Shown one piece after another: positions 1-64,000 of a stretch of 64,000 bases of DNA; position 1 is the stretch's first letter; each line of letters opens with the position of its first letter. The DNA comes from Heliophilum fasciatum (GTDB lineage: Bacteria; Bacillota; Desulfitobacteriia; Heliobacteriales; Heliobacteriaceae): NCBI RefSeq assembly GCF_004341395.1, contig NZ_SLXT01000003.1, forward strand, positions 62,001 through 126,000. The letters are read 5' to 3'. Under the pieces are notes generated by a model. That model was given only the letters and a program-made list of their open reading frames with translations, searched no databases and had not been told where the DNA came from. The translations under genes and the position numbers were made by a program.

Positions 1-114
1 ATATCCGGCTGCTTTTAACGCGCCGCCGATATAGGCTGACCAACTGGGCGGCCAGTTACCGGCGATTTCCGCGCCACCACAATGGTAGTTTGGTTGGATC
101 ATCAATATACGCAT
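1..114 (-). CDS. bchE: BchE, anaerobic Mg-protoporphyrin IX monomethyl ester cyclase (N-terminal fragment)
   Basis: Only the first 38 codons are in the window; the gene runs off the left edge. The translation begins [20 protein letters not shown] and continues with WPPSW, the characteristic start of the B12-binding domain of BchE, the oxygen-independent radical-SAM cyclase that makes the fifth (isocyclic) ring of bacteriochlorophyll from the product of BchM. An AGGAGG Shine-Dalgarno sequence lies at 121-126 and touches the stop codon of bchM, so the two genes are very likely co-transcribed and translationally linked. The identification rests on the N-terminus only, but it is highly specific. 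Confidence 0.88.
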
Positions 115-125
115 GCCTTATCCTC

Positions 126-806
126 CTACTTTTTTGGGTTTACTGGCCGAATCTCCAGCAAGACCGCATTATATATAACATTCGAAAAGAGTTGCTGGCG
201 TGTGATCTGATAACCCAAGCCCTGCAGGATTGTGCGAATATCAGCGATACGGTGTAAATACGCATTGGTAGTGCGTGAGCCTCCGGAAAATCGCTTGCCA
301 ATAGCTTTCAACAGTCGAAACAGGGGGGTAGACGGGGCGAACGATATGTATGCTTTTTCTTTGGCACGTGCCAATACATGTTCCAGTAGCGTCGGCATAT
401 CCGCCAGCGAGTAGTGGATCAGTACGTCCATCGAAACTAAAATATCATAGTTTCCATGCTCTGACATGAGATCACACACAGCATATTCCACTTTGCCGCT
501 GCCTTGCTTTTGAGCAAGATCGATCATTTTTTCCGAGATATCAATCCCTTTAATGTACGATGCACCGCGATCAACGAATCTTTCTGCCAGCACACCAGCG
601 CCACATCCGGCATCGAGGATTCGCTTTCCTTCTACGGGACCGACCCAATCAAGCACACATTGATGGATCGCCATGCGTCCTTCAATGAGCTTGCGCTGGG
701 CAAAGTTCCGTCCATTACCAGTGCTGATCGCTTCCCACCGCTTAAAGGCATCGCCATCAAAGTAGTCCCGAACATGCTCTTGTTGTTTGTTATACCCGCC
801 GGCCAC
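126..806 (-). CDS. bchM: BchM, Mg-protoporphyrin IX O-methyltransferase
   Basis: SAM-dependent methyltransferase that esterifies the C13 propionate of Mg-protoporphyrin IX, the step just before BchE. The N-terminal signature VRDYFDGDAFKRW matches the BchM/ChlM family, and the glycine-rich SAM motif DAGCGAGVLAERF follows at about residue 65. The reading frame is open to 821 from a TTG, but a GGAGG sits 8 nt before a GTG at 806, which I take as the start (226 aa, usual for the family). It lies between pshA and bchE on the same strand, separated from pshA by an intrinsic terminator. Confidence 0.9.
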   Translation of the reverse strand: MAGGYNKQQEHVRDYFDGDAFKRWEAISTGNGRNFAQRKLIEGRMAIHQCVLDWVGPVEGKRILDAGCGAGVLAERFVDRGASYIKGIDISEKMIDLAQKQGSGKVEYAVCDLMSEHGNYDILVSMDVLIHYSLADMPTLLEHVLARAKEKAYISFAPSTPLFRLLKAIGKRFSGGSRTTNAYLHRIADIRTILQGLGYQITRQQLFSNVIYNAVLLEIRPVNPKK

Positions 807-839
807 TCGTTCTACCTCCAAGGATAGTTTTTGCCATTT

Positions 840-871
840 AAAAAACCCCTGCGCCCCTCAGGGCGCAGGGG
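840..871 (-). terminator. Intrinsic terminator after pshA
   Basis: An 11-bp GC-rich stem (CCCCTGCGCCC with its complement, 846-856 and 861-871) with a 4-nt loop is followed on the minus strand by six T residues. It lies between the pshA stop and bchM, so it should end or strongly reduce the abundant pshA transcript before the enzyme genes. Confidence 0.85.
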
Positions 872-900
872 TGTCGAGACCTAAGGACTCGGCCGAAAAA

Positions 901-2724
901 TTACACCATCATCAGGGTCCACATAGCGACGATCGTCATCTTGTAGAAAATCAAGGTGCCGAATGCTTTACCTTCTTTGAGGGTCAGCGCGCGGTTGTAG
1001 ACTTTACCGATAGCACCCAGACCAACTTGTTCGTGAGCCCATTTCAGAACCATAGCACCTTCGTCGCGGGATCCACGATATTGGAACAGCATCGAGAAGG
1101 AGTATGCCCAGATGAAGTGAGCGCCGAGCAGAGCTTGGATCATGTGGCCGTCATAGTATTTGAACATACGGACGGTTTGCGAAATGATGTAGCTGAAGTA
1201 ACCTTCGTTGCTCATCACCGAAATGGTGTGCAGGGAGTAAGTGGTGGGGTCAGCTTGGTACGCAGCCAGAGCGGCTTTGTACACATCGGAGGAAGTAGCA
1301 ACGAACGAACCCATCCAGCAGCCATCAAGCCAGAACCATGCAGGAGCGATGATTTGGAGGCTGAAGAAGATTGCCAGGTAGAATTGGTCAACGAGAGAGA
1401 TGGAGCAAGTACCGCCGTAAGCAGGTCCTAAGCAGGGGAACTCAGCGTCCCGCTTAGCTTTCATGCCAACTTTGGTCGTCCAGGGAGACACTTTGGAGAA
1501 GAACACCATACGCCATACAGGAACCATCGTGAAGTGGATACCACCAGCGATAGCGTGTGCAGCGATGAAGTCAGAAACAGTACCATGGGAACCAAAGATT
1601 GCATCATGAATGAAAGGTTTGATATCGATGTAGGCCATTTGCGAGAAGAGACCGGTTTTTGCATTGGCATGGAGGTCAGCAATTGTGTTGTGGGTAGCGA
1701 TACCATAGGAGATGAAGATCGTCGAGAAAGCGCCGAACATAACCAGAGCCAGGATTTTCTTTTGGAAATCATGGTCGAAGCAACGTTGCAGCATTTTGTA
1801 GTTCTTGAGATCTTCAGCAATTTGAGGATCTTTGGTGGCACGGAACAGGTAGTGTGCACCGTGGAACACGCCACCGATCCAGAAGAGGGTACCGAACATG
1901 AAGTGACCGAAGATCACTTGTTTCAGCATGTAGCCAGGGTTGGTGGAAGCGATTTCGCGGATTTCAGGAGCAGCAAACTGGGAGAGGGAGTATTGTTGCA
2001 TGAAGCCAAAACCAACAACGGGATCTTGCCAGTAAACCATGAAACCAGCAACAGTTGCGAAGTGGAAGCCCAGAACTTGAGCGCTGACGGAGAGAACTGC
2101 TTCCCAGTCGTTGTTCAAGTGTTTGAACTTACCAACATTGAAGCCCTTGAAGTAGTGGAACACGCCACCGAGGAACCAGAAAGCACCAAAAGCAATGTGG
2201 TTACCAGCAACGTTAGAGATGGTAATCGGAGCAAAAGGATCAAAGGAAATAGGCACAGCGCCGGTAGGAAGACCGTCAGCACCACGTAGGCCATACATCG
2301 AGAGATGGAGACCCCATGCGGTAGCAACGAGAGCCATGAAGTGAATTTGAGCGACGAGTGCTTTACCCAGGGTAACTTTTTCGAGGTTAAGTTTATCCCA
2401 TGGGAAGAAGTGGCCGATGGCCCAGCAGATAACTGCTGCTAACAAGTGCAGACGAGCAACCATCAACGCATCAGCGCTGAGCGGCGATGCATCCAGACCG
2501 AGATTATAAAGACGAGCATAGAAATAGGTCGAAGGCGGATAAAGTACTTGACTGGCATCCCAATAAAAGTTGTGAACGAGGAAGAAGGAAACCCAGCCTG
2601 CAGCCATACCCATATGGTTCGTGTGCGCACGCATCACGTCGCCGCGGGTTTTCGGAACGATATTTTTAGCCCATTCAAGGACTTCTACCTTGAATGTATC
2701 GTTTGTTGCCGATGCAACTGCCAT
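901..2724 (-). CDS. pshA: PshA, photosystem P800 type I reaction-centre core protein
   Basis: Homodimeric core polypeptide of the heliobacterial reaction centre in the cytoplasmic membrane. It binds bacteriochlorophyll g, the P800 special pair and, at the dimer interface, the FX [4Fe-4S] cluster. At 607 aa it has the expected length and many hydrophobic segments rich in His. The FX loop is visible as FPCLGPAYGGTC, with cluster ligands at Cys431 and Cys440, matching the two-cysteine loop of type I centres. ATG start with an AAGGGGG ribosome site. An intrinsic terminator follows directly. The upstream neighbour is bchG, which supplies its pigment. Confidence 0.98.
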   Translation of the reverse strand: MAVASATNDTFKVEVLEWAKNIVPKTRGDVMRAHTNHMGMAAGWVSFFLVHNFYWDASQVLYPPSTYFYARLYNLGLDASPLSADALMVARLHLLAAVICWAIGHFFPWDKLNLEKVTLGKALVAQIHFMALVATAWGLHLSMYGLRGADGLPTGAVPISFDPFAPITISNVAGNHIAFGAFWFLGGVFHYFKGFNVGKFKHLNNDWEAVLSVSAQVLGFHFATVAGFMVYWQDPVVGFGFMQQYSLSQFAAPEIREIASTNPGYMLKQVIFGHFMFGTLFWIGGVFHGAHYLFRATKDPQIAEDLKNYKMLQRCFDHDFQKKILALVMFGAFSTIFISYGIATHNTIADLHANAKTGLFSQMAYIDIKPFIHDAIFGSHGTVSDFIAAHAIAGGIHFTMVPVWRMVFFSKVSPWTTKVGMKAKRDAEFPCLGPAYGGTCSISLVDQFYLAIFFSLQIIAPAWFWLDGCWMGSFVATSSDVYKAALAAYQADPTTYSLHTISVMSNEGYFSYIISQTVRMFKYYDGHMIQALLGAHFIWAYSFSMLFQYRGSRDEGAMVLKWAHEQVGLGAIGKVYNRALTLKEGKAFGTLIFYKMTIVAMWTLMMV

Positions 2725-2920
2725 TCGAATACCCCCTTAGTTTTTTTCTCTTTCGTTGATCAAAAACTAGCTAATAATAAAGATAATTCCGGTATAAATA
2801 AAATTGGTGCAAACCTACCCTTAGGTTGCTTACGTCACCTCCTGGTACCGCCGTAGCGGCAATACTCGGCGCCTACCCCTTTCGCCGGCAAGGAATTCGG
2901 AAGCAAAGAACAATAAAAAA
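2725..2920 (-). promoter_or_regulatory. bchG-pshA intergenic region with structured segments
   Basis: A 196-bp gap of uneven composition. The half nearest bchG is GC-rich with short hairpins (for example AACCTA-AGGG-TAGGTT on the minus strand near 2811-2826), and the half nearest pshA is AT-rich, as expected for a promoter and untranslated leader. No terminator with a T-run follows bchG. I see no convincing sigma-A pair; TTGCAC followed 18 nt later by AATTAT is the best, weak candidate. No known riboswitch family was recognised. Confidence 0.4.
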
Positions 2921-3844
2921 TTATTTCAGGTAAAACGCAGCCACCATCATTCCTAGAATAAAAAAACTTCCGGCGGTTGCGTTGTACCAGGGGGCCTTGG
3001 TTACAGGGTCTTCTTTGACTTTCTTTTGGAAAGGCAACTGAATAAGAAGGAATACGATAAGGATTACGGCACCAACATAACGTCCTTGCCAGGCAAGAAA
3101 AAGTGCCGCCAAGAGTTGCGATGTATTGAGCATGGCCAGTGCTAATTTCAATCCGCCGTCAATTCCATACTGAACCACGATGGATTTCAGTCCGGCCATT
3201 GTATCGCCTTTTACACTTTTAAAGTCATTAAAGGTCATCATTCCATGGGAACCGATGGCATAGATCGAAGCGACCGTTGCTTGCTGCCAAGTAAAACTAT
3301 CAAATGCCAGGTTACCGGCAATCCATGGAATCGTTACATAGGTGATGGCACAGGCAGTGTTCCCATACCAGCCGTTTTGCTTTAAGCGCAACGGCGGTGC
3401 GCTATATATGTACGCGGTTACCAGTCCAAAGACAACTAACCAGAAGATTTCGATACGAAACATGGTGTAGGCGACAATCAACGATGCCAAGGTCAGCACA
3501 TAGACATTGGTCATGGCTAGGTGCTTAAATTCCGGAACTTTCGCACAGGGCCGATCCGGTTCATTGATGGCATCCACATCGGCATCACAATAATCATTGA
3601 TTGACTGCCCCATGCCCAGCACTAACGGTCCGATTAAGACAATCAATAACAAGGCATAACCAAACGTGTGTACACTGAAATCTGCACCTGAAGCTCCGAC
3701 AACACCGCAAGCCACGGACCATGCCGGTCCTACCCAGGTTAGTGGTTTTGTCAGTTGCAACCGGATTCGCCAAGGGTTATATGTACTCGTTGCGGTACCG
3801 GTCTGATTTGCAGGTAAACGATTTTGTTTCAGTTCTACACCCAT
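2921..3844 (-). CDS. bchG: BchG, (bacterio)chlorophyll synthase (UbiA-family prenyltransferase)
   Basis: Membrane prenyltransferase that esterifies the tetrapyrrole with an isoprenoid alcohol (farnesol in heliobacteria), the last step of pigment synthesis. 307 aa. The UbiA-family diphosphate-binding motif NDYCDADVDAINEPDRP lies at residues 83-99, followed by several membrane helices, the usual layout for ChlG/BchG. ATG start with an AGGGG ribosome site. It lies directly upstream of pshA and downstream of bchJ, consistent with coordinated pigment and apoprotein production. Confidence 0.95.
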   Translation of the reverse strand: MGVELKQNRLPANQTGTATSTYNPWRIRLQLTKPLTWVGPAWSVACGVVGASGADFSVHTFGYALLLIVLIGPLVLGMGQSINDYCDADVDAINEPDRPCAKVPEFKHLAMTNVYVLTLASLIVAYTMFRIEIFWLVVFGLVTAYIYSAPPLRLKQNGWYGNTACAITYVTIPWIAGNLAFDSFTWQQATVASIYAIGSHGMMTFNDFKSVKGDTMAGLKSIVVQYGIDGGLKLALAMLNTSQLLAALFLAWQGRYVGAVILIVFLLIQLPFQKKVKEDPVTKAPWYNATAGSFFILGMMVAAFYLK

Positions 3845-3947
3845 CGTGACACCCCTATCATTTGACCATTACGCTAGGCCACAAAGCAACAAAATTGCTT
3901 TCTTATGTATGTATAGTCTTTAATCGTTGAAAATATTTGCTGCTTGC

Positions 3948-4535
3948 TCAACGGAATTGAATAAAAAACTCACATTGTTCCTGCCCGGAAGCACGGCAGC
4001 TTTTTTCGATTACGTTGATTCGGCTATCGACAAGACACCGCAAAAGGCCCTCAAAGGTGGCGCTATAGAAACTACAAACGGGTGTTTCGGCGACAATATC
4101 GCGACTGGTGATGCAGTCTTCAATGATAAACATCGGTTTGGGTTCCGGGTGGAAGTGAAATCTACCGCTTCCGGCAAAGGTCCACGCATGGTTACCGATG
4201 GCTGTCATCAAGATTTTCATTCGCATCTTTCGCGGCATCAAGGGAAACAACCATTTCATCGGTTTCGGGATGCGATTAGCCAGCAAATACTCTGCTGTAT
4301 AATCTCCGGCTTTACTCAACACGAGTTTGGCTTGATCCAATCCCAGCTGATCGCGCAACAGGTGAATCAATTCGAGAAATACGTCTTCGTCGACCATCTC
4401 CGCCGGCAGCTTTCCGGCTTGCCAAGGTGATTGGCCCGCTTGCAAGATTTGTTCCGCTTTTTCTCGTCCATAGTATTCTTGCAAAACCCGAATCGTTTGA
4501 ATGATCGAGTTAGGGCCTATTTTCGAGCTTCCCAT
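3948..4535 (-). CDS. bchJ: BchJ, V4R-domain protein of bacteriochlorophyll synthesis
   Basis: 195-aa soluble protein matching the BchJ family, with an N-terminal helical part and a C-terminal V4R (4-vinyl reductase-type) domain ending in the cysteine pair of CRASGQEQCEFFI. BchJ was first named 8-vinyl reductase, but later work in other phototrophs suggests a role in porphyrin delivery, so the biochemical function is not settled. It sits upstream of bchG on the same strand within the photosynthesis cluster. The ribosome site (TTAAGAG) is weak. Confidence 0.85.
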   Translation of the reverse strand: MGSSKIGPNSIIQTIRVLQEYYGREKAEQILQAGQSPWQAGKLPAEMVDEDVFLELIHLLRDQLGLDQAKLVLSKAGDYTAEYLLANRIPKPMKWLFPLMPRKMRMKILMTAIGNHAWTFAGSGRFHFHPEPKPMFIIEDCITSRDIVAETPVCSFYSATFEGLLRCLVDSRINVIEKSCRASGQEQCEFFIQFR

Positions 4536-4672
4536 CTCTTAACCGCGTCCCATTCTCACTATAATCATAAACTAGCTATTGGTCGATGCTTGAAGTATAC
4601 CGCACTATCTTCGTTTGATCAACCAATTTGATCATTCAAAGTGGATCAGATCGATGCAAAAATCTTATGTCG

Positions 4673-5152
4673 CTATGGATTGAGCCACCAAATATAGTAG
4701 TTCAACAATCCTTCATAAGCCACACGCACCAGGATGGGTAATAAAAGCACACCGGCCCAGCGCGAAATCTTGAAAAATTTAATCGTCGTGATGAGGACGG
4801 CGCCCCACAAGAAAAAGATTTCCAGCATCGCCCAGCCTGGCGACTGCATTTCAAAAAAGAGCCATGACCAAAGAATATTTAAAAATAATTGCAAGACAAA
4901 AAAGAGCATCGCGCTCCGGGTTTCCGGCATCGCTTCTTTCTTGCGCCAAACAAGAAAATAAGCGATACCCATAAGGATATACAGTACTGTCCATACCGGT
5001 GCAAAGGTTCCATTCGCCGGGTTAAACTCCGGTTTTACCAATGCAGCATACCATACCATTGAATGAATGGTGAAGATCGAACCAGCATAACTGGCCACCT
5101 GGCAAAGCAGGAGACTGGAAAGCAGTTTGAGTATATCACTGAGAATTTGCAT
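4673..5152 (-). CDS. tspO: TspO/MBR family tryptophan-rich membrane protein
   Basis: 159 aa, five predicted membrane helices, and the Trp/Pro-rich signature of the family (KPEFNPANGTFAPVWTVLYI, then FLVWRKK and a tail ending YYIWWLNP). TspO proteins bind porphyrins and in phototrophs modulate tetrapyrrole traffic (CrtK/TspO of Rhodobacter). The start codon overlaps the stop of the upstream 80-aa gene (TAATG), so the two are translationally coupled. The location between the pet operon and bchJ supports a tetrapyrrole-linked role, but this is inference. Confidence 0.92.
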   Translation of the reverse strand: MQILSDILKLLSSLLLCQVASYAGSIFTIHSMVWYAALVKPEFNPANGTFAPVWTVLYILMGIAYFLVWRKKEAMPETRSAMLFFVLQLFLNILWSWLFFEMQSPGWAMLEIFFLWGAVLITTIKFFKISRWAGVLLLPILVRVAYEGLLNYYIWWLNP

Positions 5153-5394
5153 TACTCAAAAAACCTAATTTCCTTTTTTACTCGACCCCGGTTCTTATCG
5201 TAGCGATAAACTCCTTTAAGAATACCGTACCCACCCAGCAAGAGCCCTACAAGACCAGTTATGATCGTCAAGAATCCATTGCCAAGGTTATGGAAGCCAG
5301 ACATCATCAAATCCATTGAAAAAGCTGCCAAAAGGGCAAAAAGCACCATGCTTATTGGACTCCCCCAGGAGAACCAAGACCGTGTTGTTTTCAT
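5152..5394 (-). CDS. Small two-helix membrane protein of unknown function
   Basis: 80 aa with two hydrophobic segments (about residues 11-33 and 37-60) and a basic, charged C-terminus (YRYDKNRGRVKKEIRFFE). I recognise no family. Its stop codon overlaps the tspO start, which makes it the first gene of a two-gene unit with tspO. It could be an assembly or accessory membrane factor of the photosynthetic apparatus, but nothing in the sequence shows that. Confidence 0.7.
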   Translation of the reverse strand: MKTTRSWFSWGSPISMVLFALLAAFSMDLMMSGFHNLGNGFLTIITGLVGLLLGGYGILKGVYRYDKNRGRVKKEIRFFE

Positions 5395-5471
5395 CTGCTG
5401 TCAGCTCTTCCTTTCATGGGACCATCTGGTTCATGGTTATACTTCCGGGCTGCCTTGGGCTATGCAAAGAT

Positions 5472-5502
5472 CGGAAGCAAAAGGCTGACCCTTTTGCTTC
5501 CG
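5472..5502. other. Strong hairpin between petA and the tspO unit
   Basis: A perfect 13-bp inverted repeat (CGGAAGCAAAAGG and complement) with a 5-nt loop lies just past the petA stop. It lacks a T-run in either direction, so it is more likely an mRNA 3'-end protecting structure or processing site than a classical intrinsic terminator. Confidence 0.55.
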
Positions 5503-5526
5503 ACAGGTAGCTTGATCATGAAGCAG

Positions 5527-6189
5527 TTATTTTTTTGCTTCCGTAGCTTTGGCATCCTCTTTCGCTTCTGCCGGAGCAGCAGCTTTCGTGCGCAAGTATG
5601 CAACGATATTATTGATATCCGGCGAATCGGGGTAGGCGATCATGGCGGTACCCGGACGGCCCATGGTGATCGACTTCATAATGAATTGATCCGAAGCCGA
5701 CGCATGGAAACCGGCATCGTTTAGCGCTGTGCCAATGCCACCTTCAGCATTTTGACCGTGGCAAGCTGCACAGAGGAGCTTGTACTGCGCTTCACCTTTG
5801 GCGGCATCACCAACGACCGGATCATTCGTCAATGGTAACGGCGTTATATCGGGACGCCAGGAACGAATGTAGTTCGCAATGTACTTGGCTTGCTCGTCGG
5901 GAATCGTCTTTTTGTCAAAAGCCGGCATGGCACCTGCCGGACGGCCATTACGGATAGACGCGGTCAGATACTCATCCGATGCAATCTTTAAAAAGCCTTC
6001 GTTATTCAGTGTGGCTGCCTTGACGCCTTTCACGCCTTTACCATCGTCGCCGTGGCAAGACGCACAATGGGTTTTATACATCTCATGGCCCTGTCTCAGC
6101 TTACCCGATGCTTGCCAACTTGGTGCAAGCAACAAGCCAACAACCAGTAAGGCCGTCCCGCCAAACATGGTGATTTTGCGGATGTCCAA
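5527..6189 (-). CDS. petA: PetA, di-haem cytochrome c of the heliobacterial cytochrome bc complex
   Basis: Membrane-anchored cytochrome c with two c-type haem motifs, CASCH at residues 42-46 and CAACH at 140-144, in two similar domains. It replaces cytochrome f or c1 in the heliobacterial bc complex and passes electrons from the Rieske protein to cytochrome c553. One N-terminal hydrophobic helix serves as uncleaved anchor. The frame is open to an ATG at 6219, but a GGGGG ribosome site at 6197-6201 lies 7 nt before a TTG at 6189 (4 nt before a GTG at 6192), so I use 6189. Last gene of the pet operon; the C-terminus is Ala/Lys/Glu-rich. Confidence 0.93.
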   Translation of the reverse strand: MDIRKITMFGGTALLVVGLLLAPSWQASGKLRQGHEMYKTHCASCHGDDGKGVKGVKAATLNNEGFLKIASDEYLTASIRNGRPAGAMPAFDKKTIPDEQAKYIANYIRSWRPDITPLPLTNDPVVGDAAKGEAQYKLLCAACHGQNAEGGIGTALNDAGFHASASDQFIMKSITMGRPGTAMIAYPDSPDINNIVAYLRTKAAAPAEAKEDAKATEAKK

Positions 6190-6252
6190 CACGTCTCCCC
6201 CTTGTCGTATATGGTTCAAGAACCTTGTCTCTTCTTTATTGCGCTTCGTTCG

Positions 6253-6651
6253 CTATGCACCGAACGTAACAGTCTTGCCGATGTACGTAAGAATCACCAG
6301 AACCACCATCATGACCGAGAACACGCTAACGGCGATCATACGTTTCGAAAGTTTACGTTCGGGGCTCGGCTCCAACCAAGGAACGATGATCAGTGCACCG
6401 ACCATCAAGCCGGGAACAATAATCCCCATCAATTTGTTCGGGATCATTTCTAACAAGGCAAAGGCCCAGAGAAAATACCACTCCGGCTTCAAGCCGACCG
6501 GTGTCACCAGCTTATTGGCCGCTTCTTCCAGCCCCCGCGGCATGACGCCACCAAGGACAAAAAGACAACCTACAAATACTAAAGCAATCGCTAATTCCGT
6601 TGTCGCGTGAACCGGCAAAAACGGTATGGTAAACCGTTTGCTCTTTTCCAA
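6253..6651 (-). CDS. petD: PetD, cytochrome bc complex subunit IV
   Basis: 132-aa membrane protein equal to subunit IV of cytochrome b6f, carrying the C-terminal three helices of cytochrome b. The quinol-oxidation (Qo) motif PEWY is present in LKPEWYFLWAFALLEMIP. Starts with TTG behind AGGAGG. It follows petB by only 13 bp and precedes petA. The split petB/petD arrangement is the b6f-like organisation, known for heliobacteria. Confidence 0.96.
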   Translation of the reverse strand: MEKSKRFTIPFLPVHATTELAIALVFVGCLFVLGGVMPRGLEEAANKLVTPVGLKPEWYFLWAFALLEMIPNKLMGIIVPGLMVGALIIVPWLEPSPERKLSKRMIAVSVFSVMMVVLVILTYIGKTVTFGA

Positions 6652-6664
6652 TGAATTCCCCTCC

Positions 6665-7306
6665 TTACATCGGGTCGGAAATGCCTTGTACCCGAATCAT
6701 GATAAAGTGTGCGACCATGAACAGGATCGTGATCGCCGGCAAGACCATCAAGTGCAGCACATAGAAGCGGCTCAGCATTTCGCCGGTAACTTTGATGCCG
6801 CCTTGCATCATGATCTTAAGGTCAGGACCGATGACCGGCAACGAACCGGCTGTTTCCGCACCGATAACCGAAGCCCAGTAGGAAAGTTGTTCATAAGGAA
6901 GCAGATAACCCGTGAAGGCCAGGCCCATGCTCAAAAGCAACAGGAAGCATCCGGCTACCCAGTTCAACTCGCGAGGCTTTTTAAAGGCGCCCGTGTAGTA
7001 CACCCGCAGCATGTGCAGAAAGCAAAGCACGATCATCAAGTTTGCTGCCCAGTGGTGCAGCGAACGGACAATAGCACCAAAGCGTACTTCATAGGTGATC
7101 ATCTGCACCGATGCGTAAGCTTCCGCCACCGTCGGTTTGTAATAAACCGCCAAGAAAATACCTGTAAGTACTTGCACCAAGAACGCGATCAATGTTAAGC
7201 CGCCCAGGCAATAGATCGGGTTCAAGGTATGCGAAGGAACCTTATGTTCCGCAATTTCCTTGGCCGCATGGCCAATTCCCGGAAAGCGTTCTTCCATCCA
7301 ACTCAT
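6665..7306 (-). CDS. petB: PetB, cytochrome b6
   Basis: Cytochrome b6 with four membrane helices and the bis-His haem ligands, seen in the helix B region (SLHHWAANLMIVLCFLHMLR) and helix D (HLMVLPAITILFMVAHFIM). It carries the low-potential chain of the quinol-oxidising bc complex. The frame extends to a TTG at 7315, but AAGGA lies 9 nt before the ATG at 7306, giving a start MSWMEERFPG. Between petC and petD in the operon. Confidence 0.96.
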   Translation of the reverse strand: MSWMEERFPGIGHAAKEIAEHKVPSHTLNPIYCLGGLTLIAFLVQVLTGIFLAVYYKPTVAEAYASVQMITYEVRFGAIVRSLHHWAANLMIVLCFLHMLRVYYTGAFKKPRELNWVAGCFLLLLSMGLAFTGYLLPYEQLSYWASVIGAETAGSLPVIGPDLKIMMQGGIKVTGEMLSRFYVLHLMVLPAITILFMVAHFIMIRVQGISDPM

Positions 7307-7353
7307 GTTAAGCAATCCTTTCCTGATAGCGCTTGTTCATGGCTGCCCACCGG

Positions 7354-7812
7354 TTACGCTAGCTTCTCACTGATGATGATGTCGCCGTTATCGGCGATCT
7401 CAACACCAAAAGCCGGCAGCGGTTTGGGTGGAGGGCCACCAACATTGTTGCCCATCGGATCAAACTGGCCACCGTGGCAAGGACAGAACAGTTGTTTATC
7501 CTTCAAGTTCCCCTTCGGCACTTCTACGGTGCAACCAAGATGGGTACACTTGAGGGAGTAGGCAACCACTTCTTTTTCGTCTTTGCGAACGAGCAGTCCA
7601 GGTGCGTCGTTAAAGTCAAACTTGATCGATTCCCACACGTTAACATCTTTCAAGTTGCCAATTTTTTTCGGTTTGGGCGGTTGTAACAGAGAATCCGGCG
7701 GATAGACGAATTGTCCTGCAGCCACTAACGGGGTTCCCAGAGCGCCAATCGCAGGAATCGCCAAAACAGCGCCTAAAAACTTTCTGCGTGATACCGGTGT
7801 CGTGTTATCCAT
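7354..7812 (-). CDS. petC: PetC, Rieske iron-sulfur protein
   Basis: 152-aa Rieske [2Fe-2S] protein of the cytochrome bc complex. Cluster-binding boxes CTHLGC (residues 89-94) and CPCHG (110-114) give ligands Cys89, His91, Cys110 and His113, with the Cys94-Cys112 disulfide pair. The N-terminus has a twin-Arg-like stretch (SRRKFLGAVLAI) and one hydrophobic anchor helix. Its AAGGAGG ribosome site lies inside the upstream 72-aa gene, whose TAA directly abuts the petC ATG, so translation is probably coupled. Confidence 0.97.
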   Translation of the reverse strand: MDNTTPVSRRKFLGAVLAIPAIGALGTPLVAAGQFVYPPDSLLQPPKPKKIGNLKDVNVWESIKFDFNDAPGLLVRKDEKEVVAYSLKCTHLGCTVEVPKGNLKDKQLFCPCHGGQFDPMGNNVGGPPPKPLPAFGVEIADNGDIIISEKLA

Positions 7813-8031
7813 TTAGTCTTTGACCTCCTTGTAGCCAATGCCGTCCAATGCGGCCACTCGAAACGAGTATGTAGCGATACCCAGATCGATGAACAAAAAG
7901 CCCAAGTACATGGCCGCCCCGTTATAGTCGGCGATCGACCATTGCTTAACCATCAACCCCATTAAGACAAGAGCCACGACGACAAGAATGAACAAGTTAA
8001 TCATCCCTGCCTGATAATCAGGTTTGTTCAC
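7813..8031 (-). CDS. Small membrane protein, first gene of the pet operon
   Basis: 72 aa, GTG start with GGGAGGG upstream. Two hydrophobic segments (about residues 10-28 and 38-58) are separated by a short polar loop. No family recognised. The stop codon immediately precedes the petC ATG and the gene contains the petC ribosome site, so its expression is tied to the cytochrome bc complex. It could be a small subunit or assembly factor of that complex (inference from position only). Confidence 0.78.
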   Translation of the reverse strand: MNKPDYQAGMINLFILVVVALVLMGLMVKQWSIADYNGAAMYLGFLFIDLGIATYSFRVAALDGIGYKEVKD

Positions 8032-8112
8032 AGCTAACCCTCCCTTGTTGTCTTGTTTCTTCGCACTAGGGACCCATAAACGCTATGGGCGTCACGTTTC
8101 CTACGCTGGTAT

Positions 8113-8152
8113 ATTATCATGTTCTTCCCGGATTGTATAGATCACGAACATG
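8113..8152 (-). promoter_or_regulatory. Putative pet operon promoter with inverted repeat
   Basis: Upstream of the 72-aa gene, CATGTTC (8118-8124) and GAACATG (8146-8152) form a perfect 7-bp inverted repeat with 21 bp between the arms. The first arm touches a -10-like GATAAT on the minus strand (8113-8118). No good -35 hexamer is present, which suggests regulation by a DNA-binding protein at the repeat. Candidate only. Confidence 0.4.
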
Positions 8153-8177
8153 TATGCAATTAACTGCACACACAGGA

Positions 8178-8204
8178 AAGGAGCCCCCCGAAGGGGCTCC
8201 TTTT
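8178..8204 (-). terminator. Hairpin terminator after petJ
   Basis: A 10-bp stem (AAGGAGCCCC with GGGGCTCCTT) and 5-nt loop follow the petJ stop. On the minus strand only a short T stretch follows, so termination may be incomplete. Confidence 0.65.
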
Positions 8205-8240
8205 CGCTATGTACGTCCTCTGCTGTGGAGGAAGTCCAGC

Positions 8241-8702
8241 TTATTTGAGGGTAGCCAAGTAAGCAGCAACTTCTTTTTTCTCTGCGTCATTCAGCATGGC
8301 AGCAGCGGGCATGGTTGCCAAGAGACCTTGACCCGACGGATCAATCAGGATCTTTTCAAACTTAGCAACATCGCCTTTGTACTTCTCGCCGACTTTCGCC
8401 AGATCAGGACCGATCGGTGAGGTACCTTCAGTACCCACTTTGTGGCAGGCTAAGCAGCCACCTTTGCCAGCAAAGAGCTCTTTGCCTTTTGCAGCGTCAC
8501 CAGCAGCAGCCGGAGCAGCAGCCGGGGTAGCGGCAGGTGCAGCAGCCGGAGCAGCGGCAGGCGCAGCAGCCGGAGCGGACGCAGCAGGTTTCGGAGCTTC
8601 CTTCGGAGCTTCAGCCGGTTTGCTCGGACCACCGCAAGCGGTCAAGGTTACCATACTGAAAGCAAGGAGGGCGGTAGCACCTACTAATTTAAGATGTTTC
8701 AC
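8241..8702 (-). CDS. petJ: PetJ, membrane-anchored cytochrome c553
   Basis: Mono-haem cytochrome c that donates electrons to P800+. The N-terminus is a lipoprotein signal with lipobox LTAC, after which a flexible Ala/Pro linker (about residues 27-68, made of AAAP-like repeats) tethers the haem domain. The haem motif is CLACH in GGCLACHKVG, and a C-terminal helix with a Met ligand region (LLATMPAAAM) follows. This lipid anchor is the known solution in heliobacteria, which lack a periplasm bounded by an outer membrane. GTG start with GGAGGTGA. It has its own promoter and a hairpin terminator, separate from the pet operon. Confidence 0.95.
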   Translation of the reverse strand: MKHLKLVGATALLAFSMVTLTACGGPSKPAEAPKEAPKPAASAPAAAPAAAPAAAPAATPAAAPAAAGDAAKGKELFAGKGGCLACHKVGTEGTSPIGPDLAKVGEKYKGDVAKFEKILIDPSGQGLLATMPAAAMLNDAEKKEVAAYLATLK

Positions 8703-8738
8703 AATTTCACCTCCTTCGATAGTTTTGCTAACAACTCA

Positions 8739-8767
8739 ATTTTAGTGAGAAGGTTGCAGCACGTCAA
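8739..8767 (-). promoter_or_regulatory. Sigma-A type promoter of petJ
   Basis: On the minus strand TTGACG (8762-8767) and TAAAAT (8739-8744) are separated by exactly 17 bp, close to the consensus -35/-10 pair, about 37 bp before the GTG start of petJ. Confidence 0.8.
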
Positions 8768-8840
8768 CTGTTGATTTATGTTTTTTTATCAAAACCAGAT
8801 ATTTTATCGCTGCCCCAGCGCCACCGAGAATGTCTCCATA

Positions 8841-10166
8841 TTAGCCGCGACGAACAACATGCAATGCCGGACTTTCCTTTTCCCGCTTCGCCCGTTGTCC
8901 CGGAACATCTAAGGAGAACAGGTTTTGCAACACTTCGGAATAAAGGTGCCCGTCTGGACTGGCTGCATGTTCACGCAATCGAGTGATCGGATCATGCAAT
9001 AACTGGTTGACGATGGAACTGGCCAAGGACCCGATCAGTTTCTTTTCTTTCTCGGAAAGATGCTTGACTTTACTTAAAGCGCGGGCCAATTCTTTTTCGC
9101 GAATTTGCTCGCCTTTTTGCTTCAGGGCCACGATCGTCGGCACCACAAACAGGGAGTTCAACCAGCGCATAAACTGACTGATTTCAAACTCAATGATCTT
9201 TTCGGCTTGCGCCGCCGCATTCCGGCGCTCTTCCAGGTTTTGATCAATGACACCTTGCAAATCATCGATGTCATAGAGATGGACGCCAGGCACTTCGCCC
9301 GCTTGCGGGTCAATATCTCGGGGCACGGCGATATCAATCAAAAACATCGGCTGGCCTTGACGTTGCGCCATGGCCGCCTCCACCTGGTGCTTTTGCAGCA
9401 CATAATGGGTAGCGGCTGTGCAAGATATGACGATATCCGCCTCGGCCATCCGCTCATAAAGCGCCGAATAAGCAATCGCTTCGCCACCGCAACTATTGGC
9501 CATCGCTTGCGCCTTGTCCAAGGAACGGTTAGCGACGAGGATTTTTTGGACACCATGGGAAAGCAGGTGTTTTAAGGTAAGCTCGCTCATCTTGCCGGCA
9601 CCGAGGATCAGCGCACAGCGGCCGGCCAACCCTTCGAGCTTCTGCTCAGCCAATTCCACCGCCGTATACGATGTGGATACAGGAAACTGATCGATACCGG
9701 TTTCCGTTCGCACACGCTTGCCCACCGTGATCGCTTGCTGAAACCAGGTATTGATGATGCCGTTGCTTACCTGTTCTTCGCAAGCCAGTTGATAGGCCGT
9801 TCGTACCTGCCCGAGAATTTGCGTTTCCCCTAAAACCATGGAATCCAGGCCGGCAGCGACGCGAAACAAATGACGGATCGCGTTGTATAGTGTATGCACA
9901 TAAAAATACCGAGAGAACATCTCTTGCGGCAAGTTGGCCCACCCGGTTGCCAGACGTTTCACGGAAGCAAGACCTTTTTCCATGTCCGTACAGGCTGCAT
10001 AAATCTCCATCCGGTTACACGTCGAAAGGATACAGCACCCTTCGATTCCCGCTGCTGCGCGCAGCGTCGTCAATGCCTCCTGTACGCGTTCCCCCGAAAA
10101 CGAGAGTTTCTCGCGGACTTCCACAGGCGCCGATTTGTGGTTCAGTCCTACGACGAAGATAAACAA
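8841..10166 (-). CDS. hemA: HemA, glutamyl-tRNA reductase
   Basis: Reduces glutamyl-tRNA(Glu) to glutamate-1-semialdehyde, the first committed step of the C5 pathway to haem and bacteriochlorophyll. Starts with the family N-terminus FIFVVGLNHKSAPVEVREKL; the catalytic cysteine is Cys50 in LSTCNRME, followed by the NADPH-binding domain (ILGAGKMSEL) and a C-terminal dimerisation region. The frame opens at a GTG at 10175, but AGAGGG lies 8 nt before a TTG at 10166, which gives the usual family start. A tRNA-Glu gene lies about 290 bp upstream on the same strand. Confidence 0.97.
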   Translation of the reverse strand: MFIFVVGLNHKSAPVEVREKLSFSGERVQEALTTLRAAAGIEGCCILSTCNRMEIYAACTDMEKGLASVKRLATGWANLPQEMFSRYFYVHTLYNAIRHLFRVAAGLDSMVLGETQILGQVRTAYQLACEEQVSNGIINTWFQQAITVGKRVRTETGIDQFPVSTSYTAVELAEQKLEGLAGRCALILGAGKMSELTLKHLLSHGVQKILVANRSLDKAQAMANSCGGEAIAYSALYERMAEADIVISCTAATHYVLQKHQVEAAMAQRQGQPMFLIDIAVPRDIDPQAGEVPGVHLYDIDDLQGVIDQNLEERRNAAAQAEKIIEFEISQFMRWLNSLFVVPTIVALKQKGEQIREKELARALSKVKHLSEKEKKLIGSLASSIVNQLLHDPITRLREHAASPDGHLYSEVLQNLFSLDVPGQRAKREKESPALHVVRRG

Positions 10167-10262
10167 TCGCCCCACCCTCTCATTGCTGTATGTATCGACA
10201 TCGCAAATGAGCCCCTTGTTGCCACCCTAAATAGCGAGCCCCGAGTCCGATCTTCTCTATAT

Positions 10263-10278
10263 TGTGATCGAGATCACC
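10263..10278. promoter_or_regulatory. CRP/FNR-type palindrome upstream of hemA
   Basis: TGTGA-N6-TCACC with the perfect core palindrome GTGATCGAGATCAC (one central mismatch pair) lies about 100 bp before the hemA start. The half-sites match the TGTGA/TCACA pattern of the CRP-FNR family. No regulator gene of this family is in the window. Confidence 0.4.
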
Positions 10279-10412
10279 CTATTCTGTCGCCCTTATTCTA
10301 ACCGAAAGAAAGCGCTTTGGGAAGCATTGAAATTTGCAGAGTACGTTTTTTTCGGTTTTCTCACCCTATTGCGCAAGTGCTTACCAGGATCACGCACCGA
10401 CTCAACGAACAC

Positions 10413-10443
10413 AAAAAAACCTTGCTCAAATCAACGAGCAAAG
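10413..10443 (-). terminator. Intrinsic terminator after the tRNA pair
   Basis: An 8-bp stem (CTTTGCTC with GAGCAAGG, one G-T pair) and 8-nt loop are followed on the minus strand by seven T residues. It ends the tRNA-Met/tRNA-Glu transcript before hemA. Confidence 0.85.
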
Positions 10444-10456
10444 TTTTATGCCAAAT

Positions 10457-10532
10457 TGGTGACCCGTAGGGGATTCGAACCCCTGTAGCCGCCGTGAAAG
10501 GGCGGTGTCTTAGACCGCTTGACCAACGGGCC
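10457..10532 (-). tRNA. tRNA-Glu (anticodon TTC)
   Basis: Complete cloverleaf on the minus strand beginning GGCCCGTTGGTC with encoded CCA end. The anticodon loop CTTTCAC in an ACCGCC/GGCGG stem gives anticodon TTC. Acceptor stem GGCCCGT/ACGGGTC has one G-T pair; T arm is AGGGG-TTCGAAT-CCCCT. It supplies the Glu-tRNA used in translation and, in this organism, by HemA next door. Confidence 0.96.
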
Positions 10533-10541
10533 TTATACTTT

Positions 10542-10618
10542 TGGTAGCGGCGCAGGGATTTGAACCCCGGACACTACGGGTATGAACCGTATGCTCTAAC
10601 CAACTGAGCTACGCCGCC
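10542..10618 (-). tRNA. tRNA-Met (anticodon CAT, elongator type)
   Basis: Cloverleaf on the minus strand beginning GGCGGCGTAGCTCAG and ending with encoded CCA. The anticodon loop TTCATAC gives CAT. The 5' end pairs fully in the acceptor stem (GGCGGCG/CGCCGCT region), unlike an initiator tRNA, and the body resembles Firmicutes elongator tRNA-Met. It lies 9 bp upstream of tRNA-Glu and is co-transcribed with it. I cannot exclude an Ile lysidine-type tRNA from sequence alone. Confidence 0.9.
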
Positions 10619-10741
10619 ATCACTTGATCAATCTGAGGCTTGTGCTGATGACGAGCACTCATCATGTTCGGATACGATTATCCCCTAAAAGCGCCGACTT
10701 GTCAAGCCTTTTTCTCGCGATGATCGACGATGCAGGAAAAG

Positions 10742-10750
10742 TGTTATAAT
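10742..10750 (+). promoter_or_regulatory. Extended -10 promoter of murT-gatD
   Basis: TGTTATAAT is an extended -10 element, 62 bp before the murT start. The -35 region (TCGACG-like near 10724) is weak, as is common with extended -10 promoters. Confidence 0.6.
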
Positions 10751-10812
10751 AGCATAACGATAGGGGAAGGGAGCTTTTCCCTCCCTTGATCTCATCATGA
10801 GGAGGTGCCTCG

Positions 10813-12216
10813 TTGCTACAGTCCCCGCGTTTTCTCCTGGCTCTCTGGACGGGCAAAGCGGCGATCTGGCTTAATCGTCGCATCGGTCATGGCGGTACGT
10901 CCTTCCCGGGAACAGTCAGCCGCAAACTGGCGCCGTCGTTACTCACGGCCCTTGCGCGCCAACTCCCGCAAGGCTCATTGTTTGTTACCGGCACCAACGG
11001 TAAAACCACTACGTCCAAAATGATCGCCGCCATCGCGGCCGGCGCTTCCATTCCTGTCACCCACAACCGCGCCGGCGCCAACTTGATCGGCGGCATTACG
11101 ACCGCTTTTATCGACTCCGCTTCCGCCCTGGGCCAATTACGAGGCCGCCTTGGCATTATCGAAGTCGATGAGGCCACCGTCCCCCAACTTGTCCAAGAAG
11201 TGCAGCCTCGTGTGGTGATTGTGACCAACTTTTTTCGCGACCAACTGGATCGCTTCGGCGAACTTGATAAAACGGTACAACTCGTCAGCGACGCATTAGG
11301 AAAATTACCAAAAAAATCGGTCGTGCTGCTCAACGCCGATGATCCTTTAGTCGCCCACTTGGGCCGCTTCTTTCCCGGCAAGGTGATTTACTACGGCATG
11401 GACGATCGGCATTGCGGTTCCGCCACCATGCAGCAATCAGCCGAGACCCGTTTTTGCCGTGCCTGTGGCCACCCGCTGACTTACGACTGGTACTACTTTG
11501 GTCAACTCGGCCATTACCGCTGCACCAACTGCAACCTGGTCCGCCCGCAACCCTCCATTGTCGTGCGTCAGATCGAACTGCGCGGCGAACAGGGCTCCCG
11601 CTTTACTGTTGAAACACCGGAACAACGGTTTGATCTGACCCTTTCCACGCCAGGCTTTTACAACATCTACAACGCCCTCGCGGCGGTGGCGCTGGCAGTG
11701 CAATTAAAACTACCGGCCCAGGCGATTGAAAAAGGGTTGCAAGGCTATCGCACCAACTTCGGACGGATGGAACAGTTACCGCTGCCGGACAACAAAAAAG
11801 CCTTCTTGGCCTTGATCAAGAATCCGACCGGATGTGACGAAGTGATTCGTACCGTCGCGCAACCCACAGGCACCAAACGCCTGTTGGTGATCATCAATGA
11901 CAATGCCGCCGACGGGCGCGATATCTCCTGGCTCTGGGATGCGGATTTTGAAGCGCTCATACCGGCCCTGCCCTTGATCAAACAAGTACAGACCGCGGGG
12001 CTACGCGGCGAAGATATGGCCCTGCGCCTACAATATGCCGGCATACCGGCCGAACAATTGACCTATCAAAGCGATATTGCCCAGGCCATCGCAGGGGCGA
12101 TTAAGGACACCCAACCTGGCGAAACCTTATACATCCTGCCTACCTATACGGCGTTGCTCGCCGTCAAAACGGCCTTAACCAAACTGGGCTACTCACCGAA
12201 CTACTGGGAAGAGTAA
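10813..12216 (+). CDS. murT: MurT, lipid II isoglutaminyl synthase catalytic subunit
   Basis: Mur-ligase-like subunit that, with GatD, amidates the alpha-carboxyl of D-Glu in lipid II. 467 aa. ATP-binding loop GTNGKTTTSKMIA at residues 60-72, central Mur ligase domain with the zinc-ribbon insertion (CRACGHPL ... CTNCNLV) typical of MurT, and the C-terminal DUF1727 part with KNPTGCDEVIRTV. TTG start at 10813 with AGGAGG 7 nt upstream. gatD follows after 26 bp with its own ribosome site, forming a two-gene operon. Confidence 0.93.
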   Translation: MLQSPRFLLALWTGKAAIWLNRRIGHGGTSFPGTVSRKLAPSLLTALARQLPQGSLFVTGTNGKTTTSKMIAAIAAGASIPVTHNRAGANLIGGITTAFIDSASALGQLRGRLGIIEVDEATVPQLVQEVQPRVVIVTNFFRDQLDRFGELDKTVQLVSDALGKLPKKSVVLLNADDPLVAHLGRFFPGKVIYYGMDDRHCGSATMQQSAETRFCRACGHPLTYDWYYFGQLGHYRCTNCNLVRPQPSIVVRQIELRGEQGSRFTVETPEQRFDLTLSTPGFYNIYNALAAVALAVQLKLPAQAIEKGLQGYRTNFGRMEQLPLPDNKKAFLALIKNPTGCDEVIRTVAQPTGTKRLLVIINDNAADGRDISWLWDADFEALIPALPLIKQVQTAGLRGEDMALRLQYAGIPAEQLTYQSDIAQAIAGAIKDTQPGETLYILPTYTALLAVKTALTKLGYSPNYWEE

Positions 12217-12242
12217 TCCGACCCGATTGCAAGGAGGCCCCC

Positions 12243-12998
12243 ATGTCCAACACAACCCGTCCCTTAACCTTGTTGCACCTTTATCCCGATCTGCTCAATC
12301 TCTATGGCGATCGCGGCAATATCATCACCTTGCGCCAGCGCTGCCAATGGCGCAACATTCCCCTGACGGTGCAAACGGCTTCGCTCGGCGATACGGTCGA
12401 TTTTGGCCCTGTCGACATCGTTTTTATCGGCGGTGGCTCGGACCGTGAACAAACGCTGCTTTTCACCGATTTTCAAAAATACAAAGGCCCTGCGCTCGTG
12501 GAGGCCGCCGAGAATGACCTGCCGCTGCTGTCCGTATGCGGCGGCTATCAACTGCTCGGCCGTTACTATCGCGCCCATACCGGCGAAGAAATGCCTGGTC
12601 TGGGCTTGTTCGATGCCTGGACCGAAGCCGGCCCGACGCGCTTGATCGGCAATGTCGTTGCCGAAGCCCCCGTACTTGGTCCGGACGTTACCCTGGTTGG
12701 TTTTGAAAACCATTCGGGACGCACCTTTTTGGGTACCAAGGATATTCGTCCCCTGGCCCATGTGCGCAGCGGCTACGGCAATAACGGTGATGATCGCCAA
12801 GAAGGTGCCGTGTATCGTCACGCCGTCGGCACCTATTTGCATGGGCCGGTCCTACCGAAAAACCCAGCGTTGGCCGACTGGCTGATCCGCCATGCCCTGA
12901 TCCGCCGTTACGGCGACGATCATCTCCCGGCGTTGCCTGATCGCTGGGAAATGGCAGCCCACCAATCGATCATCCGCCGTTTCAGCCAGTCCGGTTAA
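12243..12998 (+). CDS. gatD: GatD, lipid II isoglutaminyl synthase glutaminase subunit
   Basis: Class I glutamine amidotransferase-like protein (251 aa) that supplies ammonia to MurT. The nucleophile Cys99 is in LLSVCGGYQLLG, with a catalytic His in GTYLHGPVLPKNPALAD. ATG start with AAGGAGG upstream. The 3' end overlaps that of the convergent ppx gene by 4 bp. Confidence 0.93.
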   Translation: MSNTTRPLTLLHLYPDLLNLYGDRGNIITLRQRCQWRNIPLTVQTASLGDTVDFGPVDIVFIGGGSDREQTLLFTDFQKYKGPALVEAAENDLPLLSVCGGYQLLGRYYRAHTGEEMPGLGLFDAWTEAGPTRLIGNVVAEAPVLGPDVTLVGFENHSGRTFLGTKDIRPLAHVRSGYGNNGDDRQEGAVYRHAVGTYLHGPVLPKNPALADWLIRHALIRRYGDDHLPALPDRWEMAAHQSIIRRFSQSG

Positions 12999-13927
12999 TC
13001 AAGACCATCCCAGAACCGCCCCTGGGCATGACGCAACAGCGCCGCATAGAGCAAATCGGTCTCACTGACCATCAACTGCTCAGCATCAGCGCCGTCCATC
13101 AGTTCGACCAAGACGGCCAGACCGGCTGGAATGATATCGGCCCGCTCCGGCTGTAACCCGGCAAGGGAGCGGCGCTCGGTCAGCGGCATCGCCAGCAAAG
13201 TCGCCAGCCAACGCCGCGCCGCTTCCCGGGTGACCACCGCGCCATGGATGCGCTCCGGATCATAGACGACCATGGCAGCCTCCAATGCGGCCAAGGTCGT
13301 CACCGTACCGCCGACGCCGACGAACTGCATCGGCGCGGTCTCCGCGATTTGCACAAGTTCATTCACGACCGGTCGCCAAGCCGCTGCGATCATCTCGCGT
13401 TGCCACCCCGTCTGGGTCAACCGCACGGCCCCCAGAGGTAAACTCCAGCGATGCCAGCGTCCGGCAGGTGCACAGACCACTTCAGCACTGCCGCCGCCAA
13501 TATCGACGACGATCGCTTGTTTTCCTTGCAGTGGCTCTGCCGTCAAGCCGGCAACGGCCCCTTCATAGCTTAGTTTCCCCTCCGCTTCGCCGGAGAGCAC
13601 CTGTACCGTCATGCCCAGTTGTTGCGCCACCATCCGGCAAAAGGCTGCGCCGTTACGGGCCTCCCGGACAGCACTGGTCGCCAGCACTGCCACCCGGGCC
13701 GGATCATCGAGCCAGCGCTGCATCGTCCGCCACGCCTCGACCATGGCCGCCAGCGTTGCTTCGACAGCTTCCTTCGATAATATCGGTGAATGGGCCATAT
13801 CTCGTCCCAACCGTGTGCTTACCAAGGAACTCCATAGGGGCTTCATCCCTGCGGGCGTTACCTGTGCCACCAAAAATCGCACCGAGTTGGAGCCAATATC
13901 CACGGCTCCCCAACAACCGTCTCGCAT
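12995..13927 (-). CDS. Ppx/GppA family phosphatase (exopolyphosphatase)
   Basis: 310-aa member of the ASKHA-fold Ppx/GppA family, which hydrolyses polyphosphate or pppGpp. The phosphate-binding loops are AVDIGSNSVRFLVA near the N-terminus and VVDIGGGSAEVV in the middle; EGKLSYEGAVAGL lies between them. At this length it is the short, two-domain form. An in-frame TTG precedes the ATG, but AGGAGG is 7 nt from the ATG at 13927. Substrate preference cannot be told from sequence. Confidence 0.9.
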   Translation of the reverse strand: MRDGCWGAVDIGSNSVRFLVAQVTPAGMKPLWSSLVSTRLGRDMAHSPILSKEAVEATLAAMVEAWRTMQRWLDDPARVAVLATSAVREARNGAAFCRMVAQQLGMTVQVLSGEAEGKLSYEGAVAGLTAEPLQGKQAIVVDIGGGSAEVVCAPAGRWHRWSLPLGAVRLTQTGWQREMIAAAWRPVVNELVQIAETAPMQFVGVGGTVTTLAALEAAMVVYDPERIHGAVVTREAARRWLATLLAMPLTERRSLAGLQPERADIIPAGLAVLVELMDGADAEQLMVSETDLLYAALLRHAQGRFWDGLD

Positions 13928-13945
13928 CAACGTTCCTCCTCATAC

Positions 13946-13983
13946 AAAAAGCATTTCCCCCGGTACGGGCGGAAATGCTTTTT
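13946..13983. terminator. Terminator after divIC
   Basis: Stem GCATTTCC/GGAAATGC with a 12-nt loop, flanked by five A on one side and five T on the other, so it can work in both directions. It overlaps the divIC stop codon and separates divIC from ppx on the minus strand. Confidence 0.85.
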
Positions 13984-14386
13984 AATCTTTTACATCATAT
14001 ACATTGACAACGGGCCCCCCTTTGGGCTGCACGCCGACCGATTCCCCGCTACGGGTACGGACCACGGCCACTTCTCCGGGACGAACCAAACCAAGCTGCT
14101 GCCGCGCCGCTTGCTCCACATACGCATCTTGCGCGAGCCATTGCTTTTCTTCTTCCAGACGTTTTCTCTCTGCTTGGGCCCGTTCCAACTCCTGCGTAAG
14201 CCGTTCGGCTTCCTTGTTCATCTCCACTTTCTTTACCATGGGCGGCACCACCGCACTCAGCACAACGACCAACAAAAGCAAAAGCAATCCCATCTGCTTT
14301 GACATTTTCCGGCGTTTGGTTCGCCGTCGTACCCGCCGATTCATCGGTTGCCCCGCCGCTTGGCGTTGTGCTTCCCGCTGTTCCAT
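13982..14386 (-). CDS. divIC: DivIC/FtsB-type septum formation initiator
   Basis: Bitopic cell-division protein (134 aa) of the FtsL-DivIC-DivIB complex. Cytoplasmic basic N-terminus (RRVRRRTKRRKMSK), one membrane helix (LLLLLLVVVLSAVVPPMV), then an extracytoplasmic coiled coil (EAERLTQELERAQAERKRLEEEK) and a short globular tail with QLGLVRPGEVAVV. This order (yabP, yabQ, divIC) is conserved in spore-forming Firmicutes. Confidence 0.92.
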   Translation of the reverse strand: MEQREAQRQAAGQPMNRRVRRRTKRRKMSKQMGLLLLLLVVVLSAVVPPMVKKVEMNKEAERLTQELERAQAERKRLEEEKQWLAQDAYVEQAARQQLGLVRPGEVAVVRTRSGESVGVQPKGGPVVNVYDVKD

Positions 14387-14468
14387 TGCCTGGCCTCCCC
14401 GTCACTCATGGATCCTTACTCAAAGCTTCTACATATAACCGCCAAACTCCTCCCCCTGGCGGTTCTTT

Positions 14469-15014
14469 TTATGAAGCCGGCGGTTCCTGCGGCGGGCGCC
14501 GCCAGCGCGCCGTCCACCGCCGCCACCATTGTCCGGTCTCCCGTTTCCGGCTTCGCCACCAACCTTGGAGGTGCTGCCAACGGGGCCGCACTTGGATACG
14601 GAGCCAACCCATCGCTTGCTTCCATTGCCGCCGTCCCCACATCCAGCCGCGGGCCATCATGACAAAGGGCCAGATCAAGGTCCTCATCAGCTTGCGCAGG
14701 ATAAATTTAATCAGTTCCGTTATGCCTTCCCAGAAGGAACGGATCTCCGGCGAAGCAAAACGAAAATAAATCACTAATCCGCCGACCAAACCGGCAACGC
14801 TTTCGACAGAAATTTGGCCTCGGTTCGACCACTGAACGAAGGCAAAAAAAATCAAAGCGCCGATCAACCACATAAGCAGATCGGCAATGGCCCACCACCA
14901 TGCTCGCCGGCGCCCGCGCAAAAGTGTTCGGTAAAGGTCAACACCCATACCTAACACGCCGCCGGCAACGGCGGCCCAAAAAAAACTTTCCACCTGTTGC
15001 GCTAGGGGTGTCAC
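14469..15014 (-). CDS. yabQ: YabQ, spore cortex biosynthesis membrane protein
   Basis: Matches the YabQ family: N-terminal AQQVESFFWAAVAGGVLGMG with four hydrophobic segments, then a basic, Trp/Arg-rich C-terminal half. In Bacillus YabQ is a mother-cell forespore-membrane protein required for cortex formation. The frame opens at 15041, but GAGGGGG sits 7 nt before a GTG at 15014, used here as start. The long Arg/Trp-rich tail (about residues 115-181) is longer than in B. subtilis. Confidence 0.9.
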   Translation of the reverse strand: MTPLAQQVESFFWAAVAGGVLGMGVDLYRTLLRGRRRAWWWAIADLLMWLIGALIFFAFVQWSNRGQISVESVAGLVGGLVIYFRFASPEIRSFWEGITELIKFILRKLMRTLIWPFVMMARGWMWGRRQWKQAMGWLRIQVRPRWQHLQGWWRSRKRETGQWWRRWTARWRRPPQEPPAS

Positions 15015-15031
15015 CACGCCGCCCCCTCTCT

Positions 15032-15322
15032 TTATTTCCAAAGACGGGTCAACAAGTTCTTCCCCCGATGCCGCAAGCTCGGCCCTGCAGTTTCCTCCAT
15101 ATATTGCACTTGATTGATTCGCCCGGCCAGTTCTAAGTACTGCTCATCCAAATTTAACTGGGTGATATGCAGCCCTTCACCACGTAGCAGCAACGGCCCG
15201 TCGACCGTCTCCAGTAAAATCTCCACTTCGTCAAACGCACCGACTTGCTTCACACCGCGAACGATCATCTCGCCGCGGGCGATCACTTCAAAGCCGCTTG
15301 GCCCACCCGGTCCCCCCGCCAT
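15032..15322 (-). CDS. yabP: YabP family sporulation protein
   Basis: 97-aa beta-rich protein of the YabP/YqfC family, expressed in the mother cell and involved in cortex assembly. Recognised by the pattern GEMIVRGVKQVGAFDEVEI ... LLLRGEGLHITQLNLDEQYLELAGRI. A GGAGG 8 nt before the ATG at 15322 supports that start over the ATG at 15343. It directly precedes yabQ. Confidence 0.9.
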   Translation of the reverse strand: MAGGPGGPSGFEVIARGEMIVRGVKQVGAFDEVEILLETVDGPLLLRGEGLHITQLNLDEQYLELAGRINQVQYMEETAGPSLRHRGKNLLTRLWK

Positions 15323-15362
15323 AACCAACGCCTCCTCGACCATTTTCTAGCGCCAGCAAAAT

Positions 15363-15397
15363 AAAAAGACCTCCTTACATAGCTATGCAAAGAGGTC
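15363..15397 (-). terminator. Terminator between rqcP and yabP
   Basis: Stem GACCTC/GAGGTC continued by an imperfect inner helix (CATA/TATG), followed on the minus strand by TTTTTATTTT. Confidence 0.75.
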
Positions 15398-15426
15398 CCT
15401 TGTTCATGAATCAGATTCCCCAGAGG

Positions 15427-15687
15427 TTACCCCTCGAGCGGCTCATCACGAACCACGCGGTAGAGGTCTTTCGCTTCTTCAGCGCGCACCGACTCTTTGA
15501 TCAAAACCACTTCCACTTCCACCAAGCGGCGCGGAAACTGGAGTCGCACACGGTCACCGATGGCCACTTCACTGCCGGCCTTGGCCAGTCGATCATTGAT
15601 CGATACACGGCCGCCATCACAAACTTCCTTGGCCAAGGTACGCCGCTTGATCAACCGTGATACTTTGAGAAATTTATCGACACGCAT
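15427..15687 (-). CDS. rqcP: RqcP (YabO), S4-domain ribosome quality-control factor
   Basis: 86-aa S4-like RNA-binding protein, MRVDKFLKVSRLIKRRTLAK at the N-terminus. In Bacillus RqcP (YabO) works with RqcH on stalled 50S subunits to add poly-Ala tails. The frame is open to 15723, but GGAGGCAG lies just before the ATG at 15687, matching the usual family start. Neighbours hup and yabP follow the conserved order. Confidence 0.92.
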   Translation of the reverse strand: MRVDKFLKVSRLIKRRTLAKEVCDGGRVSINDRLAKAGSEVAIGDRVRLQFPRRLVEVEVVLIKESVRAEEAKDLYRVVRDEPLEG

Positions 15688-15704
15688 CCCACTGCCTCCA
15701 TAGC

Positions 15705-15736
15705 AAAAATCAGGCTCTCGCAAGAACCTGATTTTT
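15705..15736. terminator. Bidirectional-looking terminator after hup
   Basis: Stem AAAAATCAGG/CCTGATTTTT with a 12-nt loop directly after the hup gene on the minus strand. Confidence 0.8.
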
Positions 15737-15759
15737 GGAGCATTATGGCCCTCGCCGGG

Positions 15760-16044
15760 CTATTCACCGTTATTTTGCAATAAATCTTTAAATGCTTTCC
15801 CAGGCTTAAATGCCGGTGATTTCGATGCTTCAATCTTCATCTCTTCACCGGTTTGCGGATTTCGACCGGTGCGCTCTTTGCGCTCTCGGACTTCAAAGGT
15901 ACCAAAGCCCACGATCTGCACCTTATCGCCCGCCTTCAGTGCATCTTCTACCGTAGCAAAAAATGCATTAACCGCTTTTTCCGCGTCCTTTTTCGCCAAC
16001 TGGGCTTTTTCTGCGACAGCGCCGATCAACTCGGTCTTATTCAC
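15760..16044 (-). CDS. hup: HU family DNA-binding protein
   Basis: 94-aa nucleoid protein with the full HU sequence pattern: MNKTELIGAVAEKA, GFGTFEVRERKERTGRNPQTG (DNA-binding arm) and SPAFKPGKAFKDLL. GTG start behind TAGGAGGGG. Single-gene unit with its own terminator, between mazG/yabN and rqcP. Confidence 0.97.
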   Translation of the reverse strand: MNKTELIGAVAEKAQLAKKDAEKAVNAFFATVEDALKAGDKVQIVGFGTFEVRERKERTGRNPQTGEEMKIEASKSPAFKPGKAFKDLLQNNGE

Positions 16045-16163
16045 CGATTACCCCTCCTAGTGATGATTCGCCCTAAGCTTATTCGCTATGGATCCATTAT
16101 CTCCTTCTAGAATGTTAATATTTTCGACTTCATGAGGAAAAATATACCTCGATTCGAGCCTTT

Positions 16164-17714
16164 TTAGTGCCGTTGCCGCTCTTCCTGTTTCACCTTATCC
16201 CAATACTCATCCAATTGCGCCAGCGTACAGTCTTCCCAGGACCGCTTTTCCTGCCGGAGCAGCCCTTCGATGCCTTGAAAACGCCGGACAAATTTATCAA
16301 CGGTACGGTGAAGCGCTTCCTCCGGATGCACCTGCAAAAAACGGGCCAAGTTGACGACGGCAAAAAGCAAATCACCTAACTCCTCACGCATGTGGGCTTG
16401 ATCGTTCCGCTCGATGGCCTCCAGCAGTTCCTGCCACTCCTCCAGCACCTTGGCACGGGGCCCTTCGGCATCGGGCCAATCAAAACCAACGCGAGCCGCT
16501 TTGGCTTGGATTTTTTGCGCCCGTTGCAACGCCGGCCAACTGGCCGGGATCTTCCCCAGCACCGATTCCGGCACTGCACCCTTCTCTTGCCGCTTGATCA
16601 TATCCCAATTGGTCACCACTTCCTCAGCACCGGACACGGTGGCATCGGCAAAAACATGAGGATGGCGCCGGAGCATCTTCTCGGTAATCGCCCGGATCAC
16701 ATCATCCACAGCAAAAGCACCGCGCTGTTCTGCAATCACCCCATGAAAAACAACCTGCAACAACACATCGCCTAACTCTTCCGTCAAATGCTCATCGTTG
16801 CCTTCATCGATGGCGTCGAGGACCTCATAGGCTTCTTCCAGCAGGTACGGTTTAAGCGACTGATGGGTTTGCTCACGGTCCCAGGGGCAGCCCTCCGGAC
16901 CTAACAAACAGCGCATAACTTCCATCAACCGGTTCAGCGGGGTTCCTTGCCCTTGGTCTTGATCTTGTTCTTTATCTTTATCGCTATGATCCTGCCCGGA
17001 TTCCCATGCTTCCGGTGACCGTTCCCCGGTCATCGCCGCGACCTGAGCCGGGATAAATACACTCGTCAGGTGATCAATCCAGGACAAGCGATCCAGTTCA
17101 AAGAGCGCCACCGCACATACCTTTTCCAGTCCGGGAACGCCGGCCGCCCGCACCACCGTAATCGGGTACTCATCGGGATAGACTTCCATCAACGTCAGTT
17201 TTAATTCCGATGCTACCGGCCGGGAAAAGACCTGCGTGACCACCGTGTCGTGGCGCGGAGACAAATCCAGCGGGGACAAATCCAACGCGTCCAGTACCAG
17301 CAACCCTTGCGACGGATCAACCCCTACCAGCGGATAAAGCGCTTCCAAGAAGCTCAGGCCGGGGATAATCTCTACCGTCACGCCCGCCGCCGATGCTGCT
17401 TCTACTAATAATTCTACCGTTTTCTCCCCGACGCAGGGATGGCCCGGCACAGCAAACACCAGCGAACCTGCGCTGGCAGCCTCCATCAACGCCTCTACCA
17501 TCTGCGGGTACAGTTCAGCAAAGGACGACGCTTCGTCATAGAGATGATCAAACGTTTCAAAATGGATCCCCGCTTGCTGCAAATACGCGACAGTCGGATG
17601 TACCTGCGTCCGTAAGATCAATCGTTCTGCCTTTTGGATGGCTTGCCACCCTGCTAAAGTCAGATGGCCGGGATCGCCTGCGCCCAACCCGACCACCTGG
17701 ATATGTGCACCCAT
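16164..17714 (-). CDS. mazG: MazG-type nucleoside triphosphate pyrophosphohydrolase with N-terminal methylase-like domain (YabN)
   Basis: 516-aa two-domain protein of the YabN type. Residues 1-235 form a tetrapyrrole (corrin/porphyrin) methylase-like domain (VVGLGAGDPGHLTLAGW), followed by an acidic, Gln/Asp-rich linker (DKDKEQDQDQGQG) and two MazG repeats, the first with CPWDREQTHQSLKPYLLEEAYE and EELGDVLLQVVFH, the second with REELGDLLFAVVNLARF. MazG removes non-canonical NTPs. A GAGGAGG before the ATG at 17714 sets the start, although the frame opens at 17738. The methylase domain's role is unknown in this family. Confidence 0.94.
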   Translation of the reverse strand: MGAHIQVVGLGAGDPGHLTLAGWQAIQKAERLILRTQVHPTVAYLQQAGIHFETFDHLYDEASSFAELYPQMVEALMEAASAGSLVFAVPGHPCVGEKTVELLVEAASAAGVTVEIIPGLSFLEALYPLVGVDPSQGLLVLDALDLSPLDLSPRHDTVVTQVFSRPVASELKLTLMEVYPDEYPITVVRAAGVPGLEKVCAVALFELDRLSWIDHLTSVFIPAQVAAMTGERSPEAWESGQDHSDKDKEQDQDQGQGTPLNRLMEVMRCLLGPEGCPWDREQTHQSLKPYLLEEAYEVLDAIDEGNDEHLTEELGDVLLQVVFHGVIAEQRGAFAVDDVIRAITEKMLRRHPHVFADATVSGAEEVVTNWDMIKRQEKGAVPESVLGKIPASWPALQRAQKIQAKAARVGFDWPDAEGPRAKVLEEWQELLEAIERNDQAHMREELGDLLFAVVNLARFLQVHPEEALHRTVDKFVRRFQGIEGLLRQEKRSWEDCTLAQLDEYWDKVKQEERQRH

Positions 17715-17850
17715 GCGGTACCTCCTCTGCCCCTGCATCGTCTATCTACGATTTCCCCGGATATGAGCAACTCCATTCCGGAAAAACATGCCATCATTGT
17801 AACAGCAACCGATCGAATCAGCAAGTTCGCCACCGGCACCGCTTGGCAGT

Positions 17851-17890
17851 AAAAAAATAAAGCATAACCATAGCTTAGATGGTTATGCTT
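17851..17890 (-). terminator. Intrinsic terminator after spoVT
   Basis: An 11-bp stem (AAGCATAACCA and complement) with a 9-nt loop, followed on the minus strand by a T-rich run (TATTTTTTT). Confidence 0.88.
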
Positions 17891-17898
17891 GCGCTCGG

Positions 17899-18462
17899 TT
17901 AGGGTTCCATTTGTTTGGCTAAAAATCCCGCTGCCGTTTCGGTTAACTTGATCTCCATATCACCCATTTTGACATTAGGATCCTTGGAAGCCAAGATCAC
18001 CGCACCAATCGGATCCCCTTCTGCAATGATCGGAGCAATCACTTCAGCAGACAGATTGCAATCAGCATCTTCCTCTGTGGAAGGGCAACCCTTACAGTGC
18101 GCATGGTCACCTGGCTTCTGAATCAGCACGGATTTGCGTTCTTCCATCACTCGTTCCACAGCTGGACTGATTGGTTTCCCCAAAAACTCTTTTTTCGGGG
18201 CTCCTGCGACGGCAATGATATTATCGCGATCGGCAATATAGGCAATATGGCCCGTCGCTTCACTCAGTGAGTCCGCATACTCTTTGGCAAAGTCGCCTAA
18301 TTCCCCGATCGGCGAATATTTTTTAAGAATAACTTCCCCTTCGCGGTCCACAAAGATTTCCAGAGGGTCGCCTTCCCGTATGCGTAGCGTTCTCCGTATC
18401 TCCTTCGGGATGACTACGCGCCCTAGATCGTCAATTCGCCGTACAATGCCCGTTGCTTTCAT
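17899..18462 (-). CDS. spoVT: SpoVT, AbrB-type forespore transcription regulator
   Basis: 187 aa. N-terminal swapped-hairpin AbrB DNA-binding domain (MKATGIVRRIDDLGRVVIPK) followed by a GAF-like domain (about residues 55-185). SpoVT tunes the sigma-G regulon late in spore development. A cysteine-containing loop (HCKGCPSTEEDADC) lies in the GAF part. It sits downstream of the prsA-like gene and upstream of yabN, as in Bacillus and clostridia. Confidence 0.95.
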   Translation of the reverse strand: MKATGIVRRIDDLGRVVIPKEIRRTLRIREGDPLEIFVDREGEVILKKYSPIGELGDFAKEYADSLSEATGHIAYIADRDNIIAVAGAPKKEFLGKPISPAVERVMEERKSVLIQKPGDHAHCKGCPSTEEDADCNLSAEVIAPIIAEGDPIGAVILASKDPNVKMGDMEIKLTETAAGFLAKQMEP

Positions 18463-18597
18463 TCCTTTTTCATCCCTCCCTTGTGGGCCTATATTGAGGG
18501 TCCCGGTTCAGTGTTAGTATATATCCGAGCGGGAAGGGTTATTCATTTTTTTCCATTCAACTACCAGTGAAAAATATCCTTCGGTTCCATGGTCCGA

Positions 18598-18624
18598 TAA
18601 AAAAAGCCGGACATCGTCCGGCTT
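18598..18624 (-). terminator. Intrinsic terminator after the prsA-like gene
   Basis: Stem AAGCCGGAC/GTCCGGCTT with a 3-nt loop followed by seven T on the minus strand. Confidence 0.88.
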
Positions 18625-18631
18625 CATCTGC

Positions 18632-19621
18632 TTATTTGCCGGTTCCTTCCGGCGCACCCAACAGGGGTCCCATATCATTCTCGGCCAGCGGCGGCAACTT
18701 ACGATCAATCGTCGCTTGCGCTTTCATTTCGTTAAACCAATTGGTGAACCGAGTTTCCTTTTTCTCGGCCGGCAAATCGACTTTCAGTTGATCGCGGGCT
18801 TCTTCCAGCGTCTGCTGGTGGGGCTCCTTACTGTCGACCACACGAATCACATGGTAGCCAAAAGATGATTTTACCGGTGTTTTGCTGGTATCGCCGCTTT
18901 TCATGGCAAAAGCAGCATCGGCAAATTCCTTGACCATATCACTTTGCTCAAAAAAGCCCAGATCACCTTTGTTCTGCGCCGCCGAAGGATCAATCGAGCG
19001 GGTCGCCGCTAACTGGGCAAAATCAGCACCCTTTTGCAATTGATCAATGACGTCTTTGGCTTCGGCTTCTGTCTTCAGCAAAATATGCGAGGCGCGAACT
19101 TGCTTGCCCGTCTTAAATCGTTCCGGATTGGCTTGATAGTACGCGGCGATTTCATTGTCCGTCACCGCCACATCGGCCGTGACTTGCTCATAGACCGCGA
19201 AGGCCATGAGCCGCATCCGCGTCATTTCCTTGACATCGGCTTCCGTCATCTGGCTTTGTTTTAATGCCTCTTGGTAGTCCGTATCAGAAGCAAAGGATTG
19301 TTTGGTTTTGGCCAGTTCTTCTTCTACCTGCTGCTCCGTGATCTGAACATTGCGTTTTTTGGCTTCCTGTTCCAGCAACGTTTCATCGATCATGCGATCC
19401 AGTTCTTGCTGTTCCAGCATCGCCATCTGCTGCTTACGCGTATCTTCGTTTTCGGCTTGGGCGGCAATATCATTTTTATAACGATCGAGCCGTTTGTCTA
19501 ATTCTGCCCGTGTAATGGTGTCGCCGTTGACGGTAGCTACTGCTTGCGACTGACCGCAACCGGCCGTCACGAACAACATCACGATGAGCCCTAGCACTCC
19601 CGCTTGCCGTATCCACTTCAA
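18632..19621 (-). CDS. PrsA/SurA-like lipoprotein, parvulin-type peptidyl-prolyl isomerase
   Basis: Exported folding factor. N-terminal lipoprotein signal (GLIVMLFVTAGCG, lipobox TAGC), a SurA-like N-terminal helical domain, and a parvulin domain about residues 170-265 (VRASHILLKTEAEAKDVID ... LGFFEQSDMVKEFADAAFAM ... FGYHVIRV). The frame runs to an ATG at 19675, but a -10 element lies inside those codons, so I use the TTG at 19621 preceded by AAGGGGG. 330 aa. It directly follows mfd. Confidence 0.88.
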   Translation of the reverse strand: MKWIRQAGVLGLIVMLFVTAGCGQSQAVATVNGDTITRAELDKRLDRYKNDIAAQAENEDTRKQQMAMLEQQELDRMIDETLLEQEAKKRNVQITEQQVEEELAKTKQSFASDTDYQEALKQSQMTEADVKEMTRMRLMAFAVYEQVTADVAVTDNEIAAYYQANPERFKTGKQVRASHILLKTEAEAKDVIDQLQKGADFAQLAATRSIDPSAAQNKGDLGFFEQSDMVKEFADAAFAMKSGDTSKTPVKSSFGYHVIRVVDSKEPHQQTLEEARDQLKVDLPAEKKETRFTNWFNEMKAQATIDRKLPPLAENDMGPLLGAPEGTGK

Positions 19622-19655
19622 AATGGCACCGGCCCCCTTAATTCTTAGTACAGGC

Positions 19656-19685
19656 ATTATACCATCCGGGTGCAAGCAGGAGCAA
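19656..19685 (-). promoter_or_regulatory. Promoter of the prsA-like gene
   Basis: TTGCTC (19680-19685) and TATAAT (19656-19661) on the minus strand are separated by 18 bp. The elements overlap the extreme 5' end of the upstream ATG frame and the end of mfd. Confidence 0.65.
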
Positions 19686-19695
19686 GTGCACGGGG

Positions 19696-22600
19696 CTAGG
19701 ACCGGGGCACCTCCGGGCGCATCCCGCTTGCCGGCATCGGTTTCGCCCGGGGCGCCGGCGCTCCTTGCAAAAGCAACGGCTGCGGTGGCGTCTGTGGCTC
19801 CGTTGTCTGGCTGTCCTGGGGCGCACCACCGGCGACGTTGGCACCCAGATCCTGCAAGATATTATCGGCCAGCGCCAAGACATTCATCGCTTTCACCCGC
19901 GCGACCTGCACCGCCATTTCCATCACTCCGGCGGCCTGAAACATCACTTTGCGGCCACGCAAATGACTGATCTGTTGCAGATCAGCCGCCGTAACCGGCG
20001 AGTGCGGAAAAAAACGAATCCGCAGTTGTTCCTTTTGCCACTGCACCGCCGAAACACCGCAAAGGAGCCCGTTGGCTTTGACCCGCGATAGGCGAACCAG
20101 ATTCAATACCGGATCGGGGAGATCGCCAAAGCGATCCTCCAATTCCTCTTCCAGTTCATTGACTTGCCCCGGTTCTTTGGCGGCCAGCAACCGCTTGTAA
20201 AAATGGACTTTTAACGCCGGATCACCTACATAGTCATCGGGAATAAAGCCATCGACGGCAATCTCCACCAGTGTCTCCTGTACTTCCGGTGTTTTTTCGC
20301 CGCGCAAATCCTGCACCGCTTCTTCCAGCATCCGGCAGTACAAGTCAAACCCGACCGATGCTAAGTGACCATGCTGCTCCGCACCAAGCAAATTACCGAC
20401 ACCGCGAATTTCCAGATCGCGCATGGCAATCTTGAAACCCGACCCTAATTCGGTAAACTCGCGGATCGCATGGAGCCGCTTTTCCGCCACTTCCGTCAAC
20501 AGCTTATCTTTGCGATAGGTAAAATACGCGTAAGCCAAACGATTGGCCCGGCCGACGCGGCCCCGCAACTGGTACAACTGCGCCAGTCCCATCAGATCAG
20601 CACCATCCACGATCAGGGTATTGACATTGGGCACATCGAGGCCCGTTTCGATGATCGTCGTGCAAACTAAAATGTCATATTCACCTTCAATAAAATCCAA
20701 CATGACCTGTTCCAGTTGATCCTCACGCATCTTGCCGTGACCAATCCCGATGCGCACGTCCGGCACCATCTTGGCCAGATCGCGGGCAATGCGATCCAGA
20801 TCTTCCACCCGGTTGCGCACATAATAAACTTGACCGCCGCGGCCCAGTTCCCGTTTGATCGCTTCCCGGATCAGTTCCGGATTATGCTCGACCACATACG
20901 TCTGCACCGGATAGCGGTCATCGGGCGGCGTTTCAATCGTCGACATATCGCGTAGCCCCACCATGGACATGTGCAGCGTCCGCGGAATCGGCGTCGCCGA
21001 CAAGGTCAAGACATCGACATCTTGCTTGAGCTGCTTGATTTTCTCCTTATGGGCGACGCCAAAGCGCTGCTCCTCATCGATGATCAGCAAACCCAGATTT
21101 TTGAACCGGACATCTTGCGAAACCAGCCGATGGGTGCCAATCACAATATCCAGTGACCCCTTCGCCAATTTTTCCAGCGTTACCTTTTGCTCTTTCGCCG
21201 AGCGAAAGCGCGAAAGCACCTCGACAGTCACGGCATACCCCGTAAAGCGCTCCCGAAAGGTGTTGTAGTGCTGCTGTGCCAAGATCGTTGTTGGCACCAA
21301 AATGGCCACTTGAAACCCTTCGTAAACGGCTTTGAATGCCGCCCGGATGGCCACTTCCGTTTTGCCGTAGCCCACATCCCCGCAGAGCAACCGGTCCATC
21401 GGCTTGGGCTTTTCCATATCGCCCTTGACCTCATCAATCGAGCGCGCTTGATCAGGCGTTTCCTCGTACGGAAAGCGTTCTTCAAACTCGCGCTGCCAGG
21501 GCGAATCGGCCAGAAACGCATGGCCGGGTCGGTTCTCCCGCTGCGCATAGAGTTGCAGCAGATCACCGGCCATTTCCCGGACCGACTCTTTGACTTTTTG
21601 CTTGACCTTCTGCCAATCATTGCCGCCTAGTTTGTAGATTTTCGGCACTACGCCTTCCGAACCAACATACTTTTGCATCAAATGCACTTGATCGGTCGGC
21701 ACATACAAGCGGTCTTCGCCGGCATAACGGATGACCAGATAATCCTTATGAATACCGCCGACTTCCAACTTTTCGACACCCAGATAGCGGCCGATCCCAT
21801 GGTTGACGTGCACCACATAATCGCCGGCGTTTAAATCCAGAAAAGAGTCGATTTTTGTACCTGCCTTGGTCGATTTTTTGGGCTTGCGGGGCTTTTTCTC
21901 CCGCCCGAAAATTTCCGCGTCCGTCAGCACGATCAACCGCGCCGCCGGTAGCTCAAAGCCGGCTTCCAACGTGCCGACGGCCAAGGTCACCGTCCCCGGC
22001 AGCAGCGGGGACTGCACATCGCCGACCACCGTTTCCAGCCCATAGTCACGCAACGCTTCGCGCAGACGCTGACACCGCGTCGGTGTGGAGACAATGATTA
22101 AGCAGGCCAACTTGCGTTTGCGCGCCTGCTGCAATTCTTCCGCCAGCGGTTCCAGTTTACCCATAAAAGCATGCATGCTTTTGGCCGCCACCGATACGGC
22201 TCGTTCAGCAGCGACACCGTCGATGCGTTTGGGCAGCAACGACAAATAGATGACCGAGTGCCCTGCCAGTGATCCCGTCAGCGCATCTTCCGTCATTAAC
22301 AAGGCTTGTTGGGATGGCAACAATTGACCGGCGGCCAAGAGGTGCGTAAACATATCGGTCACTTCTTGGCTTCGCGCCCGCATCGTCTCTTGCAAGCGCG
22401 ACGGCTCATCCATAAAAACGATCGTCTCGGGCGATAGATAATCAAACAGCGACGTACGGTCCGGGTAAAAAAGCTGCTGGTATTGTTCCATCCCTTCCGT
22501 CCAGATCCCTTGATCCAACTGTTCCAAGTACCCATCGACTTTTTCCCGCAACCGCGCCGCCGCTTCCCCCTCACCGGCCGTCAGCAGCTTGCCATAGACC

Positions 22601-23367
22601 CGATCCGCCTCGGCGGCCAACCGTTCGCGACCGGCAGTCATGCCTTCCGCCGTCAGCACGAGTTCCCGTGCCGGACCGACCGTATACGCTGTCGCATTTT
22701 CCAGCGAACGCTGGCTTTGCACATCGAAAAAGCGCAGCGAATCGATTTCGTCATCAAAAAACTCCACACGCACCGGCCGCGTTTCGGTGAGCGGGAAAAT
22801 ATCGAGAATGCCTCCACGCAGCGCATATTGCCCGGGCGCCTCCACCAGCGGCAAACGCTGATAGCCCAGTTCGTGCAAACGCCGGCACGCTTCCGTCAGT
22901 TCCACCTGCTGCCCCAAGGCGAGGGACCACCGCGCTTGCTTCAGCACCGCCGGCGGCAACAGCGTTTTCATCAACGCGTCGGCCGTCGTTACGACCACCA
23001 TGGCTTCCCCCAGCGCCAGCGACTGCAGCACCACCATGCGCTGCGCCAACAGCTCATGGCTCGACGCCAAGACTTCATAGGGCATCACTTCCGCAGCCGG
23101 AAAGAAACGGACCGGCATGCCGATTTGCCACGCCTGCAACTCTTCGACCAGTTGTTTGGCACCGGCCAAGGACGGCATCACAATCAACTGCGGTCGCTTC
23201 GTGACTGACGCCACCATCACCATCAATAGCGTGCGCAGGCCCGCCGGTAATCCAAAAACCGCTTGGGCCCACCGACCCTGCGCTCCCGAACATACCCGTT
23301 CCCATTCCGGCATCGCCGCTAAATATGCTAACAGACTTTGATCTCGTACTTGTTCAGACATCGGCAC
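19696..23367 (-). CDS. mfd: Mfd, transcription-repair coupling factor
   Basis: 1223-aa SF2 translocase that removes stalled RNA polymerase and recruits UvrA. The N-terminal UvrB-like module, the RNA-polymerase interaction domain (YVVHVNHGIGRYLGVEKLEV) and the helicase core are all present: Walker A region LCGDVGYGKTEVAIRAAF, DEEQ box LLIIDEEQRFG, and LRGRVGRANRLAYAY. The TRG and C-terminal inhibitory domains follow. An extra Gln/Pro/Ala-rich tail of about 45 residues ends the protein. An alternative ATG lies two codons in (23361). Confidence 0.96.
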   Translation of the reverse strand: MPMSEQVRDQSLLAYLAAMPEWERVCSGAQGRWAQAVFGLPAGLRTLLMVMVASVTKRPQLIVMPSLAGAKQLVEELQAWQIGMPVRFFPAAEVMPYEVLASSHELLAQRMVVLQSLALGEAMVVVTTADALMKTLLPPAVLKQARWSLALGQQVELTEACRRLHELGYQRLPLVEAPGQYALRGGILDIFPLTETRPVRVEFFDDEIDSLRFFDVQSQRSLENATAYTVGPARELVLTAEGMTAGRERLAAEADRVYGKLLTAGEGEAAARLREKVDGYLEQLDQGIWTEGMEQYQQLFYPDRTSLFDYLSPETIVFMDEPSRLQETMRARSQEVTDMFTHLLAAGQLLPSQQALLMTEDALTGSLAGHSVIYLSLLPKRIDGVAAERAVSVAAKSMHAFMGKLEPLAEELQQARKRKLACLIIVSTPTRCQRLREALRDYGLETVVGDVQSPLLPGTVTLAVGTLEAGFELPAARLIVLTDAEIFGREKKPRKPKKSTKAGTKIDSFLDLNAGDYVVHVNHGIGRYLGVEKLEVGGIHKDYLVIRYAGEDRLYVPTDQVHLMQKYVGSEGVVPKIYKLGGNDWQKVKQKVKESVREMAGDLLQLYAQRENRPGHAFLADSPWQREFEERFPYEETPDQARSIDEVKGDMEKPKPMDRLLCGDVGYGKTEVAIRAAFKAVYEGFQVAILVPTTILAQQHYNTFRERFTGYAVTVEVLSRFRSAKEQKVTLEKLAKGSLDIVIGTHRLVSQDVRFKNLGLLIIDEEQRFGVAHKEKIKQLKQDVDVLTLSATPIPRTLHMSMVGLRDMSTIETPPDDRYPVQTYVVEHNPELIREAIKRELGRGGQVYYVRNRVEDLDRIARDLAKMVPDVRIGIGHGKMREDQLEQVMLDFIEGEYDILVCTTIIETGLDVPNVNTLIVDGADLMGLAQLYQLRGRVGRANRLAYAYFTYRKDKLLTEVAEKRLHAIREFTELGSGFKIAMRDLEIRGVGNLLGAEQHGHLASVGFDLYCRMLEEAVQDLRGEKTPEVQETLVEIAVDGFIPDDYVGDPALKVHFYKRLLAAKEPGQVNELEEELEDRFGDLPDPVLNLVRLSRVKANGLLCGVSAVQWQKEQLRIRFFPHSPVTAADLQQISHLRGRKVMFQAAGVMEMAVQVARVKAMNVLALADNILQDLGANVAGGAPQDSQTTEPQTPPQPLLLQGAPAPRAKPMPASGMRPEVPRS

Positions 23368-23659
23368 ACTCTCTTTCCATCAGGGACTGCTCTTTTTCAA
23401 CCGGTTCCGCAAGCGTTGCTCCTGCTTGCGCCTGTTGCCAACGGCTAAAAACGCACAAAAAAAAAGCCCTGCCTTTTCGATCACGCGATAAGCGAAGCGC
23501 CAATCAACGAATCCCCTACAAAATTAAAGATATCCACTCGTCCTCATTATATGAGTACTCGTTGAATCCGGTCAAGGAAAGGATACCCGCAAGCCGATAG
23601 AATCGTGTACAATGTTTGTGTAGGTATTTTGCATTCGTTCCTGCGAGGAGGCTCCCTTT

Positions 23660-24295
23660 ATGGTCTCACCGGTTTGTTCTGATCATCATAACTTACTTGA
23701 GCCTACCCATTCATTGCTGCAAAAACTGGCATCCCACAGTCAACCGGCACTGTGGCATACACAAAATGTCGCCCGGAAAACCCGTGCTTTTTTAACCTAT
23801 CTCCATACGGAACCGGAAAATGCCCTCTTGATCACCTTGGCTGCCCTGCTGCACGATATCGGTTTACTTCGTGTCGATGCGGGAATACTAAACAAACCAA
23901 TGGCCATTGAGCCCTATGAAGAAGTTCTTTTTCAAGCTCATCCTACCCATGGCGAAGCGATTCTCAAAGAAATGGGGCTCTTTCCCCAGGAGATCGGCAT
24001 GATGATTGCCCAACATCACGAACAGATGGACGGCAGCGGCTATCCACGCCGGGTGCCATGTGAACAACTTCTCTATGGCAGCCATATCATTCATCTCTGC
24101 GATACCTTTGTGAGCCTGCAAGAAGAAACGATTCGCCAGAAAGGCCGGACACCGGAAGAAGCATGGCAACACATGAGTGAAAACGCCCACCTCTTTCACC
24201 CGGAACTTTTCCAAGCCTTTGACCGGTTTATCCACAGGCTCGACCATCTGCCGGTTCTTACCCATCCATCCTTTCTCCTAGGAGCACAGCTATGA
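23660..24295 (+). CDS. HD-GYP domain phosphodiesterase
   Basis: 211-aa single-domain HD-GYP protein, the family that degrades cyclic di-GMP (some members act on other cyclic dinucleotides). Metal-binding motifs LLHDIG, HPTHGE, and the hallmark HHEQMDGSGYP are intact. It has no obvious input domain. ATG start with GAGGAGG upstream. The next gene overlaps its stop codon (ATGA), so the two are translated together. The pair is in opposite orientation to the surrounding mfd-pth block. Confidence 0.9.
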   Translation: MVSPVCSDHHNLLEPTHSLLQKLASHSQPALWHTQNVARKTRAFLTYLHTEPENALLITLAALLHDIGLLRVDAGILNKPMAIEPYEEVLFQAHPTHGEAILKEMGLFPQEIGMMIAQHHEQMDGSGYPRRVPCEQLLYGSHIIHLCDTFVSLQEETIRQKGRTPEEAWQHMSENAHLFHPELFQAFDRFIHRLDHLPVLTHPSFLLGAQL

Positions 24296-25038
24296 TCAAG
24301 CCTTGGGGCGCTCGCACCGTACTTCTTCGGGCCCGCGTCGGCTCCTTGAATTACAACCTGCACGATGCCCTTTCTGATAAGGATTGGAAACTCTTTGTGC
24401 TGCCCAGTTTCGACGATCTTTACAACGGCACCCGCTACAGTTATGCCCATACGTCCCCGCAAGAAGACTATACTGTTCATGACATTCGCCGCCTCGCCGA
24501 TCTGATCCTCAAGGGCAATCCCTACTTTCTCGAAGTGCTCTACAGCCGCGAACTTGCGATTCACAAGCCTTATTACCACCTGCTGGAGCCGCTTTTTCAC
24601 CAACGTGAGATCATCACCGCCGCCGGGCGCGTTCATCTCTACCGTTCCTGCCTGGGGACCTATCAAGAAAAACGCAAAAACTTACGCAAAGGAACGGCAA
24701 CGACCGGCACCCTTGTCGAGCGCTACGGCTATGATACCAAAGAAGCCCTCCATGCCTACCGCCTGCTCGACTTGCTCGAACGTTACGCCGCCTGCGCCTG
24801 GAACTTCGCCCACGCCTTATCCTACGACGATCCCACCACCAGCATCTTGTGGGCCATCAAGACCGGTATGATCGCTGACGGTGACATTGATGCACTGTTG
24901 GAGGGCAAACGCCGGCAGATCACCAGCCTCGCCCCACAGTACGATCAACCGGTTTCGCCGGCCATCGCCGACTTGGTGCGCCAAACCATTCAAACGATTG
25001 TTCACCACCACCTGATCCATGGTGATGGTCATGCGTAA
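24292..25038 (+). CDS. DNA polymerase beta-superfamily nucleotidyltransferase (RlaP-like)
   Basis: 248 aa. The N-terminus shows a degenerate minimal-nucleotidyltransferase motif (VGSLNYNLHDALSDKDWKLF, GS followed by a D-x-D-like pair) and the following part has features of predicted nucleotidyltransferases associated with RNA repair (DIRRLADLILKGNPYFLEVLYS, then GYDTKEALHAYRLLDLLERY). Substrate unknown. Its ATG overlaps the stop of the HD-GYP gene. The assignment comes from motif recognition only. Confidence 0.7.
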   Translation: MIKPWGARTVLLRARVGSLNYNLHDALSDKDWKLFVLPSFDDLYNGTRYSYAHTSPQEDYTVHDIRRLADLILKGNPYFLEVLYSRELAIHKPYYHLLEPLFHQREIITAAGRVHLYRSCLGTYQEKRKNLRKGTATTGTLVERYGYDTKEALHAYRLLDLLERYAACAWNFAHALSYDDPTTSILWAIKTGMIADGDIDALLEGKRRQITSLAPQYDQPVSPAIADLVRQTIQTIVHHHLIHGDGHA

Positions 25039-25070
25039 AAACCCGCCTGCATCATGCAGACGGGTTTTTT
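25037..25070. terminator. Shared terminator between the nucleotidyltransferase gene and pth
   Basis: Stem AAAACCCG/CGGGTTTT with inner pairs, flanked by T on both strands. It serves the two convergent genes; the pth stop codon lies inside the hairpin. Confidence 0.85.
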
Positions 25071-25639
25071 GGTGGCTCCCCTTCACGGTTAAACCGGTTC
25101 ATCACTTCCAGCATCCCCTGGCGAACCCATAGCTCCGCAGCTTGGCAGGCCTGACCGATCATGGTCTCCACCACCTCGGCTTCGTCGACAGCAAAGTTCT
25201 GCAAGACAAAGGCTGCCGAGGAACCCTGAACCGGACGGCCAATCCCCATCTTCAAGCGCGGAAAATTCTCACCGCCGAGATGGGCAATCAGCGATTTCAA
25301 CCCATTATGGCCGCCACTGCGACCTTTTTCCCGCCCGCGCAAGCGGCCCGGCGGCAAATCAAGATCATCATGGATCACCAAGATATCCTTGGGATCAACC
25401 TTAAAAAACCGTACCGCTTCCCCTACGGCTTCACCGCTCAAGTTCATGAACGTTTCCGGCTTGAGCAACAGCACTTTTTGCCCCTCCATCCGGGCTTCCG
25501 TGACCAAGCCCCGAAAGCGCGATACAAAGGGGGCACAGCCCCAGCGGTCCGCCAATTCATCAACGACCATAAATCCAATGTTATGCCGCGTCGACGCATA
25601 CTGCCGACCGGGATTGCCTAATCCAACGATGACTTTCAC
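25052..25639 (-). CDS. pth: Peptidyl-tRNA hydrolase
   Basis: 195 aa, recycles peptidyl-tRNA. Family signatures VGLGNPGRQYASTRHNIGF, PETFMNLSGEAV, DDLDLPPGRLRGREKGRSGG and GHNGLKSL are present, including the catalytic His in RHNIG. GTG start behind AAAGGGGAG. The last residues (PPKNPSA) are encoded within the terminator stem. Follows rplY as in Bacillus (ctc-pth). Confidence 0.97.
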   Translation of the reverse strand: MKVIVGLGNPGRQYASTRHNIGFMVVDELADRWGCAPFVSRFRGLVTEARMEGQKVLLLKPETFMNLSGEAVGEAVRFFKVDPKDILVIHDDLDLPPGRLRGREKGRSGGHNGLKSLIAHLGGENFPRLKMGIGRPVQGSSAAFVLQNFAVDEAEVVETMIGQACQAAELWVRQGMLEVMNRFNREGEPPKNPSA

Positions 25640-25711
25640 CAGAGACTCCCCTTTCGCAGGAACAGTTCGTGTTGCCCTGCGAAAAACCCTTTTTCTTCAT
25701 CATCGCCGCGC

Positions 25712-26344
25712 TTATTCTTCGGTCTTCGGAGCCTCCTCGGCCGCGTCCGTCGCTCCGGCGGCGCTTGCGGCTTCACCGGTTTCTACGACGGCCCGCGGTG
25801 CCACGATCGACAAGATCACCTTATCTTGATCATCGCGTAGCTGCACACCTTCCGGCAACTGCAGATCACCGACGGTCAGCTTCTCATGCATTTCCAACCC
25901 GGAGACATCGACGGCAATGTGCGCCGGCAGGTGCTGCGGCAACCCGGAGACACCGACCGTGCGCAGGGCCACCTGCAAGACACCGCCCGTTTTGACGCCC
26001 GGCGCTTCTCCGGTGATCACCAGCGGCAGTTCAATATCGACCGGCTGATCCATCGCTACCCGTTGAAAATCCACATGGCGCAGCGTCCGATCAATGGGAT
26101 GACGCTGCACATCACGGATCATGACCAACTCCCGCTTTTCACCGCCGTCAATGCGCAAATCCACCAAGCCTTGACCGCGGGACGTCAACAGCCGCCCCAG
26201 TTCCTTCGCGTCCAGCGACAGTAACATATCCGGTTTGCCTTGACCATAGACGACACCAGGCAACGCACCGCGCCGACGCAATGCTTTGACCAGTTGTTTA
26301 TCCGCTTTTTCTCGCGTTTGCACACCCAGGGCCATGCGATCCAT
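25712..26344 (-). CDS. rplY: Ribosomal protein bL25 (Ctc-type, long form)
   Basis: 210-aa 5S-rRNA-binding protein of the 50S subunit with the C-terminal TL5/Ctc extension. Core motifs LGVQTREKADKQLVKALRRRGALPGVVYG and HVDFQRVAMDQPVDIELPLV. The C-terminus is Ala/Glu-rich. GAAGGAGG lies 6 nt before the ATG at 26344, preferable to the ATG two codons upstream. Confidence 0.95.
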   Translation of the reverse strand: MDRMALGVQTREKADKQLVKALRRRGALPGVVYGQGKPDMLLSLDAKELGRLLTSRGQGLVDLRIDGGEKRELVMIRDVQRHPIDRTLRHVDFQRVAMDQPVDIELPLVITGEAPGVKTGGVLQVALRTVGVSGLPQHLPAHIAVDVSGLEMHEKLTVGDLQLPEGVQLRDDQDKVILSIVAPRAVVETGEAASAAGATDAAEEAPKTEE

Positions 26345-26464
26345 AGCCATCCTCCTTCAACCTTATACCTATGACCAGTATGCCCCCATTCGGATCAAGT
26401 CATACCTGCTTCCGCCAAGGCATACACATCATCAGGAAGAACCTGTAAAGGAGGAATCCAAGCC

Positions 26465-27385
26465 ATGCTTGCCAGCAAAGAACTCCTCCAGCGACCGATC
26501 ATCACCCTTGAAGAAGGCCAACATATCGGCACCGTCCATGGGTTGATTGTCGATCCGAAAACCCTGGAAGTTCTCGCCCTGCAAGTGGAGCAACGCGGCT
26601 TATTTCGGGAACAAAAAGTCATTCCCTACGGAAAAATCCACTCCATTGGCGATGCCGCCATCATCATCGATCGTTCCAGTCATGTGCAACGCAGCACCAA
26701 CTTGCCTCACCTGTTTCAGCTCATGCGCGAACGCTCGGCCTTGATCGGCAACCGCGTGCTGACCACGGGCGGCCAAAAACTCGGCATCATCGAAGACTAT
26801 TACTTCGAACCGCAAAGCGGCCGCATCCTTTTCTTTGATATTCGCGGTTCCTGGAAACAAGGCTGGCTCAATGGCAGCGTCCGCATGCCCGCCCGCTGTA
26901 TTCGCACCATCAGCAGTGAAATGGTCCTCGTATATGAAAACACCCACGAGTACCTGGAGCCGATCAGCAGTCGCTTCAGCCAAACCATCCAAAAAATTCA
27001 TGAAACCTCCGAAAAAACCTGGGATCGCACCGTCACCTTGCAGCGGCAATGGGGCGATCAGTTTTCCCGCACCATTGAAAAGTTCCGCAATCCTGCATCA
27101 TCATCTAATCATGCCGGCGATGACTTTCCGCCACCCCCCTGGATCACCCCGGAAGCAGCGGCCGCTCCTACGCTCACCGGTGATTTTCCGGTCAACCCGC
27201 CTATGGCACCGACAACAACGACGATCCCATCCCCCGTCGCTCCCGTCGCCCCGCTTGAATCGCCGGCGCCCGATGATCCTCCCATTGCCCCCGTCCTGCC
27301 GCTCTCTCCTCCCCCGGCCGATACGCCGCCAGCCGTTGAGCCGCCCGCGCTGGCGGCCCCACCGGCACCAACGGAACCGAAATAA
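26465..27385 (+). CDS. PRC-barrel domain protein with proline-rich tail
   Basis: 306 aa. Two PRC-barrel-like domains: residues 1-75 (ITLEEGQHIGTVHGLIVDPKT) and about 88-160 (LIGNRVLTTGGQKLGIIEDY). Such domains in Firmicutes (YlmC/YrrD-like) are small beta-barrels with structural or regulatory roles. A middle helical part (about 165-215) is followed by about 90 residues of Pro/Ala-rich, low-complexity sequence. ATG with AAAGGAGG upstream. It is inverted relative to its neighbours rplY and prs. Function unknown. Confidence 0.82.
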   Translation: MLASKELLQRPIITLEEGQHIGTVHGLIVDPKTLEVLALQVEQRGLFREQKVIPYGKIHSIGDAAIIIDRSSHVQRSTNLPHLFQLMRERSALIGNRVLTTGGQKLGIIEDYYFEPQSGRILFFDIRGSWKQGWLNGSVRMPARCIRTISSEMVLVYENTHEYLEPISSRFSQTIQKIHETSEKTWDRTVTLQRQWGDQFSRTIEKFRNPASSSNHAGDDFPPPPWITPEAAAAPTLTGDFPVNPPMAPTTTTIPSPVAPVAPLESPAPDDPPIAPVLPLSPPPADTPPAVEPPALAAPPAPTEPK

Positions 27386-27393
27386 CGCCAAAA

Positions 27394-27436
27394 GCGCCCT
27401 GCAGTCAAGCGACTACAGGGCGCCTTCTTTATTTTA
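27394..27436. terminator. Terminator between the PRC-barrel gene and prs
   Basis: Stem GCGCCCTG(C/T)AG with an 8-nt loop, followed by CTTCTTTATTTT on the plus strand and a short T-run on the minus strand. Confidence 0.75.
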
Positions 27437-27503
27437 CGGACGGATAAACGGAACCGCCTTTCCCAGCCAAAACGATGGCACCGGAGCGCTTTAGTCCCGA
27501 GCC

Positions 27504-28451
27504 TCAGTCAAAGAGCTTACTTACCGAAAGATCTTCATGGATGCGAATGATCGCTTCCCCGATCAACGGTGCCACCGAAAGCACTTGAATCTTATCGATG
27601 CGCTTTTCCGGCGCCAGCGGGATCGTGTTCGTCACGACCAGTTCTTTCAAACTCGACTTGGCAATCCGTTCAATCGCCGGTCCCGACAACACCGGGTGCG
27701 TACAACAAGCGTACACTTCTTTGACCCCGCGATCAAGGAGTGCCTGCGCACCGTTGACAATCGTGCCCGCTGTATCAATGATATCATCAGTCATAATGGC
27801 GGTTTTGCCTTCGATATCACCGATGACATTCATAACCTCGGACACATTCGGTTCGGGACGGCGTTTGTCGATGATCGCCAGCGATGCACCAATCCGCTCC
27901 GCTAAATCCCGTGCCCGTGTGACACCACCCAGGTCCGGTGATACGACGACGACATCTTGCAGCCCCTTATTCAGGAAATACTCCGCCAAGATCGGTACAC
28001 CGGGCAAATGATCAACAGGAATATCAAAGAATCCTTGAATTTGTCCGGCATGCAGATCCATGGTCACGACCCGCCGCGCACCGGCTGCCGTCAGAATATT
28101 GGCCATCAGCTTGGCGGAAATCGGTGCACGAGCACGCACCTTCCGGTCTTGCCGTGCGTATCCATAATAAGGTAAGACCGCCGTAATCCGCCGTGCCGAC
28201 GCCCGGCGCAACGCATCGACCATAATCAACAGTTCCATAATGTTTTCATTGACCGGGTAGGACGTGGGCTGTACGACAAAAATATCAGCGCCCCGTACAC
28301 TCTCGGCAATATTCACATGGATCTCGCCATCGCTAAAATGAGTCACCTTCGCGGATCCCACCGAAACCCCCAGATACTCGGCGATCTCCTCTGCAAGCGC
28401 CGGATTGGCATTGCCCGCGAAAATCTTCAACTTACGGTTAAAAAAAGACAT
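27504..28451 (-). CDS. prs: Ribose-phosphate pyrophosphokinase
   Basis: 315-aa PRPP synthase. Motifs of class I enzymes are all visible: the N-terminal [20 protein letters not shown], the flexible-loop region [18 protein letters not shown], the ribose-5-phosphate binding region ([13 protein letters not shown]) and the PRPP loop [17 protein letters not shown] start with GGAGGTGCC. Immediately downstream of glmU, the conserved pair in Firmicutes. Confidence 0.97.
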
Positions 28452-28543
28452 AAGGCACCTCCAATTGGGTTTCGGATCAAGCCACGGCTACTGATATTCC
28501 CGTATCGCCGTCGGCTCTATGATTATTCGTGCATGGTAGTTTT

Positions 28544-29914
28544 TTATTGTTTCTTCGTTCGATTCCGAAAGCCATCCACATTCCGTTGTGGTGCCCGTTC
28601 AATGGCCAACGCTTCCGGAGGCACATCCTTTGTAATGGTCGAACCTGCACCAATGATCGCTCGTGCCCCCACATGAACCGGCGCAACTAAATTCGTGTTT
28701 GACCCGACAAACGCTCCATCATCAATCGTTGTCAACCACTTATTTTCCCCATCATAGTTACAAGTAATCGTCCCTGCGCCGATGTTGACGCCGGTGCCCA
28801 GCACCGCATCACCGACATAGCTGAGATGAGGTAACTTGGAACCGGCACCAATCCGTGACTTTTTAACTTCGACAAAATCACCTACCTTGACATCCTCAGC
28901 GAGTTCGGTGCCGGGGCGCAAATAGGCAAAGGGGCCTATGGAACAGCCATCGGCAACCTGACTCCCCAACACCACCGAGTTTTGAATCACCACACCATTG
29001 GCAATCACACTGTCGCGAATGCGCGTCAGCGGCCCGACAGTGCAGTCCTCACCGATGACGGTCTGCCCCTCCAACATCGTCTGCGGGTAAATCACCGTGT
29101 CTTTGCCGATACGAACGTCTGCCGATAACCACACGCTCGATGGATCAAGCATGGTCACACCGGCGTCCATCCAATACTGGCGCAAGCGCTCTTGCATCAC
29201 CTGTTCCGCTTCGGCTAACTGCCGACGCGAATTGATCCCCAAAATCTCTTGAGTATCCTGCACGATGTGAGCACCGACAACACCGCCACGGTCACGGAAA
29301 ATCGCCAGCACATCCGTAAGATAATACTCGCCTTGTGCATTGACCGGTCGAATCTCATCTAAGGCGGTCCACAGCGCAGCCCGTTCAAAACAATAGGTCC
29401 CTGAGTTGATTTCCGTAATCGCTTTTTGTTCCGGTGTGGCATCTTTTTCTTCTACAATCGCGACTACATGCCCTTGGTCATCGCGCACCATGCGCCCGTA
29501 CCCCGTTGGTTCGGGAACGACGGCCGTCAGCACCGTCGCCATCGCGCCACTTTGCTCATGGGTTTGCCACAAATCAGCCAGCGTTGCACCGCGTAGCAAC
29601 GGCGTATCACCACAAAGCACCATCACCGTCGTCACATCATCCGGTATCAGCGTACGCGCCATCATCACCGCATGACCCGTACCCAACTGCTCTTGCTGCC
29701 ACGCGACCTGTGCACGGTCGCCTAGGCACGCTTGTACGGCATCGCCGCCATGACCGATGACCACCACCGGCGTTTGTACATCACAGGTTTCCACCGCATC
29801 CAACACATGCATGACCAGCGGTTGTCCCGCTACCTCATGCAGCACCTTGGGCCGGTTTGAGCGCATCCGCGTCCCTTTTCCGGCAGCGAGGACGATGACC
29901 GCCCTTTTTCCCAT
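28544..29914 (-). CDS. glmU: GlmU, bifunctional GlcNAc-1-phosphate uridylyltransferase / GlcN-1-P acetyltransferase
   Basis: 456 aa. N-terminal nucleotidyltransferase with LAAGKGTRMRS and LCGDTPLL, C-terminal left-handed beta-helix made of hexapeptide repeats (about residues 250-445) with the acetyl-CoA site near GAGTITCNYDGENKW. It makes UDP-GlcNAc for peptidoglycan. Upstream of prs on the same strand. Confidence 0.97.
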   Translation of the reverse strand: MGKRAVIVLAAGKGTRMRSNRPKVLHEVAGQPLVMHVLDAVETCDVQTPVVVIGHGGDAVQACLGDRAQVAWQQEQLGTGHAVMMARTLIPDDVTTVMVLCGDTPLLRGATLADLWQTHEQSGAMATVLTAVVPEPTGYGRMVRDDQGHVVAIVEEKDATPEQKAITEINSGTYCFERAALWTALDEIRPVNAQGEYYLTDVLAIFRDRGGVVGAHIVQDTQEILGINSRRQLAEAEQVMQERLRQYWMDAGVTMLDPSSVWLSADVRIGKDTVIYPQTMLEGQTVIGEDCTVGPLTRIRDSVIANGVVIQNSVVLGSQVADGCSIGPFAYLRPGTELAEDVKVGDFVEVKKSRIGAGSKLPHLSYVGDAVLGTGVNIGAGTITCNYDGENKWLTTIDDGAFVGSNTNLVAPVHVGARAIIGAGSTITKDVPPEALAIERAPQRNVDGFRNRTKKQ

Positions 29915-30079
29915 TGATAAAGCCTCCTGTATCGTCGCCCTGGATCGCTCAAGTTTTCATGCGCTTTTTTATCTCAACCGAAATCAAGAAGTGAAAATTG
30001 CGCAATCATCGTCTACTATTCCACATGACTGCGCGGTTTCCTTTCATTCCGACAAAAAATTGTCGGCGAGGTGACTCAT

Positions 30080-31366
30080 TTGGATACGATTCTCCTTCAT
30101 GCCCACCGGCGCTCCGGTCAGCGCCTGGCGGATGCACTCGGCTGTCCCCATATGACCTCGGTACCGTCCGAAACACCGGATACGCTTATTTGCTTTGGCC
30201 GTACCGCCGAAGCCCAAGGGCGCCTGCTCACGCTCAACCCCGTTTCCGTCTTGCAAGATTTTACCCAACAACAAGCCCTCCGGCTTTATCGTATTCATAA
30301 CGTACCTTTTGACCACCGGGGCAGCGACCGCCGCGTGCTCACGGTCCATATCGTTGACGGACGGATCATCGCTGTGCAAACCCGTAATACACTCACCGCC
30401 TCCGAGCGAAAAAAAGCACTGGGAACGGCCATGCGCGCCCTATACCTCAGCGGTGCCGACTTTGGCGCCGTCAAAGTCGCTGTGCCCGTTCGTGGCTATC
30501 CTCGGTTGCTCAGCATCCACCTGGCCCCGAACCTCACACCGCGACTGGCACGCATCTATGCGCCGGCCCTGCGGGAATTGATCGTCGAGCGGCTTACACC
30601 GTCGCCGGCACCGGAAAATTTGCTGCTCGGTGCCGATCCCGAATTCATGCTGCAGCATCGCCGCACCGGCAAAATGATCGCAGCCCGCCGGCATTTTACG
30701 CCGCAAGGCAGCATCGGCTGTGACCAGCGCAGTGTTATCGGCGAAGTGCGGCCCCAACCGCAAAAAAGCCCCCGTGAGCTCACGGACACCATCCGCCGCC
30801 TGCTCCTGCGTGTGCATCGCCGCATCGCGCGGTATCCGTTGCGTTTGGTCGCCGGCTCACAGCCCTTTCCTCAATTCCCCATCGGCGGCCATATCCACTT
30901 TGGCAATGTGCCGCTTCGCTTCCGCTTCTTGCGCGCTCTCGACCATTATTTGCTGATCCCTCTCTTCCTGATCGAGTGCACCGCCACAGCGAAGCAACGC
31001 CGTCGTTACTACGGCGGCATTGGCGACGTTCGCGTGAAAAGCTCCATCCATTTCGAATATCGCTCACCGGCCAGTTGGCTCATCAACCCCGAAATTACCC
31101 TGGCCACCTTTACCCTGGCGCAACTCATCGCCACCCATTTTCACAACTTGCCGGCAACGTTTCTCCACAACCCGGCCATTGCCCGGCAGCTTTACCTGGG
31201 CAATAAAACCTATTTTCGCGAGCAATGGCCCGGACTGCGCCAAAGCCTCGAAGCATTGCCTTCTTACAGCACCTGTACGGCCGATCTCCAACCGCTATGG
31301 CAGATGATTGACGAAGGCCGTGAATGGGATGAGAAACGCGATATCCGTGACGCCTGGGGGATCTGA
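30080..31366 (+). CDS. COOH-NH2 ligase-type protein (phage-related amidoligase family) with N-terminal extension
   Basis: Putative ATP-dependent amidoligase of the glutamine-synthetase/GCS fold, the type named after phage phiEco32-like enzymes. Residues about 193-400 carry LLLGADPEFMLQHR, GSIGCDQRSVIGEVRPQPQKSP and the His motif GGHIHFGN, all diagnostic. The first about 190 residues are a separate region rich in basic residues, of no family I recognise with confidence. The frame opens at GTG 30071, but GAGGTGA sits 5 nt before the TTG at 30080. It is inverted between glmU and spoVG. Its substrate is unknown; peptide tagging or cell-wall modification are possibilities (inference). Confidence 0.8.
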   Translation: MDTILLHAHRRSGQRLADALGCPHMTSVPSETPDTLICFGRTAEAQGRLLTLNPVSVLQDFTQQQALRLYRIHNVPFDHRGSDRRVLTVHIVDGRIIAVQTRNTLTASERKKALGTAMRALYLSGADFGAVKVAVPVRGYPRLLSIHLAPNLTPRLARIYAPALRELIVERLTPSPAPENLLLGADPEFMLQHRRTGKMIAARRHFTPQGSIGCDQRSVIGEVRPQPQKSPRELTDTIRRLLLRVHRRIARYPLRLVAGSQPFPQFPIGGHIHFGNVPLRFRFLRALDHYLLIPLFLIECTATAKQRRRYYGGIGDVRVKSSIHFEYRSPASWLINPEITLATFTLAQLIATHFHNLPATFLHNPAIARQLYLGNKTYFREQWPGLRQSLEALPSYSTCTADLQPLWQMIDEGREWDEKRDIRDAWGI

Positions 31367-31395
31367 TCCGCACCGGGATCGATGCTAATAAATAT

Positions 31396-31423
31396 AAAAA
31401 GAGATGCATCGCATCTCTTTTTT
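31396..31423. terminator. Bidirectional terminator between the amidoligase gene and spoVG
   Basis: A 12-bp stem (AAAAAGAGATGC and complement) with a 3-nt loop and T-runs on both strands. Confidence 0.88.
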
Positions 31424-31461
31424 CATTCTAGCTAAAAATATCTGTCATGTTGTGAAGAAGT

Positions 31462-31743
31462 TCAGGCAATTTCATTGCTAGCCGAATCGGCAATTGCTGT
31501 TTGATATGCATCCAGCACAGCAGTTGCGATTATCTCACGGGCATCCGTCGAAATCGGATGAGCAATATCCCGATAATCACCTTCCGTCGTTTTGCGGCTA
31601 GGCATGGCCACGAACAACCCCTTTTGCCCTTCCACCACCTTGACGTCATGCACCACAAAGGCATTGTCAAAAGTGACGGAAACGATGGCCTTCATTTTGC
31701 CTTCCAGGTTTAGTTTGCGAACTCGGACGTCAGTGATATTCAT
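31462..31743 (-). CDS. spoVG: SpoVG, RNA/DNA-binding regulator
   Basis: 93 aa, full SpoVG pattern ([51 protein letters not shown]). In Firmicutes SpoVG is a global post-transcriptional regulator linked to sporulation and envelope functions. ATG with GGAAGGTGGTGA. Upstream of glmU, although separated here by the inverted amidoligase gene. Confidence 0.97.
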
Positions 31744-31895
31744 GGTCTCACCACCTTCCTGAATCCTCTCGTTGTCCTAACCTTGTACTTATTCGACCAA
31801 TGGCATTAGATCCCTTCATCATAGTAAATAAAATTTAGATAAATATTCTACGTCTTCCTCGTATTATCGCCACAATTCCTTTAGACCTTTTATGT

Positions 31896-31938
31896 AAAAA
31901 AACAAAGCCTCCGCTGCTCTGTGTAGAACAGCCGAGGC
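31896..31938 (-). terminator. Intrinsic terminator after the ferritin-like gene
   Basis: Imperfect 14-bp stem starting GCCTCGGCTG (31907-31938), followed on the minus strand by TTTGTTTTTTT. Confidence 0.85.
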
Positions 31939-31945
31939 AACGTCG

Positions 31946-32248
31946 TCAGTCCGGCGGCAACCGTTCGGGGCTGCGGGGGGAGACGGACCCGGGGCTGCGC
32001 GGAGACAAGGTCCGTTTTCCTTCTCCCGCCGGCTTACGCCCACGAGTCAGTTCTTTAGATACGATCATCTTTAACTGGCCCAGCAATTGCTGCTTGTGAT
32101 CCATCTCCTGTCCCGCCAGCGCCTGAAACAACACTGACGTTTCGCTTAACCCTTCTTTTTTCGCTTCTTCCGCAAATTTACGGTAATTATAGTAAGCCGC
32201 CTGTTCATAGACGAGCGCCTTAAGAATATTTTCCTTGGTGCGCACCAT
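31946..32248 (-). CDS. Half-size ferritin-like (rubrerythrin N-terminal type) protein
   Basis: 100 aa. The first 60 residues look like one helix pair of a ferritin-like di-iron domain: a helix with YEQAAYYNYRKFAEEAKKEG and a second with the ExxH motif QALAGQEMDHKQQLL. A full rubrerythrin has four helices, so this is half a bundle and would need to dimerise to form a metal site. The C-terminal 30 residues are basic and low-complexity (SPRSP repeats). Not an obvious pseudogene: good ribosome site (AGGTGG) and its own terminator. Function unknown. Confidence 0.65.
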   Translation of the reverse strand: MVRTKENILKALVYEQAAYYNYRKFAEEAKKEGLSETSVLFQALAGQEMDHKQQLLGQLKMIVSKELTRGRKPAGEGKRTLSPRSPGSVSPRSPERLPPD

Positions 32249-32260
32249 GGCCCACCTGGC

Positions 32261-32842
32261 CTAACATTCTTTTTCCATGTCTAACTCACCATAGACAACA
32301 ACGTCGGTAAAACGGGTCAATTTGACGATGACATCGGCAAAGACCAGCACATCCGCCGGTGTTCCTGTGGCGACTGCGCTATCGCCTGGCGTGCAGGTCT
32401 CGCCCCGGCGCAACACCACGTCAAAGCGCACATTGCGCACCAGCACTTCGGCATCTTCCACTTCATCAGCCAGCTCCGCTACGGTGAGCGACGGGCAGAA
32501 CTCATCAAGTTGGATAATTTTCGTGAATGTACCGGGAATCACGTCCACTGCCCGTGTTCCTTCGGCACTCTTCACTAAAAAGACCAGTTCAAAGTTGATG
32601 GTGATCGTCACGTTCCCGTTGATATTGACGATGACATCCTCACGGCGGTCAAAGTCAAAAATGATGTTTTCAATGGCGACAATCGGCCTTCCGTTAACAT
32701 TCTGAAGACAAACCCGTTGCGGAATCACGCGTGGCGGTACCACCGACGTGTCCAGTGAGAAAAAGATCGGCTCATCTTTTTGAATGTTTTTGGCCACCAC
32801 GACTTGAGCAAACAACTCAATGGTGCCGTTCTTGGTGTCCAT
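32261..32842 (-). CDS. Uncharacterised beta-rich protein, possibly SPOCS/DUF3794-like
   Basis: 193 aa using the ATG at 32842, which has AAGGAGG 6 nt upstream; the frame opens at 32938. The sequence has many alternating hydrophobic stretches (VIVNINGNVTITINFELVFLV, VLVRNVRFDVVLRRG, VLVFADVIVKLTRFTDVVVY) typical of beta-sheet proteins and no membrane segment. It loosely resembles DUF3794/SPOCS domains of spore-envelope proteins, but I am not confident. It lies upstream of the half-ferritin gene with 12 bp between them, a probable two-gene operon. Confidence 0.6.
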   Translation of the reverse strand: MDTKNGTIELFAQVVVAKNIQKDEPIFFSLDTSVVPPRVIPQRVCLQNVNGRPIVAIENIIFDFDRREDVIVNINGNVTITINFELVFLVKSAEGTRAVDVIPGTFTKIIQLDEFCPSLTVAELADEVEDAEVLVRNVRFDVVLRRGETCTPGDSAVATGTPADVLVFADVIVKLTRFTDVVVYGELDMEKEC

Positions 32843-33006
32843 GTGCATCCTCCTTCTTCCACATACCCGGTTAAGTTCCATGCTTTTCGGCTCGCCACAT
32901 ACTATGATGCCTGCACCCAAGAGGTGAGCCAACCACATCCTCTTTTTTCCTGACTCAGGGCAGCGATGTAGTACTGCTTCATACTATGATGGAAATGCCC
33001 AATACG

Positions 33007-33053
33007 TGAAAAACCCTGGAAAAAACGTTCCATTCGTTTTTCCAGGGTTTTGC
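33007..33053 (-). terminator. Intrinsic terminator after the GntR gene
   Basis: Long inverted repeat (AAAACCCTGGAAAAA region and complement) followed on the minus strand by T residues. Confidence 0.85.
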
Positions 33054-33059
33054 TTATGG

Positions 33060-33752
33060 TCATGACGGGCTTTTTTTCTTGACGGCGCCCATCGCTTCCA
33101 GCATGCTGTTTTCGGCATTCTCAATATGCTCCCACGCCAGCGATTGGGCTAACTGGACGTTGCGGGCCTCAATGGCTTCGACGAGCTTGCGGTGTTCATC
33201 GACAGCTTCCATGCGCCGCCCGGGGTCACTGAGCGACGTCGTCCGGAAGCGCCGCAGCTGCTCGCGCAGGTTGTTCGTGATTTGCACCAACCGTTGATTG
33301 CGGCTGGCTCGGTACACACAATCATGAAAATCGATATCGGCTTCGACCATCAGATTCAGATCGGCATCTTCCGTCACAGCGGCATAGCGATTGAGCCGCC
33401 GTTCCATCTCTTCCGTTTCTTCTTCGGTGATCCGCTCCGCCGCCAATCCCGCGGCCAGCGCCTCCAGGGCGGCCCGCAACTCAAATACATCGGTAATATC
33501 CTTGACCGACACACCGGCCACATAAGCACCTTTGCGGGGCACCATCACGACAAAGCCTTCCAACTCCAGCTTACGGATCGCTTCCCGTACCGGCGTCCGG
33601 CTGACACCTAACTCTTCCGCCAGTTGAATCTCCATCAAGCGTTCACCGGGCTTAAGCACACCGGCAATAATCGCCTCGCGCAGGTGCTCAAAAACAATAT
33701 CCCGCAAGGGGCGATAATTATCCAGTTTCAGCGGTACAAATCGACGAGTCAT
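33060..33752 (-). CDS. GntR-family (FadR subfamily, FCD domain) transcription regulator
   Basis: 230 aa. N-terminal winged helix (LREAIIAGVLKPGERLMEIQLAEELGVSRTPVREAIRKLELEGFV) and C-terminal all-helical FCD ligand domain with metal-type residues (DIDFHDCVYRAS). Its start overlaps the ispE stop by 4 bp. In Bacillus purR-yabJ follows ispE at this point, so this is a replacement in the local gene order. The ligand is unknown. Confidence 0.92.
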   Translation of the reverse strand: MTRRFVPLKLDNYRPLRDIVFEHLREAIIAGVLKPGERLMEIQLAEELGVSRTPVREAIRKLELEGFVVMVPRKGAYVAGVSVKDITDVFELRAALEALAAGLAAERITEEETEEMERRLNRYAAVTEDADLNLMVEADIDFHDCVYRASRNQRLVQITNNLREQLRRFRTTSLSDPGRRMEAVDEHRKLVEAIEARNVQLAQSLAWEHIENAENSMLEAMGAVKKKSPS

Positions 33753-34642
33753 CCTTCGTTACCCTCCTGCTCTGTAAGTGTCTTGGCTACCCATACTCCA
33801 TATCCCGACCAATAGGCCGACTGTTCGATGGCCTGCGCAGCCTGCCGGGCCACATCCTCGTGCTCGGTAAAGCCCAAGATTGTCGGGCCGCTTCCCGACA
33901 TGAGTGCCCGATCACAGCCGTGGCGCACCAGTGCTTCTTTAAGCTCCTGCAACTCCTGGTGCCACCCGATCGTTACCTGTTCCAAGTCATTGCCGACGGC
34001 CGCGATCAACGCCCCGTAGGACCCAGCCGCCAAGGCCGCCATCACCTTCGCCGTGGCCCCTTCGCGGTGCTGTCCACCTGGATAGGGCGGAGCGCCCAGC
34101 GCTTGATACACGCGCGGTGTCGATGCGCCAAAAGGAGGCTTGACCACAACCAACCAAAAGGTGGGTGCCGCCGGCAATGCGGTCAATTGTTCTCCCCGGC
34201 CCGATGCCAGCGCCGTACCGCCGCGGATCAAAAAGGGGACGTCCGATCCCAATTCCGCCGCCAGCGCCTCCATCTCGGCCAAGGACCAACCCAAGCCCAA
34301 CAGCCGGTTCATCAGCTTGATCGTGATGGCCGCATCGGAACTGCCGCCGGCCAGTCCGGCGGCTACCGGAATGTTCTTGACCAGGTCGATCGCCACACCA
34401 CCGGTTCGTCCGGCTCGCGCCAAGACCAATGCGGCGGCACGATATACTAAATTGCTTCGATCGGGCGGCGCCTCCGAGGAGCCACCGGATAAAAACACAC
34501 CCGATCGGCTTACTTCCTCAACGTGAACGCGATCAAATAAGGCAATGGTCTGCATCACCATCGACACCTGATGATAACCATCATCACGACGTCCCAGAAC
34601 ATCTAAGGATAAATTAATCTTGGCGGGCGCCAGCATCTGCAC
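33749..34642 (-). CDS. ispE: IspE, 4-(cytidine-5'-diphospho)-2-C-methyl-D-erythritol kinase
   Basis: 297-aa GHMP kinase of the non-mevalonate isoprenoid pathway, which also feeds pigment tails and quinones. Motifs: N-terminal APAKINLSLDVLGRRDDGYH, ATP-binding PVAAGLAGGSSDAAI, and GSGPTILGF near the C-terminus. GTG start with AGGGG upstream. Order yabG-ispE is conserved in spore formers. Confidence 0.96.
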   Translation of the reverse strand: MQMLAPAKINLSLDVLGRRDDGYHQVSMVMQTIALFDRVHVEEVSRSGVFLSGGSSEAPPDRSNLVYRAAALVLARAGRTGGVAIDLVKNIPVAAGLAGGSSDAAITIKLMNRLLGLGWSLAEMEALAAELGSDVPFLIRGGTALASGRGEQLTALPAAPTFWLVVVKPPFGASTPRVYQALGAPPYPGGQHREGATAKVMAALAAGSYGALIAAVGNDLEQVTIGWHQELQELKEALVRHGCDRALMSGSGPTILGFTEHEDVARQAAQAIEQSAYWSGYGVWVAKTLTEQEGNEG

Positions 34643-34759
34643 CGCAAACCACCCCTCTTTCCCACATCATTTCCGTGCAGATCGTCCATTTACGTATTCC
34701 GCAAACAATGCTATTCTCCTTTTTTACGTTATTGATTTCCTGTCCACCTCGATGCTATG

Positions 34760-34792
34760 AAAAAAGCCGCTTCCACATGAATGTGAAAGGGC
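34760..34792 (-). terminator. Intrinsic terminator after yabG
   Basis: Stem of GCC-CTTTCACAT with ATGTGGAAG-(C)GGC and a two-base loop centre, then six T on the minus strand. Confidence 0.82.
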
Positions 34793-34820
34793 AAGAGTAG
34801 TTCCCCATCACCATACGGTC

Positions 34821-35531
34821 TTACCGCTGTTTACAAAGCGCCTTGACTGTCAAGACCGGATCAAGTACCGTCATCCATTCCTGATCCGTCTCCACAACCG
34901 CATCGGCACCGGCCGTTCGCAGTGCTTCTGCACAAGATTGACAAGCGCCGGCCACGATTTTTAAATCATTGCCGCTGCGCGCCCGCCGTCGCGCTTCCGC
35001 AATCGCTTCAGTCAAGTACTCGGTATGATGCTGCTTGTACGTTCCATCGGGCAGTCGGTAGGCCCCGTCATGGCCTGTCAATACCAAGAAGTCCGCCGGA
35101 TGAGACTCCAGATAGCTGCCGACCACATCGGCAAACTCTTTTTCCTCATGAAAATAGCCGCACGCTGCGATATTCAGCTTACGATAGGCATCCAGACAAG
35201 CCGACAATGCCTCTTCATCACCATCGAGATGAAGAACCCGCCGGGGGCGCCCATCGTCACTGCTCCCACGGGACCGCGCTGCACAAGCGGCCTCAGCGGC
35301 GGCCAACCGCTTGTGATGAAGCAACAGCATCCGTTGGCGATAACGAAATACTTCCAGCAGCGGCGGCACCTGCAAATCACTGAGCGGTGCATCCGCTTCT
35401 AAGCGCACATCCAATCCCTGTAAACGAGCATCGGGCTCCTCTTCACCCGGTGTAATCTCAACCACACGAAAAAAAATATCATTACCATAGGAGTTGCGGG
35501 TTACACTGTCCCCAACTCGAACTTCCCTCAT
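34821..35531 (-). CDS. yabG: YabG sporulation protease, C-terminally short
   Basis: Sporulation-specific protease that processes coat proteins. 236 aa. Conserved YabG blocks are present: N-terminal VGDSVTRNSYGNDIFFRVV, VLHLDGDEEALSACLDAYRKL, LVLTGHDGAY and VAGACQSCAEALRTAGA. The protein ends soon after the conserved LDPV, some 50 residues before the end of B. subtilis YabG (290 aa). The following 60 bp hold a terminator, and no alternate frame continues the missing tail, so this looks like a shorter form and not a sequencing frameshift. Confidence 0.9.
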   Translation of the reverse strand: MREVRVGDSVTRNSYGNDIFFRVVEITPGEEEPDARLQGLDVRLEADAPLSDLQVPPLLEVFRYRQRMLLLHHKRLAAAEAACAARSRGSSDDGRPRRVLHLDGDEEALSACLDAYRKLNIAACGYFHEEKEFADVVGSYLESHPADFLVLTGHDGAYRLPDGTYKQHHTEYLTEAIAEARRRARSGNDLKIVAGACQSCAEALRTAGADAVVETDQEWMTVLDPVLTVKALCKQR

Positions 35532-35625
35532 TGCTTACATCTCTCCTATTCACCACGTTTCTCGTCGACGGGGTGAGCCCAACATCTTCGTCGCTACAGC
35601 CTATGTCGACCTTTCCACGCAAGTG

Positions 35626-35676
35626 CCAAAAAGCCAAGACCCTGCCTACCACAGAATATGGCAGGCAAGGCCTTGG
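35626..35676 (-). terminator. Intrinsic terminator after amtB
   Basis: A 17-bp imperfect stem (CCAAGACCCTGCCTACC and partner) with a 9-nt loop, followed on the minus strand by CTTTTTGG. Confidence 0.82.
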
Positions 35677-35685
35677 TGATCGAAG

Positions 35686-37014
35686 TTAGAGATGTGGTTG
35701 ATTCGGCATCGTCACCATCTTCGGCAAACCGGAAGGGTCACTGTTCAAGCTCGTGTGCCCAAAACTACCCCCTTGAACGGCAAAGCCCGCATAGGCCTCT
35801 TCACCATGTTGAGTAAGATCCAGCCCCGTGTATTCTTCTTCCGCCGTTGCCCGTGCTTTGGTGATCCCATTGACTGCGTAGTAGATGATAATCGTCGCTG
35901 CTGTTGCAAAGGCGTAGCTAGCAGCAACAGCAATCAACTGTTTGATCAGGAGATCCACGTTACCGGAATACAACAACCCGTCAGCACCGGCCGAATTCAC
36001 CGCTGTTGTCGCAAAAATTCCTGTGGCAATCGCCCCCCAGGTGCCGCCCAGACCATGAATGCCAAAAGCATCCAGTGCATCGTCATAGCCCAACCGGTGC
36101 TTCATGAGCACACCCATGTAACAAAGGGGACCGGAAATCAAGCCCATCACAACGGCCGCACCGGGAGTAACAAAACCAGCCGCCGGCGTAATCGCTACCA
36201 ACCCGGCCACAGCACCGGAAGCGGCCCCTAACAGCGTGGCTTTGCCTTGGCGCATCCATTCCACCATCACCCAGCCAACAACACCGGCCGCCGCCGCCGT
36301 ATTCGTCGTCACCAAAGCACTACCGGCCAGACCGTTGGCACCCAAGGCGCTGCCGGCGTTAAATCCAAACCAACCAAACCATAAAAGTGCAGCACCGAGG
36401 ACCGTCAAGGGAAGATGATGCGGCGGCATCGGTATCGTTCCAAGACCGCGCCGTTTCCCCAGCAGCATCGCCAAAACCAATCCGGATACACCGGAAGTAA
36501 TATGCACGACCGTCCCGCCGGCAAAATCAAGGGCGCCGAGCGTACGAAGCCAACCGCCAACGCCCCAGACCCAATGGGCTACCGGGAAATAAATCACCGT
36601 TACCCACAGCACCATAAAAAGCATAAAGAAAGGAAAGCGAATTCGTTCCGCAAAAGCACCGCTGATCAACGCCGTCGTGATAATCGCAAACATCAACTGA
36701 AACATGGCAAAGACATTGTGGGGAATCGTCGCTGCATAATCGGGATTGGGCTCACTGCCCACACCGTTAAACAATGCCCAGTCAAAGTTACCGATGAGAC
36801 CGTGGTTATCAGGGCCAAAGGCCAGGGAGTAGCCATAGAGGACCCAAAGCACCGAAACCATACCAATCATAATGAAGCTATGCATCATCGTACTGAGCAC
36901 ATTTTGTTTGCGGACCATCCCACCATAGAAAAAAGCCAACCCCGGCGTCATCAGCATCACTAACGCTGCCGACATCAAAATAAAGGCTGTATCACCCGTA
37001 TCGATTCTCAACAT
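35686..37014 (-). CDS. amtB: AmtB, ammonium transporter
   Basis: 442-aa Amt/Rh-family channel with eleven predicted membrane helices. The N-terminal TPGLAFFYGGMVRKQNVLSTM signature, the DFAGGTVVHITSGVSGL pore-His helix, and the second His motif FGIHGLGGTWGAIATGIFA are visible. The frame is open to 37068, but AGGAGG lies 7 nt before the ATG at 37014. The soluble C-terminus is about 45 residues. It follows glnB, whose product normally plugs AmtB when nitrogen is plentiful. Confidence 0.95.
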   Translation of the reverse strand: MLRIDTGDTAFILMSAALVMLMTPGLAFFYGGMVRKQNVLSTMMHSFIMIGMVSVLWVLYGYSLAFGPDNHGLIGNFDWALFNGVGSEPNPDYAATIPHNVFAMFQLMFAIITTALISGAFAERIRFPFFMLFMVLWVTVIYFPVAHWVWGVGGWLRTLGALDFAGGTVVHITSGVSGLVLAMLLGKRRGLGTIPMPPHHLPLTVLGAALLWFGWFGFNAGSALGANGLAGSALVTTNTAAAAGVVGWVMVEWMRQGKATLLGAASGAVAGLVAITPAAGFVTPGAAVVMGLISGPLCYMGVLMKHRLGYDDALDAFGIHGLGGTWGAIATGIFATTAVNSAGADGLLYSGNVDLLIKQLIAVAASYAFATAATIIIYYAVNGITKARATAEEEYTGLDLTQHGEEAYAGFAVQGGSFGHTSLNSDPSGLPKMVTMPNQPHL

Positions 37015-37032
37015 CTCGCTTCCTCCTATCTG

Positions 37033-37170
37033 CAAAAAACAAAAAGCTCCCGAAGGAAGTGCTTCCACTTCCCTCGGGAGCTCCAGTGCTCCTCGTTGCT
37101 GTCCCCATTCCGGACAACGTGCTGATGCCGCTACGGGCCGGACGCGTTAACCTGCGCCCCTTAATGGACG
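37033..37170 (-). promoter_or_regulatory. glnB-amtB intergenic leader: hairpins, terminator and possible ANTAR-type antiterminator
   Basis: On the minus strand a strong intrinsic terminator (15-bp stem CTCCCGAGGGAAGTG and partner, 37047-37080, then a T-rich run) lies between glnB and amtB, only about 20 nt before the amtB ribosome site. It is preceded by a 5-bp hairpin GGAGC-ACTGGA-GCTCC (37077-37092), whose hexaloop has A at position 1 and G at position 4 and whose 3' arm shares four bases with the terminator. A further hairpin (37095-37118) lies upstream. This is the layout expected for ANTAR-protein antitermination, known to control nitrogen genes in Clostridia; it remains a hypothesis here. 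Confidence 0.55.
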
Positions 37171-37171
37171 A

Positions 37172-37685
<514 letters not shown>

Positions 37686-37787
37686 CGTATCTTTATTGTA
37701 GCGGGGGATTGCCTTTTTGACAATCCCCCTTTTTCAATTTTTTCATTTTTTTAACCAAAGGTTGGCAAACACTTTGATTTGTAAGCC

Positions 37788-38645
37788 TCAAACAAAGAGA
37801 TCGGCCACGCGGGCAAACTCCTCCAACGTCAATGTTTCCCCGCGGCGCACCGGATCGATCCCACAGGCATGCAGTTGGTTGTGCAGCGTTTCTTTGGTCC
37901 GATCGCCGGCCAGTACACCCAGCGCGTTGAGCAACGTTTTGCGCCGTTGCTGAAAGGCCGCCGCGACAACACGGAAAAAGACAGCTTCATTTTGTACGGT
38001 CACTGCCGGCTCAGCGCGGCGGTCCAAGCGAATCACCGCCGAACTCACCTTAGGCGCCGGCACAAAGGCTCCCGGCGGCACGATCGCCACCATCCGGCCC
38101 CGGCAACGATATTGCACCGCCACCGATAAGGCGCCATAATTCTTCGTCCCCGGCGATGCCAAGATCCGCTCGGCCACTTCCTTTTGTACCATTAACACCA
38201 AGTGGGACACAGGAAAATTACCTTCGAGCAAATGCATCAAAATCGGTGTTGTAATGTAGTAGGGCAAGTTGGCGACGAGCGCGAAGGTATCGCCCGTTCG
38301 ATAGGGTGCCGTCACGGCACCGTAATCGACTTGCAAAGCATCTTGCCAGAGGACGGTCACTTCCGGACATTGTTGCTGCACGTCGCCGAGTAATTTTTGC
38401 AAGCGTTCATCGACTTCCACGGCGACAACCTTCCCGCCGGGGCGAACAGCTTCGGCCAGATCATAGGTCAAGGTAGCCGGTCCGGGGCCAATCTCGACGA
38501 CCACATCACCGGGCGCCAGTTCTGCCGCTTCGACAATCTGGCGCACGTAACTTCGATCGTGCAAAAAGTTTTGCCCTAACCCTTTTTTGGCATAAATCCC
38601 GTACGTCGCCAATCGCTGCTTTAATGGCCCTGTGTTATTGCTCAT
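37788..38645 (-). CDS. rsmA: RsmA (KsgA), 16S rRNA dimethyladenosine transferase
   Basis: 285-aa SAM-dependent methyltransferase that dimethylates two adenines near the 3' end of 16S rRNA. KGLGQNFLHDRSYVRQIVE, SAM motif VVVEIGPGPATLTYDLAEA, catalytic NLPYYITTPIL. The start overlaps the end of rnmV by 11 bp, indicating translational coupling. Confidence 0.97.
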   Translation of the reverse strand: MSNNTGPLKQRLATYGIYAKKGLGQNFLHDRSYVRQIVEAAELAPGDVVVEIGPGPATLTYDLAEAVRPGGKVVAVEVDERLQKLLGDVQQQCPEVTVLWQDALQVDYGAVTAPYRTGDTFALVANLPYYITTPILMHLLEGNFPVSHLVLMVQKEVAERILASPGTKNYGALSVAVQYRCRGRMVAIVPPGAFVPAPKVSSAVIRLDRRAEPAVTVQNEAVFFRVVAAAFQQRRKTLLNALGVLAGDRTKETLHNQLHACGIDPVRRGETLTLEEFARVADLFV

Positions 38646-39210
38646 GCCTTGTCTCCTGCTGCTCAGCCGCTAAGGCGGCCTCAATTTCCTGTCGGCTCAA
38701 ACCAAAATGATTGATCCGCTGTAAGAACTGCTTGGCATTGGTGCGCCCAATGCCCAATCGTTCCCCCACTTGCTCCCGCCGCGCACCGGCACCGGGCGCC
38801 CCATCGAGTCCCCAGTTCCACAGATCGGCTTTGGTAAAGACCTCCTGCACCGCATGCCGGGCCTGAGGCGACCGCGCCGCTTGCAAGGCTTGCCGTATCG
38901 CTTCGGGCGAAGCATATTCCACGCCAACGCCACGACCGTTGCGGGCTTGTGCCCGCGGCATGAAGGCATGGCGGACACCGGGGACGGCTTCAGTGACCCA
39001 ACGGCGGATCCGCTCACCGGGCCCGTCCGGATCGGTAAGCACAATGACGCCGCAGCGCTCTTGGGCCGCGCGAATCGTCGCCAACGTCTTGTCACTTAAC
39101 CCTAAGCCTTGTGTGATCACCACCGCCGCATCGACAGCGCGTTTGACGGCAACCAGATCATCACGCCCCTCGACAACGATCAATTCGTGGATTTTCTCTT
39201 TGCCGTTCAT
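38635..39210 (-). CDS. rnmV: Ribonuclease M5
   Basis: 191-aa endonuclease that matures 5S rRNA in low-GC Gram-positives. Toprim domain begins ELIVVEGRDDLVAVKRAVDAAVV with its acidic residues and the later DPDGPGERIRRWV (DxD motif); the C-terminal RNA-binding part follows (RREQVGERLGIGRTNAKQFL). A GGGGGA precedes the ATG at 39210; the frame also has a TTG at 39222. Operon yabE-rnmV-rsmA is the conserved Bacillus order. Confidence 0.95.
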   Translation of the reverse strand: MNGKEKIHELIVVEGRDDLVAVKRAVDAAVVITQGLGLSDKTLATIRAAQERCGVIVLTDPDGPGERIRRWVTEAVPGVRHAFMPRAQARNGRGVGVEYASPEAIRQALQAARSPQARHAVQEVFTKADLWNWGLDGAPGAGARREQVGERLGIGRTNAKQFLQRINHFGLSRQEIEAALAAEQQETRHEQ

Positions 39211-39226
39211 CGTTTCCCCCAACGCC

Positions 39227-39252
39227 AGAAAAGCCCACCCGAACGGGTGAGC
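39227..39252 (-). terminator. Hairpin between yabE and rnmV
   Basis: Stem GCTCACCCG/CGGGTGGGC with one mismatch and a short loop, then TTTTCT on the minus strand. It probably attenuates read-through from yabE. Confidence 0.5.
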
Positions 39253-39263
39253 TCCAGCCGGCT

Positions 39264-40550
39264 TTATTTTAAAACATACACTTTGACATTGCGCTTACCC
39301 CAACGTCTAGCTTCCCCGTTTGTCTCCATAAATAAATCTATTTTATCGCCCACGATCGCACCGCCGCGATCCATGGCACGGGCAAAACCATAACCTTCAA
39401 CATAGAGACGGGAGCCCAAGGGAATGACCGAGGAATCCACCGCCGCCATGCCGACTTCCGGATAAACACCGGAGGCCGTATTGTTACCTGTATGTGTATA
39501 CGCCGTCGCTGACATGTAACGAGCCTCTTTAATATGTAAATCGAGACCGCCACGCGACACATGATCAATCGTACCCATCGCCACGACTTGGTTGACAGGT
39601 GGACGAATGACTTTTTGCTCTACAATTTCCCGCCGAACTTCTTTACCATCTTCATAGGTGATCCGTGCTTTATGTCGTTCCAGCCCGTTTTTGCCACGGG
39701 AGACAATTCGACGCAAACCACGTTCCAGGTTGGGATCACTTTGTTGCGCAACACGAAAAGGTATCACTTGCTCCGTCGTAATCTCTTTTTGACGAACGCG
39801 AATGACCCGTACCTTCTGTGGTTGATCAACCAGTGTCTCCAACGAGGGCTCAACCCGGTCCAAGGGTTTCACTTCGATCTGCGCTTCGGCCAGCAAGTCT
39901 TTGACTACACGAGGTGTCGTCAGTAAAACTTTCTGCTTGCCATCGGCCCAAACGTTGACAGAAAATGCACGAGTCACCTTGATAACTGTGCCATCGGCCA
40001 GCTTCGTTTGGGGCTCCGGTTCCAAGCGATCTTTTTCACCTAAGACAATCTCTTTTTCCGCCAAAGCTTCGCTCACTGTTTTTTTGAAGGTCGACACCTT
40101 CATCGGATTGCCGTCAACATCGATGATAATTTGATTTTCCATCCAGTGGTAGCCGCCCCAACCGCTGAGCAACAGCAAAACAACCGCTACGATCCAAGCT
40201 TTTTGCGGACCACCTTGAAACCATCCGGTAAAATGGGCATACCATGCCCCCGACGGTACGGTACTTACCGTATCGTCACTTACTTCGCCTGCAACCGCTA
40301 CAGGCATCGTCGCGCCTGGCTCATGCCTGCGAATGGCTGACCCCTCGCGCTTTTGAAATAACGTTGGAATCATCGACCAAGCCCGAGCCCATCCCTCGAA
40401 GCTGCGCGAACCGAGTGACTTGCCGAACTCGATCATGTGCTGCATCATTTGTTGAATCCCCGGCCAAATACCATCCGCTAGACTCTTTGCCTTTTGCACG
40501 GGTTGAGATAACCTTCGCCGTTGTTCGGTGCCAAACTTACCGTCCGACAT
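39264..40550 (-). CDS. yabE: YabE-like cell-wall protein with DUF348, G5 and 3D domains
   Basis: 428-aa surface protein of the Rpf/Sps-type wall-remodelling family. A cytoplasmic region of about 110 residues, one membrane helix (AWIVAVVLLLLSGWGGY), DUF348 repeats (about 135-235, VSTFKKTVSEALAEKEIVLG), a G5 domain (about 255-335) and a C-terminal 3D domain with the three conserved Asp (GMAAVDSSVIPLGSRLYV ... RAMDRGG ... KIDLFM). The 3D domain is a MltA-like lytic fold. The long cytoplasmic N-terminus is unlike B. subtilis YabE. Confidence 0.92.
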   Translation of the reverse strand: MSDGKFGTEQRRRLSQPVQKAKSLADGIWPGIQQMMQHMIEFGKSLGSRSFEGWARAWSMIPTLFQKREGSAIRRHEPGATMPVAVAGEVSDDTVSTVPSGAWYAHFTGWFQGGPQKAWIVAVVLLLLSGWGGYHWMENQIIIDVDGNPMKVSTFKKTVSEALAEKEIVLGEKDRLEPEPQTKLADGTVIKVTRAFSVNVWADGKQKVLLTTPRVVKDLLAEAQIEVKPLDRVEPSLETLVDQPQKVRVIRVRQKEITTEQVIPFRVAQQSDPNLERGLRRIVSRGKNGLERHKARITYEDGKEVRREIVEQKVIRPPVNQVVAMGTIDHVSRGGLDLHIKEARYMSATAYTHTGNNTASGVYPEVGMAAVDSSVIPLGSRLYVEGYGFARAMDRGGAIVGDKIDLFMETNGEARRWGKRNVKVYVLK

Positions 40551-40703
40551 AACAGGCCCCCTTCCTCATCGGTGCAATTGTGTTGTTCGTCTTCACGGGA
40601 CTTTTTCATTGTACCGAAGAGGAAGCAGGTTGTCAAAGCCACGATTGTAGAAATATGGGTTTTGTCACCATAAATGTTTCGACATGTATTTCATCTCTTG
40701 GAA

Positions 40704-41480
40704 TCAGGGTACGGGAATTCCAAATAAGGCACACCCGTTGCGCAACGTTTGCTCTGCCAGCACGGCCGGCTCCATGGCCCGCAACTCGGCGATCCGCTCC
40801 GCGATTAGGGCCACATTGGCCGAATCATTGCGCGTACCGCGCAAGGGATGAGGCGCCAAGTAGGGCGCATCGGTTTCAATCAGCAACCGTTCCAGCGGCA
40901 CTTGCCGGGCAATATCAAGCAAGTGCCGCGCATTGGTATAGGTCACGGGACCGGCCAAGGAAATATGAAATCCCAGCTTTAAACAGTGCTGCGCCATCTC
41001 CCAACTGCCGGAAAAACAATGCAGCACGCCACCGCGCAGGGTTGGCGCCGCTTCCTCCAAGATGGCCATGACATCGCCGTGGGCATCGCGATCATGGATG
41101 ATCACCGGCTTGCCGAGACGGCGGGCCAAGTCCAACTGCGCCCGAAACACCTGGCGCTGCTGGTCACGGGGCGAAAGATCGCGATAATAATCCAAGCCCA
41201 TCTCACCGATGGCCACCACTTTCGGATGGGCCGCCATCTGCTCCAGCTGGGTAAGGACCGTATCATCAACGCCCACCGCATCATGGGGGTGAATACCGAC
41301 GGCCGCATAGATCGGTTCGTATCGCTCGGCCAGATCGATTGAACGCGCCGACGATACCAAGTCATAACCGACATTGACAATGCGCGTAACGCCGGCAGCG
41401 GTGATCTTGGCCCAAAGGGCATCCCAGTCGTCAGCAAAGCGCTTATCGTCCAGGTGCGCGTGGGTATCAAACAAGCCCAT
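40704..41480 (-). CDS. TatD family metal-dependent hydrolase (YabD)
   Basis: 258-aa TIM-barrel amidohydrolase of the TatD family, which includes 3'-5' exonucleases. Metal ligands: LFDTHAHLDD at the N-terminus, GEMGLDYYRD, PVIIHDRDAH, GVLHCFSGSWEMA and LIETDAPYLAP. Follows metG with only 1 bp between, the conserved metG-tatD arrangement. Confidence 0.95.
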   Translation of the reverse strand: MGLFDTHAHLDDKRFADDWDALWAKITAAGVTRIVNVGYDLVSSARSIDLAERYEPIYAAVGIHPHDAVGVDDTVLTQLEQMAAHPKVVAIGEMGLDYYRDLSPRDQQRQVFRAQLDLARRLGKPVIIHDRDAHGDVMAILEEAAPTLRGGVLHCFSGSWEMAQHCLKLGFHISLAGPVTYTNARHLLDIARQVPLERLLIETDAPYLAPHPLRGTRNDSANVALIAERIAELRAMEPAVLAEQTLRNGCALFGIPVP

Positions 41481-41481
41481 C

Positions 41482-43515
41482 CTACTTCACCCGGCTCCCT
41501 GCCGGCAGATCGCTGTCCACCATGAGGACTTCCAACTGATCGCCATGTGAAGCTGCGAGAATCATCCCGTGGGACATAATGCCGCGCAATTTAGCCGGCT
41601 TGAGGTTGGCGATGAGGACAACCTTTTTGCCGATCAGTTGCTCCGGACTGTAGTGTTTGGCGATGCCGGAAACAACGGTGCGTTCTTCCGCGCCGACCTT
41701 CACTTGCAGCTTCATCAGTTTATCGGTCTTGGGTACCCGCTCAGCCTGCAGGATCTCGGCAACACGCAAATCCAGTTTGGCAAAGTCATCAATCGTGATT
41801 TCTTCCGTCGATACGGGCGCAATTTCCGCGGCCGCCGGTGCTTCCGGTGCGACGACCGGTGCAGCGGCCCCTTCCGCTTGCGGTACGGCCGTCGTTGCTT
41901 TTTCTGATTCCATCCCCTTGGGTTCCTCCTTCGTATCCGTCGCTTCCTCGAGCAAACTTAGATCAATGCGGGGGAAAATCGGCTCCCCTTTGGCGACCTT
42001 CGTTCCCGACGGCAGCAATCCCCAGCCCGTAGCATCCCAGCCCTGCAGATCGGTCCGTTCGGCAATGCCTAACTGACCAAACATATTGGCCGGTACATTG
42101 GGCATAGCCGGCTGCAGCAGTACCGTCACGATGCGCAAGCTCTCAAGCATGTGATAAAGCACCGTTGCCAGTTCCGCCTCGGCACCGGGCTTTTTGGCCA
42201 GTGCCCAAGGTGCCCGCTCGTCAATATATTTATTCATCCGGCCCACGAGCTTACTGACGGCGCCGTAGGCATTGGCCAGATCAAAGCGGTCCATCCGCTC
42301 CTCAAATTGCACCACCGTCGCCGCCGCCAAGGCTTGCACTTCTTTTTCCAGCTCACCTTCGGCGGCCGGATCGGCTGCCGGGATCACGGCGCCGGCAAAT
42401 TTTTCGACCATCGACAGCGAGCGATGGAGCAAGTTCCCCAGATCATTGGCCAGATCCGTGTTGATGCGCATGGCCAACGCTTCTTCGGAATAATAGGCAT
42501 CTTGTCCCGACGGCAGTTCCCGCAGCAAGTAGTAGCGCAGTGCATCGACACCGTACCGCTCCAGCAGTGCCAGCGGATCAACCAGGTTCCCTTTGGATTT
42601 GGAGATCTTACCGGAAGACAGCAACAGCCAGCCGTGACCAAAGACTTGCTTCGGCAAGGGCTCGCCCAGGGCCATCAGGATGATCGGCCAGATGATCGTG
42701 TGAAAGCGCACAATATCTTTACCGACGACATGGATATCGGCCGGCCAGTAGCGGCGGTACTGTTCATCTTGATCGCGGCCGTAGCCCAAGGCCGTGATGT
42801 AGTTGGACAGCGCATCAAACCAAACATAGATCACATGCTTCTTATTGATCGGTACGGGAATTCCCCAAGCAAAGGTCGTCCGGGATACGCAAAGATCTTC
42901 CAGCCCTTGCTTGATAAAAGCAATCATTTCATTGCGTCGGCTGACCGGTTGGATAAAGTCAGGATTGGCTTCGATATGGGCCAGCAAGCGATCCTGATAT
43001 TTGGACATACGGAAAAAGTAGCTTTCTTCTTTAACCAGTTCGACCGGCCGCTGGCAGTCCGGGCACAGTTTTTCACCGTTTTCACCCTTCTCCAACTGCC
43101 GTTCCAGCCAAAAGGCTTCACAAGGTGTGCAGTACCAGCCTTCATACTCGGAGCAGTAAATATCGCCTTGATCATAGATCTTCTGGAAGATCGCTTGTAC
43201 GCCCTGGATGTGACGCTCATCGGTCGTGCGGATAAAATCATCGTACTCGATTTGCAAGCGGCTCCAGAGATTTTTAAACGACGCCACGATCGGATCGACG
43301 TAGGCTAAGGGTTCTTTCCCCTGCGCCCGCGCCTTGCGCTCGATCTTCTGGCCATGCTCATCGGAACCGGTTAAAAAGCGCACATCATAGCCCCGCAGGC
43401 GCTTGTAGCGGGCCATCGTATCACTGGCCACCGTCGTATAGGCGTGACCAATATGCAAATGATCGCTGGGATAATAAATGGGCGTCGTAATATAAAAAGT
43501 CGGTTTGGAACTCAA
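41482..43515 (-). CDS. metG: Methionyl-tRNA synthetase (with C-terminal tRNA-binding domain)
   Basis: 677-aa class I synthetase. HIGH motif in LHIGHAYTTVASD, zinc-type cysteines in CTPCEAFW and CPDCQRPV, KMSKS equivalent KISKSKGN, and the C-terminal EMAPII/Arc1p-like domain beginning KLDLRVAEILQAERVPKTDKL. An Ala/Pro-rich linker of about 40 residues joins catalytic and tRNA-binding parts. TTG start with GAGGAGG upstream. Confidence 0.97.
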   Translation of the reverse strand: MSSKPTFYITTPIYYPSDHLHIGHAYTTVASDTMARYKRLRGYDVRFLTGSDEHGQKIERKARAQGKEPLAYVDPIVASFKNLWSRLQIEYDDFIRTTDERHIQGVQAIFQKIYDQGDIYCSEYEGWYCTPCEAFWLERQLEKGENGEKLCPDCQRPVELVKEESYFFRMSKYQDRLLAHIEANPDFIQPVSRRNEMIAFIKQGLEDLCVSRTTFAWGIPVPINKKHVIYVWFDALSNYITALGYGRDQDEQYRRYWPADIHVVGKDIVRFHTIIWPIILMALGEPLPKQVFGHGWLLLSSGKISKSKGNLVDPLALLERYGVDALRYYLLRELPSGQDAYYSEEALAMRINTDLANDLGNLLHRSLSMVEKFAGAVIPAADPAAEGELEKEVQALAAATVVQFEERMDRFDLANAYGAVSKLVGRMNKYIDERAPWALAKKPGAEAELATVLYHMLESLRIVTVLLQPAMPNVPANMFGQLGIAERTDLQGWDATGWGLLPSGTKVAKGEPIFPRIDLSLLEEATDTKEEPKGMESEKATTAVPQAEGAAAPVVAPEAPAAAEIAPVSTEEITIDDFAKLDLRVAEILQAERVPKTDKLMKLQVKVGAEERTVVSGIAKHYSPEQLIGKKVVLIANLKPAKLRGIMSHGMILAASHGDQLEVLMVDSDLPAGSRVK

Positions 43516-43545
43516 ACTGATCGCCTCCTCGCAACGTTGCTGCTA

Positions 43546-44436
43546 TTATTCTTGCCCTTTCAGCGCCAACTGCAGACGATAAGCTTCCCGTTTGGGAATG
43601 CCCATCGTTAGCGCTGCCGCTTTCAGTGCTTCCTTGCTGTCCATGCCGGCTTCCCTGCACCGAGCCAGTTCGGCTTGCAGACGTAGCTGACACCCTTCCG
43701 GGTCCGCTTCCCAGTCCAGCGGGGCCGCTTCCTCCGGCGGTCGTCCGCCGATGACTAAGGTACATTCGCCGCGCACACCGTCAGCCGTGTCCGCCTCCAA
43801 GGTCGCTAAGGTCCCTCGAAGCACCTGCTCGAATTTTTTCGTCAATTCCCGCACCAGCGCCGCCGGTCGCTCCGCCCCCAGCACAGCCGTCAGTTCCTTG
43901 AGCGTCGCCGCCCAGTGGTGCGGCGCCACATAAAGAATCATCGTCCGTTCCTCTTGCGCGAGACGCTGCAACCGTTCACGGCGCTCCTTTTTCCCTTGTG
44001 GCAAAAAGCCTTCAAAGACGAACCGATCCGTCGGCAAGCCCGATAAGACAAGGGCCGTCACCGAAGCCGACGGCCCAGGCAAGACTTCCAGCGGCAAACC
44101 CTGAGCGATGCAGGAGCGGATCAAGTCTTCCCCCGGATCAGAGATACCCGGCATCCCCGCATCCGATACGAGCACCACCGTCTCACCGGCGGCCACCCGC
44201 TCCAGCAACAGATTCCCTTTGCCCAGGCGGTTATGCTCATGATAGGCCGTCAAGGGCACATGAATGTCAAATGCACTGAGCAACTTGCGCGTATGCCGCG
44301 TATCTTCCGCCGCAATCACATGGGCCTGTTGCAGCGCTTGCAGCACCCGCAAGGTAATATCCTGCAAATTGCCGATCGGTGTGGCGCAAACCAACAACTT
44401 GCCTTGCCCTTCAGCCACCATGCAGCACCTCATCAT
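43546..44436 (-). CDS. rsmI: RsmI, 16S rRNA 2'-O-ribose methyltransferase
   Basis: 296 aa, methylates C1402 of 16S rRNA. Family marks [49 protein letters not shown] and [18 protein letters not shown]. The ATG at 44436 overlaps the yabA stop (ATGA). An internal ATG at 44421 with its own GAGGTG is a possible alternative start. Confidence 0.96.
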
Positions 44437-44744
44437 TCCTTATGTAAAAATGTCATGCAAAACAAGCACTCTTCACCGGTGCGCGGTTGCCCGAAATGAA
44501 CATGGCAAATGTGAAAGCCCTCTTGATACAAGCGGGCCAGGTTGTCGTAGCCCTCCCCTTGCAGCATCCGCGCATTATCTTCCACACGGTTCATTTCTTC
44601 CGGCGTTACATTCGCCCGCTGCGCGCGCAGGCGTTGATTTTCCGCTTCTAAGGCATAGGCTTCCATCTTGAGCAATTCGATCTCGGCCAACAACCCTTGA
44701 AGATGCTCTTCCAGCGCAATCAGCCGTGTGGTAATTTTTTTCAT
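44433..44744 (-). CDS. yabA: YabA, replication initiation control protein
   Basis: 103 aa. N-terminal leucine-rich coiled coil ([27 protein letters not shown]) for tetramerisation and a C-terminal zinc module with [16 protein letters not shown]. YabA binds DnaA and DnaN to limit initiation. AGGAGG precedes the ATG at 44744, although the frame is open further upstream. Followed at once by rsmI. Confidence 0.93.
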
Positions 44745-44791
44745 GCTGCCACCTCCTGGCGATCCAAGCGTTACAGCAGAACGCCCGTTCT

Positions 44792-45508
44792 TCACGATGG
44801 ACCTTCAATCATTTCCGCAGGAATCGTATTGGCATCGGACCGTTCCCGGCGACGACAATGTTCTTTGCGTTCATAACAGTCATTTTCAAATTTGAGGCAA
44901 CACATCAACCGGCCACAGATCCCGGAGATCTTCGTCGGGTTCAAGGACAGGTTCTGATCCTTGGCCATGCGAATCGATACGGGCTCAAAATCGCCGAGAA
45001 AAGAAGCGCAACAGAGCACACGGCCACAAGACCCCAAGCCGCCGATCATCTTGGCTTCATCACGCACACCGATTTGCCGCAGTTCGATCCGCGTGCGGAA
45101 AATGGCCGCCAGATCCTTGACTAGTTCCCGGAAGTCCACACGCCCGTCGGCCGTAAAGTAAAAGATGATTTTGGACGCATCAAAGGTATATTCCACATCG
45201 ACCAGCTTCATCGGCAAGCGATGCTGGGTAATCTTTTTTTGACAAACCTCAAAGGCATATTTTTCTTTGACTTGATTTTCTTCAACCTTGTGCGCATCTT
45301 CCTCCGTAGCCAACCGCAACACTTTCTTCAAAGTGCTGACCACATCTTCCTCGGCTACATCGCGCGGTGCGATCACCACTTCGCCAAACTCAATGCCCCG
45401 TGCCGTCTCGACAATGACCCGGTCATGCAAGGCAATCGTCAAGTCACCGGGGTCAAAATAATAGACTTTACCCGTCTTTTTAAACCGCACGCCTACAATC
45501 TTAATCAC
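44792..45508 (-). CDS. ricT: YaaT, PSP1-domain protein (RicT)
   Basis: 238 aa with PSP1 C-terminal domain and the cysteine-rich signature [12 protein letters not shown] and [13 protein letters not shown], which binds [4Fe-4S] clusters in B. subtilis RicT (YaaT) of the RicAFT complex. That complex supports RNase Y-dependent mRNA maturation and sporulation. Between holB and yabA as in Bacillus. Confidence 0.93.
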
Positions 45509-45520
45509 GGCTTTTCCTCC

Positions 45521-46498
45521 TCACCGGCGCCGCACGTGCTCGCGCAACGTCATCAACAAATCCTCCACCAACAGCTTGCCGCTGACGTTACTCGTCAGCC
45601 AGTTACGCGCTGCCAGCACTTTTTCGACACCATCGAGCAACGCCGCCGGCGGCCAATGGACTAACAACCCGGCGCAGTCACCGTTGACGATCAAGGACTC
45701 AGGCACCTGCTGGTTGATCAACAACTGATCGCGCATCAACAAGGCCATCGTGTCGAGCAATTCAGCGATACCTTCTTTATTTTTATCCCACTCTTCGGCC
45801 CAGCGAAAGATCGTCACTTCGCCGGCCTGGGGCAGTTCTTTCAGGAGGGCAATCGCTTTTTCCCGGATCGGCGGCGGTCCTTCTTTGGCCAGGCGCGCCG
45901 CCCGGTCCCAACGACCTTCCGCCAGCAGCGTGAGCAAAGTCACTTGCGTTTCCGCCACCCCTTGACCTTGTAAAAAGGCGGCAATCGCTTCATCCGGCAC
46001 AGGGCCAAAAGCCACCGGTAAGCAGCGCGAACGAATCGTCTCTAACAGTGCCTGCCCGCGATCGCTGATCAAGATAAACACGACCGGCCCCGGCGGCTCT
46101 TCCAAGATCTTGAGCAGCGCATTGGCCGCCGGCGGTTGCATCGTATCAGCCTGCTCCATGATCACCACTTGGCTCGGTGACTCATAGGGACGATAGCGAA
46201 TGCGCTGACGCAATCCGCGAATTTGATCAATTTTCAAGGTTGCACCATCGGGTTGCAACCACGTCATATCGGGATGATTGTCCGACAGATACTGACGGCA
46301 CGACGGACATACGTCACAAGCATCACCGGCTTGGGGCTGCAAGCAAAGAATCGACTGCGCAAAGGCCCGGGCAATCGTTTTTTTGCCGACACCGGGCGTT
46401 CCGGAAAACAAGTAGGCATGACCGACGCGCTCATGGATCAACCCTCGCTGCAGCGAACGAATCACCTGTTCTTGTCCTTCCATCGCTGACAACCGCAC
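45521..46498 (-). CDS. holB: DNA polymerase III delta' subunit
   Basis: 325-aa clamp-loader ATPase. Walker A LFSGTPGVGKKTIARAFA, zinc-binding cysteines (CLQPQAGDACDVCPSC), Walker B region VVIMEQADTMQPPAANALLK and the SRC motif IRSRCLPV. GTG start behind GAGGAGAG. Between tmk and ricT. Confidence 0.95.
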   Translation of the reverse strand: MRLSAMEGQEQVIRSLQRGLIHERVGHAYLFSGTPGVGKKTIARAFAQSILCLQPQAGDACDVCPSCRQYLSDNHPDMTWLQPDGATLKIDQIRGLRQRIRYRPYESPSQVVIMEQADTMQPPAANALLKILEEPPGPVVFILISDRGQALLETIRSRCLPVAFGPVPDEAIAAFLQGQGVAETQVTLLTLLAEGRWDRAARLAKEGPPPIREKAIALLKELPQAGEVTIFRWAEEWDKNKEGIAELLDTMALLMRDQLLINQQVPESLIVNGDCAGLLVHWPPAALLDGVEKVLAARNWLTSNVSGKLLVEDLLMTLREHVRRR

Positions 46499-46540
46499 AG
46501 GTCATCTCTCCTCCGTCATCATCTCCCAAACCGGCCATTT

Positions 46541-47194
46541 TCAACCGTGATCGTCCGTAAAATCCTCACCGGCCGGGAGCAGTTCCGGCGCCCAAGGCCG
46601 CAGCGCTTCGATCACACGGCGGTGCACTTGAGCAATCGCGCCGCCGGCTTCGATCAACTGCAAGCGCCGATCCTTCGCAGCCAGTTCCCGAAACCCCTGC
46701 TGCACGCGCACTTGAAAATCATAGCCGGCCAGTTCCATACGATCGGCCGGGCGTTGCCCCGTTCGCGCTTGACCTTCCCTGGGGTTGACATCAAGCACCA
46801 GCGTCACCTGGGGCCGCAATCCGGCCGTGGCCCGGTCATTTAACAGTTCCAACATGGCGCAGTCCATGCCCCGGCCATACCCTTGATACGCCAGCGTCGA
46901 GTCGATAAAGCGATCGCAGATCACGACCTCCCCGGCTTCCAGGGCCGGACGAATCACCTCGGCCACCAGTTGCGCCCGCGCCGCTTCGTAGAGCAGCACT
47001 TCCGCTAAGGGATCGACCTGGTACTGCGGATCAAGAAGTAACCGGCGTACCGCTTCACTGACCGGTGTGCCGCCCGGTTCACGGGTCTGTAGCACCTTGC
47101 GGCCGCTGCGCCGGAACGCCTCCGCGACTAAGGCGGCCTGCGTCGTTTTGCCGGCACCATCGACGCCTTCGAACGTAATAAACAAGCCGGTCAT
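46541..47194 (-). CDS. tmk: Thymidylate kinase
   Basis: 217 aa, converts dTMP to dTDP. P-loop FITFEGVDGAGKTTQ, DR motif VVICDRFIDSTLAYQGYGR, and LIEAGGAIAQVHRRV near the end. AAGGTGG precedes the ATG at 47194. Upstream neighbour is yaaO, as in Bacillus, where tmk lies downstream of yaaO. Confidence 0.96.
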   Translation of the reverse strand: MTGLFITFEGVDGAGKTTQAALVAEAFRRSGRKVLQTREPGGTPVSEAVRRLLLDPQYQVDPLAEVLLYEAARAQLVAEVIRPALEAGEVVICDRFIDSTLAYQGYGRGMDCAMLELLNDRATAGLRPQVTLVLDVNPREGQARTGQRPADRMELAGYDFQVRVQQGFRELAAKDRRLQLIEAGGAIAQVHRRVIEALRPWAPELLPAGEDFTDDHG

Positions 47195-47212
47195 GGCCAC
47201 CCACCTTACTGA

Positions 47213-48751
47213 TCATTCATCTAAAATTGCGATCGTTGCCAGCGTCGGATCGGCCGGCCCCTGCCATTGGGCACCGGCTTGTCCCAGCAACGCCACCGCT
47301 TCGCATACTTCGGCGGTAAGCACTTCGCCCGGTACCACCAGTGGAATTCCCGGCGGATAGGGGCAGATCATCTCACCGATCACCTGTCCTTGCGCTTCCC
47401 GCCATGGCACGATCCGACGCGGCGCAAAAAAAGCCTCCCGTGGTGTGCACACCGCCGGCGGCAAGTGGCGGAATAACGCCGACCAGGATGCACCGTTTCT
47501 TCCATCAGCTCCGGAGCCGGGGCTGCCGGCCAACTCCTCCGCCAGGGCCGTTACGGCTTGCTCCAACTTGTCATCGGTACCGGGCGCATCAAAGGGAGAA
47601 AGCAGAAACAAAAGATGATCACGGCCGGCCAGTTCAGCTTCGATGCCCCATTGCCGGCGCAACCATTGTCTTGCCGTAAAACCAGTAAACGCCCCTGCTG
47701 ACCAAGCGATCATCAGGCGCGTTCGATCCAAAATACTGCCTGGAACACAGGACAATATTTCTTCACCCCAGAGGTGAAATCCTTTGAGCCGCTTCAGCTT
47801 TTTTCGTAATTGATCGGCCCGGGCCATCGTTCTGGCCCACAGTTCATCGCCGCACTCCTCCAGTTGTGCCCGCGCCAGATCTAACGATGCCATCAATAAA
47901 TAGGAAGGACTTGTGGTTTGCTGGACCGTCAGGGCCTGGCGAATCCGCAGCGATGCATCGCGCCAGCCTGGCGGATCGTCCGCCCCCAACCGCAAATGCA
48001 GCATCGCTGCTTGCGTCAGCACCGGCAGCGTCTTGTGACTGCCCTGGACGACCGCTTGCGCCCCCAGTTCCAGTGCCGGCGTCGGTAACGCCCCGGAAAA
48101 GGCAAAGGCTCCGCCATGAGCTTCATCTACCCACAGCGGCACTTGCTGCGCCTGGGCGATCCGGCGCCAGGGGGCGAGATCTTCAGCAATGCCCCAGTAC
48201 GTCGGCCGCAACGCCAGGCAGGCAGCCAGGGCGGCGGCCGGCTGGGTAGCTGCCGGCTTCATGTCTGCCGACTCCGTAACTACCAGATCCGTAACAACTG
48301 ATTCCGTAACAACGGACTCCGTAACTGCCGACCAATCGGTCCCGATCGGTAAGCCCGTCCCCGGCTCACAGATGGGCGGTACATAACTTGGCACCGCACC
48401 GCTTAGCACCATCGCGCCAAAAGCGGCTCGGTGGCTGGCCCGCGGCAAAAGCACCCGGTCGCCAGGCTTAAGCATCCCCAAAAACAGTGCTTGAATCCCG
48501 ACGGTCGCTCCCTGGACCAGAAAAAAAGTTTCATCAGCACCAAAGGCCTCGGCCGCCAATTGTTGCGCTGCTTGGATCGGCCCCGTCGGTGCATGCAGAT
48601 CATCCAGGCCCGGTACTTCCGTCACATCCAGATCGACAGTCAGGGGATGCTTTGCAAAAGCTCGTCCCTGTCCATGGCCCGGCATGTGCAATCCGACGAT
48701 CCCAGCCTGCCGGTAGGCCTGTAACGCTTGCCAAAGTGGTCGCTCCTTCAA
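47213..48751 (-). CDS. yaaO: Orn/Lys/Arg decarboxylase-family PLP enzyme (YaaO type)
   Basis: 512-aa fold type I PLP enzyme without the N-terminal wing domain, like Bacillus YaaO. Start region GLHMPGHGQGRAF, ETFFLVQGATVGIQALFL, PLP-lysine loop VVQGSHKTLPVLTQ, and the C-terminal domain PPGIPLVVPGEVLT. TTG start overlapping the csfB stop. Residues about 140-160 carry a run of VTES-like repeats encoded by four 15-bp units, absent from the usual fold. Substrate cannot be decided between lysine, arginine and ornithine. Confidence 0.88.
   Translation of the reverse strand: MKERPLWQALQAYRQAGIVGLHMPGHGQGRAFAKHPLTVDLDVTEVPGLDDLHAPTGPIQAAQQLAAEAFGADETFFLVQGATVGIQALFLGMLKPGDRVLLPRASHRAAFGAMVLSGAVPSYVPPICEPGTGLPIGTDWSAVTESVVTESVVTDLVVTESADMKPAATQPAAALAACLALRPTYWGIAEDLAPWRRIAQAQQVPLWVDEAHGGAFAFSGALPTPALELGAQAVVQGSHKTLPVLTQAAMLHLRLGADDPPGWRDASLRIRQALTVQQTTSPSYLLMASLDLARAQLEECGDELWARTMARADQLRKKLKRLKGFHLWGEEILSCVPGSILDRTRLMIAWSAGAFTGFTARQWLRRQWGIEAELAGRDHLLFLLSPFDAPGTDDKLEQAVTALAEELAGSPGSGADGRNGASWSALFRHLPPAVCTPREAFFAPRRIVPWREAQGQVIGEMICPYPPGIPLVVPGEVLTAEVCEAVALLGQAGAQWQGPADPTLATIAILDE
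48271..48330 (-). repeat. Four tandem 15-bp units inside yaaO
   Basis: Four consecutive 15-bp copies on the plus strand share the core TCCGTAAC (48271, 48286, 48301, 48316). They are in frame and encode a VVTES-like repeat on the minus strand. Confidence 0.85.
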
Positions 48752-49029
48752 TCATGCCGCCCCTTTTTTACCTTCATTGTGCCCAGCCGCGGCCCTATGG
48801 CCCCTCCCCCGGGAACGAGATAGCGACGCCAACGCCGGTGATGGCGCCAGCGCTCACGCAGCACCCGAAAGAGTTCGTCATAGACACCTTCCCCGTCCGT
48901 GGAAGCGGCGGCCGCTTGCCAGCAGCGATCACAAAGGAAGAATCCACCGATCCACCAACCACCGGCAATACCGCGCTCCGGCGTTTGCTGACAGAGGGCA
49001 CAACAGGGCGCCACTTTTTGCTCGTTCAT
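48748..49029 (-). CDS. csfB: CsfB/Gin-like anti-sigma-G factor
   Basis: 93-aa small zinc-finger protein. CALCQQTPERGIAGG and FLCDRCW give the C-x2-C ... C-x2-C pattern of the Gin/CsfB family, which inhibits sigma-G before engulfment. The basic C-terminal half (RHHRRWRRY) is less conserved. GAAGGTGG precedes the ATG at 49029. It overlaps yaaO by 4 bp; in Bacillus csfB also lies next to yaaO. Confidence 0.82.
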   Translation of the reverse strand: MNEQKVAPCCALCQQTPERGIAGGWWIGGFFLCDRCWQAAAASTDGEGVYDELFRVLRERWRHHRRWRRYLVPGGGAIGPRLGTMKVKKGRHD

Positions 49030-49198
49030 AAGCCACCTTCTCTCCAAGACCGCTCACCGGTTGCTCATTGGAATGTATCATATTGCCCAGTTGGCACTGT
49101 TGACACCTTTTCCAGCAAAAAACCTCACCGCGGCCTGTCTCTCGCCCTATTTACATCGCCAGCGCCCTCAGGTATAGTGAACATCAGGGGGTGCTTGC

Positions 49199-49909
49199 AT
49201 GACGATCAACAGCATCGAACCGATCCGCCAAAAAATCATGGAACAATGTCCTACCTCATCACGCCCGTATGCCGATTTTGCCGCCACCTTAGCGACAACG
49301 ATAAAAAACCAAGCGCAGATCCCGACGGCGCCAACAGCCCCGCCGATGATGACGTCATCGGTAACGGCGTCACCAGTAATGCCATCGTCAATAACGGCGT
49401 CGCCGATGACGGACCGTTCTGCCGCGCTGCCCCTGTCACCGGTCAACGCCGGACAAAAGTCATCCGCCAGGGCCGCTACGCCGGCGGACCCCACGGCCTA
49501 TGACGACCTAATCCGCCAAACGGCCCAGCGCTATGGCGTCGATCCCACCCTCGTCTGGGGCGTGATCAAAGCCGAATCGAATTTTCAACCAAACAGCGTG
49601 TCCCGCACCGGTGCCGCCGGCTTGATGCAGTTGATGCCGCAAACGGCCGCTTCCTTAGGCGTAACCAATCCCTTTGATCCGGCCCAAAACATCGATGGCG
49701 GTGTTCGCTACCTGCGCCAACAGTTGGATCGCTTCCAAGGTAATCCCGCATCGGCTCTGGCCGCCTATAATGCCGGACCGGCCAATGTCACCAAATACGG
49801 CGGCATCCCGCCGTTTCGGGAAACCACCGCCTACGTACCACGGGTACTGCAGTACCAGCAAAGTGCGCCGTCCACCGTGGCCGGCCCATCGCATCGCTCC
49901 GTTACCTGA
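49199..49909 (+). CDS. Lytic transglycosylase (SLT domain)
   Basis: 236 aa. Residues about 100-230 form a soluble-lytic-transglycosylase domain with catalytic Glu126 in [10 protein letters not shown], then [13 protein letters not shown] and [12 protein letters not shown]. The first 95 residues are low-complexity and contain a two-fold repeat of about 30 bp ([19 protein letters not shown]). No signal peptide is apparent, so export route is unclear. ATG with AGGGGG upstream; own terminator. Confidence 0.9.
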
Positions 49910-49916
49910 ACCTACT

Positions 49917-49950
49917 ACCGCCGGCAAGTGCCTGGCGGTTTTTTTCTTTT
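49917..49950 (+). terminator. Terminator after the lytic transglycosylase gene
   Basis: Stem ACCGCC/GGCGGT with an 11-nt loop, then seven T, C and six T on the plus strand. Confidence 0.85.
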
Positions 49951-50014
49951 TTCGCTGCTCAAAGCAATCGTTCCATGCCGATTCTCCGGAGAGCCCCGGC
50001 AACGCTTTCGCTGG

Positions 50015-51271
50015 TTACCGGCTGAAAAAGCCCGCCCAGAGCGGCAAATAAACCCACTCGACAAACAAATAGCTGCCGAGACCGACCACACCGCCGACGA
50101 CAGAACCGTTGATGCGAATCCACTGCAGATCCCGTTCCGATTTATCTTCCACAAAACGGACCAGATCATCCGTCGAAAACGTCGCCAGCACATCTTCGAC
50201 CAGTTCGCCGACGCGGTGATGATTGGCCGCGATCAACAAGGCCACCGTCGCCTGTAAATGCCCTTCCAACCAATCCAGCAGCGCTTGATCGCCTTTGATT
50301 TGCACCCAAAGCAACTCCAACTTGTCCTTGAGCCGCCGATCGTCCTCACCCTCCGGAACGAGCGTTGCCAGGGCTCCACCGATACTCAGCGCATCGATCA
50401 ACGTCACCTTCCAAGCTTCCACCGCCGCATTCCATACCGGGTCCTCGTCCAGCTGCTCCACTTTATCGATCAGCAACTGCCGCAGCGTCTGCCGCATCGG
50501 ATGGGCTTCATCACCCATCTCCCGAAGCAATTGCCCCGCTTGCTGCTGAATCGCGGCAGCCGCATCGGCCGGGTTAAACGCATCAGCGAGCACCACCGTC
50601 GACAAGAAAAGATCCGCCAGCAACCCGCCGCCACTGCGCTTTGCTGCCACCTGATCATCCACATACCGGCGAATCTGCGCCAGTGCCGCCGGGCTGTCAT
50701 TCCAGCGCCGCAACGCTTCAATGGCCAGTTCGACCCAGGGCGCTTCCCGGCCGTCGGTCAGGAAGCCCTTGAGCCACACCGTCACCTTCCCAGCCAAGGG
50801 CTTGTCGCGCAGTTGCCTCTTGAGCGGTTTTTCCAAAAAACGCAGCGTCTTTTGATAGAGCCGGTCCGATTTCCAGTTCTGCAAATAGTCAGCCAGCCGT
50901 TCTTCCAGAAAAGCCAGTACCCCGGGTTGATCGAGCCAGGCGATCAAAATATCGATCAAGCGGACTTGGGCCAGCTTGGCCCGGATGATGTCTGCACTGA
51001 GCAAATCCCGTTCAATCATTTGAATGACGGCCCTCGTCACCCGGTCACGGTTGCGCGGTACCAGTGCCGTGTGCCAGGGAAAGCCCAGGGGTTTGCGAAA
51101 CAGCGCCGTTACAGCAAACCAATCGGCCACGCCGCCGACCAGCGCCGCCTCCGCCGTGATCAAGGCCGCCCGCAAGAGCGCTTGGTCCGGATAGACGCGC
51201 GCCAGCATCCACAACACCAGAAAAAGGACAAACACGCCGGCCAGCACGGCGTTGGCTTTCTGATAGCGCAT
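50015..51271 (-). CDS. DUF445 membrane-associated protein, copy 2
   Basis: 418 aa. DUF445 pattern: N-terminal helix pair (VFVLFLVLWMLA), GGVADWFAVTALFRKPLG, a long helical middle, and a C-terminal DLQWIRINGSVVGGVVGLGSYL with a last membrane helix. ATG with AAGGAGG. It follows its paralogue after 35 bp. Function unknown for the family (YheB-like in Bacillus). Confidence 0.9.
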   Translation of the reverse strand: MRYQKANAVLAGVFVLFLVLWMLARVYPDQALLRAALITAEAALVGGVADWFAVTALFRKPLGFPWHTALVPRNRDRVTRAVIQMIERDLLSADIIRAKLAQVRLIDILIAWLDQPGVLAFLEERLADYLQNWKSDRLYQKTLRFLEKPLKRQLRDKPLAGKVTVWLKGFLTDGREAPWVELAIEALRRWNDSPAALAQIRRYVDDQVAAKRSGGGLLADLFLSTVVLADAFNPADAAAAIQQQAGQLLREMGDEAHPMRQTLRQLLIDKVEQLDEDPVWNAAVEAWKVTLIDALSIGGALATLVPEGEDDRRLKDKLELLWVQIKGDQALLDWLEGHLQATVALLIAANHHRVGELVEDVLATFSTDDLVRFVEDKSERDLQWIRINGSVVGGVVGLGSYLFVEWVYLPLWAGFFSR

Positions 51272-51306
51272 GCGTACGCCTCCTTTCCCATCCCGTCATC
51301 ACGTCA

Positions 51307-52530
51307 TCACGTCAACTGGGTCAGCAAAAAAATCAGCATCCCCACCAAGCCCCCGACCACCGAGCCATTGATCCGAATCATCTGCAGATCGTTGCCAGCT
51401 TTGGACTGCACCAGTTCCACCAGCGCTTCATCGCTGAAACGATTGATATTCTCCCGGATCAATTCGCCGATGGCGCTGTGCTTATCATCGATCCACTGCT
51501 CGCCGATTCGCTTCAACAGTTGATCCAGCTTATCCGGTGACGCACTTTGCTCTTTCAGCGCCGCCACCAACCGGACAACGCGGCGCACCGTACGGCGAAA
51601 CCAAGGGGACTTCGCCAGCGGCACTTGTCCGTCCGGTGATTGCACTTGCTTCAGCAGATCCTGCAAAAGCGCTTCCCAGGCGATTTGGCCGAGTTGGGCT
51701 TTTTTCCAGGCTTCCACCTGCGCTTGCAACGCCGGATCATTACGCAGCCGCAGCACCCAATCGCGCACATAAGCGCGCGCTTTTTTACGCCAGTGATGGT
51801 CACCGTCACGCAGCGTCGCCAGGTAGTTGCGGGCAGCCCGCTGCAATTGTGCTGCCAGATCATCGGGATCCATCCGCAAGATCAAATCATTGAACAAGCG
51901 CCGTCGTGTCAGCGTTGCTTCATAGCGCTTTTTCGTCTGGGCCACCAGACGGGCCAGCTCCTGCCGGATGGCCGAATGCATAACCAATAACTCCGCTTCG
52001 TCCAAGGCCAGATCAAAAAGCCGCTCATCGTAGCCTTGCTCCAGCGCCCACGTCAATTGATCGGCCAAAAAAGGCGACAACGGTAGGTCCTCCACAATCG
52101 TGCGCACTAACGGTTCCAGCGTCTTGCCCAAAAAATCCGGCGCCGCACCCTCGACGAGGCGCGGCAAGATCGAAGCCAGCACTTCCTGCTCAAACCAAAC
52201 ACCCACATCATAGGCGGCCAGTCGCCTTTGCAGGTAATCCTTGGTCAGCAAATCTTTTTCCACCATGGTGATCATCGTATCGACGATCTCTTGCCGGTTG
52301 CGCACCAAGATCTGCGTACCGTAAGGGATCCCCAAGGGCTTACCAAAGAGCGCCGTCACGGCAAACCAATCGGCACAACCACCGACCACAGCAGCGCCAA
52401 AACCGCTGCTCAACAAACCACCGGCAAAGGTCCCGGCAAAAGGCACCGTGAGCAAATAGCCGGCTACGGAAACGCCTAAGACCACGTTGGCCATCTGGCG
52501 ATTGGAGGTTCCGCCTTGTTTTTCATCCAT
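51307..52530 (-). CDS. DUF445 membrane-associated protein, copy 1
   Basis: 407-aa paralogue of the next gene, same architecture: GGCADWFAVTALFGKPLGIPYGT, long helical region, DLQMIRINGSVVGGLVGMLIFLL at the C-terminus. Tandem copies on the same strand point to an old duplication, as they differ clearly outside the two conserved ends. ATG start with GAGGTGG. No terminator is seen between the two copies, so they are probably one transcript. Confidence 0.9.
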   Translation of the reverse strand: MDEKQGGTSNRQMANVVLGVSVAGYLLTVPFAGTFAGGLLSSGFGAAVVGGCADWFAVTALFGKPLGIPYGTQILVRNRQEIVDTMITMVEKDLLTKDYLQRRLAAYDVGVWFEQEVLASILPRLVEGAAPDFLGKTLEPLVRTIVEDLPLSPFLADQLTWALEQGYDERLFDLALDEAELLVMHSAIRQELARLVAQTKKRYEATLTRRRLFNDLILRMDPDDLAAQLQRAARNYLATLRDGDHHWRKKARAYVRDWVLRLRNDPALQAQVEAWKKAQLGQIAWEALLQDLLKQVQSPDGQVPLAKSPWFRRTVRRVVRLVAALKEQSASPDKLDQLLKRIGEQWIDDKHSAIGELIRENINRFSDEALVELVQSKAGNDLQMIRINGSVVGGLVGMLIFLLTQLT

Positions 52531-52639
52531 CGTGGCACCACCTCTGGATTGTTACCACCAAAATATCGCGATTTTTCCCTATCGAAAAGAACACTATCTT
52601 TCATATTATGAGACAAAGCGCTGTTGTCAAGTCTAAATG

Positions 52640-52690
52640 AGAAAAGAAGTAGCCGGAAGCACACGAAGGAACTCGCGTGCTTCCGGCTAC
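52640..52690 (-). terminator. Terminator of the RND efflux operon
   Basis: A 14-bp-plus stem (GTAGCCGGAAGCAC and partner) directly after the tetR stop, followed on the minus strand by TTCTTTTCTC. Confidence 0.85.
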
Positions 52691-52705
52691 ATTAGTCACC
52701 GAATA

Positions 52706-53365
52706 TTATTTTTCGTTGGAAATCGCTTCTTGACCATGCTGCGGAGCAACGGCATAAAACCGCATCTGCTCCCGTGGTACGCCGACAGCGCAGGCAATTA
52801 ATTTTTCAGCCACAGCCGCTTTTCTGGCCAAGCCTTCCGGGGAGTTGGCCGATAACGCCGATTCCACCAACAAAGAAAAGATCCCATTAATGAAATCAAT
52901 CGTTTCCGGCAGATGCTCAATGTACATCGACTTTTCCGCCTGGCCTTGCTCCAAGATCGTTATCAGGTAGGGGGTAAATCGTTGTTCACTGTGGCTTTGC
53001 AGTTTTTGCCGTAATCCCAAGTATTTTTCTTCCAAGAGAACCTGTAAGATCGTCTCCCCTTGGGTACCGAGATTGCGGAGTACCGAATTGAGCACATCGT
53101 TCAGCTTTTGGGGCGCCGTCAAGTTGGGATTCTCGGTAATGCGCTTGGCATCTTCCAGCATGCGTACGATATAGCGCTCCGTGATCGCCTCCAGAACATC
53201 CTCTTTCGTCGCGAAGTAGTAAAAAAACGTCCCTTGCGCAACGCCCACTTCTTTGACGATATCACTGACAGCGGTGTGATGATATCCCTTTTTTACAAAG
53301 AGACGGTAGGCGGCCTCCAGCAACTCCGCCTTGCGCTCTTCCGGCTTTTTGGTTATTCTCGCCAA
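52706..53365 (-). CDS. TetR-family transcription regulator
   Basis: 220 aa. N-terminal helix-turn-helix (ELLEAAYRLFVKKGYHHTAVSDIVKEVGVAQGTFFYYFATKEDVLEAI) and a helical ligand-binding half. The frame opens at 53389, but AGGAGG lies 7 nt before a TTG at 53365. Last gene of the efflux operon, so the regulator probably represses its own transcript at the palindrome near 57670. Confidence 0.93.
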   Translation of the reverse strand: MARITKKPEERKAELLEAAYRLFVKKGYHHTAVSDIVKEVGVAQGTFFYYFATKEDVLEAITERYIVRMLEDAKRITENPNLTAPQKLNDVLNSVLRNLGTQGETILQVLLEEKYLGLRQKLQSHSEQRFTPYLITILEQGQAEKSMYIEHLPETIDFINGIFSLLVESALSANSPEGLARKAAVAEKLIACAVGVPREQMRFYAVAPQHGQEAISNEK

Positions 53366-53443
53366 CCCATTGCCTCCTACTATCGCCATCCATCAACAGA
53401 CTTTCGCCATCCACCACCAGAAACGCTACGTTGCCCATCGTGA

Positions 53444-56400
53444 TCAAACGATCGGTAGATCTTCATGGGCCTTGGGATCATAATTCGGTTTTACTTTCGC
53501 CAATGCCGCATACATGGCCGGCAACACGATCAAAGTCAACACCGTCGCCACGATGAGGCCACCGGCAATCGCCACGGCCATGGGGCCCCAGAAGATACTG
53601 GAGGCCAAGGGCACCATGGCTAATATGGCCGCCGCCGCCGTCAGCATGATCGGTCGAAACCGCATGATCGTCGCTTCGATGATGGCCACCCAGGGCGATA
53701 CACCGTTATGAACGAGGGTTTCAATCTGATCGATCAAAATCACCGAGTTGCGCATGATGATGCCGGCCAGCGCAAGAATGCCTAACTGCGCCACGAAGCC
53801 AAGGGGCTTGCCGGTAGCCAGCAACGACAGGCTGACCCCAATCAGCCCTAAGGGCGCCGTCAACAGCACCATGACCATCTTGGACATATTCTGCAGTTGG
53901 AACATCAATAAGAACATGATCACCACGATCATCATCGGAATCGTACTGCCTAACGTTTTCGATGCTTTGGCGCTATCCTCGGCCCCCCCGGCCAGTTCCA
54001 CAGTGTACCCTGCCGGCAGGTTCTCCCGGTATTCTTTTAAACGTTCATAAACCTGGAGCGTCGCATCGTTGCCGGTCGTGCCCGGGAGAATCAGCGCTTG
54101 TACGGTGATCGTCGGCTGCAGATTATAGCGCCAGATCAAACCGTCTTCGGCTTCATAGGTGATCTTGGCGATCTGCCCCAGGGGAACCGTTTTCCCGCCA
54201 CCGATATAGATATTTAATTGCTCCATCCGCGATAGATCCATGCGGTACGGTTCATCGGTGCGGAAGATGATCGCAAACTTTTGATCGCCTTCCCGGAACT
54301 CGGAAACAGGCATTCCCGATAGCTGCGCTTGTAAGGATTGGGCTAACTGCTGCTTGTCGATGCCCAGCATCCGGGCTTTTTGCGGATCCACCTGAAGACG
54401 AAGAACTTTGTTTTTCTCATACCAGTTAAAATTGACATCGTAGATATACGGATTTTCTTGCATCACCGTGCGAACATGTTCCGCCATCTCACGCACTTTG
54501 GCGTGGTCCGGTCCGGAGACGCGCATCATCACCGGATAGGGCGAAGGCGGTCCTAGCGCAATCACTTTCGTATTGATCCGGACATTTTCAAAGTCCTTCC
54601 GGCTCAGTTCGGTAATCTCTTGCTGCAGCTGATCACGAGCCGCCAGATCCTTCGTCACGATCACGAACTGCGCCACATTGGACGCATCCAAGACCGGATC
54701 GGCGACCAGTACAAAGCGCGGCGCCCCTTTACCGACATAGCTCGTAAAGTTAACCACGTTGGGATGATCTTTGATGTGGTCATTGAGCTTGAGCACCGCT
54801 TGTTCCGTCGCTTGCAGGGATGCTCCTTGCGGCAAGGTCATATCGACGATCAATTCCGGGCGCGTAGAGTTCGGAAAAAATTCCGACTTCACAAACCCCA
54901 TGAGATAAATCGAACTGCCAAAAACGATCACCGTGGCGCCGATGACGCTCCAACGGCGCAAGAGTGTCCATTCCAGGATTCGGCGAAAAGCCCGGTAAAA
55001 GGGCGTATTATAAACCTGATCATAATCCTGTTCTTTTTTATGAAAATTAAGCCACTTGTACCCGAGCAACGGGGTCACCGTTCCGGCCACCAGCCACGAT
55101 AAGATCAGCGATGCCGTAACCACCCAAAAAATGCTGCCGACGAACTCCGACGCCGAGCCGGTGGAAAAACCGACCGGCATAAAGCCGGCACAAGTGACCA
55201 GGGCACCGATGAGCCGCGGAAAAGCGGTGGCTGTGAAGGAATAACTTGCCGCTTTGGCTTTTTCCATGCCTTGTTCCAGTTTCACATGCATCGTTTCGAT
55301 GGTAATGATCGCATCATCGACCAGCAAACCGAGGGCGATGATCAGTGCGCCCAAGGAGATATTGTGCAACTGAATCCCGGTCAGCTTCATAACGACAATC
55401 AGCGCCGCGACGACCATGGGGATACTCAACGCGACAATCATGCCGGCGCGTAGACCTAAGCTGATAAAACAAACGACAAGCACGATGACGAGGGCTTCCA
55501 CCAAGGTATCGACAAACTCATTGATCGACTCTTTGACGACCTCTGGTTGGTCGGCCACTTTATGGATTTCCAATCCCACCGGCAAGTCACGTTTGATCTT
55601 GGCGACTGTTTTGTCCAGTTCTTCACCGAGCGTCAGGACGTTACCGCCGGTTTCCATGGAGACCGTTAAGCCGATGGCCGGTTCGCCGTTGTAATACATC
55701 TTGGGATCGGACGGCTCGACATAACTGCGCTCGACCGTGGCGATATCGCCAAGACGGAAAATGCGATCATTGGTGCGAATCATCAGGTTGCGGATACTGT
55801 CGATATCTTCAAAATAGCCACTGATGCGCAAGTTGACATTATCGGTGGTCGTTTCAATCATCCCGGCGGCGTCCACCGAGTTCTGGTTGCGCAAGCTGTA
55901 GGCGATCAGCGCCGGATCGATTCCCAGCTGCGCCAGCTTCGTATTTTCCACCTCAATATAGATGGCTTCGCGCTGCACCCCGATCAGTTCGACCTTACCA
56001 ACCGCATCGACTTGTAAAAGCGTCTGCCGGATTTGCTCCGCCTTTTGCCGGACTTCTTCCATGGTAAAACCATCGGAGGTCAGGGCGTAGATCGTTCCGA
56101 ACACATCACCGAAGCGATCATTAAACATCGGGGGGTAAACGCCTTGCGGGAGGGTGCCGGCCATATCATTGACAATATTGCGCACTTCGATCCAAATCGG
56201 CCGGACATCCTTTTCCATGACCGTGTCTTTAAGCCGGAGGTAGATGACCGACTGCCCCGGCTTGGAATTGCTGCGAATCACATCCACGTTAGGTGTATCT
56301 TGCAGCTTTTTTTCGATTTTATCAGTGACCTGTTGCTCCACTTCCTTCGCCGATGCACCGGGCCAAACGGTGACGACGACCATCTCACGGATCACAAAGT

Positions 56401-56533
56401 CGGGAAATTCGGAGCGGCCCAACTGGTTGTAGGAGATGATCCCCATCGCGAACAGGACGATCATGAGAAAATAGACCATCTGGCGGTGTTTCAGTGCCCA
56501 TTCACTGAGGTTAAAGCCTTTGAACCTGTTCAT
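53444..56533 (-). CDS. RND-family efflux transporter (AcrB/MexB-like)
   Basis: 1029-aa HAE1-type resistance-nodulation-division pump. Twelve predicted helices with two large extracytoplasmic loops; the proton-relay acidic pair is visible in LGLLVDDAIITIETM and the N-terminal start WALKHRQMVYFLM is typical. Overlaps the adaptor stop by 4 bp. RND pumps without an outer-membrane partner occur in several Clostridia; no TolC-like gene is in the window. Confidence 0.95.
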   Translation of the reverse strand: MNRFKGFNLSEWALKHRQMVYFLMIVLFAMGIISYNQLGRSEFPDFVIREMVVVTVWPGASAKEVEQQVTDKIEKKLQDTPNVDVIRSNSKPGQSVIYLRLKDTVMEKDVRPIWIEVRNIVNDMAGTLPQGVYPPMFNDRFGDVFGTIYALTSDGFTMEEVRQKAEQIRQTLLQVDAVGKVELIGVQREAIYIEVENTKLAQLGIDPALIAYSLRNQNSVDAAGMIETTTDNVNLRISGYFEDIDSIRNLMIRTNDRIFRLGDIATVERSYVEPSDPKMYYNGEPAIGLTVSMETGGNVLTLGEELDKTVAKIKRDLPVGLEIHKVADQPEVVKESINEFVDTLVEALVIVLVVCFISLGLRAGMIVALSIPMVVAALIVVMKLTGIQLHNISLGALIIALGLLVDDAIITIETMHVKLEQGMEKAKAASYSFTATAFPRLIGALVTCAGFMPVGFSTGSASEFVGSIFWVVTASLILSWLVAGTVTPLLGYKWLNFHKKEQDYDQVYNTPFYRAFRRILEWTLLRRWSVIGATVIVFGSSIYLMGFVKSEFFPNSTRPELIVDMTLPQGASLQATEQAVLKLNDHIKDHPNVVNFTSYVGKGAPRFVLVADPVLDASNVAQFVIVTKDLAARDQLQQEITELSRKDFENVRINTKVIALGPPSPYPVMMRVSGPDHAKVREMAEHVRTVMQENPYIYDVNFNWYEKNKVLRLQVDPQKARMLGIDKQQLAQSLQAQLSGMPVSEFREGDQKFAIIFRTDEPYRMDLSRMEQLNIYIGGGKTVPLGQIAKITYEAEDGLIWRYNLQPTITVQALILPGTTGNDATLQVYERLKEYRENLPAGYTVELAGGAEDSAKASKTLGSTIPMMIVVIMFLLMFQLQNMSKMVMVLLTAPLGLIGVSLSLLATGKPLGFVAQLGILALAGIIMRNSVILIDQIETLVHNGVSPWVAIIEATIMRFRPIMLTAAAAILAMVPLASSIFWGPMAVAIAGGLIVATVLTLIVLPAMYAALAKVKPNYDPKAHEDLPIV

Positions 56534-57624
56534 TGCCCGCCTCCCGTAGTCACGCGAACGGCTTGGCCGGGCTGCAACTTATGCACACCGGCCGTAACGA
56601 CAGTCTCGCCATCGTTCAGGCCCTCGAGAACTTCCACCTTGTTGTCCATGACCGTGCCTACCTTAATCGGCCGCAGATGGACCACATTGTCTTGGACCAC
56701 CCAAACGGACGAATCATTGCCTGTCTGGTAGATCGATGATAAGGGGACAGTGATCGTCGAAGACGGATTGGCCGGATAAACCTCCACGGTGGCCGACATG
56801 CCGTATTTCACTGCTTGCGGCAAGTTAGGGCTGCTGATTTTCACTTGATATGTACGGGTGGCCTTGTCTGCCACGGGGGAAATATCGCGGATCACGCCAT
56901 CAACCGTCACGTCCGGTAAGGCCCAAAATTTGATTTTGATCTTCCCGGCATTTTGCATGTCGGCTAATTGCCGTTCCGGCACATCGATGGCCACTTCCCG
57001 TTCATTGTCCAACACCAGCGTAAGCACATCGGAACCGGGGTGATTGGGGTTGATCACCTGGCCCACTTCCCCGCGGATCGCCGAGACAATGCCGCTCGCC
57101 GGAGCCACTAAGCGTCCGTAATGGACTTGATTCTTCGTTCGCTCCAACCCTGATTGGGCTTGTTTCAGTTGTTCAGCCGTAATATCCCGTGCTGTCTGTA
57201 AGGAGTCCACTTCCACATTGCTGACCGCACCGCTTTGGAGCAACAATTGATACCGCTGCAGATTCTCTTCGGCCAGTTGCAAGTTCGATTGAATGGCCGC
57301 GATGTTGGCTTCTTGAGTGACTACGTCTTGCTGCAAATCGGTGGTATCGATTTCCATCAGGAGGTCCCCGGCCTGGACCACATCGCCGACTTCCACATAA
57401 CGCTTGGTAATTTTGCCGCCCACCTGAAAGCTAAGGCGGCTTTCATTGCGGCCGATCACTTCACCGGCATAAACGATGGGTGTGCCTTCCGTATTGCTGG
57501 CAACCACTTTGGTGCGCACCGGCGGTATTTCTTCTTTGGCGGGAGGTTCTTGCTGGGTACAACCGGCGGCCAAGATACCAAAAACCAGAACGATGGGCAT
57601 GACTTTTTTCGTGAGCCTTTTCAA
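56530..57624 (-). CDS. RND efflux adaptor (periplasmic-adaptor/HlyD family lipoprotein)
   Basis: 364 aa. Lipoprotein signal with lipobox AAGC (VLVFGILAAGCTQQ), lipoyl-like halves around an alpha-helical hairpin (DLQQDVVTQEANIAAIQSNLQLAEENL and partner), beta-barrel and membrane-proximal domain. AGGAGG lies 7 nt before a TTG at 57624; the ATG at 57681 lies inside the operator and is not used. First gene of the operon adaptor-pump-TetR. Confidence 0.92.
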   Translation of the reverse strand: MKRLTKKVMPIVLVFGILAAGCTQQEPPAKEEIPPVRTKVVASNTEGTPIVYAGEVIGRNESRLSFQVGGKITKRYVEVGDVVQAGDLLMEIDTTDLQQDVVTQEANIAAIQSNLQLAEENLQRYQLLLQSGAVSNVEVDSLQTARDITAEQLKQAQSGLERTKNQVHYGRLVAPASGIVSAIRGEVGQVINPNHPGSDVLTLVLDNEREVAIDVPERQLADMQNAGKIKIKFWALPDVTVDGVIRDISPVADKATRTYQVKISSPNLPQAVKYGMSATVEVYPANPSSTITVPLSSIYQTGNDSSVWVVQDNVVHLRPIKVGTVMDNKVEVLEGLNDGETVVTAGVHKLQPGQAVRVTTGGGQ

Positions 57625-57661
57625 TGCATTCCCTCCTGATGTTAACCCCAACAGATTCAAC

Positions 57662-57716
57662 GACTGACTGAAGTCAGTCATTGAAAGATTGTACTCGACC
57701 CCTTGCCCATCGTCAA
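57662..57716 (-). promoter_or_regulatory. Promoter and palindromic operator of the RND operon
   Basis: On the minus strand TTGACG (57711-57716) and TACAAT (57688-57693) are exactly 17 bp apart, a near-ideal sigma-A promoter. Just downstream of the expected start point lies an 18-bp palindrome with half-sites GACTGACT and AGTCAGTC separated by two bases (57662-57679), a typical TetR-family operator position for blocking transcription. Confidence 0.82.
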
Positions 57717-57751
57717 TAGGGATGGTGACAAATCACCAACGTGACTGGTAT

Positions 57752-57793
57752 AAAAGAAGCTCCGGCAAGCCTTTGGCCCACCGGAGCTTCTTA
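57752..57793 (-). terminator. Terminator after rnhA
   Basis: Stem GAAGCTCCGG/CCGGAGCTTC with a 15-nt loop, followed on the minus strand by TTTTA. Confidence 0.75.
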
Positions 57794-57851
57794 AACATCA
57801 TTTGCCGATCGCTGGTTCGTTTCCTTCGTTCCCCGTGGCTTCCCAACCACC

Positions 57852-58340
57852 TCAGCGCACCAGCCCACGCTCATCGACGGCCAGATTGCCGCCGCGAATC
57901 GCCGCCGTGGCTAATTGGTCACAGCGCTCATTTTCCGGGTGCCCGGCATGGCCGCGGACCCAGTGAAACGCCACCTCGTGGCGCTCGGTCTGCTTTAAAA
58001 GGCGCACCCAAAGATCGGGGTTCATGGCCGGCTGCTTGCCGTCACGGGTCCAGCCCTTGGCGCGCCAGCGCTGCACCCAACCTTTGGTCATCGCATCGAC
58101 CAGATAGCGCGAATCACTGTACAGGTGTACCCGGCACGGTTCTTTCAGCGTTTCCAGTCCCACAATGGCCGCCATGATCTCCATGCGGTTGTTGGTCGTG
58201 TCGCGATAACCGCCAGACAACTCCCGGCGCTGACCTTGGAACTCCAAAACCACACCGAAGCCGCCGGGACCGGGATTGCCCGAACAAGCGCCGTCCGTAT
58301 AGATATTGACCGTTTTTTTTACCGCTACCGTTTCCGTCAT
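57852..58340 (-). CDS. rnhA: Ribonuclease HI
   Basis: 162 aa, degrades RNA in RNA-DNA hybrids. DEDD catalytic set: [16 protein letters not shown] (Asp), [11 protein letters not shown] (Glu), [11 protein letters not shown] (Asp) and ENERCDQLA (Asp). AGGAG precedes the ATG at 58340, preferred over the upstream ATG at 58364. Adjacent to adhE with 33 bp between. Confidence 0.95.
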
Positions 58341-58373
58341 GATTCCAGGCTCCTCTGTCCCCATTCGCTAACG

Positions 58374-61034
58374 TTAGCCCTCGTAGGCGCGCAGCAGGAT
58401 CCCTTCCAGATCCTTGACCAGCGGCATTTGCGGGTTGCTGCCCGTACATTGATCATCAAAAGCCGTCTCGGCCAGCGCCGGCAGCCTATTCAAGAACGCC
58501 TGCCGATCGATCCCGCAAGCAGCCAAGTTCATGGGCAAATGCAACTGTTGCATCAACTTGCGCACCGCTTGGATTAGGCTCTGTACGCCTTCTTCTACCG
58601 ATGACGCCGGCAGCCCCAGGCTACGCGCCAGTTCGGCATACTTTTGATCGGCCACAAAGGTCTCGTAGTTCGGATAAGAAACAAACTTCTTCGGCTTGCC
58701 GGCATTATAGGCGATCACATAGGGCAGGAGCACGGCATTGGCCCGCCCATGGGGCAGATGAAACTCCGCACCGAGCGCATGAGCCAAGCTGTGGTTGATC
58801 CCCAAAAAGGCATTGGTAAAGGCCATGCCGGCCATCGTCGAGGCGTGATGCATCTTTTCCCGAGCCAGACGATCGTCGCCATGGGCAAAAGCCCGCGGCA
58901 GGTAATCAAAGGTCATCTGGATTGCCTTAGCGGCCAGCGCATCGGTAAAGTCTGACGCCAAGACCGACACATAGGCTTCGATGGCATGGGTGAGCACATC
59001 CATGCCCGTATCGGCCGTCACCGCCGGCGGCACCGTCATGACAAACTCCGGATCGAGAATGGCCACATCGGGCGTCAACTGGTAATCGGCCAAAGGGAAC
59101 TTGAGATTTTGCCGCCGGTCACTGATCACCGTAAAGGAAGTCACTTCCGAGCCGGTGCCGGACGTCGTCGGAATGGCCACCATCTTGGCTTTGAGCCCCA
59201 GTTTGGGAAACTTAAAGACGCGCTTGCGAATGTCCATGAACTTCAGCCGCAGCGCATCAAAGTCCACATCGGGATGCTCGTAAAACAGCCACATCCCCTT
59301 AGCCGCATCCATGGCCGACCCACCGCCGAGGGCGATGATCACGTCCGGCTGAAACTGCGCCATCATGGCGGCGCCTTTTTGGACCGTTTCCAGCGACGGA
59401 TCGGGCTCGACGTCGGCAAAAATTTCACAATGGACATACTGCTTGCGCTTACGCAGGTAGTAAAGCACCTTGTCAATCATGCCGGCCTTGGCCATGTACG
59501 GGTCCGAGACGATAAAGGCCCGGCTGATCTCCGGCATATCCTCCAAGTACTCTGTCGAGCCAAAGCGGAAATAAATTTTTTCAGGAATCTTAAACCACTG
59601 CATCTGCGCCTTCCTTGCGGTCATACGTTTGCGGTTGATGAGATTGACTGCCGAGACATTGGCCGTCGTCGAGTTGCTGCCAAAAGAACCGCAGCCCAGT
59701 GTCAGCGACGGCATGTTGGTGTTGTAAATATCGCCGATGGCACCGTGAGTGGCCGGCGAATTGATCATGATCCGCCCCGTCTTAATCCGCCGCGAGAACT
59801 CGTCGATCACCGCTTGATCTTGCGAGTGAATGACGGCCGAATGACCCATGCCGCCGAACTCGACCATCTCCTCGGCGCGGCGGATTCCATCCACAGCGCC
59901 ATCGACCACATAGTAGGCCAAGATGGGGCTTAATTTTTCCCGCGATAAGGGGTATTCCGGGCCGACCCCTTCCAACCGGGCCAGCAAGATTTTCGTCCCC
60001 TCCGGCACCTTGATCCCCGCCCATTCGGCAATCGTCGTCGCCGCTTGACCGACAATGCGCGAATTGATCTGGCCCCGCGTCGGGTCATGCACCAGTTGCT
60101 CTAACTTGGCTTGCTCCTCCGGCGAAAGAAAATAACAGCCATGGGCTTGCATCGACGCTTCAAACGCTTCAGCCAGGACCCGATCGACGATCACAGCCTG
60201 CTCCGATGCGCAGATCATCCCGTTATCAAAGGTCTTGGACATGATCAGATCAGTAATCGCCCGCTCCAAGTTGGCCGTCTTTTCAATGTAACAAGGCACG
60301 TTGCCGGGACCGACGCCCAGCGCCGGTTTACCGGTGCTGTAGGCCGCCCGGACCATGCCGGAGCCGCCGGTCGCCAGGACCAGCGAAATGCCCCGGTGGT
60401 TCATCAGCGCCTGCGTCGCCGCCTGCGACGGCTGTTCAATCCACTGAATACAGTCTTGCGGTGCGCCGGCGGCAATGGCCGCATCGCGGACGATGCGCGC
60501 CGCTTCCACACTGCAGCGCTGCGACGAAGGATGAAAACCAAAGATGATCGGGTTACGGGTCTTCATGGCGATGATCGACTTAAACAGCGTCGTCGAGGTA
60601 GGGTTAGTCACCGGCGTAATCCCGGCGATCACACCGACCGGTTCGGCCACTTCCACATAGCCGTCAAAACGGTTTTCCTGGATCACGCCGACGGTCTTAT
60701 CATATTTGATGCTGTGGTACACATACTCCGAAGCGAACATGTTTTTGGTGACCTTGTCCTCATAGACGCCGCGCCCCGTTTCTTCAATGGCCATGTGCGC
60801 CAGGTGCCGATGCGCTTCCAGGCCGGCCATGGCCATCGCTTTAACGATGGTATCCACCTGCTCCTGATTGAGTTGCATCATGGCATCGAGTGCTCGGTAG
60901 GCATTATCGACAAGTCCCGCCAGATAACGATCCAGCACTGCAGCTTCCGCCGTAGCAGCGTCGGTTCCTTGCGGCGTTCCTTGCAGCGTTCCTTCTGGCT
61001 TCTCTTTCGTCACCACGGTTCTTTCTTTACTCAA
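58374..61034 (-). CDS. adhE: AdhE, bifunctional acetaldehyde-CoA/alcohol dehydrogenase
   Basis: 886 aa. N-terminal CoA-acylating aldehyde dehydrogenase (catalytic Cys in NGMICASEQAVI), linker, and C-terminal iron-dependent alcohol dehydrogenase (IIALGGGSAMDAAKGMW; metal site with HALGAEFHLPHG). Forms ethanol from acetyl-CoA during fermentation. An N-terminal extension of about 25 residues is rich in Gly/Thr/Gln. TTG start at 61034 (8 nt from AGGAGG), as the frame is open to an ATG at 61070. Confidence 0.95.
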   Translation of the reverse strand: MSKERTVVTKEKPEGTLQGTPQGTDAATAEAAVLDRYLAGLVDNAYRALDAMMQLNQEQVDTIVKAMAMAGLEAHRHLAHMAIEETGRGVYEDKVTKNMFASEYVYHSIKYDKTVGVIQENRFDGYVEVAEPVGVIAGITPVTNPTSTTLFKSIIAMKTRNPIIFGFHPSSQRCSVEAARIVRDAAIAAGAPQDCIQWIEQPSQAATQALMNHRGISLVLATGGSGMVRAAYSTGKPALGVGPGNVPCYIEKTANLERAITDLIMSKTFDNGMICASEQAVIVDRVLAEAFEASMQAHGCYFLSPEEQAKLEQLVHDPTRGQINSRIVGQAATTIAEWAGIKVPEGTKILLARLEGVGPEYPLSREKLSPILAYYVVDGAVDGIRRAEEMVEFGGMGHSAVIHSQDQAVIDEFSRRIKTGRIMINSPATHGAIGDIYNTNMPSLTLGCGSFGSNSTTANVSAVNLINRKRMTARKAQMQWFKIPEKIYFRFGSTEYLEDMPEISRAFIVSDPYMAKAGMIDKVLYYLRKRKQYVHCEIFADVEPDPSLETVQKGAAMMAQFQPDVIIALGGGSAMDAAKGMWLFYEHPDVDFDALRLKFMDIRKRVFKFPKLGLKAKMVAIPTTSGTGSEVTSFTVISDRRQNLKFPLADYQLTPDVAILDPEFVMTVPPAVTADTGMDVLTHAIEAYVSVLASDFTDALAAKAIQMTFDYLPRAFAHGDDRLAREKMHHASTMAGMAFTNAFLGINHSLAHALGAEFHLPHGRANAVLLPYVIAYNAGKPKKFVSYPNYETFVADQKYAELARSLGLPASSVEEGVQSLIQAVRKLMQQLHLPMNLAACGIDRQAFLNRLPALAETAFDDQCTGSNPQMPLVKDLEGILLRAYEG

Positions 61035-61071
61035 CAAGTTAACCTCCTTCAGCGATCGGCTAGCAACCATC

Positions 61072-61210
61072 GTGGCGGCTCAACCGCCACCTATCTCCAT
61101 CGTGCCCCAACATCCCATAAAAAAAGACCGATGCCCGCAAAGTTGCTCGATCGATGTTGCTTGGGTAGAATTAACATCCTTATTATACACAGTCCCGCTT
61201 CCAGTGACTA
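61072..61210 (-). promoter_or_regulatory. adhE promoter and structured leader
   Basis: TATAAT (61182-61187) with a 17-bp spacer to a weak TAGTCA (61205-61210) gives a leader of about 140 nt. In it, a hairpin GATCGA/TCGGTC (61126-61152) followed by seven T resembles an intrinsic terminator, and a perfect 7-bp hairpin GTGGCGG/CCGCCAC (61072-61090) lies nearer the start codon. This suggests attenuation of adhE. The remaining 61211-61351 shows no gene. Confidence 0.5.
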
Positions 61211-61351
61211 CCGTCATTATTCCCGGAACCGTACCGCAAACACCACATCCGCCCACATCGGCCGCTCGGCATCGCCGACAGTTGCCGGCATTTCACGCCA
61301 CGCCAATTCGTCTGACCGTCATCAAATGACCACCTCCTCTTAACAAATTGG

Positions 61352-61360
61352 TGATATAAT
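61352..61360 (+). promoter_or_regulatory. Extended -10 promoter of the PAS histidine kinase gene
   Basis: TGATATAAT is an extended -10 element about 88 bp before the GTG start of the kinase. The -35 region is poor. Confidence 0.55.
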
Positions 61361-61447
61361 TGACCCAAAGCAATCCATTATTCAGACCCTGTAGCGTGGC
61401 TCTCCTTCCCTACACCATACCATACCAAACCAGAAAGGAGCAGTGGC

Positions 61448-62581
61448 GTGAATTCTTCAGTCAAGCATTCGCCCTCTTCTTCCGGGGAAATCCGTTTAAA
61501 ACGAATTATTGACCACACGCCGGTCGGTGTCTGCGTTACCGATGAAAAAGGCTTTTTCCGCTCGGTCAATCCGGCCTATTGCCGCATTTACGGGTACAGC
61601 CCCGAAGAATTGATCGGCCAGCACTTTACCGTCGTTGTGCCCCCGGAATCAAGGCAACTCTTGTGCGATCTGCATGAACGTTTTATGCATTATGGTTCGG
61701 AAATTCGCGGCGAATGGACCGTAATGAGCAAATCGGGTAAACAACTGACCGTCTTAGCCGAGGCGGCCTTGATCCACGATGTGGACGGGCAACCGCAAAA
61801 AGCCACCTTTGTCCTCGATATCTCCGATCGTAAACAAATGGAACAAGCATTACAAACCGCCAAAGAAGATGCCGAACGGGCCAACCGCTTTAAATCAGAA
61901 TTCCTTTCCCATATGAATCACGAATTGCGCACACCGCTCAACGCTATCTTAGGCTACACCCAGTTATTGGACTCCACCCTGGATGTTCCCCCTGCATCGG
62001 AAGAGCAGCGCCTGTTTACCCAGCATATTTTAAAATCCAGTTGGCACTTGCTTTCCCTGATCGATGATATACTTGATTTAGCCCGGATTGAAGCGGGCAA
62101 ACTGCCGATCCAGCTTACCCATATCCCCCTGGAATCGCTGCTTAACGAAGTACTTTCGATGTTAGCAGCCCAACCTAACAGCCACAACGTGGACGTGCAA
62201 CTCATCCCACCGGGACCGGATCAGCAAGTCTTTGCCGACATGACCCGTCTGAAACAAGTCCTGGTCAATCTTGGTTCCAACGCGATCAAATATAACCGCC
62301 CCGGCGGTACGGTCACCTTGCGGTGTGAGCGCCCCGACCCCACGCTCGTCCGTATCCTTGTGGAAGATACGGGCCCGGGAATCGACCCTGCCCAAATGCC
62401 CAACTTGTTTCGCCCCTTTGAACGCCTAGGTGCCGAAAAAACAACGATACCCGGTTCCGGCCTAGGCTTGAGCATTACGCAAAAACTCGTTCACCTGATG
62501 AACGGTTCCATCGGTGTTGACAGCCGGCTTGGCAAAGGCAGCGTTTTTTCCATTGATTTACCGGTAACAGGAGCTCCCTAG
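61448..62581 (+). CDS. PAS-domain sensor histidine kinase
   Basis: 377 aa, no membrane segment, so cytoplasmic. PAS domain about residues 18-130 (HTPVGVCVTDEKGFFRSVNPAYCRIYGYSPEELIGQHF), H-box HMNHELRTPLNAILGY, and an ATPase domain with N box LVNLGSNAIKYN, G1 VEDTGPGI and G2 PGSGLGLSI. GTG start behind AAAGGAG. No response regulator is adjacent, so it is an orphan here. Confidence 0.94.
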   Translation: MNSSVKHSPSSSGEIRLKRIIDHTPVGVCVTDEKGFFRSVNPAYCRIYGYSPEELIGQHFTVVVPPESRQLLCDLHERFMHYGSEIRGEWTVMSKSGKQLTVLAEAALIHDVDGQPQKATFVLDISDRKQMEQALQTAKEDAERANRFKSEFLSHMNHELRTPLNAILGYTQLLDSTLDVPPASEEQRLFTQHILKSSWHLLSLIDDILDLARIEAGKLPIQLTHIPLESLLNEVLSMLAAQPNSHNVDVQLIPPGPDQQVFADMTRLKQVLVNLGSNAIKYNRPGGTVTLRCERPDPTLVRILVEDTGPGIDPAQMPNLFRPFERLGAEKTTIPGSGLGLSITQKLVHLMNGSIGVDSRLGKGSVFSIDLPVTGAP

Positions 62582-62587
62582 GAAATC

Positions 62588-62634
62588 TAAAAAAACGGCT
62601 CAGAGAACCATTGATTCCCTGAGCCGTTTTTTTA
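62588..62634. terminator. Shared bidirectional terminator between the kinase and carbonic anhydrase genes
   Basis: Stem ACGGCTCAG/CTGAGCCGT with a 15-nt loop, flanked by seven A and seven T, so it works for both convergent genes. Confidence 0.9.
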
Positions 62635-63168
62635 TTGCCCCAACAAATAAAGCCGGTTATCTTCCAAACGATACAGCATCGGCGCAACAAGCACCCCGGG
62701 GTAGCGCGCCCGCAACCGCCCGGCTTCGCTAAGCACAAAATCCACTTCGTTGCCGATCTCAAACATGCTGGCAAAGCTGTTAAAGTGATCGGCCGCCATC
62801 GTTGCATCCCAACCAATATCGACAAGACCCTGGATAAAATCATCTTTTTTGGTCATTAAATGGACCATGCCGCAATGGTTATGCGCAATTAAGGCAATCG
62901 CGCGCACCCGCCCAACGCCGATCGCATAAGAAACCTTAAACTCACTGGAGCGCAAGTTCCCACCGCCGGTACGCAGGATATAGGCAAAGTTATCCGGAAT
63001 GTGCAACTGCTTGCGATTATCCATGCACATACCTACAAGCAATTGCGCTTCGACGTAGCGATCAAAAGGCCGGTTCAAATTATGATATTCCAGCAACCGC
63101 CCAATCGGTGTTTCCTGATAATGGGGATAAATGTCTTCGATCTGATTGACTCCAGCTATCGTCGCCAT
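62632..63168 (-). CDS. Beta-class carbonic anhydrase-like protein
   Basis: 178 aa. Zinc-site residues of the beta class are present: Cys48 with Asp50 and Arg52 (GMCMDNR), and His96/Cys99 (ALIAHNHCG). Between them is AYILRTGGGNLRSSEF. Interconverts CO2 and bicarbonate or is a close relative with another role. The two in-frame ATGs at 63171 and 63168 differ only by one codon; spacing to GGAG favours the second. Confidence 0.85.
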   Translation of the reverse strand: MATIAGVNQIEDIYPHYQETPIGRLLEYHNLNRPFDRYVEAQLLVGMCMDNRKQLHIPDNFAYILRTGGGNLRSSEFKVSYAIGVGRVRAIALIAHNHCGMVHLMTKKDDFIQGLVDIGWDATMAADHFNSFASMFEIGNEVDFVLSEAGRLRARYPGVLVAPMLYRLEDNRLYLLGQ

Positions 63169-63351
63169 CATTGCTCCACCCTTCTGCATCTTGGGATTGA
63201 CGTGCTTATGCTTCTATGACAAAAGATCATCCTCCATAAATTCGCGCTGTTCCTGCGCTTTCCTGCTATTCCTCCTCATCTTCTCCCCTATACAGGATTT
63301 TGTGCGATGCTGTCGAATTAAGGAAGCATTGAACTAAAGGGGGGGATATCG

Positions 63352-64000
63352 ATGAGCAATCATGCCGTGCCGACTTTTTATGCTCCTGGAGAGCGTGATC
63401 CCCAAGAACGGATCGAACAGCAAGCCAAGATCATCGCTAACCTCCAAGGTGTCCAGGCTTTTTTCGATGCTCTCCCTCACATTGTAATTATCGTCAACGA
63501 ATATTTGCAAACGGTGTTTTGCAATCAAGCGCTCTACGTTCTGCTGAATATCCCGGAAAACACGCCACTTGCCGGTCTACGCCCTGGGGAACTGCTTTGC
63601 TGTGTTCATCCTAAGACCATGCCCGGTGGCTGTGGTACCACCGAACATTGCCGCACCTGCGGGTTGATCAACACGGTTCTCCGAAGCCGGTCCGGGCAAA
63701 CCGTCAAGGGTGAATGCTCGATCACCGTGGAAGAAAACCATCAGGGCAATACGTTGGAGTTTGGGATCACAGCGTCACCGCTGACCGTTGACGGTTATCA
63801 TTTTACGATCATCTCCTTAAATGACATTAGCGATGTCAAACGCCGGCGTGTACTGGAACGGGTTTTTTTTCATGATATCATCAATGCCGCCTCCGGTCTC
63901 AACGGATTCACCGAACTCCTCCGGGAGTATAATTCTTCCGCGGAAGCCCAAAGCATCCTCGACGCCTTGCAGACGGTTGCCAAACAACTGGTTCAGGACA
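63352..64000 (+). CDS. PAS histidine kinase with Cys-rich motif (C-terminal part outside the window)
   Basis: Open from the ATG at 63352 to the window end (216 codons), so the gene is incomplete. AAGGGGGGG precedes the start. A PAS-like region (about residues 35-165) contains a cysteine/histidine-rich patch (CCVHPKTM, GGCGTTEHC, RTCG; Cys83, 84, 94, 100 and 103), and an H-box-like RVFFHDIINAASG follows. The cysteines could bind metal or sense redox (inference). Confidence 0.8.
   Translation, partial: MSNHAVPTFYAPGERDPQERIEQQAKIIANLQGVQAFFDALPHIVIIVNEYLQTVFCNQALYVLLNIPENTPLAGLRPGELLCCVHPKTMPGGCGTTEHCRTCGLINTVLRSRSGQTVKGECSITVEENHQGNTLEFGITASPLTVDGYHFTIISLNDISDVKRRRVLERVFFHDIINAASGLNGFTELLREYNSSAEAQSILDALQTVAKQLVQD

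Follow-up and report, generated by a model that had tools for sequence, protein, structure and literature searches.

Several regulators with an ANTAR domain are under the control of a partner protein, as AmiR is with AmiC and NasT with NasS, and in Clostridium saccharobutylicum the response-regulator-like antiterminator NitR acts on glnA and gltAB. On the RNA side, genes for P-II, ammonium transporters, nitrogenase and glutamine synthase were predicted as ANTAR targets by Ramesh et al. in 2012 (PMC3369931), and the principle of an ANTAR attenuator before nitrogen genes is therefore not new. The element known from that work and, likewise, from later surveys consists of two hexaloop hairpins (PMC8164766), P1 and P2, whose mutual spacing mattered both in vivo and in vitro, antitermination by EutV in vitro being dependent on it (PMC8934654). 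Walshe et al. (2022) have since redefined the minimal ANTAR-binding motif as one hexaloop (PMC8934654). According to the same study, both hexaloops are needed in turn to act against termination during ongoing transcription, and single sites are to be expected where no such time constraint applies. Our literature search, the coverage of which was incomplete, returned no ANTAR study in heliobacteria, and neither a heliobacterial regulon nor an ANTAR-glnB gene pair was found in it.

Here, we analysed a window of 64,000 nucleotides (G000:C3:62001–126000) of the 3.14-Mb draft genome of Heliophilum fasciatum; "the window" denotes this whole stretch, and positions are counted from its first letter. 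Since a type-I reaction-centre protein (PF00223) is encoded in this genome, as it is in those of seven relatives, the organism is a phototrophic heliobacterium. A reaction-centre gene (PshA-like, type I) lies inside the window itself, at about 907–1578 on the minus strand. On the same strand, glnB is followed by amtB, with a gap of 157 bases between them, and the window glnB is the single P-II gene found in the genome (one PF00543 match). In two relative genera (L004–L008), AmtB1 is extended at its N-terminus by a long Ala/Pro-rich segment, which starts like a signal peptide and is absent from the window AmtB1. In order of transcription, the genes and the features of the gap are the following:

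37172–37510, minus strand: glnB, P-II nitrogen regulator of 112 aa (NCBIfam P-II models, E 4e-41, below the equivalog cut-off)
37098–37118, minus strand: upstream hairpin GUUGUCC[GGAAUGG]GGACAGC, closing a 7-base loop where P1 would be expected (folding)
37077–37092, minus strand: P2 antiterminator hairpin GGAGC[ACUGGA]GCUCC with A1/G4 hexaloop, proposed ANTAR-binding site (sequence, folding, conservation)
37043–37084, minus strand: intrinsic terminator stem, the 5′ arm of which includes the P2 3′ arm (folding, covariation)
37033–37042, minus strand: U-rich tract of the terminator, TTGTTTTTTG (sequence)
37022–37027, minus strand: amtB Shine-Dalgarno sequence AGGAGG (sequence)
35686–37014, minus strand: amtB1, ammonium transporter and gene under the proposed control (TIGR00836 amt, 477 bits against a cut-off of 343)

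This anatomy bears out what an earlier note, made from the letters of the window alone, had described: a strong terminator right before the ribosome site of amtB, a hexaloop ACTGGA with A1 and G4 whose 3′ arm is common to the terminator stem, and a second hairpin with a loop of seven bases. The terminator stem comprises 19 pairs, ten of them G-C, closed by a GAAG loop, and folds at −35.2 kcal/mol (z −8.0; −6.2 for the entire gap), with the Shine-Dalgarno sequence and the amtB ATG (37014–37012) following directly. The P2 hairpin is made up of GGAGC (37092–37088), the loop (37087–37082) and GCTCC (37081–37077). As this last arm lies inside the 5′ arm of the terminator, the two folds are mutually exclusive, and gap RNA ending ahead of the terminator 3′ arm adopts the hexaloop hairpin when folded. 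A simple scan found no promoter within the gap; given a terminator of this strength, the default would thus be that glnB is transcribed and amtB mostly not. The gap very probably constitutes a transcription attenuator that an ANTAR protein would control, by binding one hexaloop hairpin and thereby antagonizing termination.

Is one hexaloop all there is? A hexaloop hairpin overlapping the terminator recurs in all 13 amtB leaders of the family (eight genomes with amtB, four genera), and the A1/G4 hexaloop and the alternative fold are also kept in relatives of the same class. For the first hairpin the picture is different: no canonical P1 (at least 3 pairs, at most 100 nt upstream of P2) is conserved in the 13 amtB leaders, and none of the 13 has an A1/G4 P1 adjoining P2. 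The sole P1-like match among them, in L005, overlaps the end of glnB and was rejected as chance-like. In Heliophilum, the 3′ end of the 7-base-loop hairpin at 37098–37118 lies 10 nt before the P2 loop. The hairpin is stable (−11.0 kcal/mol), and the amtB2 leader of the same genome has a hairpin, UAACC[GGGAUG]GGUUA, at the same distance from its P2. It might therefore be argued that the gap holds a canonical dual-hexaloop ANTAR element in which 37098–37118 is a slightly deviant P1 that is still bound. However, 37098–37118 is no proper P1, being neither an A1/G4 hexaloop nor conserved in relatives, and the 5 nt that separate it from P2 are for this reason hard to set against the P1-P2 linkers of about 5–12 nt described for eut elements (PMC3369931); the amtB2 loop is not of the A1/G4 kind either, and nothing comparable is found in the other amtB1 leaders.

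The leader of glnB bears on the same question, for it contains a second attenuator of this design:

37695–37723, minus strand: glnB promoter TTGTCA-17-TACAAT (sequence scan; −10 box conserved in seven genomes)
37675–37686, minus strand: second P2-type hairpin, GAC[AAAGAC]GUC, of the glnB leader, located 8 nt past the −10 box
37647–37686 (region to 37641), minus strand: glnB-leader terminator of −15.4 kcal/mol, overlapping the second P2 hairpin and followed by T9 (folding)

The glnB leaders of six further genomes show the same design with GAC[AGAGAC]GUC, always about 8–11 nt past the −10 box. Transcription generally starts 5–9 nt past a −10 box, so that the glnB transcript would begin at the hairpin itself, leaving no room for a P1. 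With its start site placed by the promoter boxes rather than by mapping, the glnB leader appears to be the strongest argument that one hexaloop suffices. An inverted repeat, GGGGGATTGTC-AAAAA-GGCAATCCCCC (37730–37701, minus strand), covers the stretch that separates the −35 from the −10 box of this promoter; it is terminator-like on the plus strand, and the palindrome is absent from the relatives' leaders examined.

Both hairpins are present in glnA leaders only, where a classical dual element begins with P1, GUCAC[ACAGAC]GUGAC or similar, continues with P2, GGC[AAAGGC]GCC or a variant of it, and closes with a terminator. Even here, an A1/G4 P1 occurs in just some of the leaders. Three glnA leaders (L179, L182, L184) have a P1 loop with G at position 1, GACGGU or GAUGAU; in the Heliophilum genome it reads GACGGU (G1/G4). 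That the family thus possesses P1 hairpins, one of them in Heliophilum, speaks for the dual-hexaloop explanation, which, with the upstream amtB loops deviating and the glnB leader offering no space, we nevertheless regard as unlikely, though deserving of serious attention. Since amtB leaders show no conserved P1 and the glnB leader lacks room for one, most of the elements are best read as single-hexaloop attenuators.

How far does this set of elements extend? A covariance model built from the 13 amtB leaders (R1) revealed, within the family, further elements before Bmp-type ABC transporters; the other targets in the family, amtB, glnA, glnB, nif and nadE, are nitrogen-related. Across the class, R1 picked out leaders of amtB and of other genes in a second family (f2), taken to be Desulfitobacteriaceae. 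Its matches in the Heliophilum genome at contigs C30, C7 and C24 were discarded as ordinary terminators with no overlapping A1/G4 P2. One relative, G004, has an amtB2-type attenuator after ANTAR-glnB2 (L147, G004:C1:54881–54946) and only one amtB found in its genome; the gene once regulated by this attenuator seems to have been lost. The model built from glnA leaders (R2) recovered eight of eight of these, and additionally P2-terminator elements of the A1/G4 type near nif genes in G005, G006 and G007, upstream of nifI-type P-II genes (L203, L202, L205), as well as an A1/G4 hexaloop, GGC[AACGGA]GCC, with terminator upstream of an NAD synthase-like gene that reads as NadE (L206, G007:C1:506476–506586). 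In Heliophilum, a single NifH-type match passed the cut-off; no P-II gene is linked to it, and its upstream region has no such element. ANTAR proteins are encoded in all 18 genomes with an R1 match at E ≤ 1e-4, and also in 52 of 65 genomes lacking such a match, the reach of R1 being limited; with ANTAR this common elsewhere, the co-occurrence is weak evidence. The family member G008 has no ANTAR, amtB or P-II gene, and no glnA attenuator.

Which protein might read these leaders? A single ANTAR gene is present in the Heliophilum genome, on contig C31 (PF03861, 64.9 bits against a cut-off of 27.3); its product, of AmiR/EutV type (type B), aligns end to end with EutV (6wsh/6ww6) and Rv1626. Measured against the RNA contacts of EutV, among which Tyr164 stacks on G4 (PMC8934654), the protein keeps the equivalents of Arg142, Lys143, Lys147, Lys149, Glu160, Met172, Asn173 and Arg175, and has His for Tyr164, Gln for Arg168 and Ser for Arg177. 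Its receiver is a pseudo-receiver, with Glu in place of the phosphorylated Asp and the acidic pair missing. Relatives encode a second type (type A), in which Phe takes the Tyr164 place and the phosphorylation Asp is replaced by Ser or Thr. In five genomes from two genera (L015–L019), the type A gene immediately precedes glnB2, and amtB2 comes next in four of them. Since the usual phosphorylation is unavailable to either type, control through a partner is likely, much as AmiC controls AmiR and NasS controls NasT; the C31 protein, lacking the site, probably receives its signal from such a partner, and the gene order in relatives, by itself, suggests P-II as a candidate.

Type A is absent from the Heliophilum genome, and type B is absent from three relatives that keep attenuators, which implies that either type may serve. 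If only type A did, the Heliophilum leaders would be relics, their regulator having been lost, and the remaining type B protein would serve another locus, conceivably that of the phosphate propanoyltransferase-like (pduL-type) gene which its own gene adjoins, distant from glnB-amtB. Yet all four elements of this genome, in the amtB1, amtB2, glnB and glnA leaders, are intact and carry A1/G4 P2 loops, and its type B protein keeps a canonical DKAKG segment, in place of which those type B proteins that occur together with type A have NQAKR. The retention of DKAKG fits, and does not prove, service to these leaders; the relic scenario strikes us as improbable, with a small chance of being correct.

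Alternatively, the attenuator might answer to something other than an ANTAR protein, be it a different protein that binds RNA, a small molecule or ribosomes translating the preceding gene, given that ANTAR binding is deduced and that the only ANTAR gene resides far from the operon, beside a pduL-type gene. We consider this very unlikely. An A1/G4 hexaloop over a terminator is the published signature of ANTAR targets (PMC3369931, PMC8934654), and the adjacency of ANTAR, glnB2 and amtB2 genes in relatives points the same way. Moreover, at the Rfam gathering threshold the whole window yielded two tRNAs only and no riboswitch or leader family, and a lax threshold (E up to 10) gave no credible match in the gap.

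The pattern of sequence change across leaders argues for recognition of the loop. GC[A..G..]GC is invariant in the 13 heliobacterial amtB leaders, the rest of the loop being variable, and the P2 pairs are kept throughout (100%). One position changes in three arms together, from A-U-A to G-C-G in amtB2-type leaders, namely in the P2 5′ arm, the common arm and the terminator 3′ arm; in the terminator stem, both sides have changed at 8 of 14 pairs. The 20 distinct P2 loops compared without exception have A at position 1 and G at position 4, part of these loops having been found with searches that favour A and G at these places. A base-blind scan of the window and the family loci detected an overlapping hexaloop hairpin at 24 of 238 distinct terminator-like sites. 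Fifteen of the 24 hexaloops were A1/G4, all of them lying ahead of amtB, glnA or the operon of a Bmp-type ABC transporter, compared to none of the other nine; as the loci had been gathered around these genes, the counts describe specificity rather than genome-wide frequency. In a control set of AmtB-related loci from diverse phyla rather than heliobacteria, an A1/G4 hexaloop sat on the terminator in 3 of 80 amtB leaders, at a slightly looser A1/G4 limit. It is most improbable, then, that we are dealing with a plain terminator that fixes the glnB:amtB ratio through partial read-through, its unbound hexaloop a chance by-product of a GC-rich stem: the terminator is very strong indeed and bases common to a stem make some alternative hairpin likely, but such a by-product would account neither for fixed loop positions 1 and 4 and closing GC pairs amid variable loop bases, nor for fully kept P2 pairing, nor for the lack of A1/G4 in the remaining terminator hexaloops.

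The ANTAR-attenuator reading of the gap is thus well supported, by its anatomy, two folds that exclude one another, loop bases kept across relatives, concerted changes in the arms and the ANTAR gene carried by the genome. As for the earlier note, its proposal of an ANTAR attenuator stands with regard to the conserved hexaloop and alternative fold and the encoded ANTAR protein, while the second of the two hairpins it expected, which it had already seen to fit less cleanly, is not conserved in amtB leaders and has no room in the glnB leader. The comparison it had called for with the same gap in other heliobacteria, and with covarying arms, came out in its favour in every amtB leader found, and the ANTAR gene it had asked after is the pseudo-receiver gene on C31.

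What would be the physiological role of such a device? By default, polymerase coming from glnB would reach the strong intrinsic terminator and stop ahead of amtB. As the gap is transcribed, GGAGC[ACUGGA]GCUCC would form first; when nitrogen is short—we infer both that nitrogen limitation is the signal and that it acts in this direction—the ANTAR protein would bind the A1/G4 loop and hold the common arm, so that the terminator is blocked and amtB transcribed. With the same device in the glnB, amtB2 and glnA leaders, ANTAR would turn on ammonium uptake and assimilation together, an upstream recruiting hairpin being available in the Heliophilum genome in the glnA leader only. The regulator would likely be the C31 protein, as the sole ANTAR protein encoded. 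Counting against a single-hexaloop ANTAR explanation are the missing or non-canonical P1, a defining part of the known element, the absence here of the ANTAR type that adjoins glnB-amtB in relatives, and the His at the Tyr164 place. In its widest form, the proposal is that heliobacteria regulate nitrogen fixation as well as the uptake and assimilation of ammonium through single-hexaloop ANTAR attenuators, some of which sit right at the 5′ terminus of the mRNA, and that these are read by pseudo-receiver ANTAR proteins that take their signal from P-II and not from phosphorylation; we put this forward tentatively, as a possibility on which we would rather bet against than for. If true, it would explain how heliobacteria control ammonium uptake and, in some of them, nitrogen fixation, and the ANTAR gene upstream of the P-II gene in relatives would suggest a route by which a nitrogen signal arrives at an RNA antiterminator that cannot be phosphorylated.

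How does this locus compare to the systems described so far? NitR, too, is of ANTAR type and governs ammonium assimilation in a Clostridia-type organism, with different targets and a different gene order. Compared to a phosphorylated EutV-like regulator, the heliobacterial proteins have no phosphorylatable Asp, type B carrying Glu there and type A Ser or Thr; the missing site suggests control by a partner, reminiscent of AmiR-AmiC and NasT-NasS, with P-II suggested for this part by the gene order of relatives. With the dual-hexaloop RNAs of EutV, NasR and AmiR, the leaders share an A1/G4 P2 that excludes the terminator, an ANTAR protein encoded in the genome and nitrogen targets; in contrast to them, the leaders of amtB, glnB and further genes lack P1 or have a non-canonical one, both hairpins being found only in glnA leaders. 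The amtB element would accordingly rank as a single-hexaloop variant of the ANTAR attenuator, lacking P1 and displaying the other features tested. Its conserved part is one hexaloop, as is the minimal unit of Walshe et al. (2022). Where single sites were expected to occur free of a time constraint (PMC8934654), however, the single hexaloops found here overlap terminators, and conserved leaders of this kind, including a glnB hairpin at the presumed transcription start, directly test the model in which two hexaloops act in turn.
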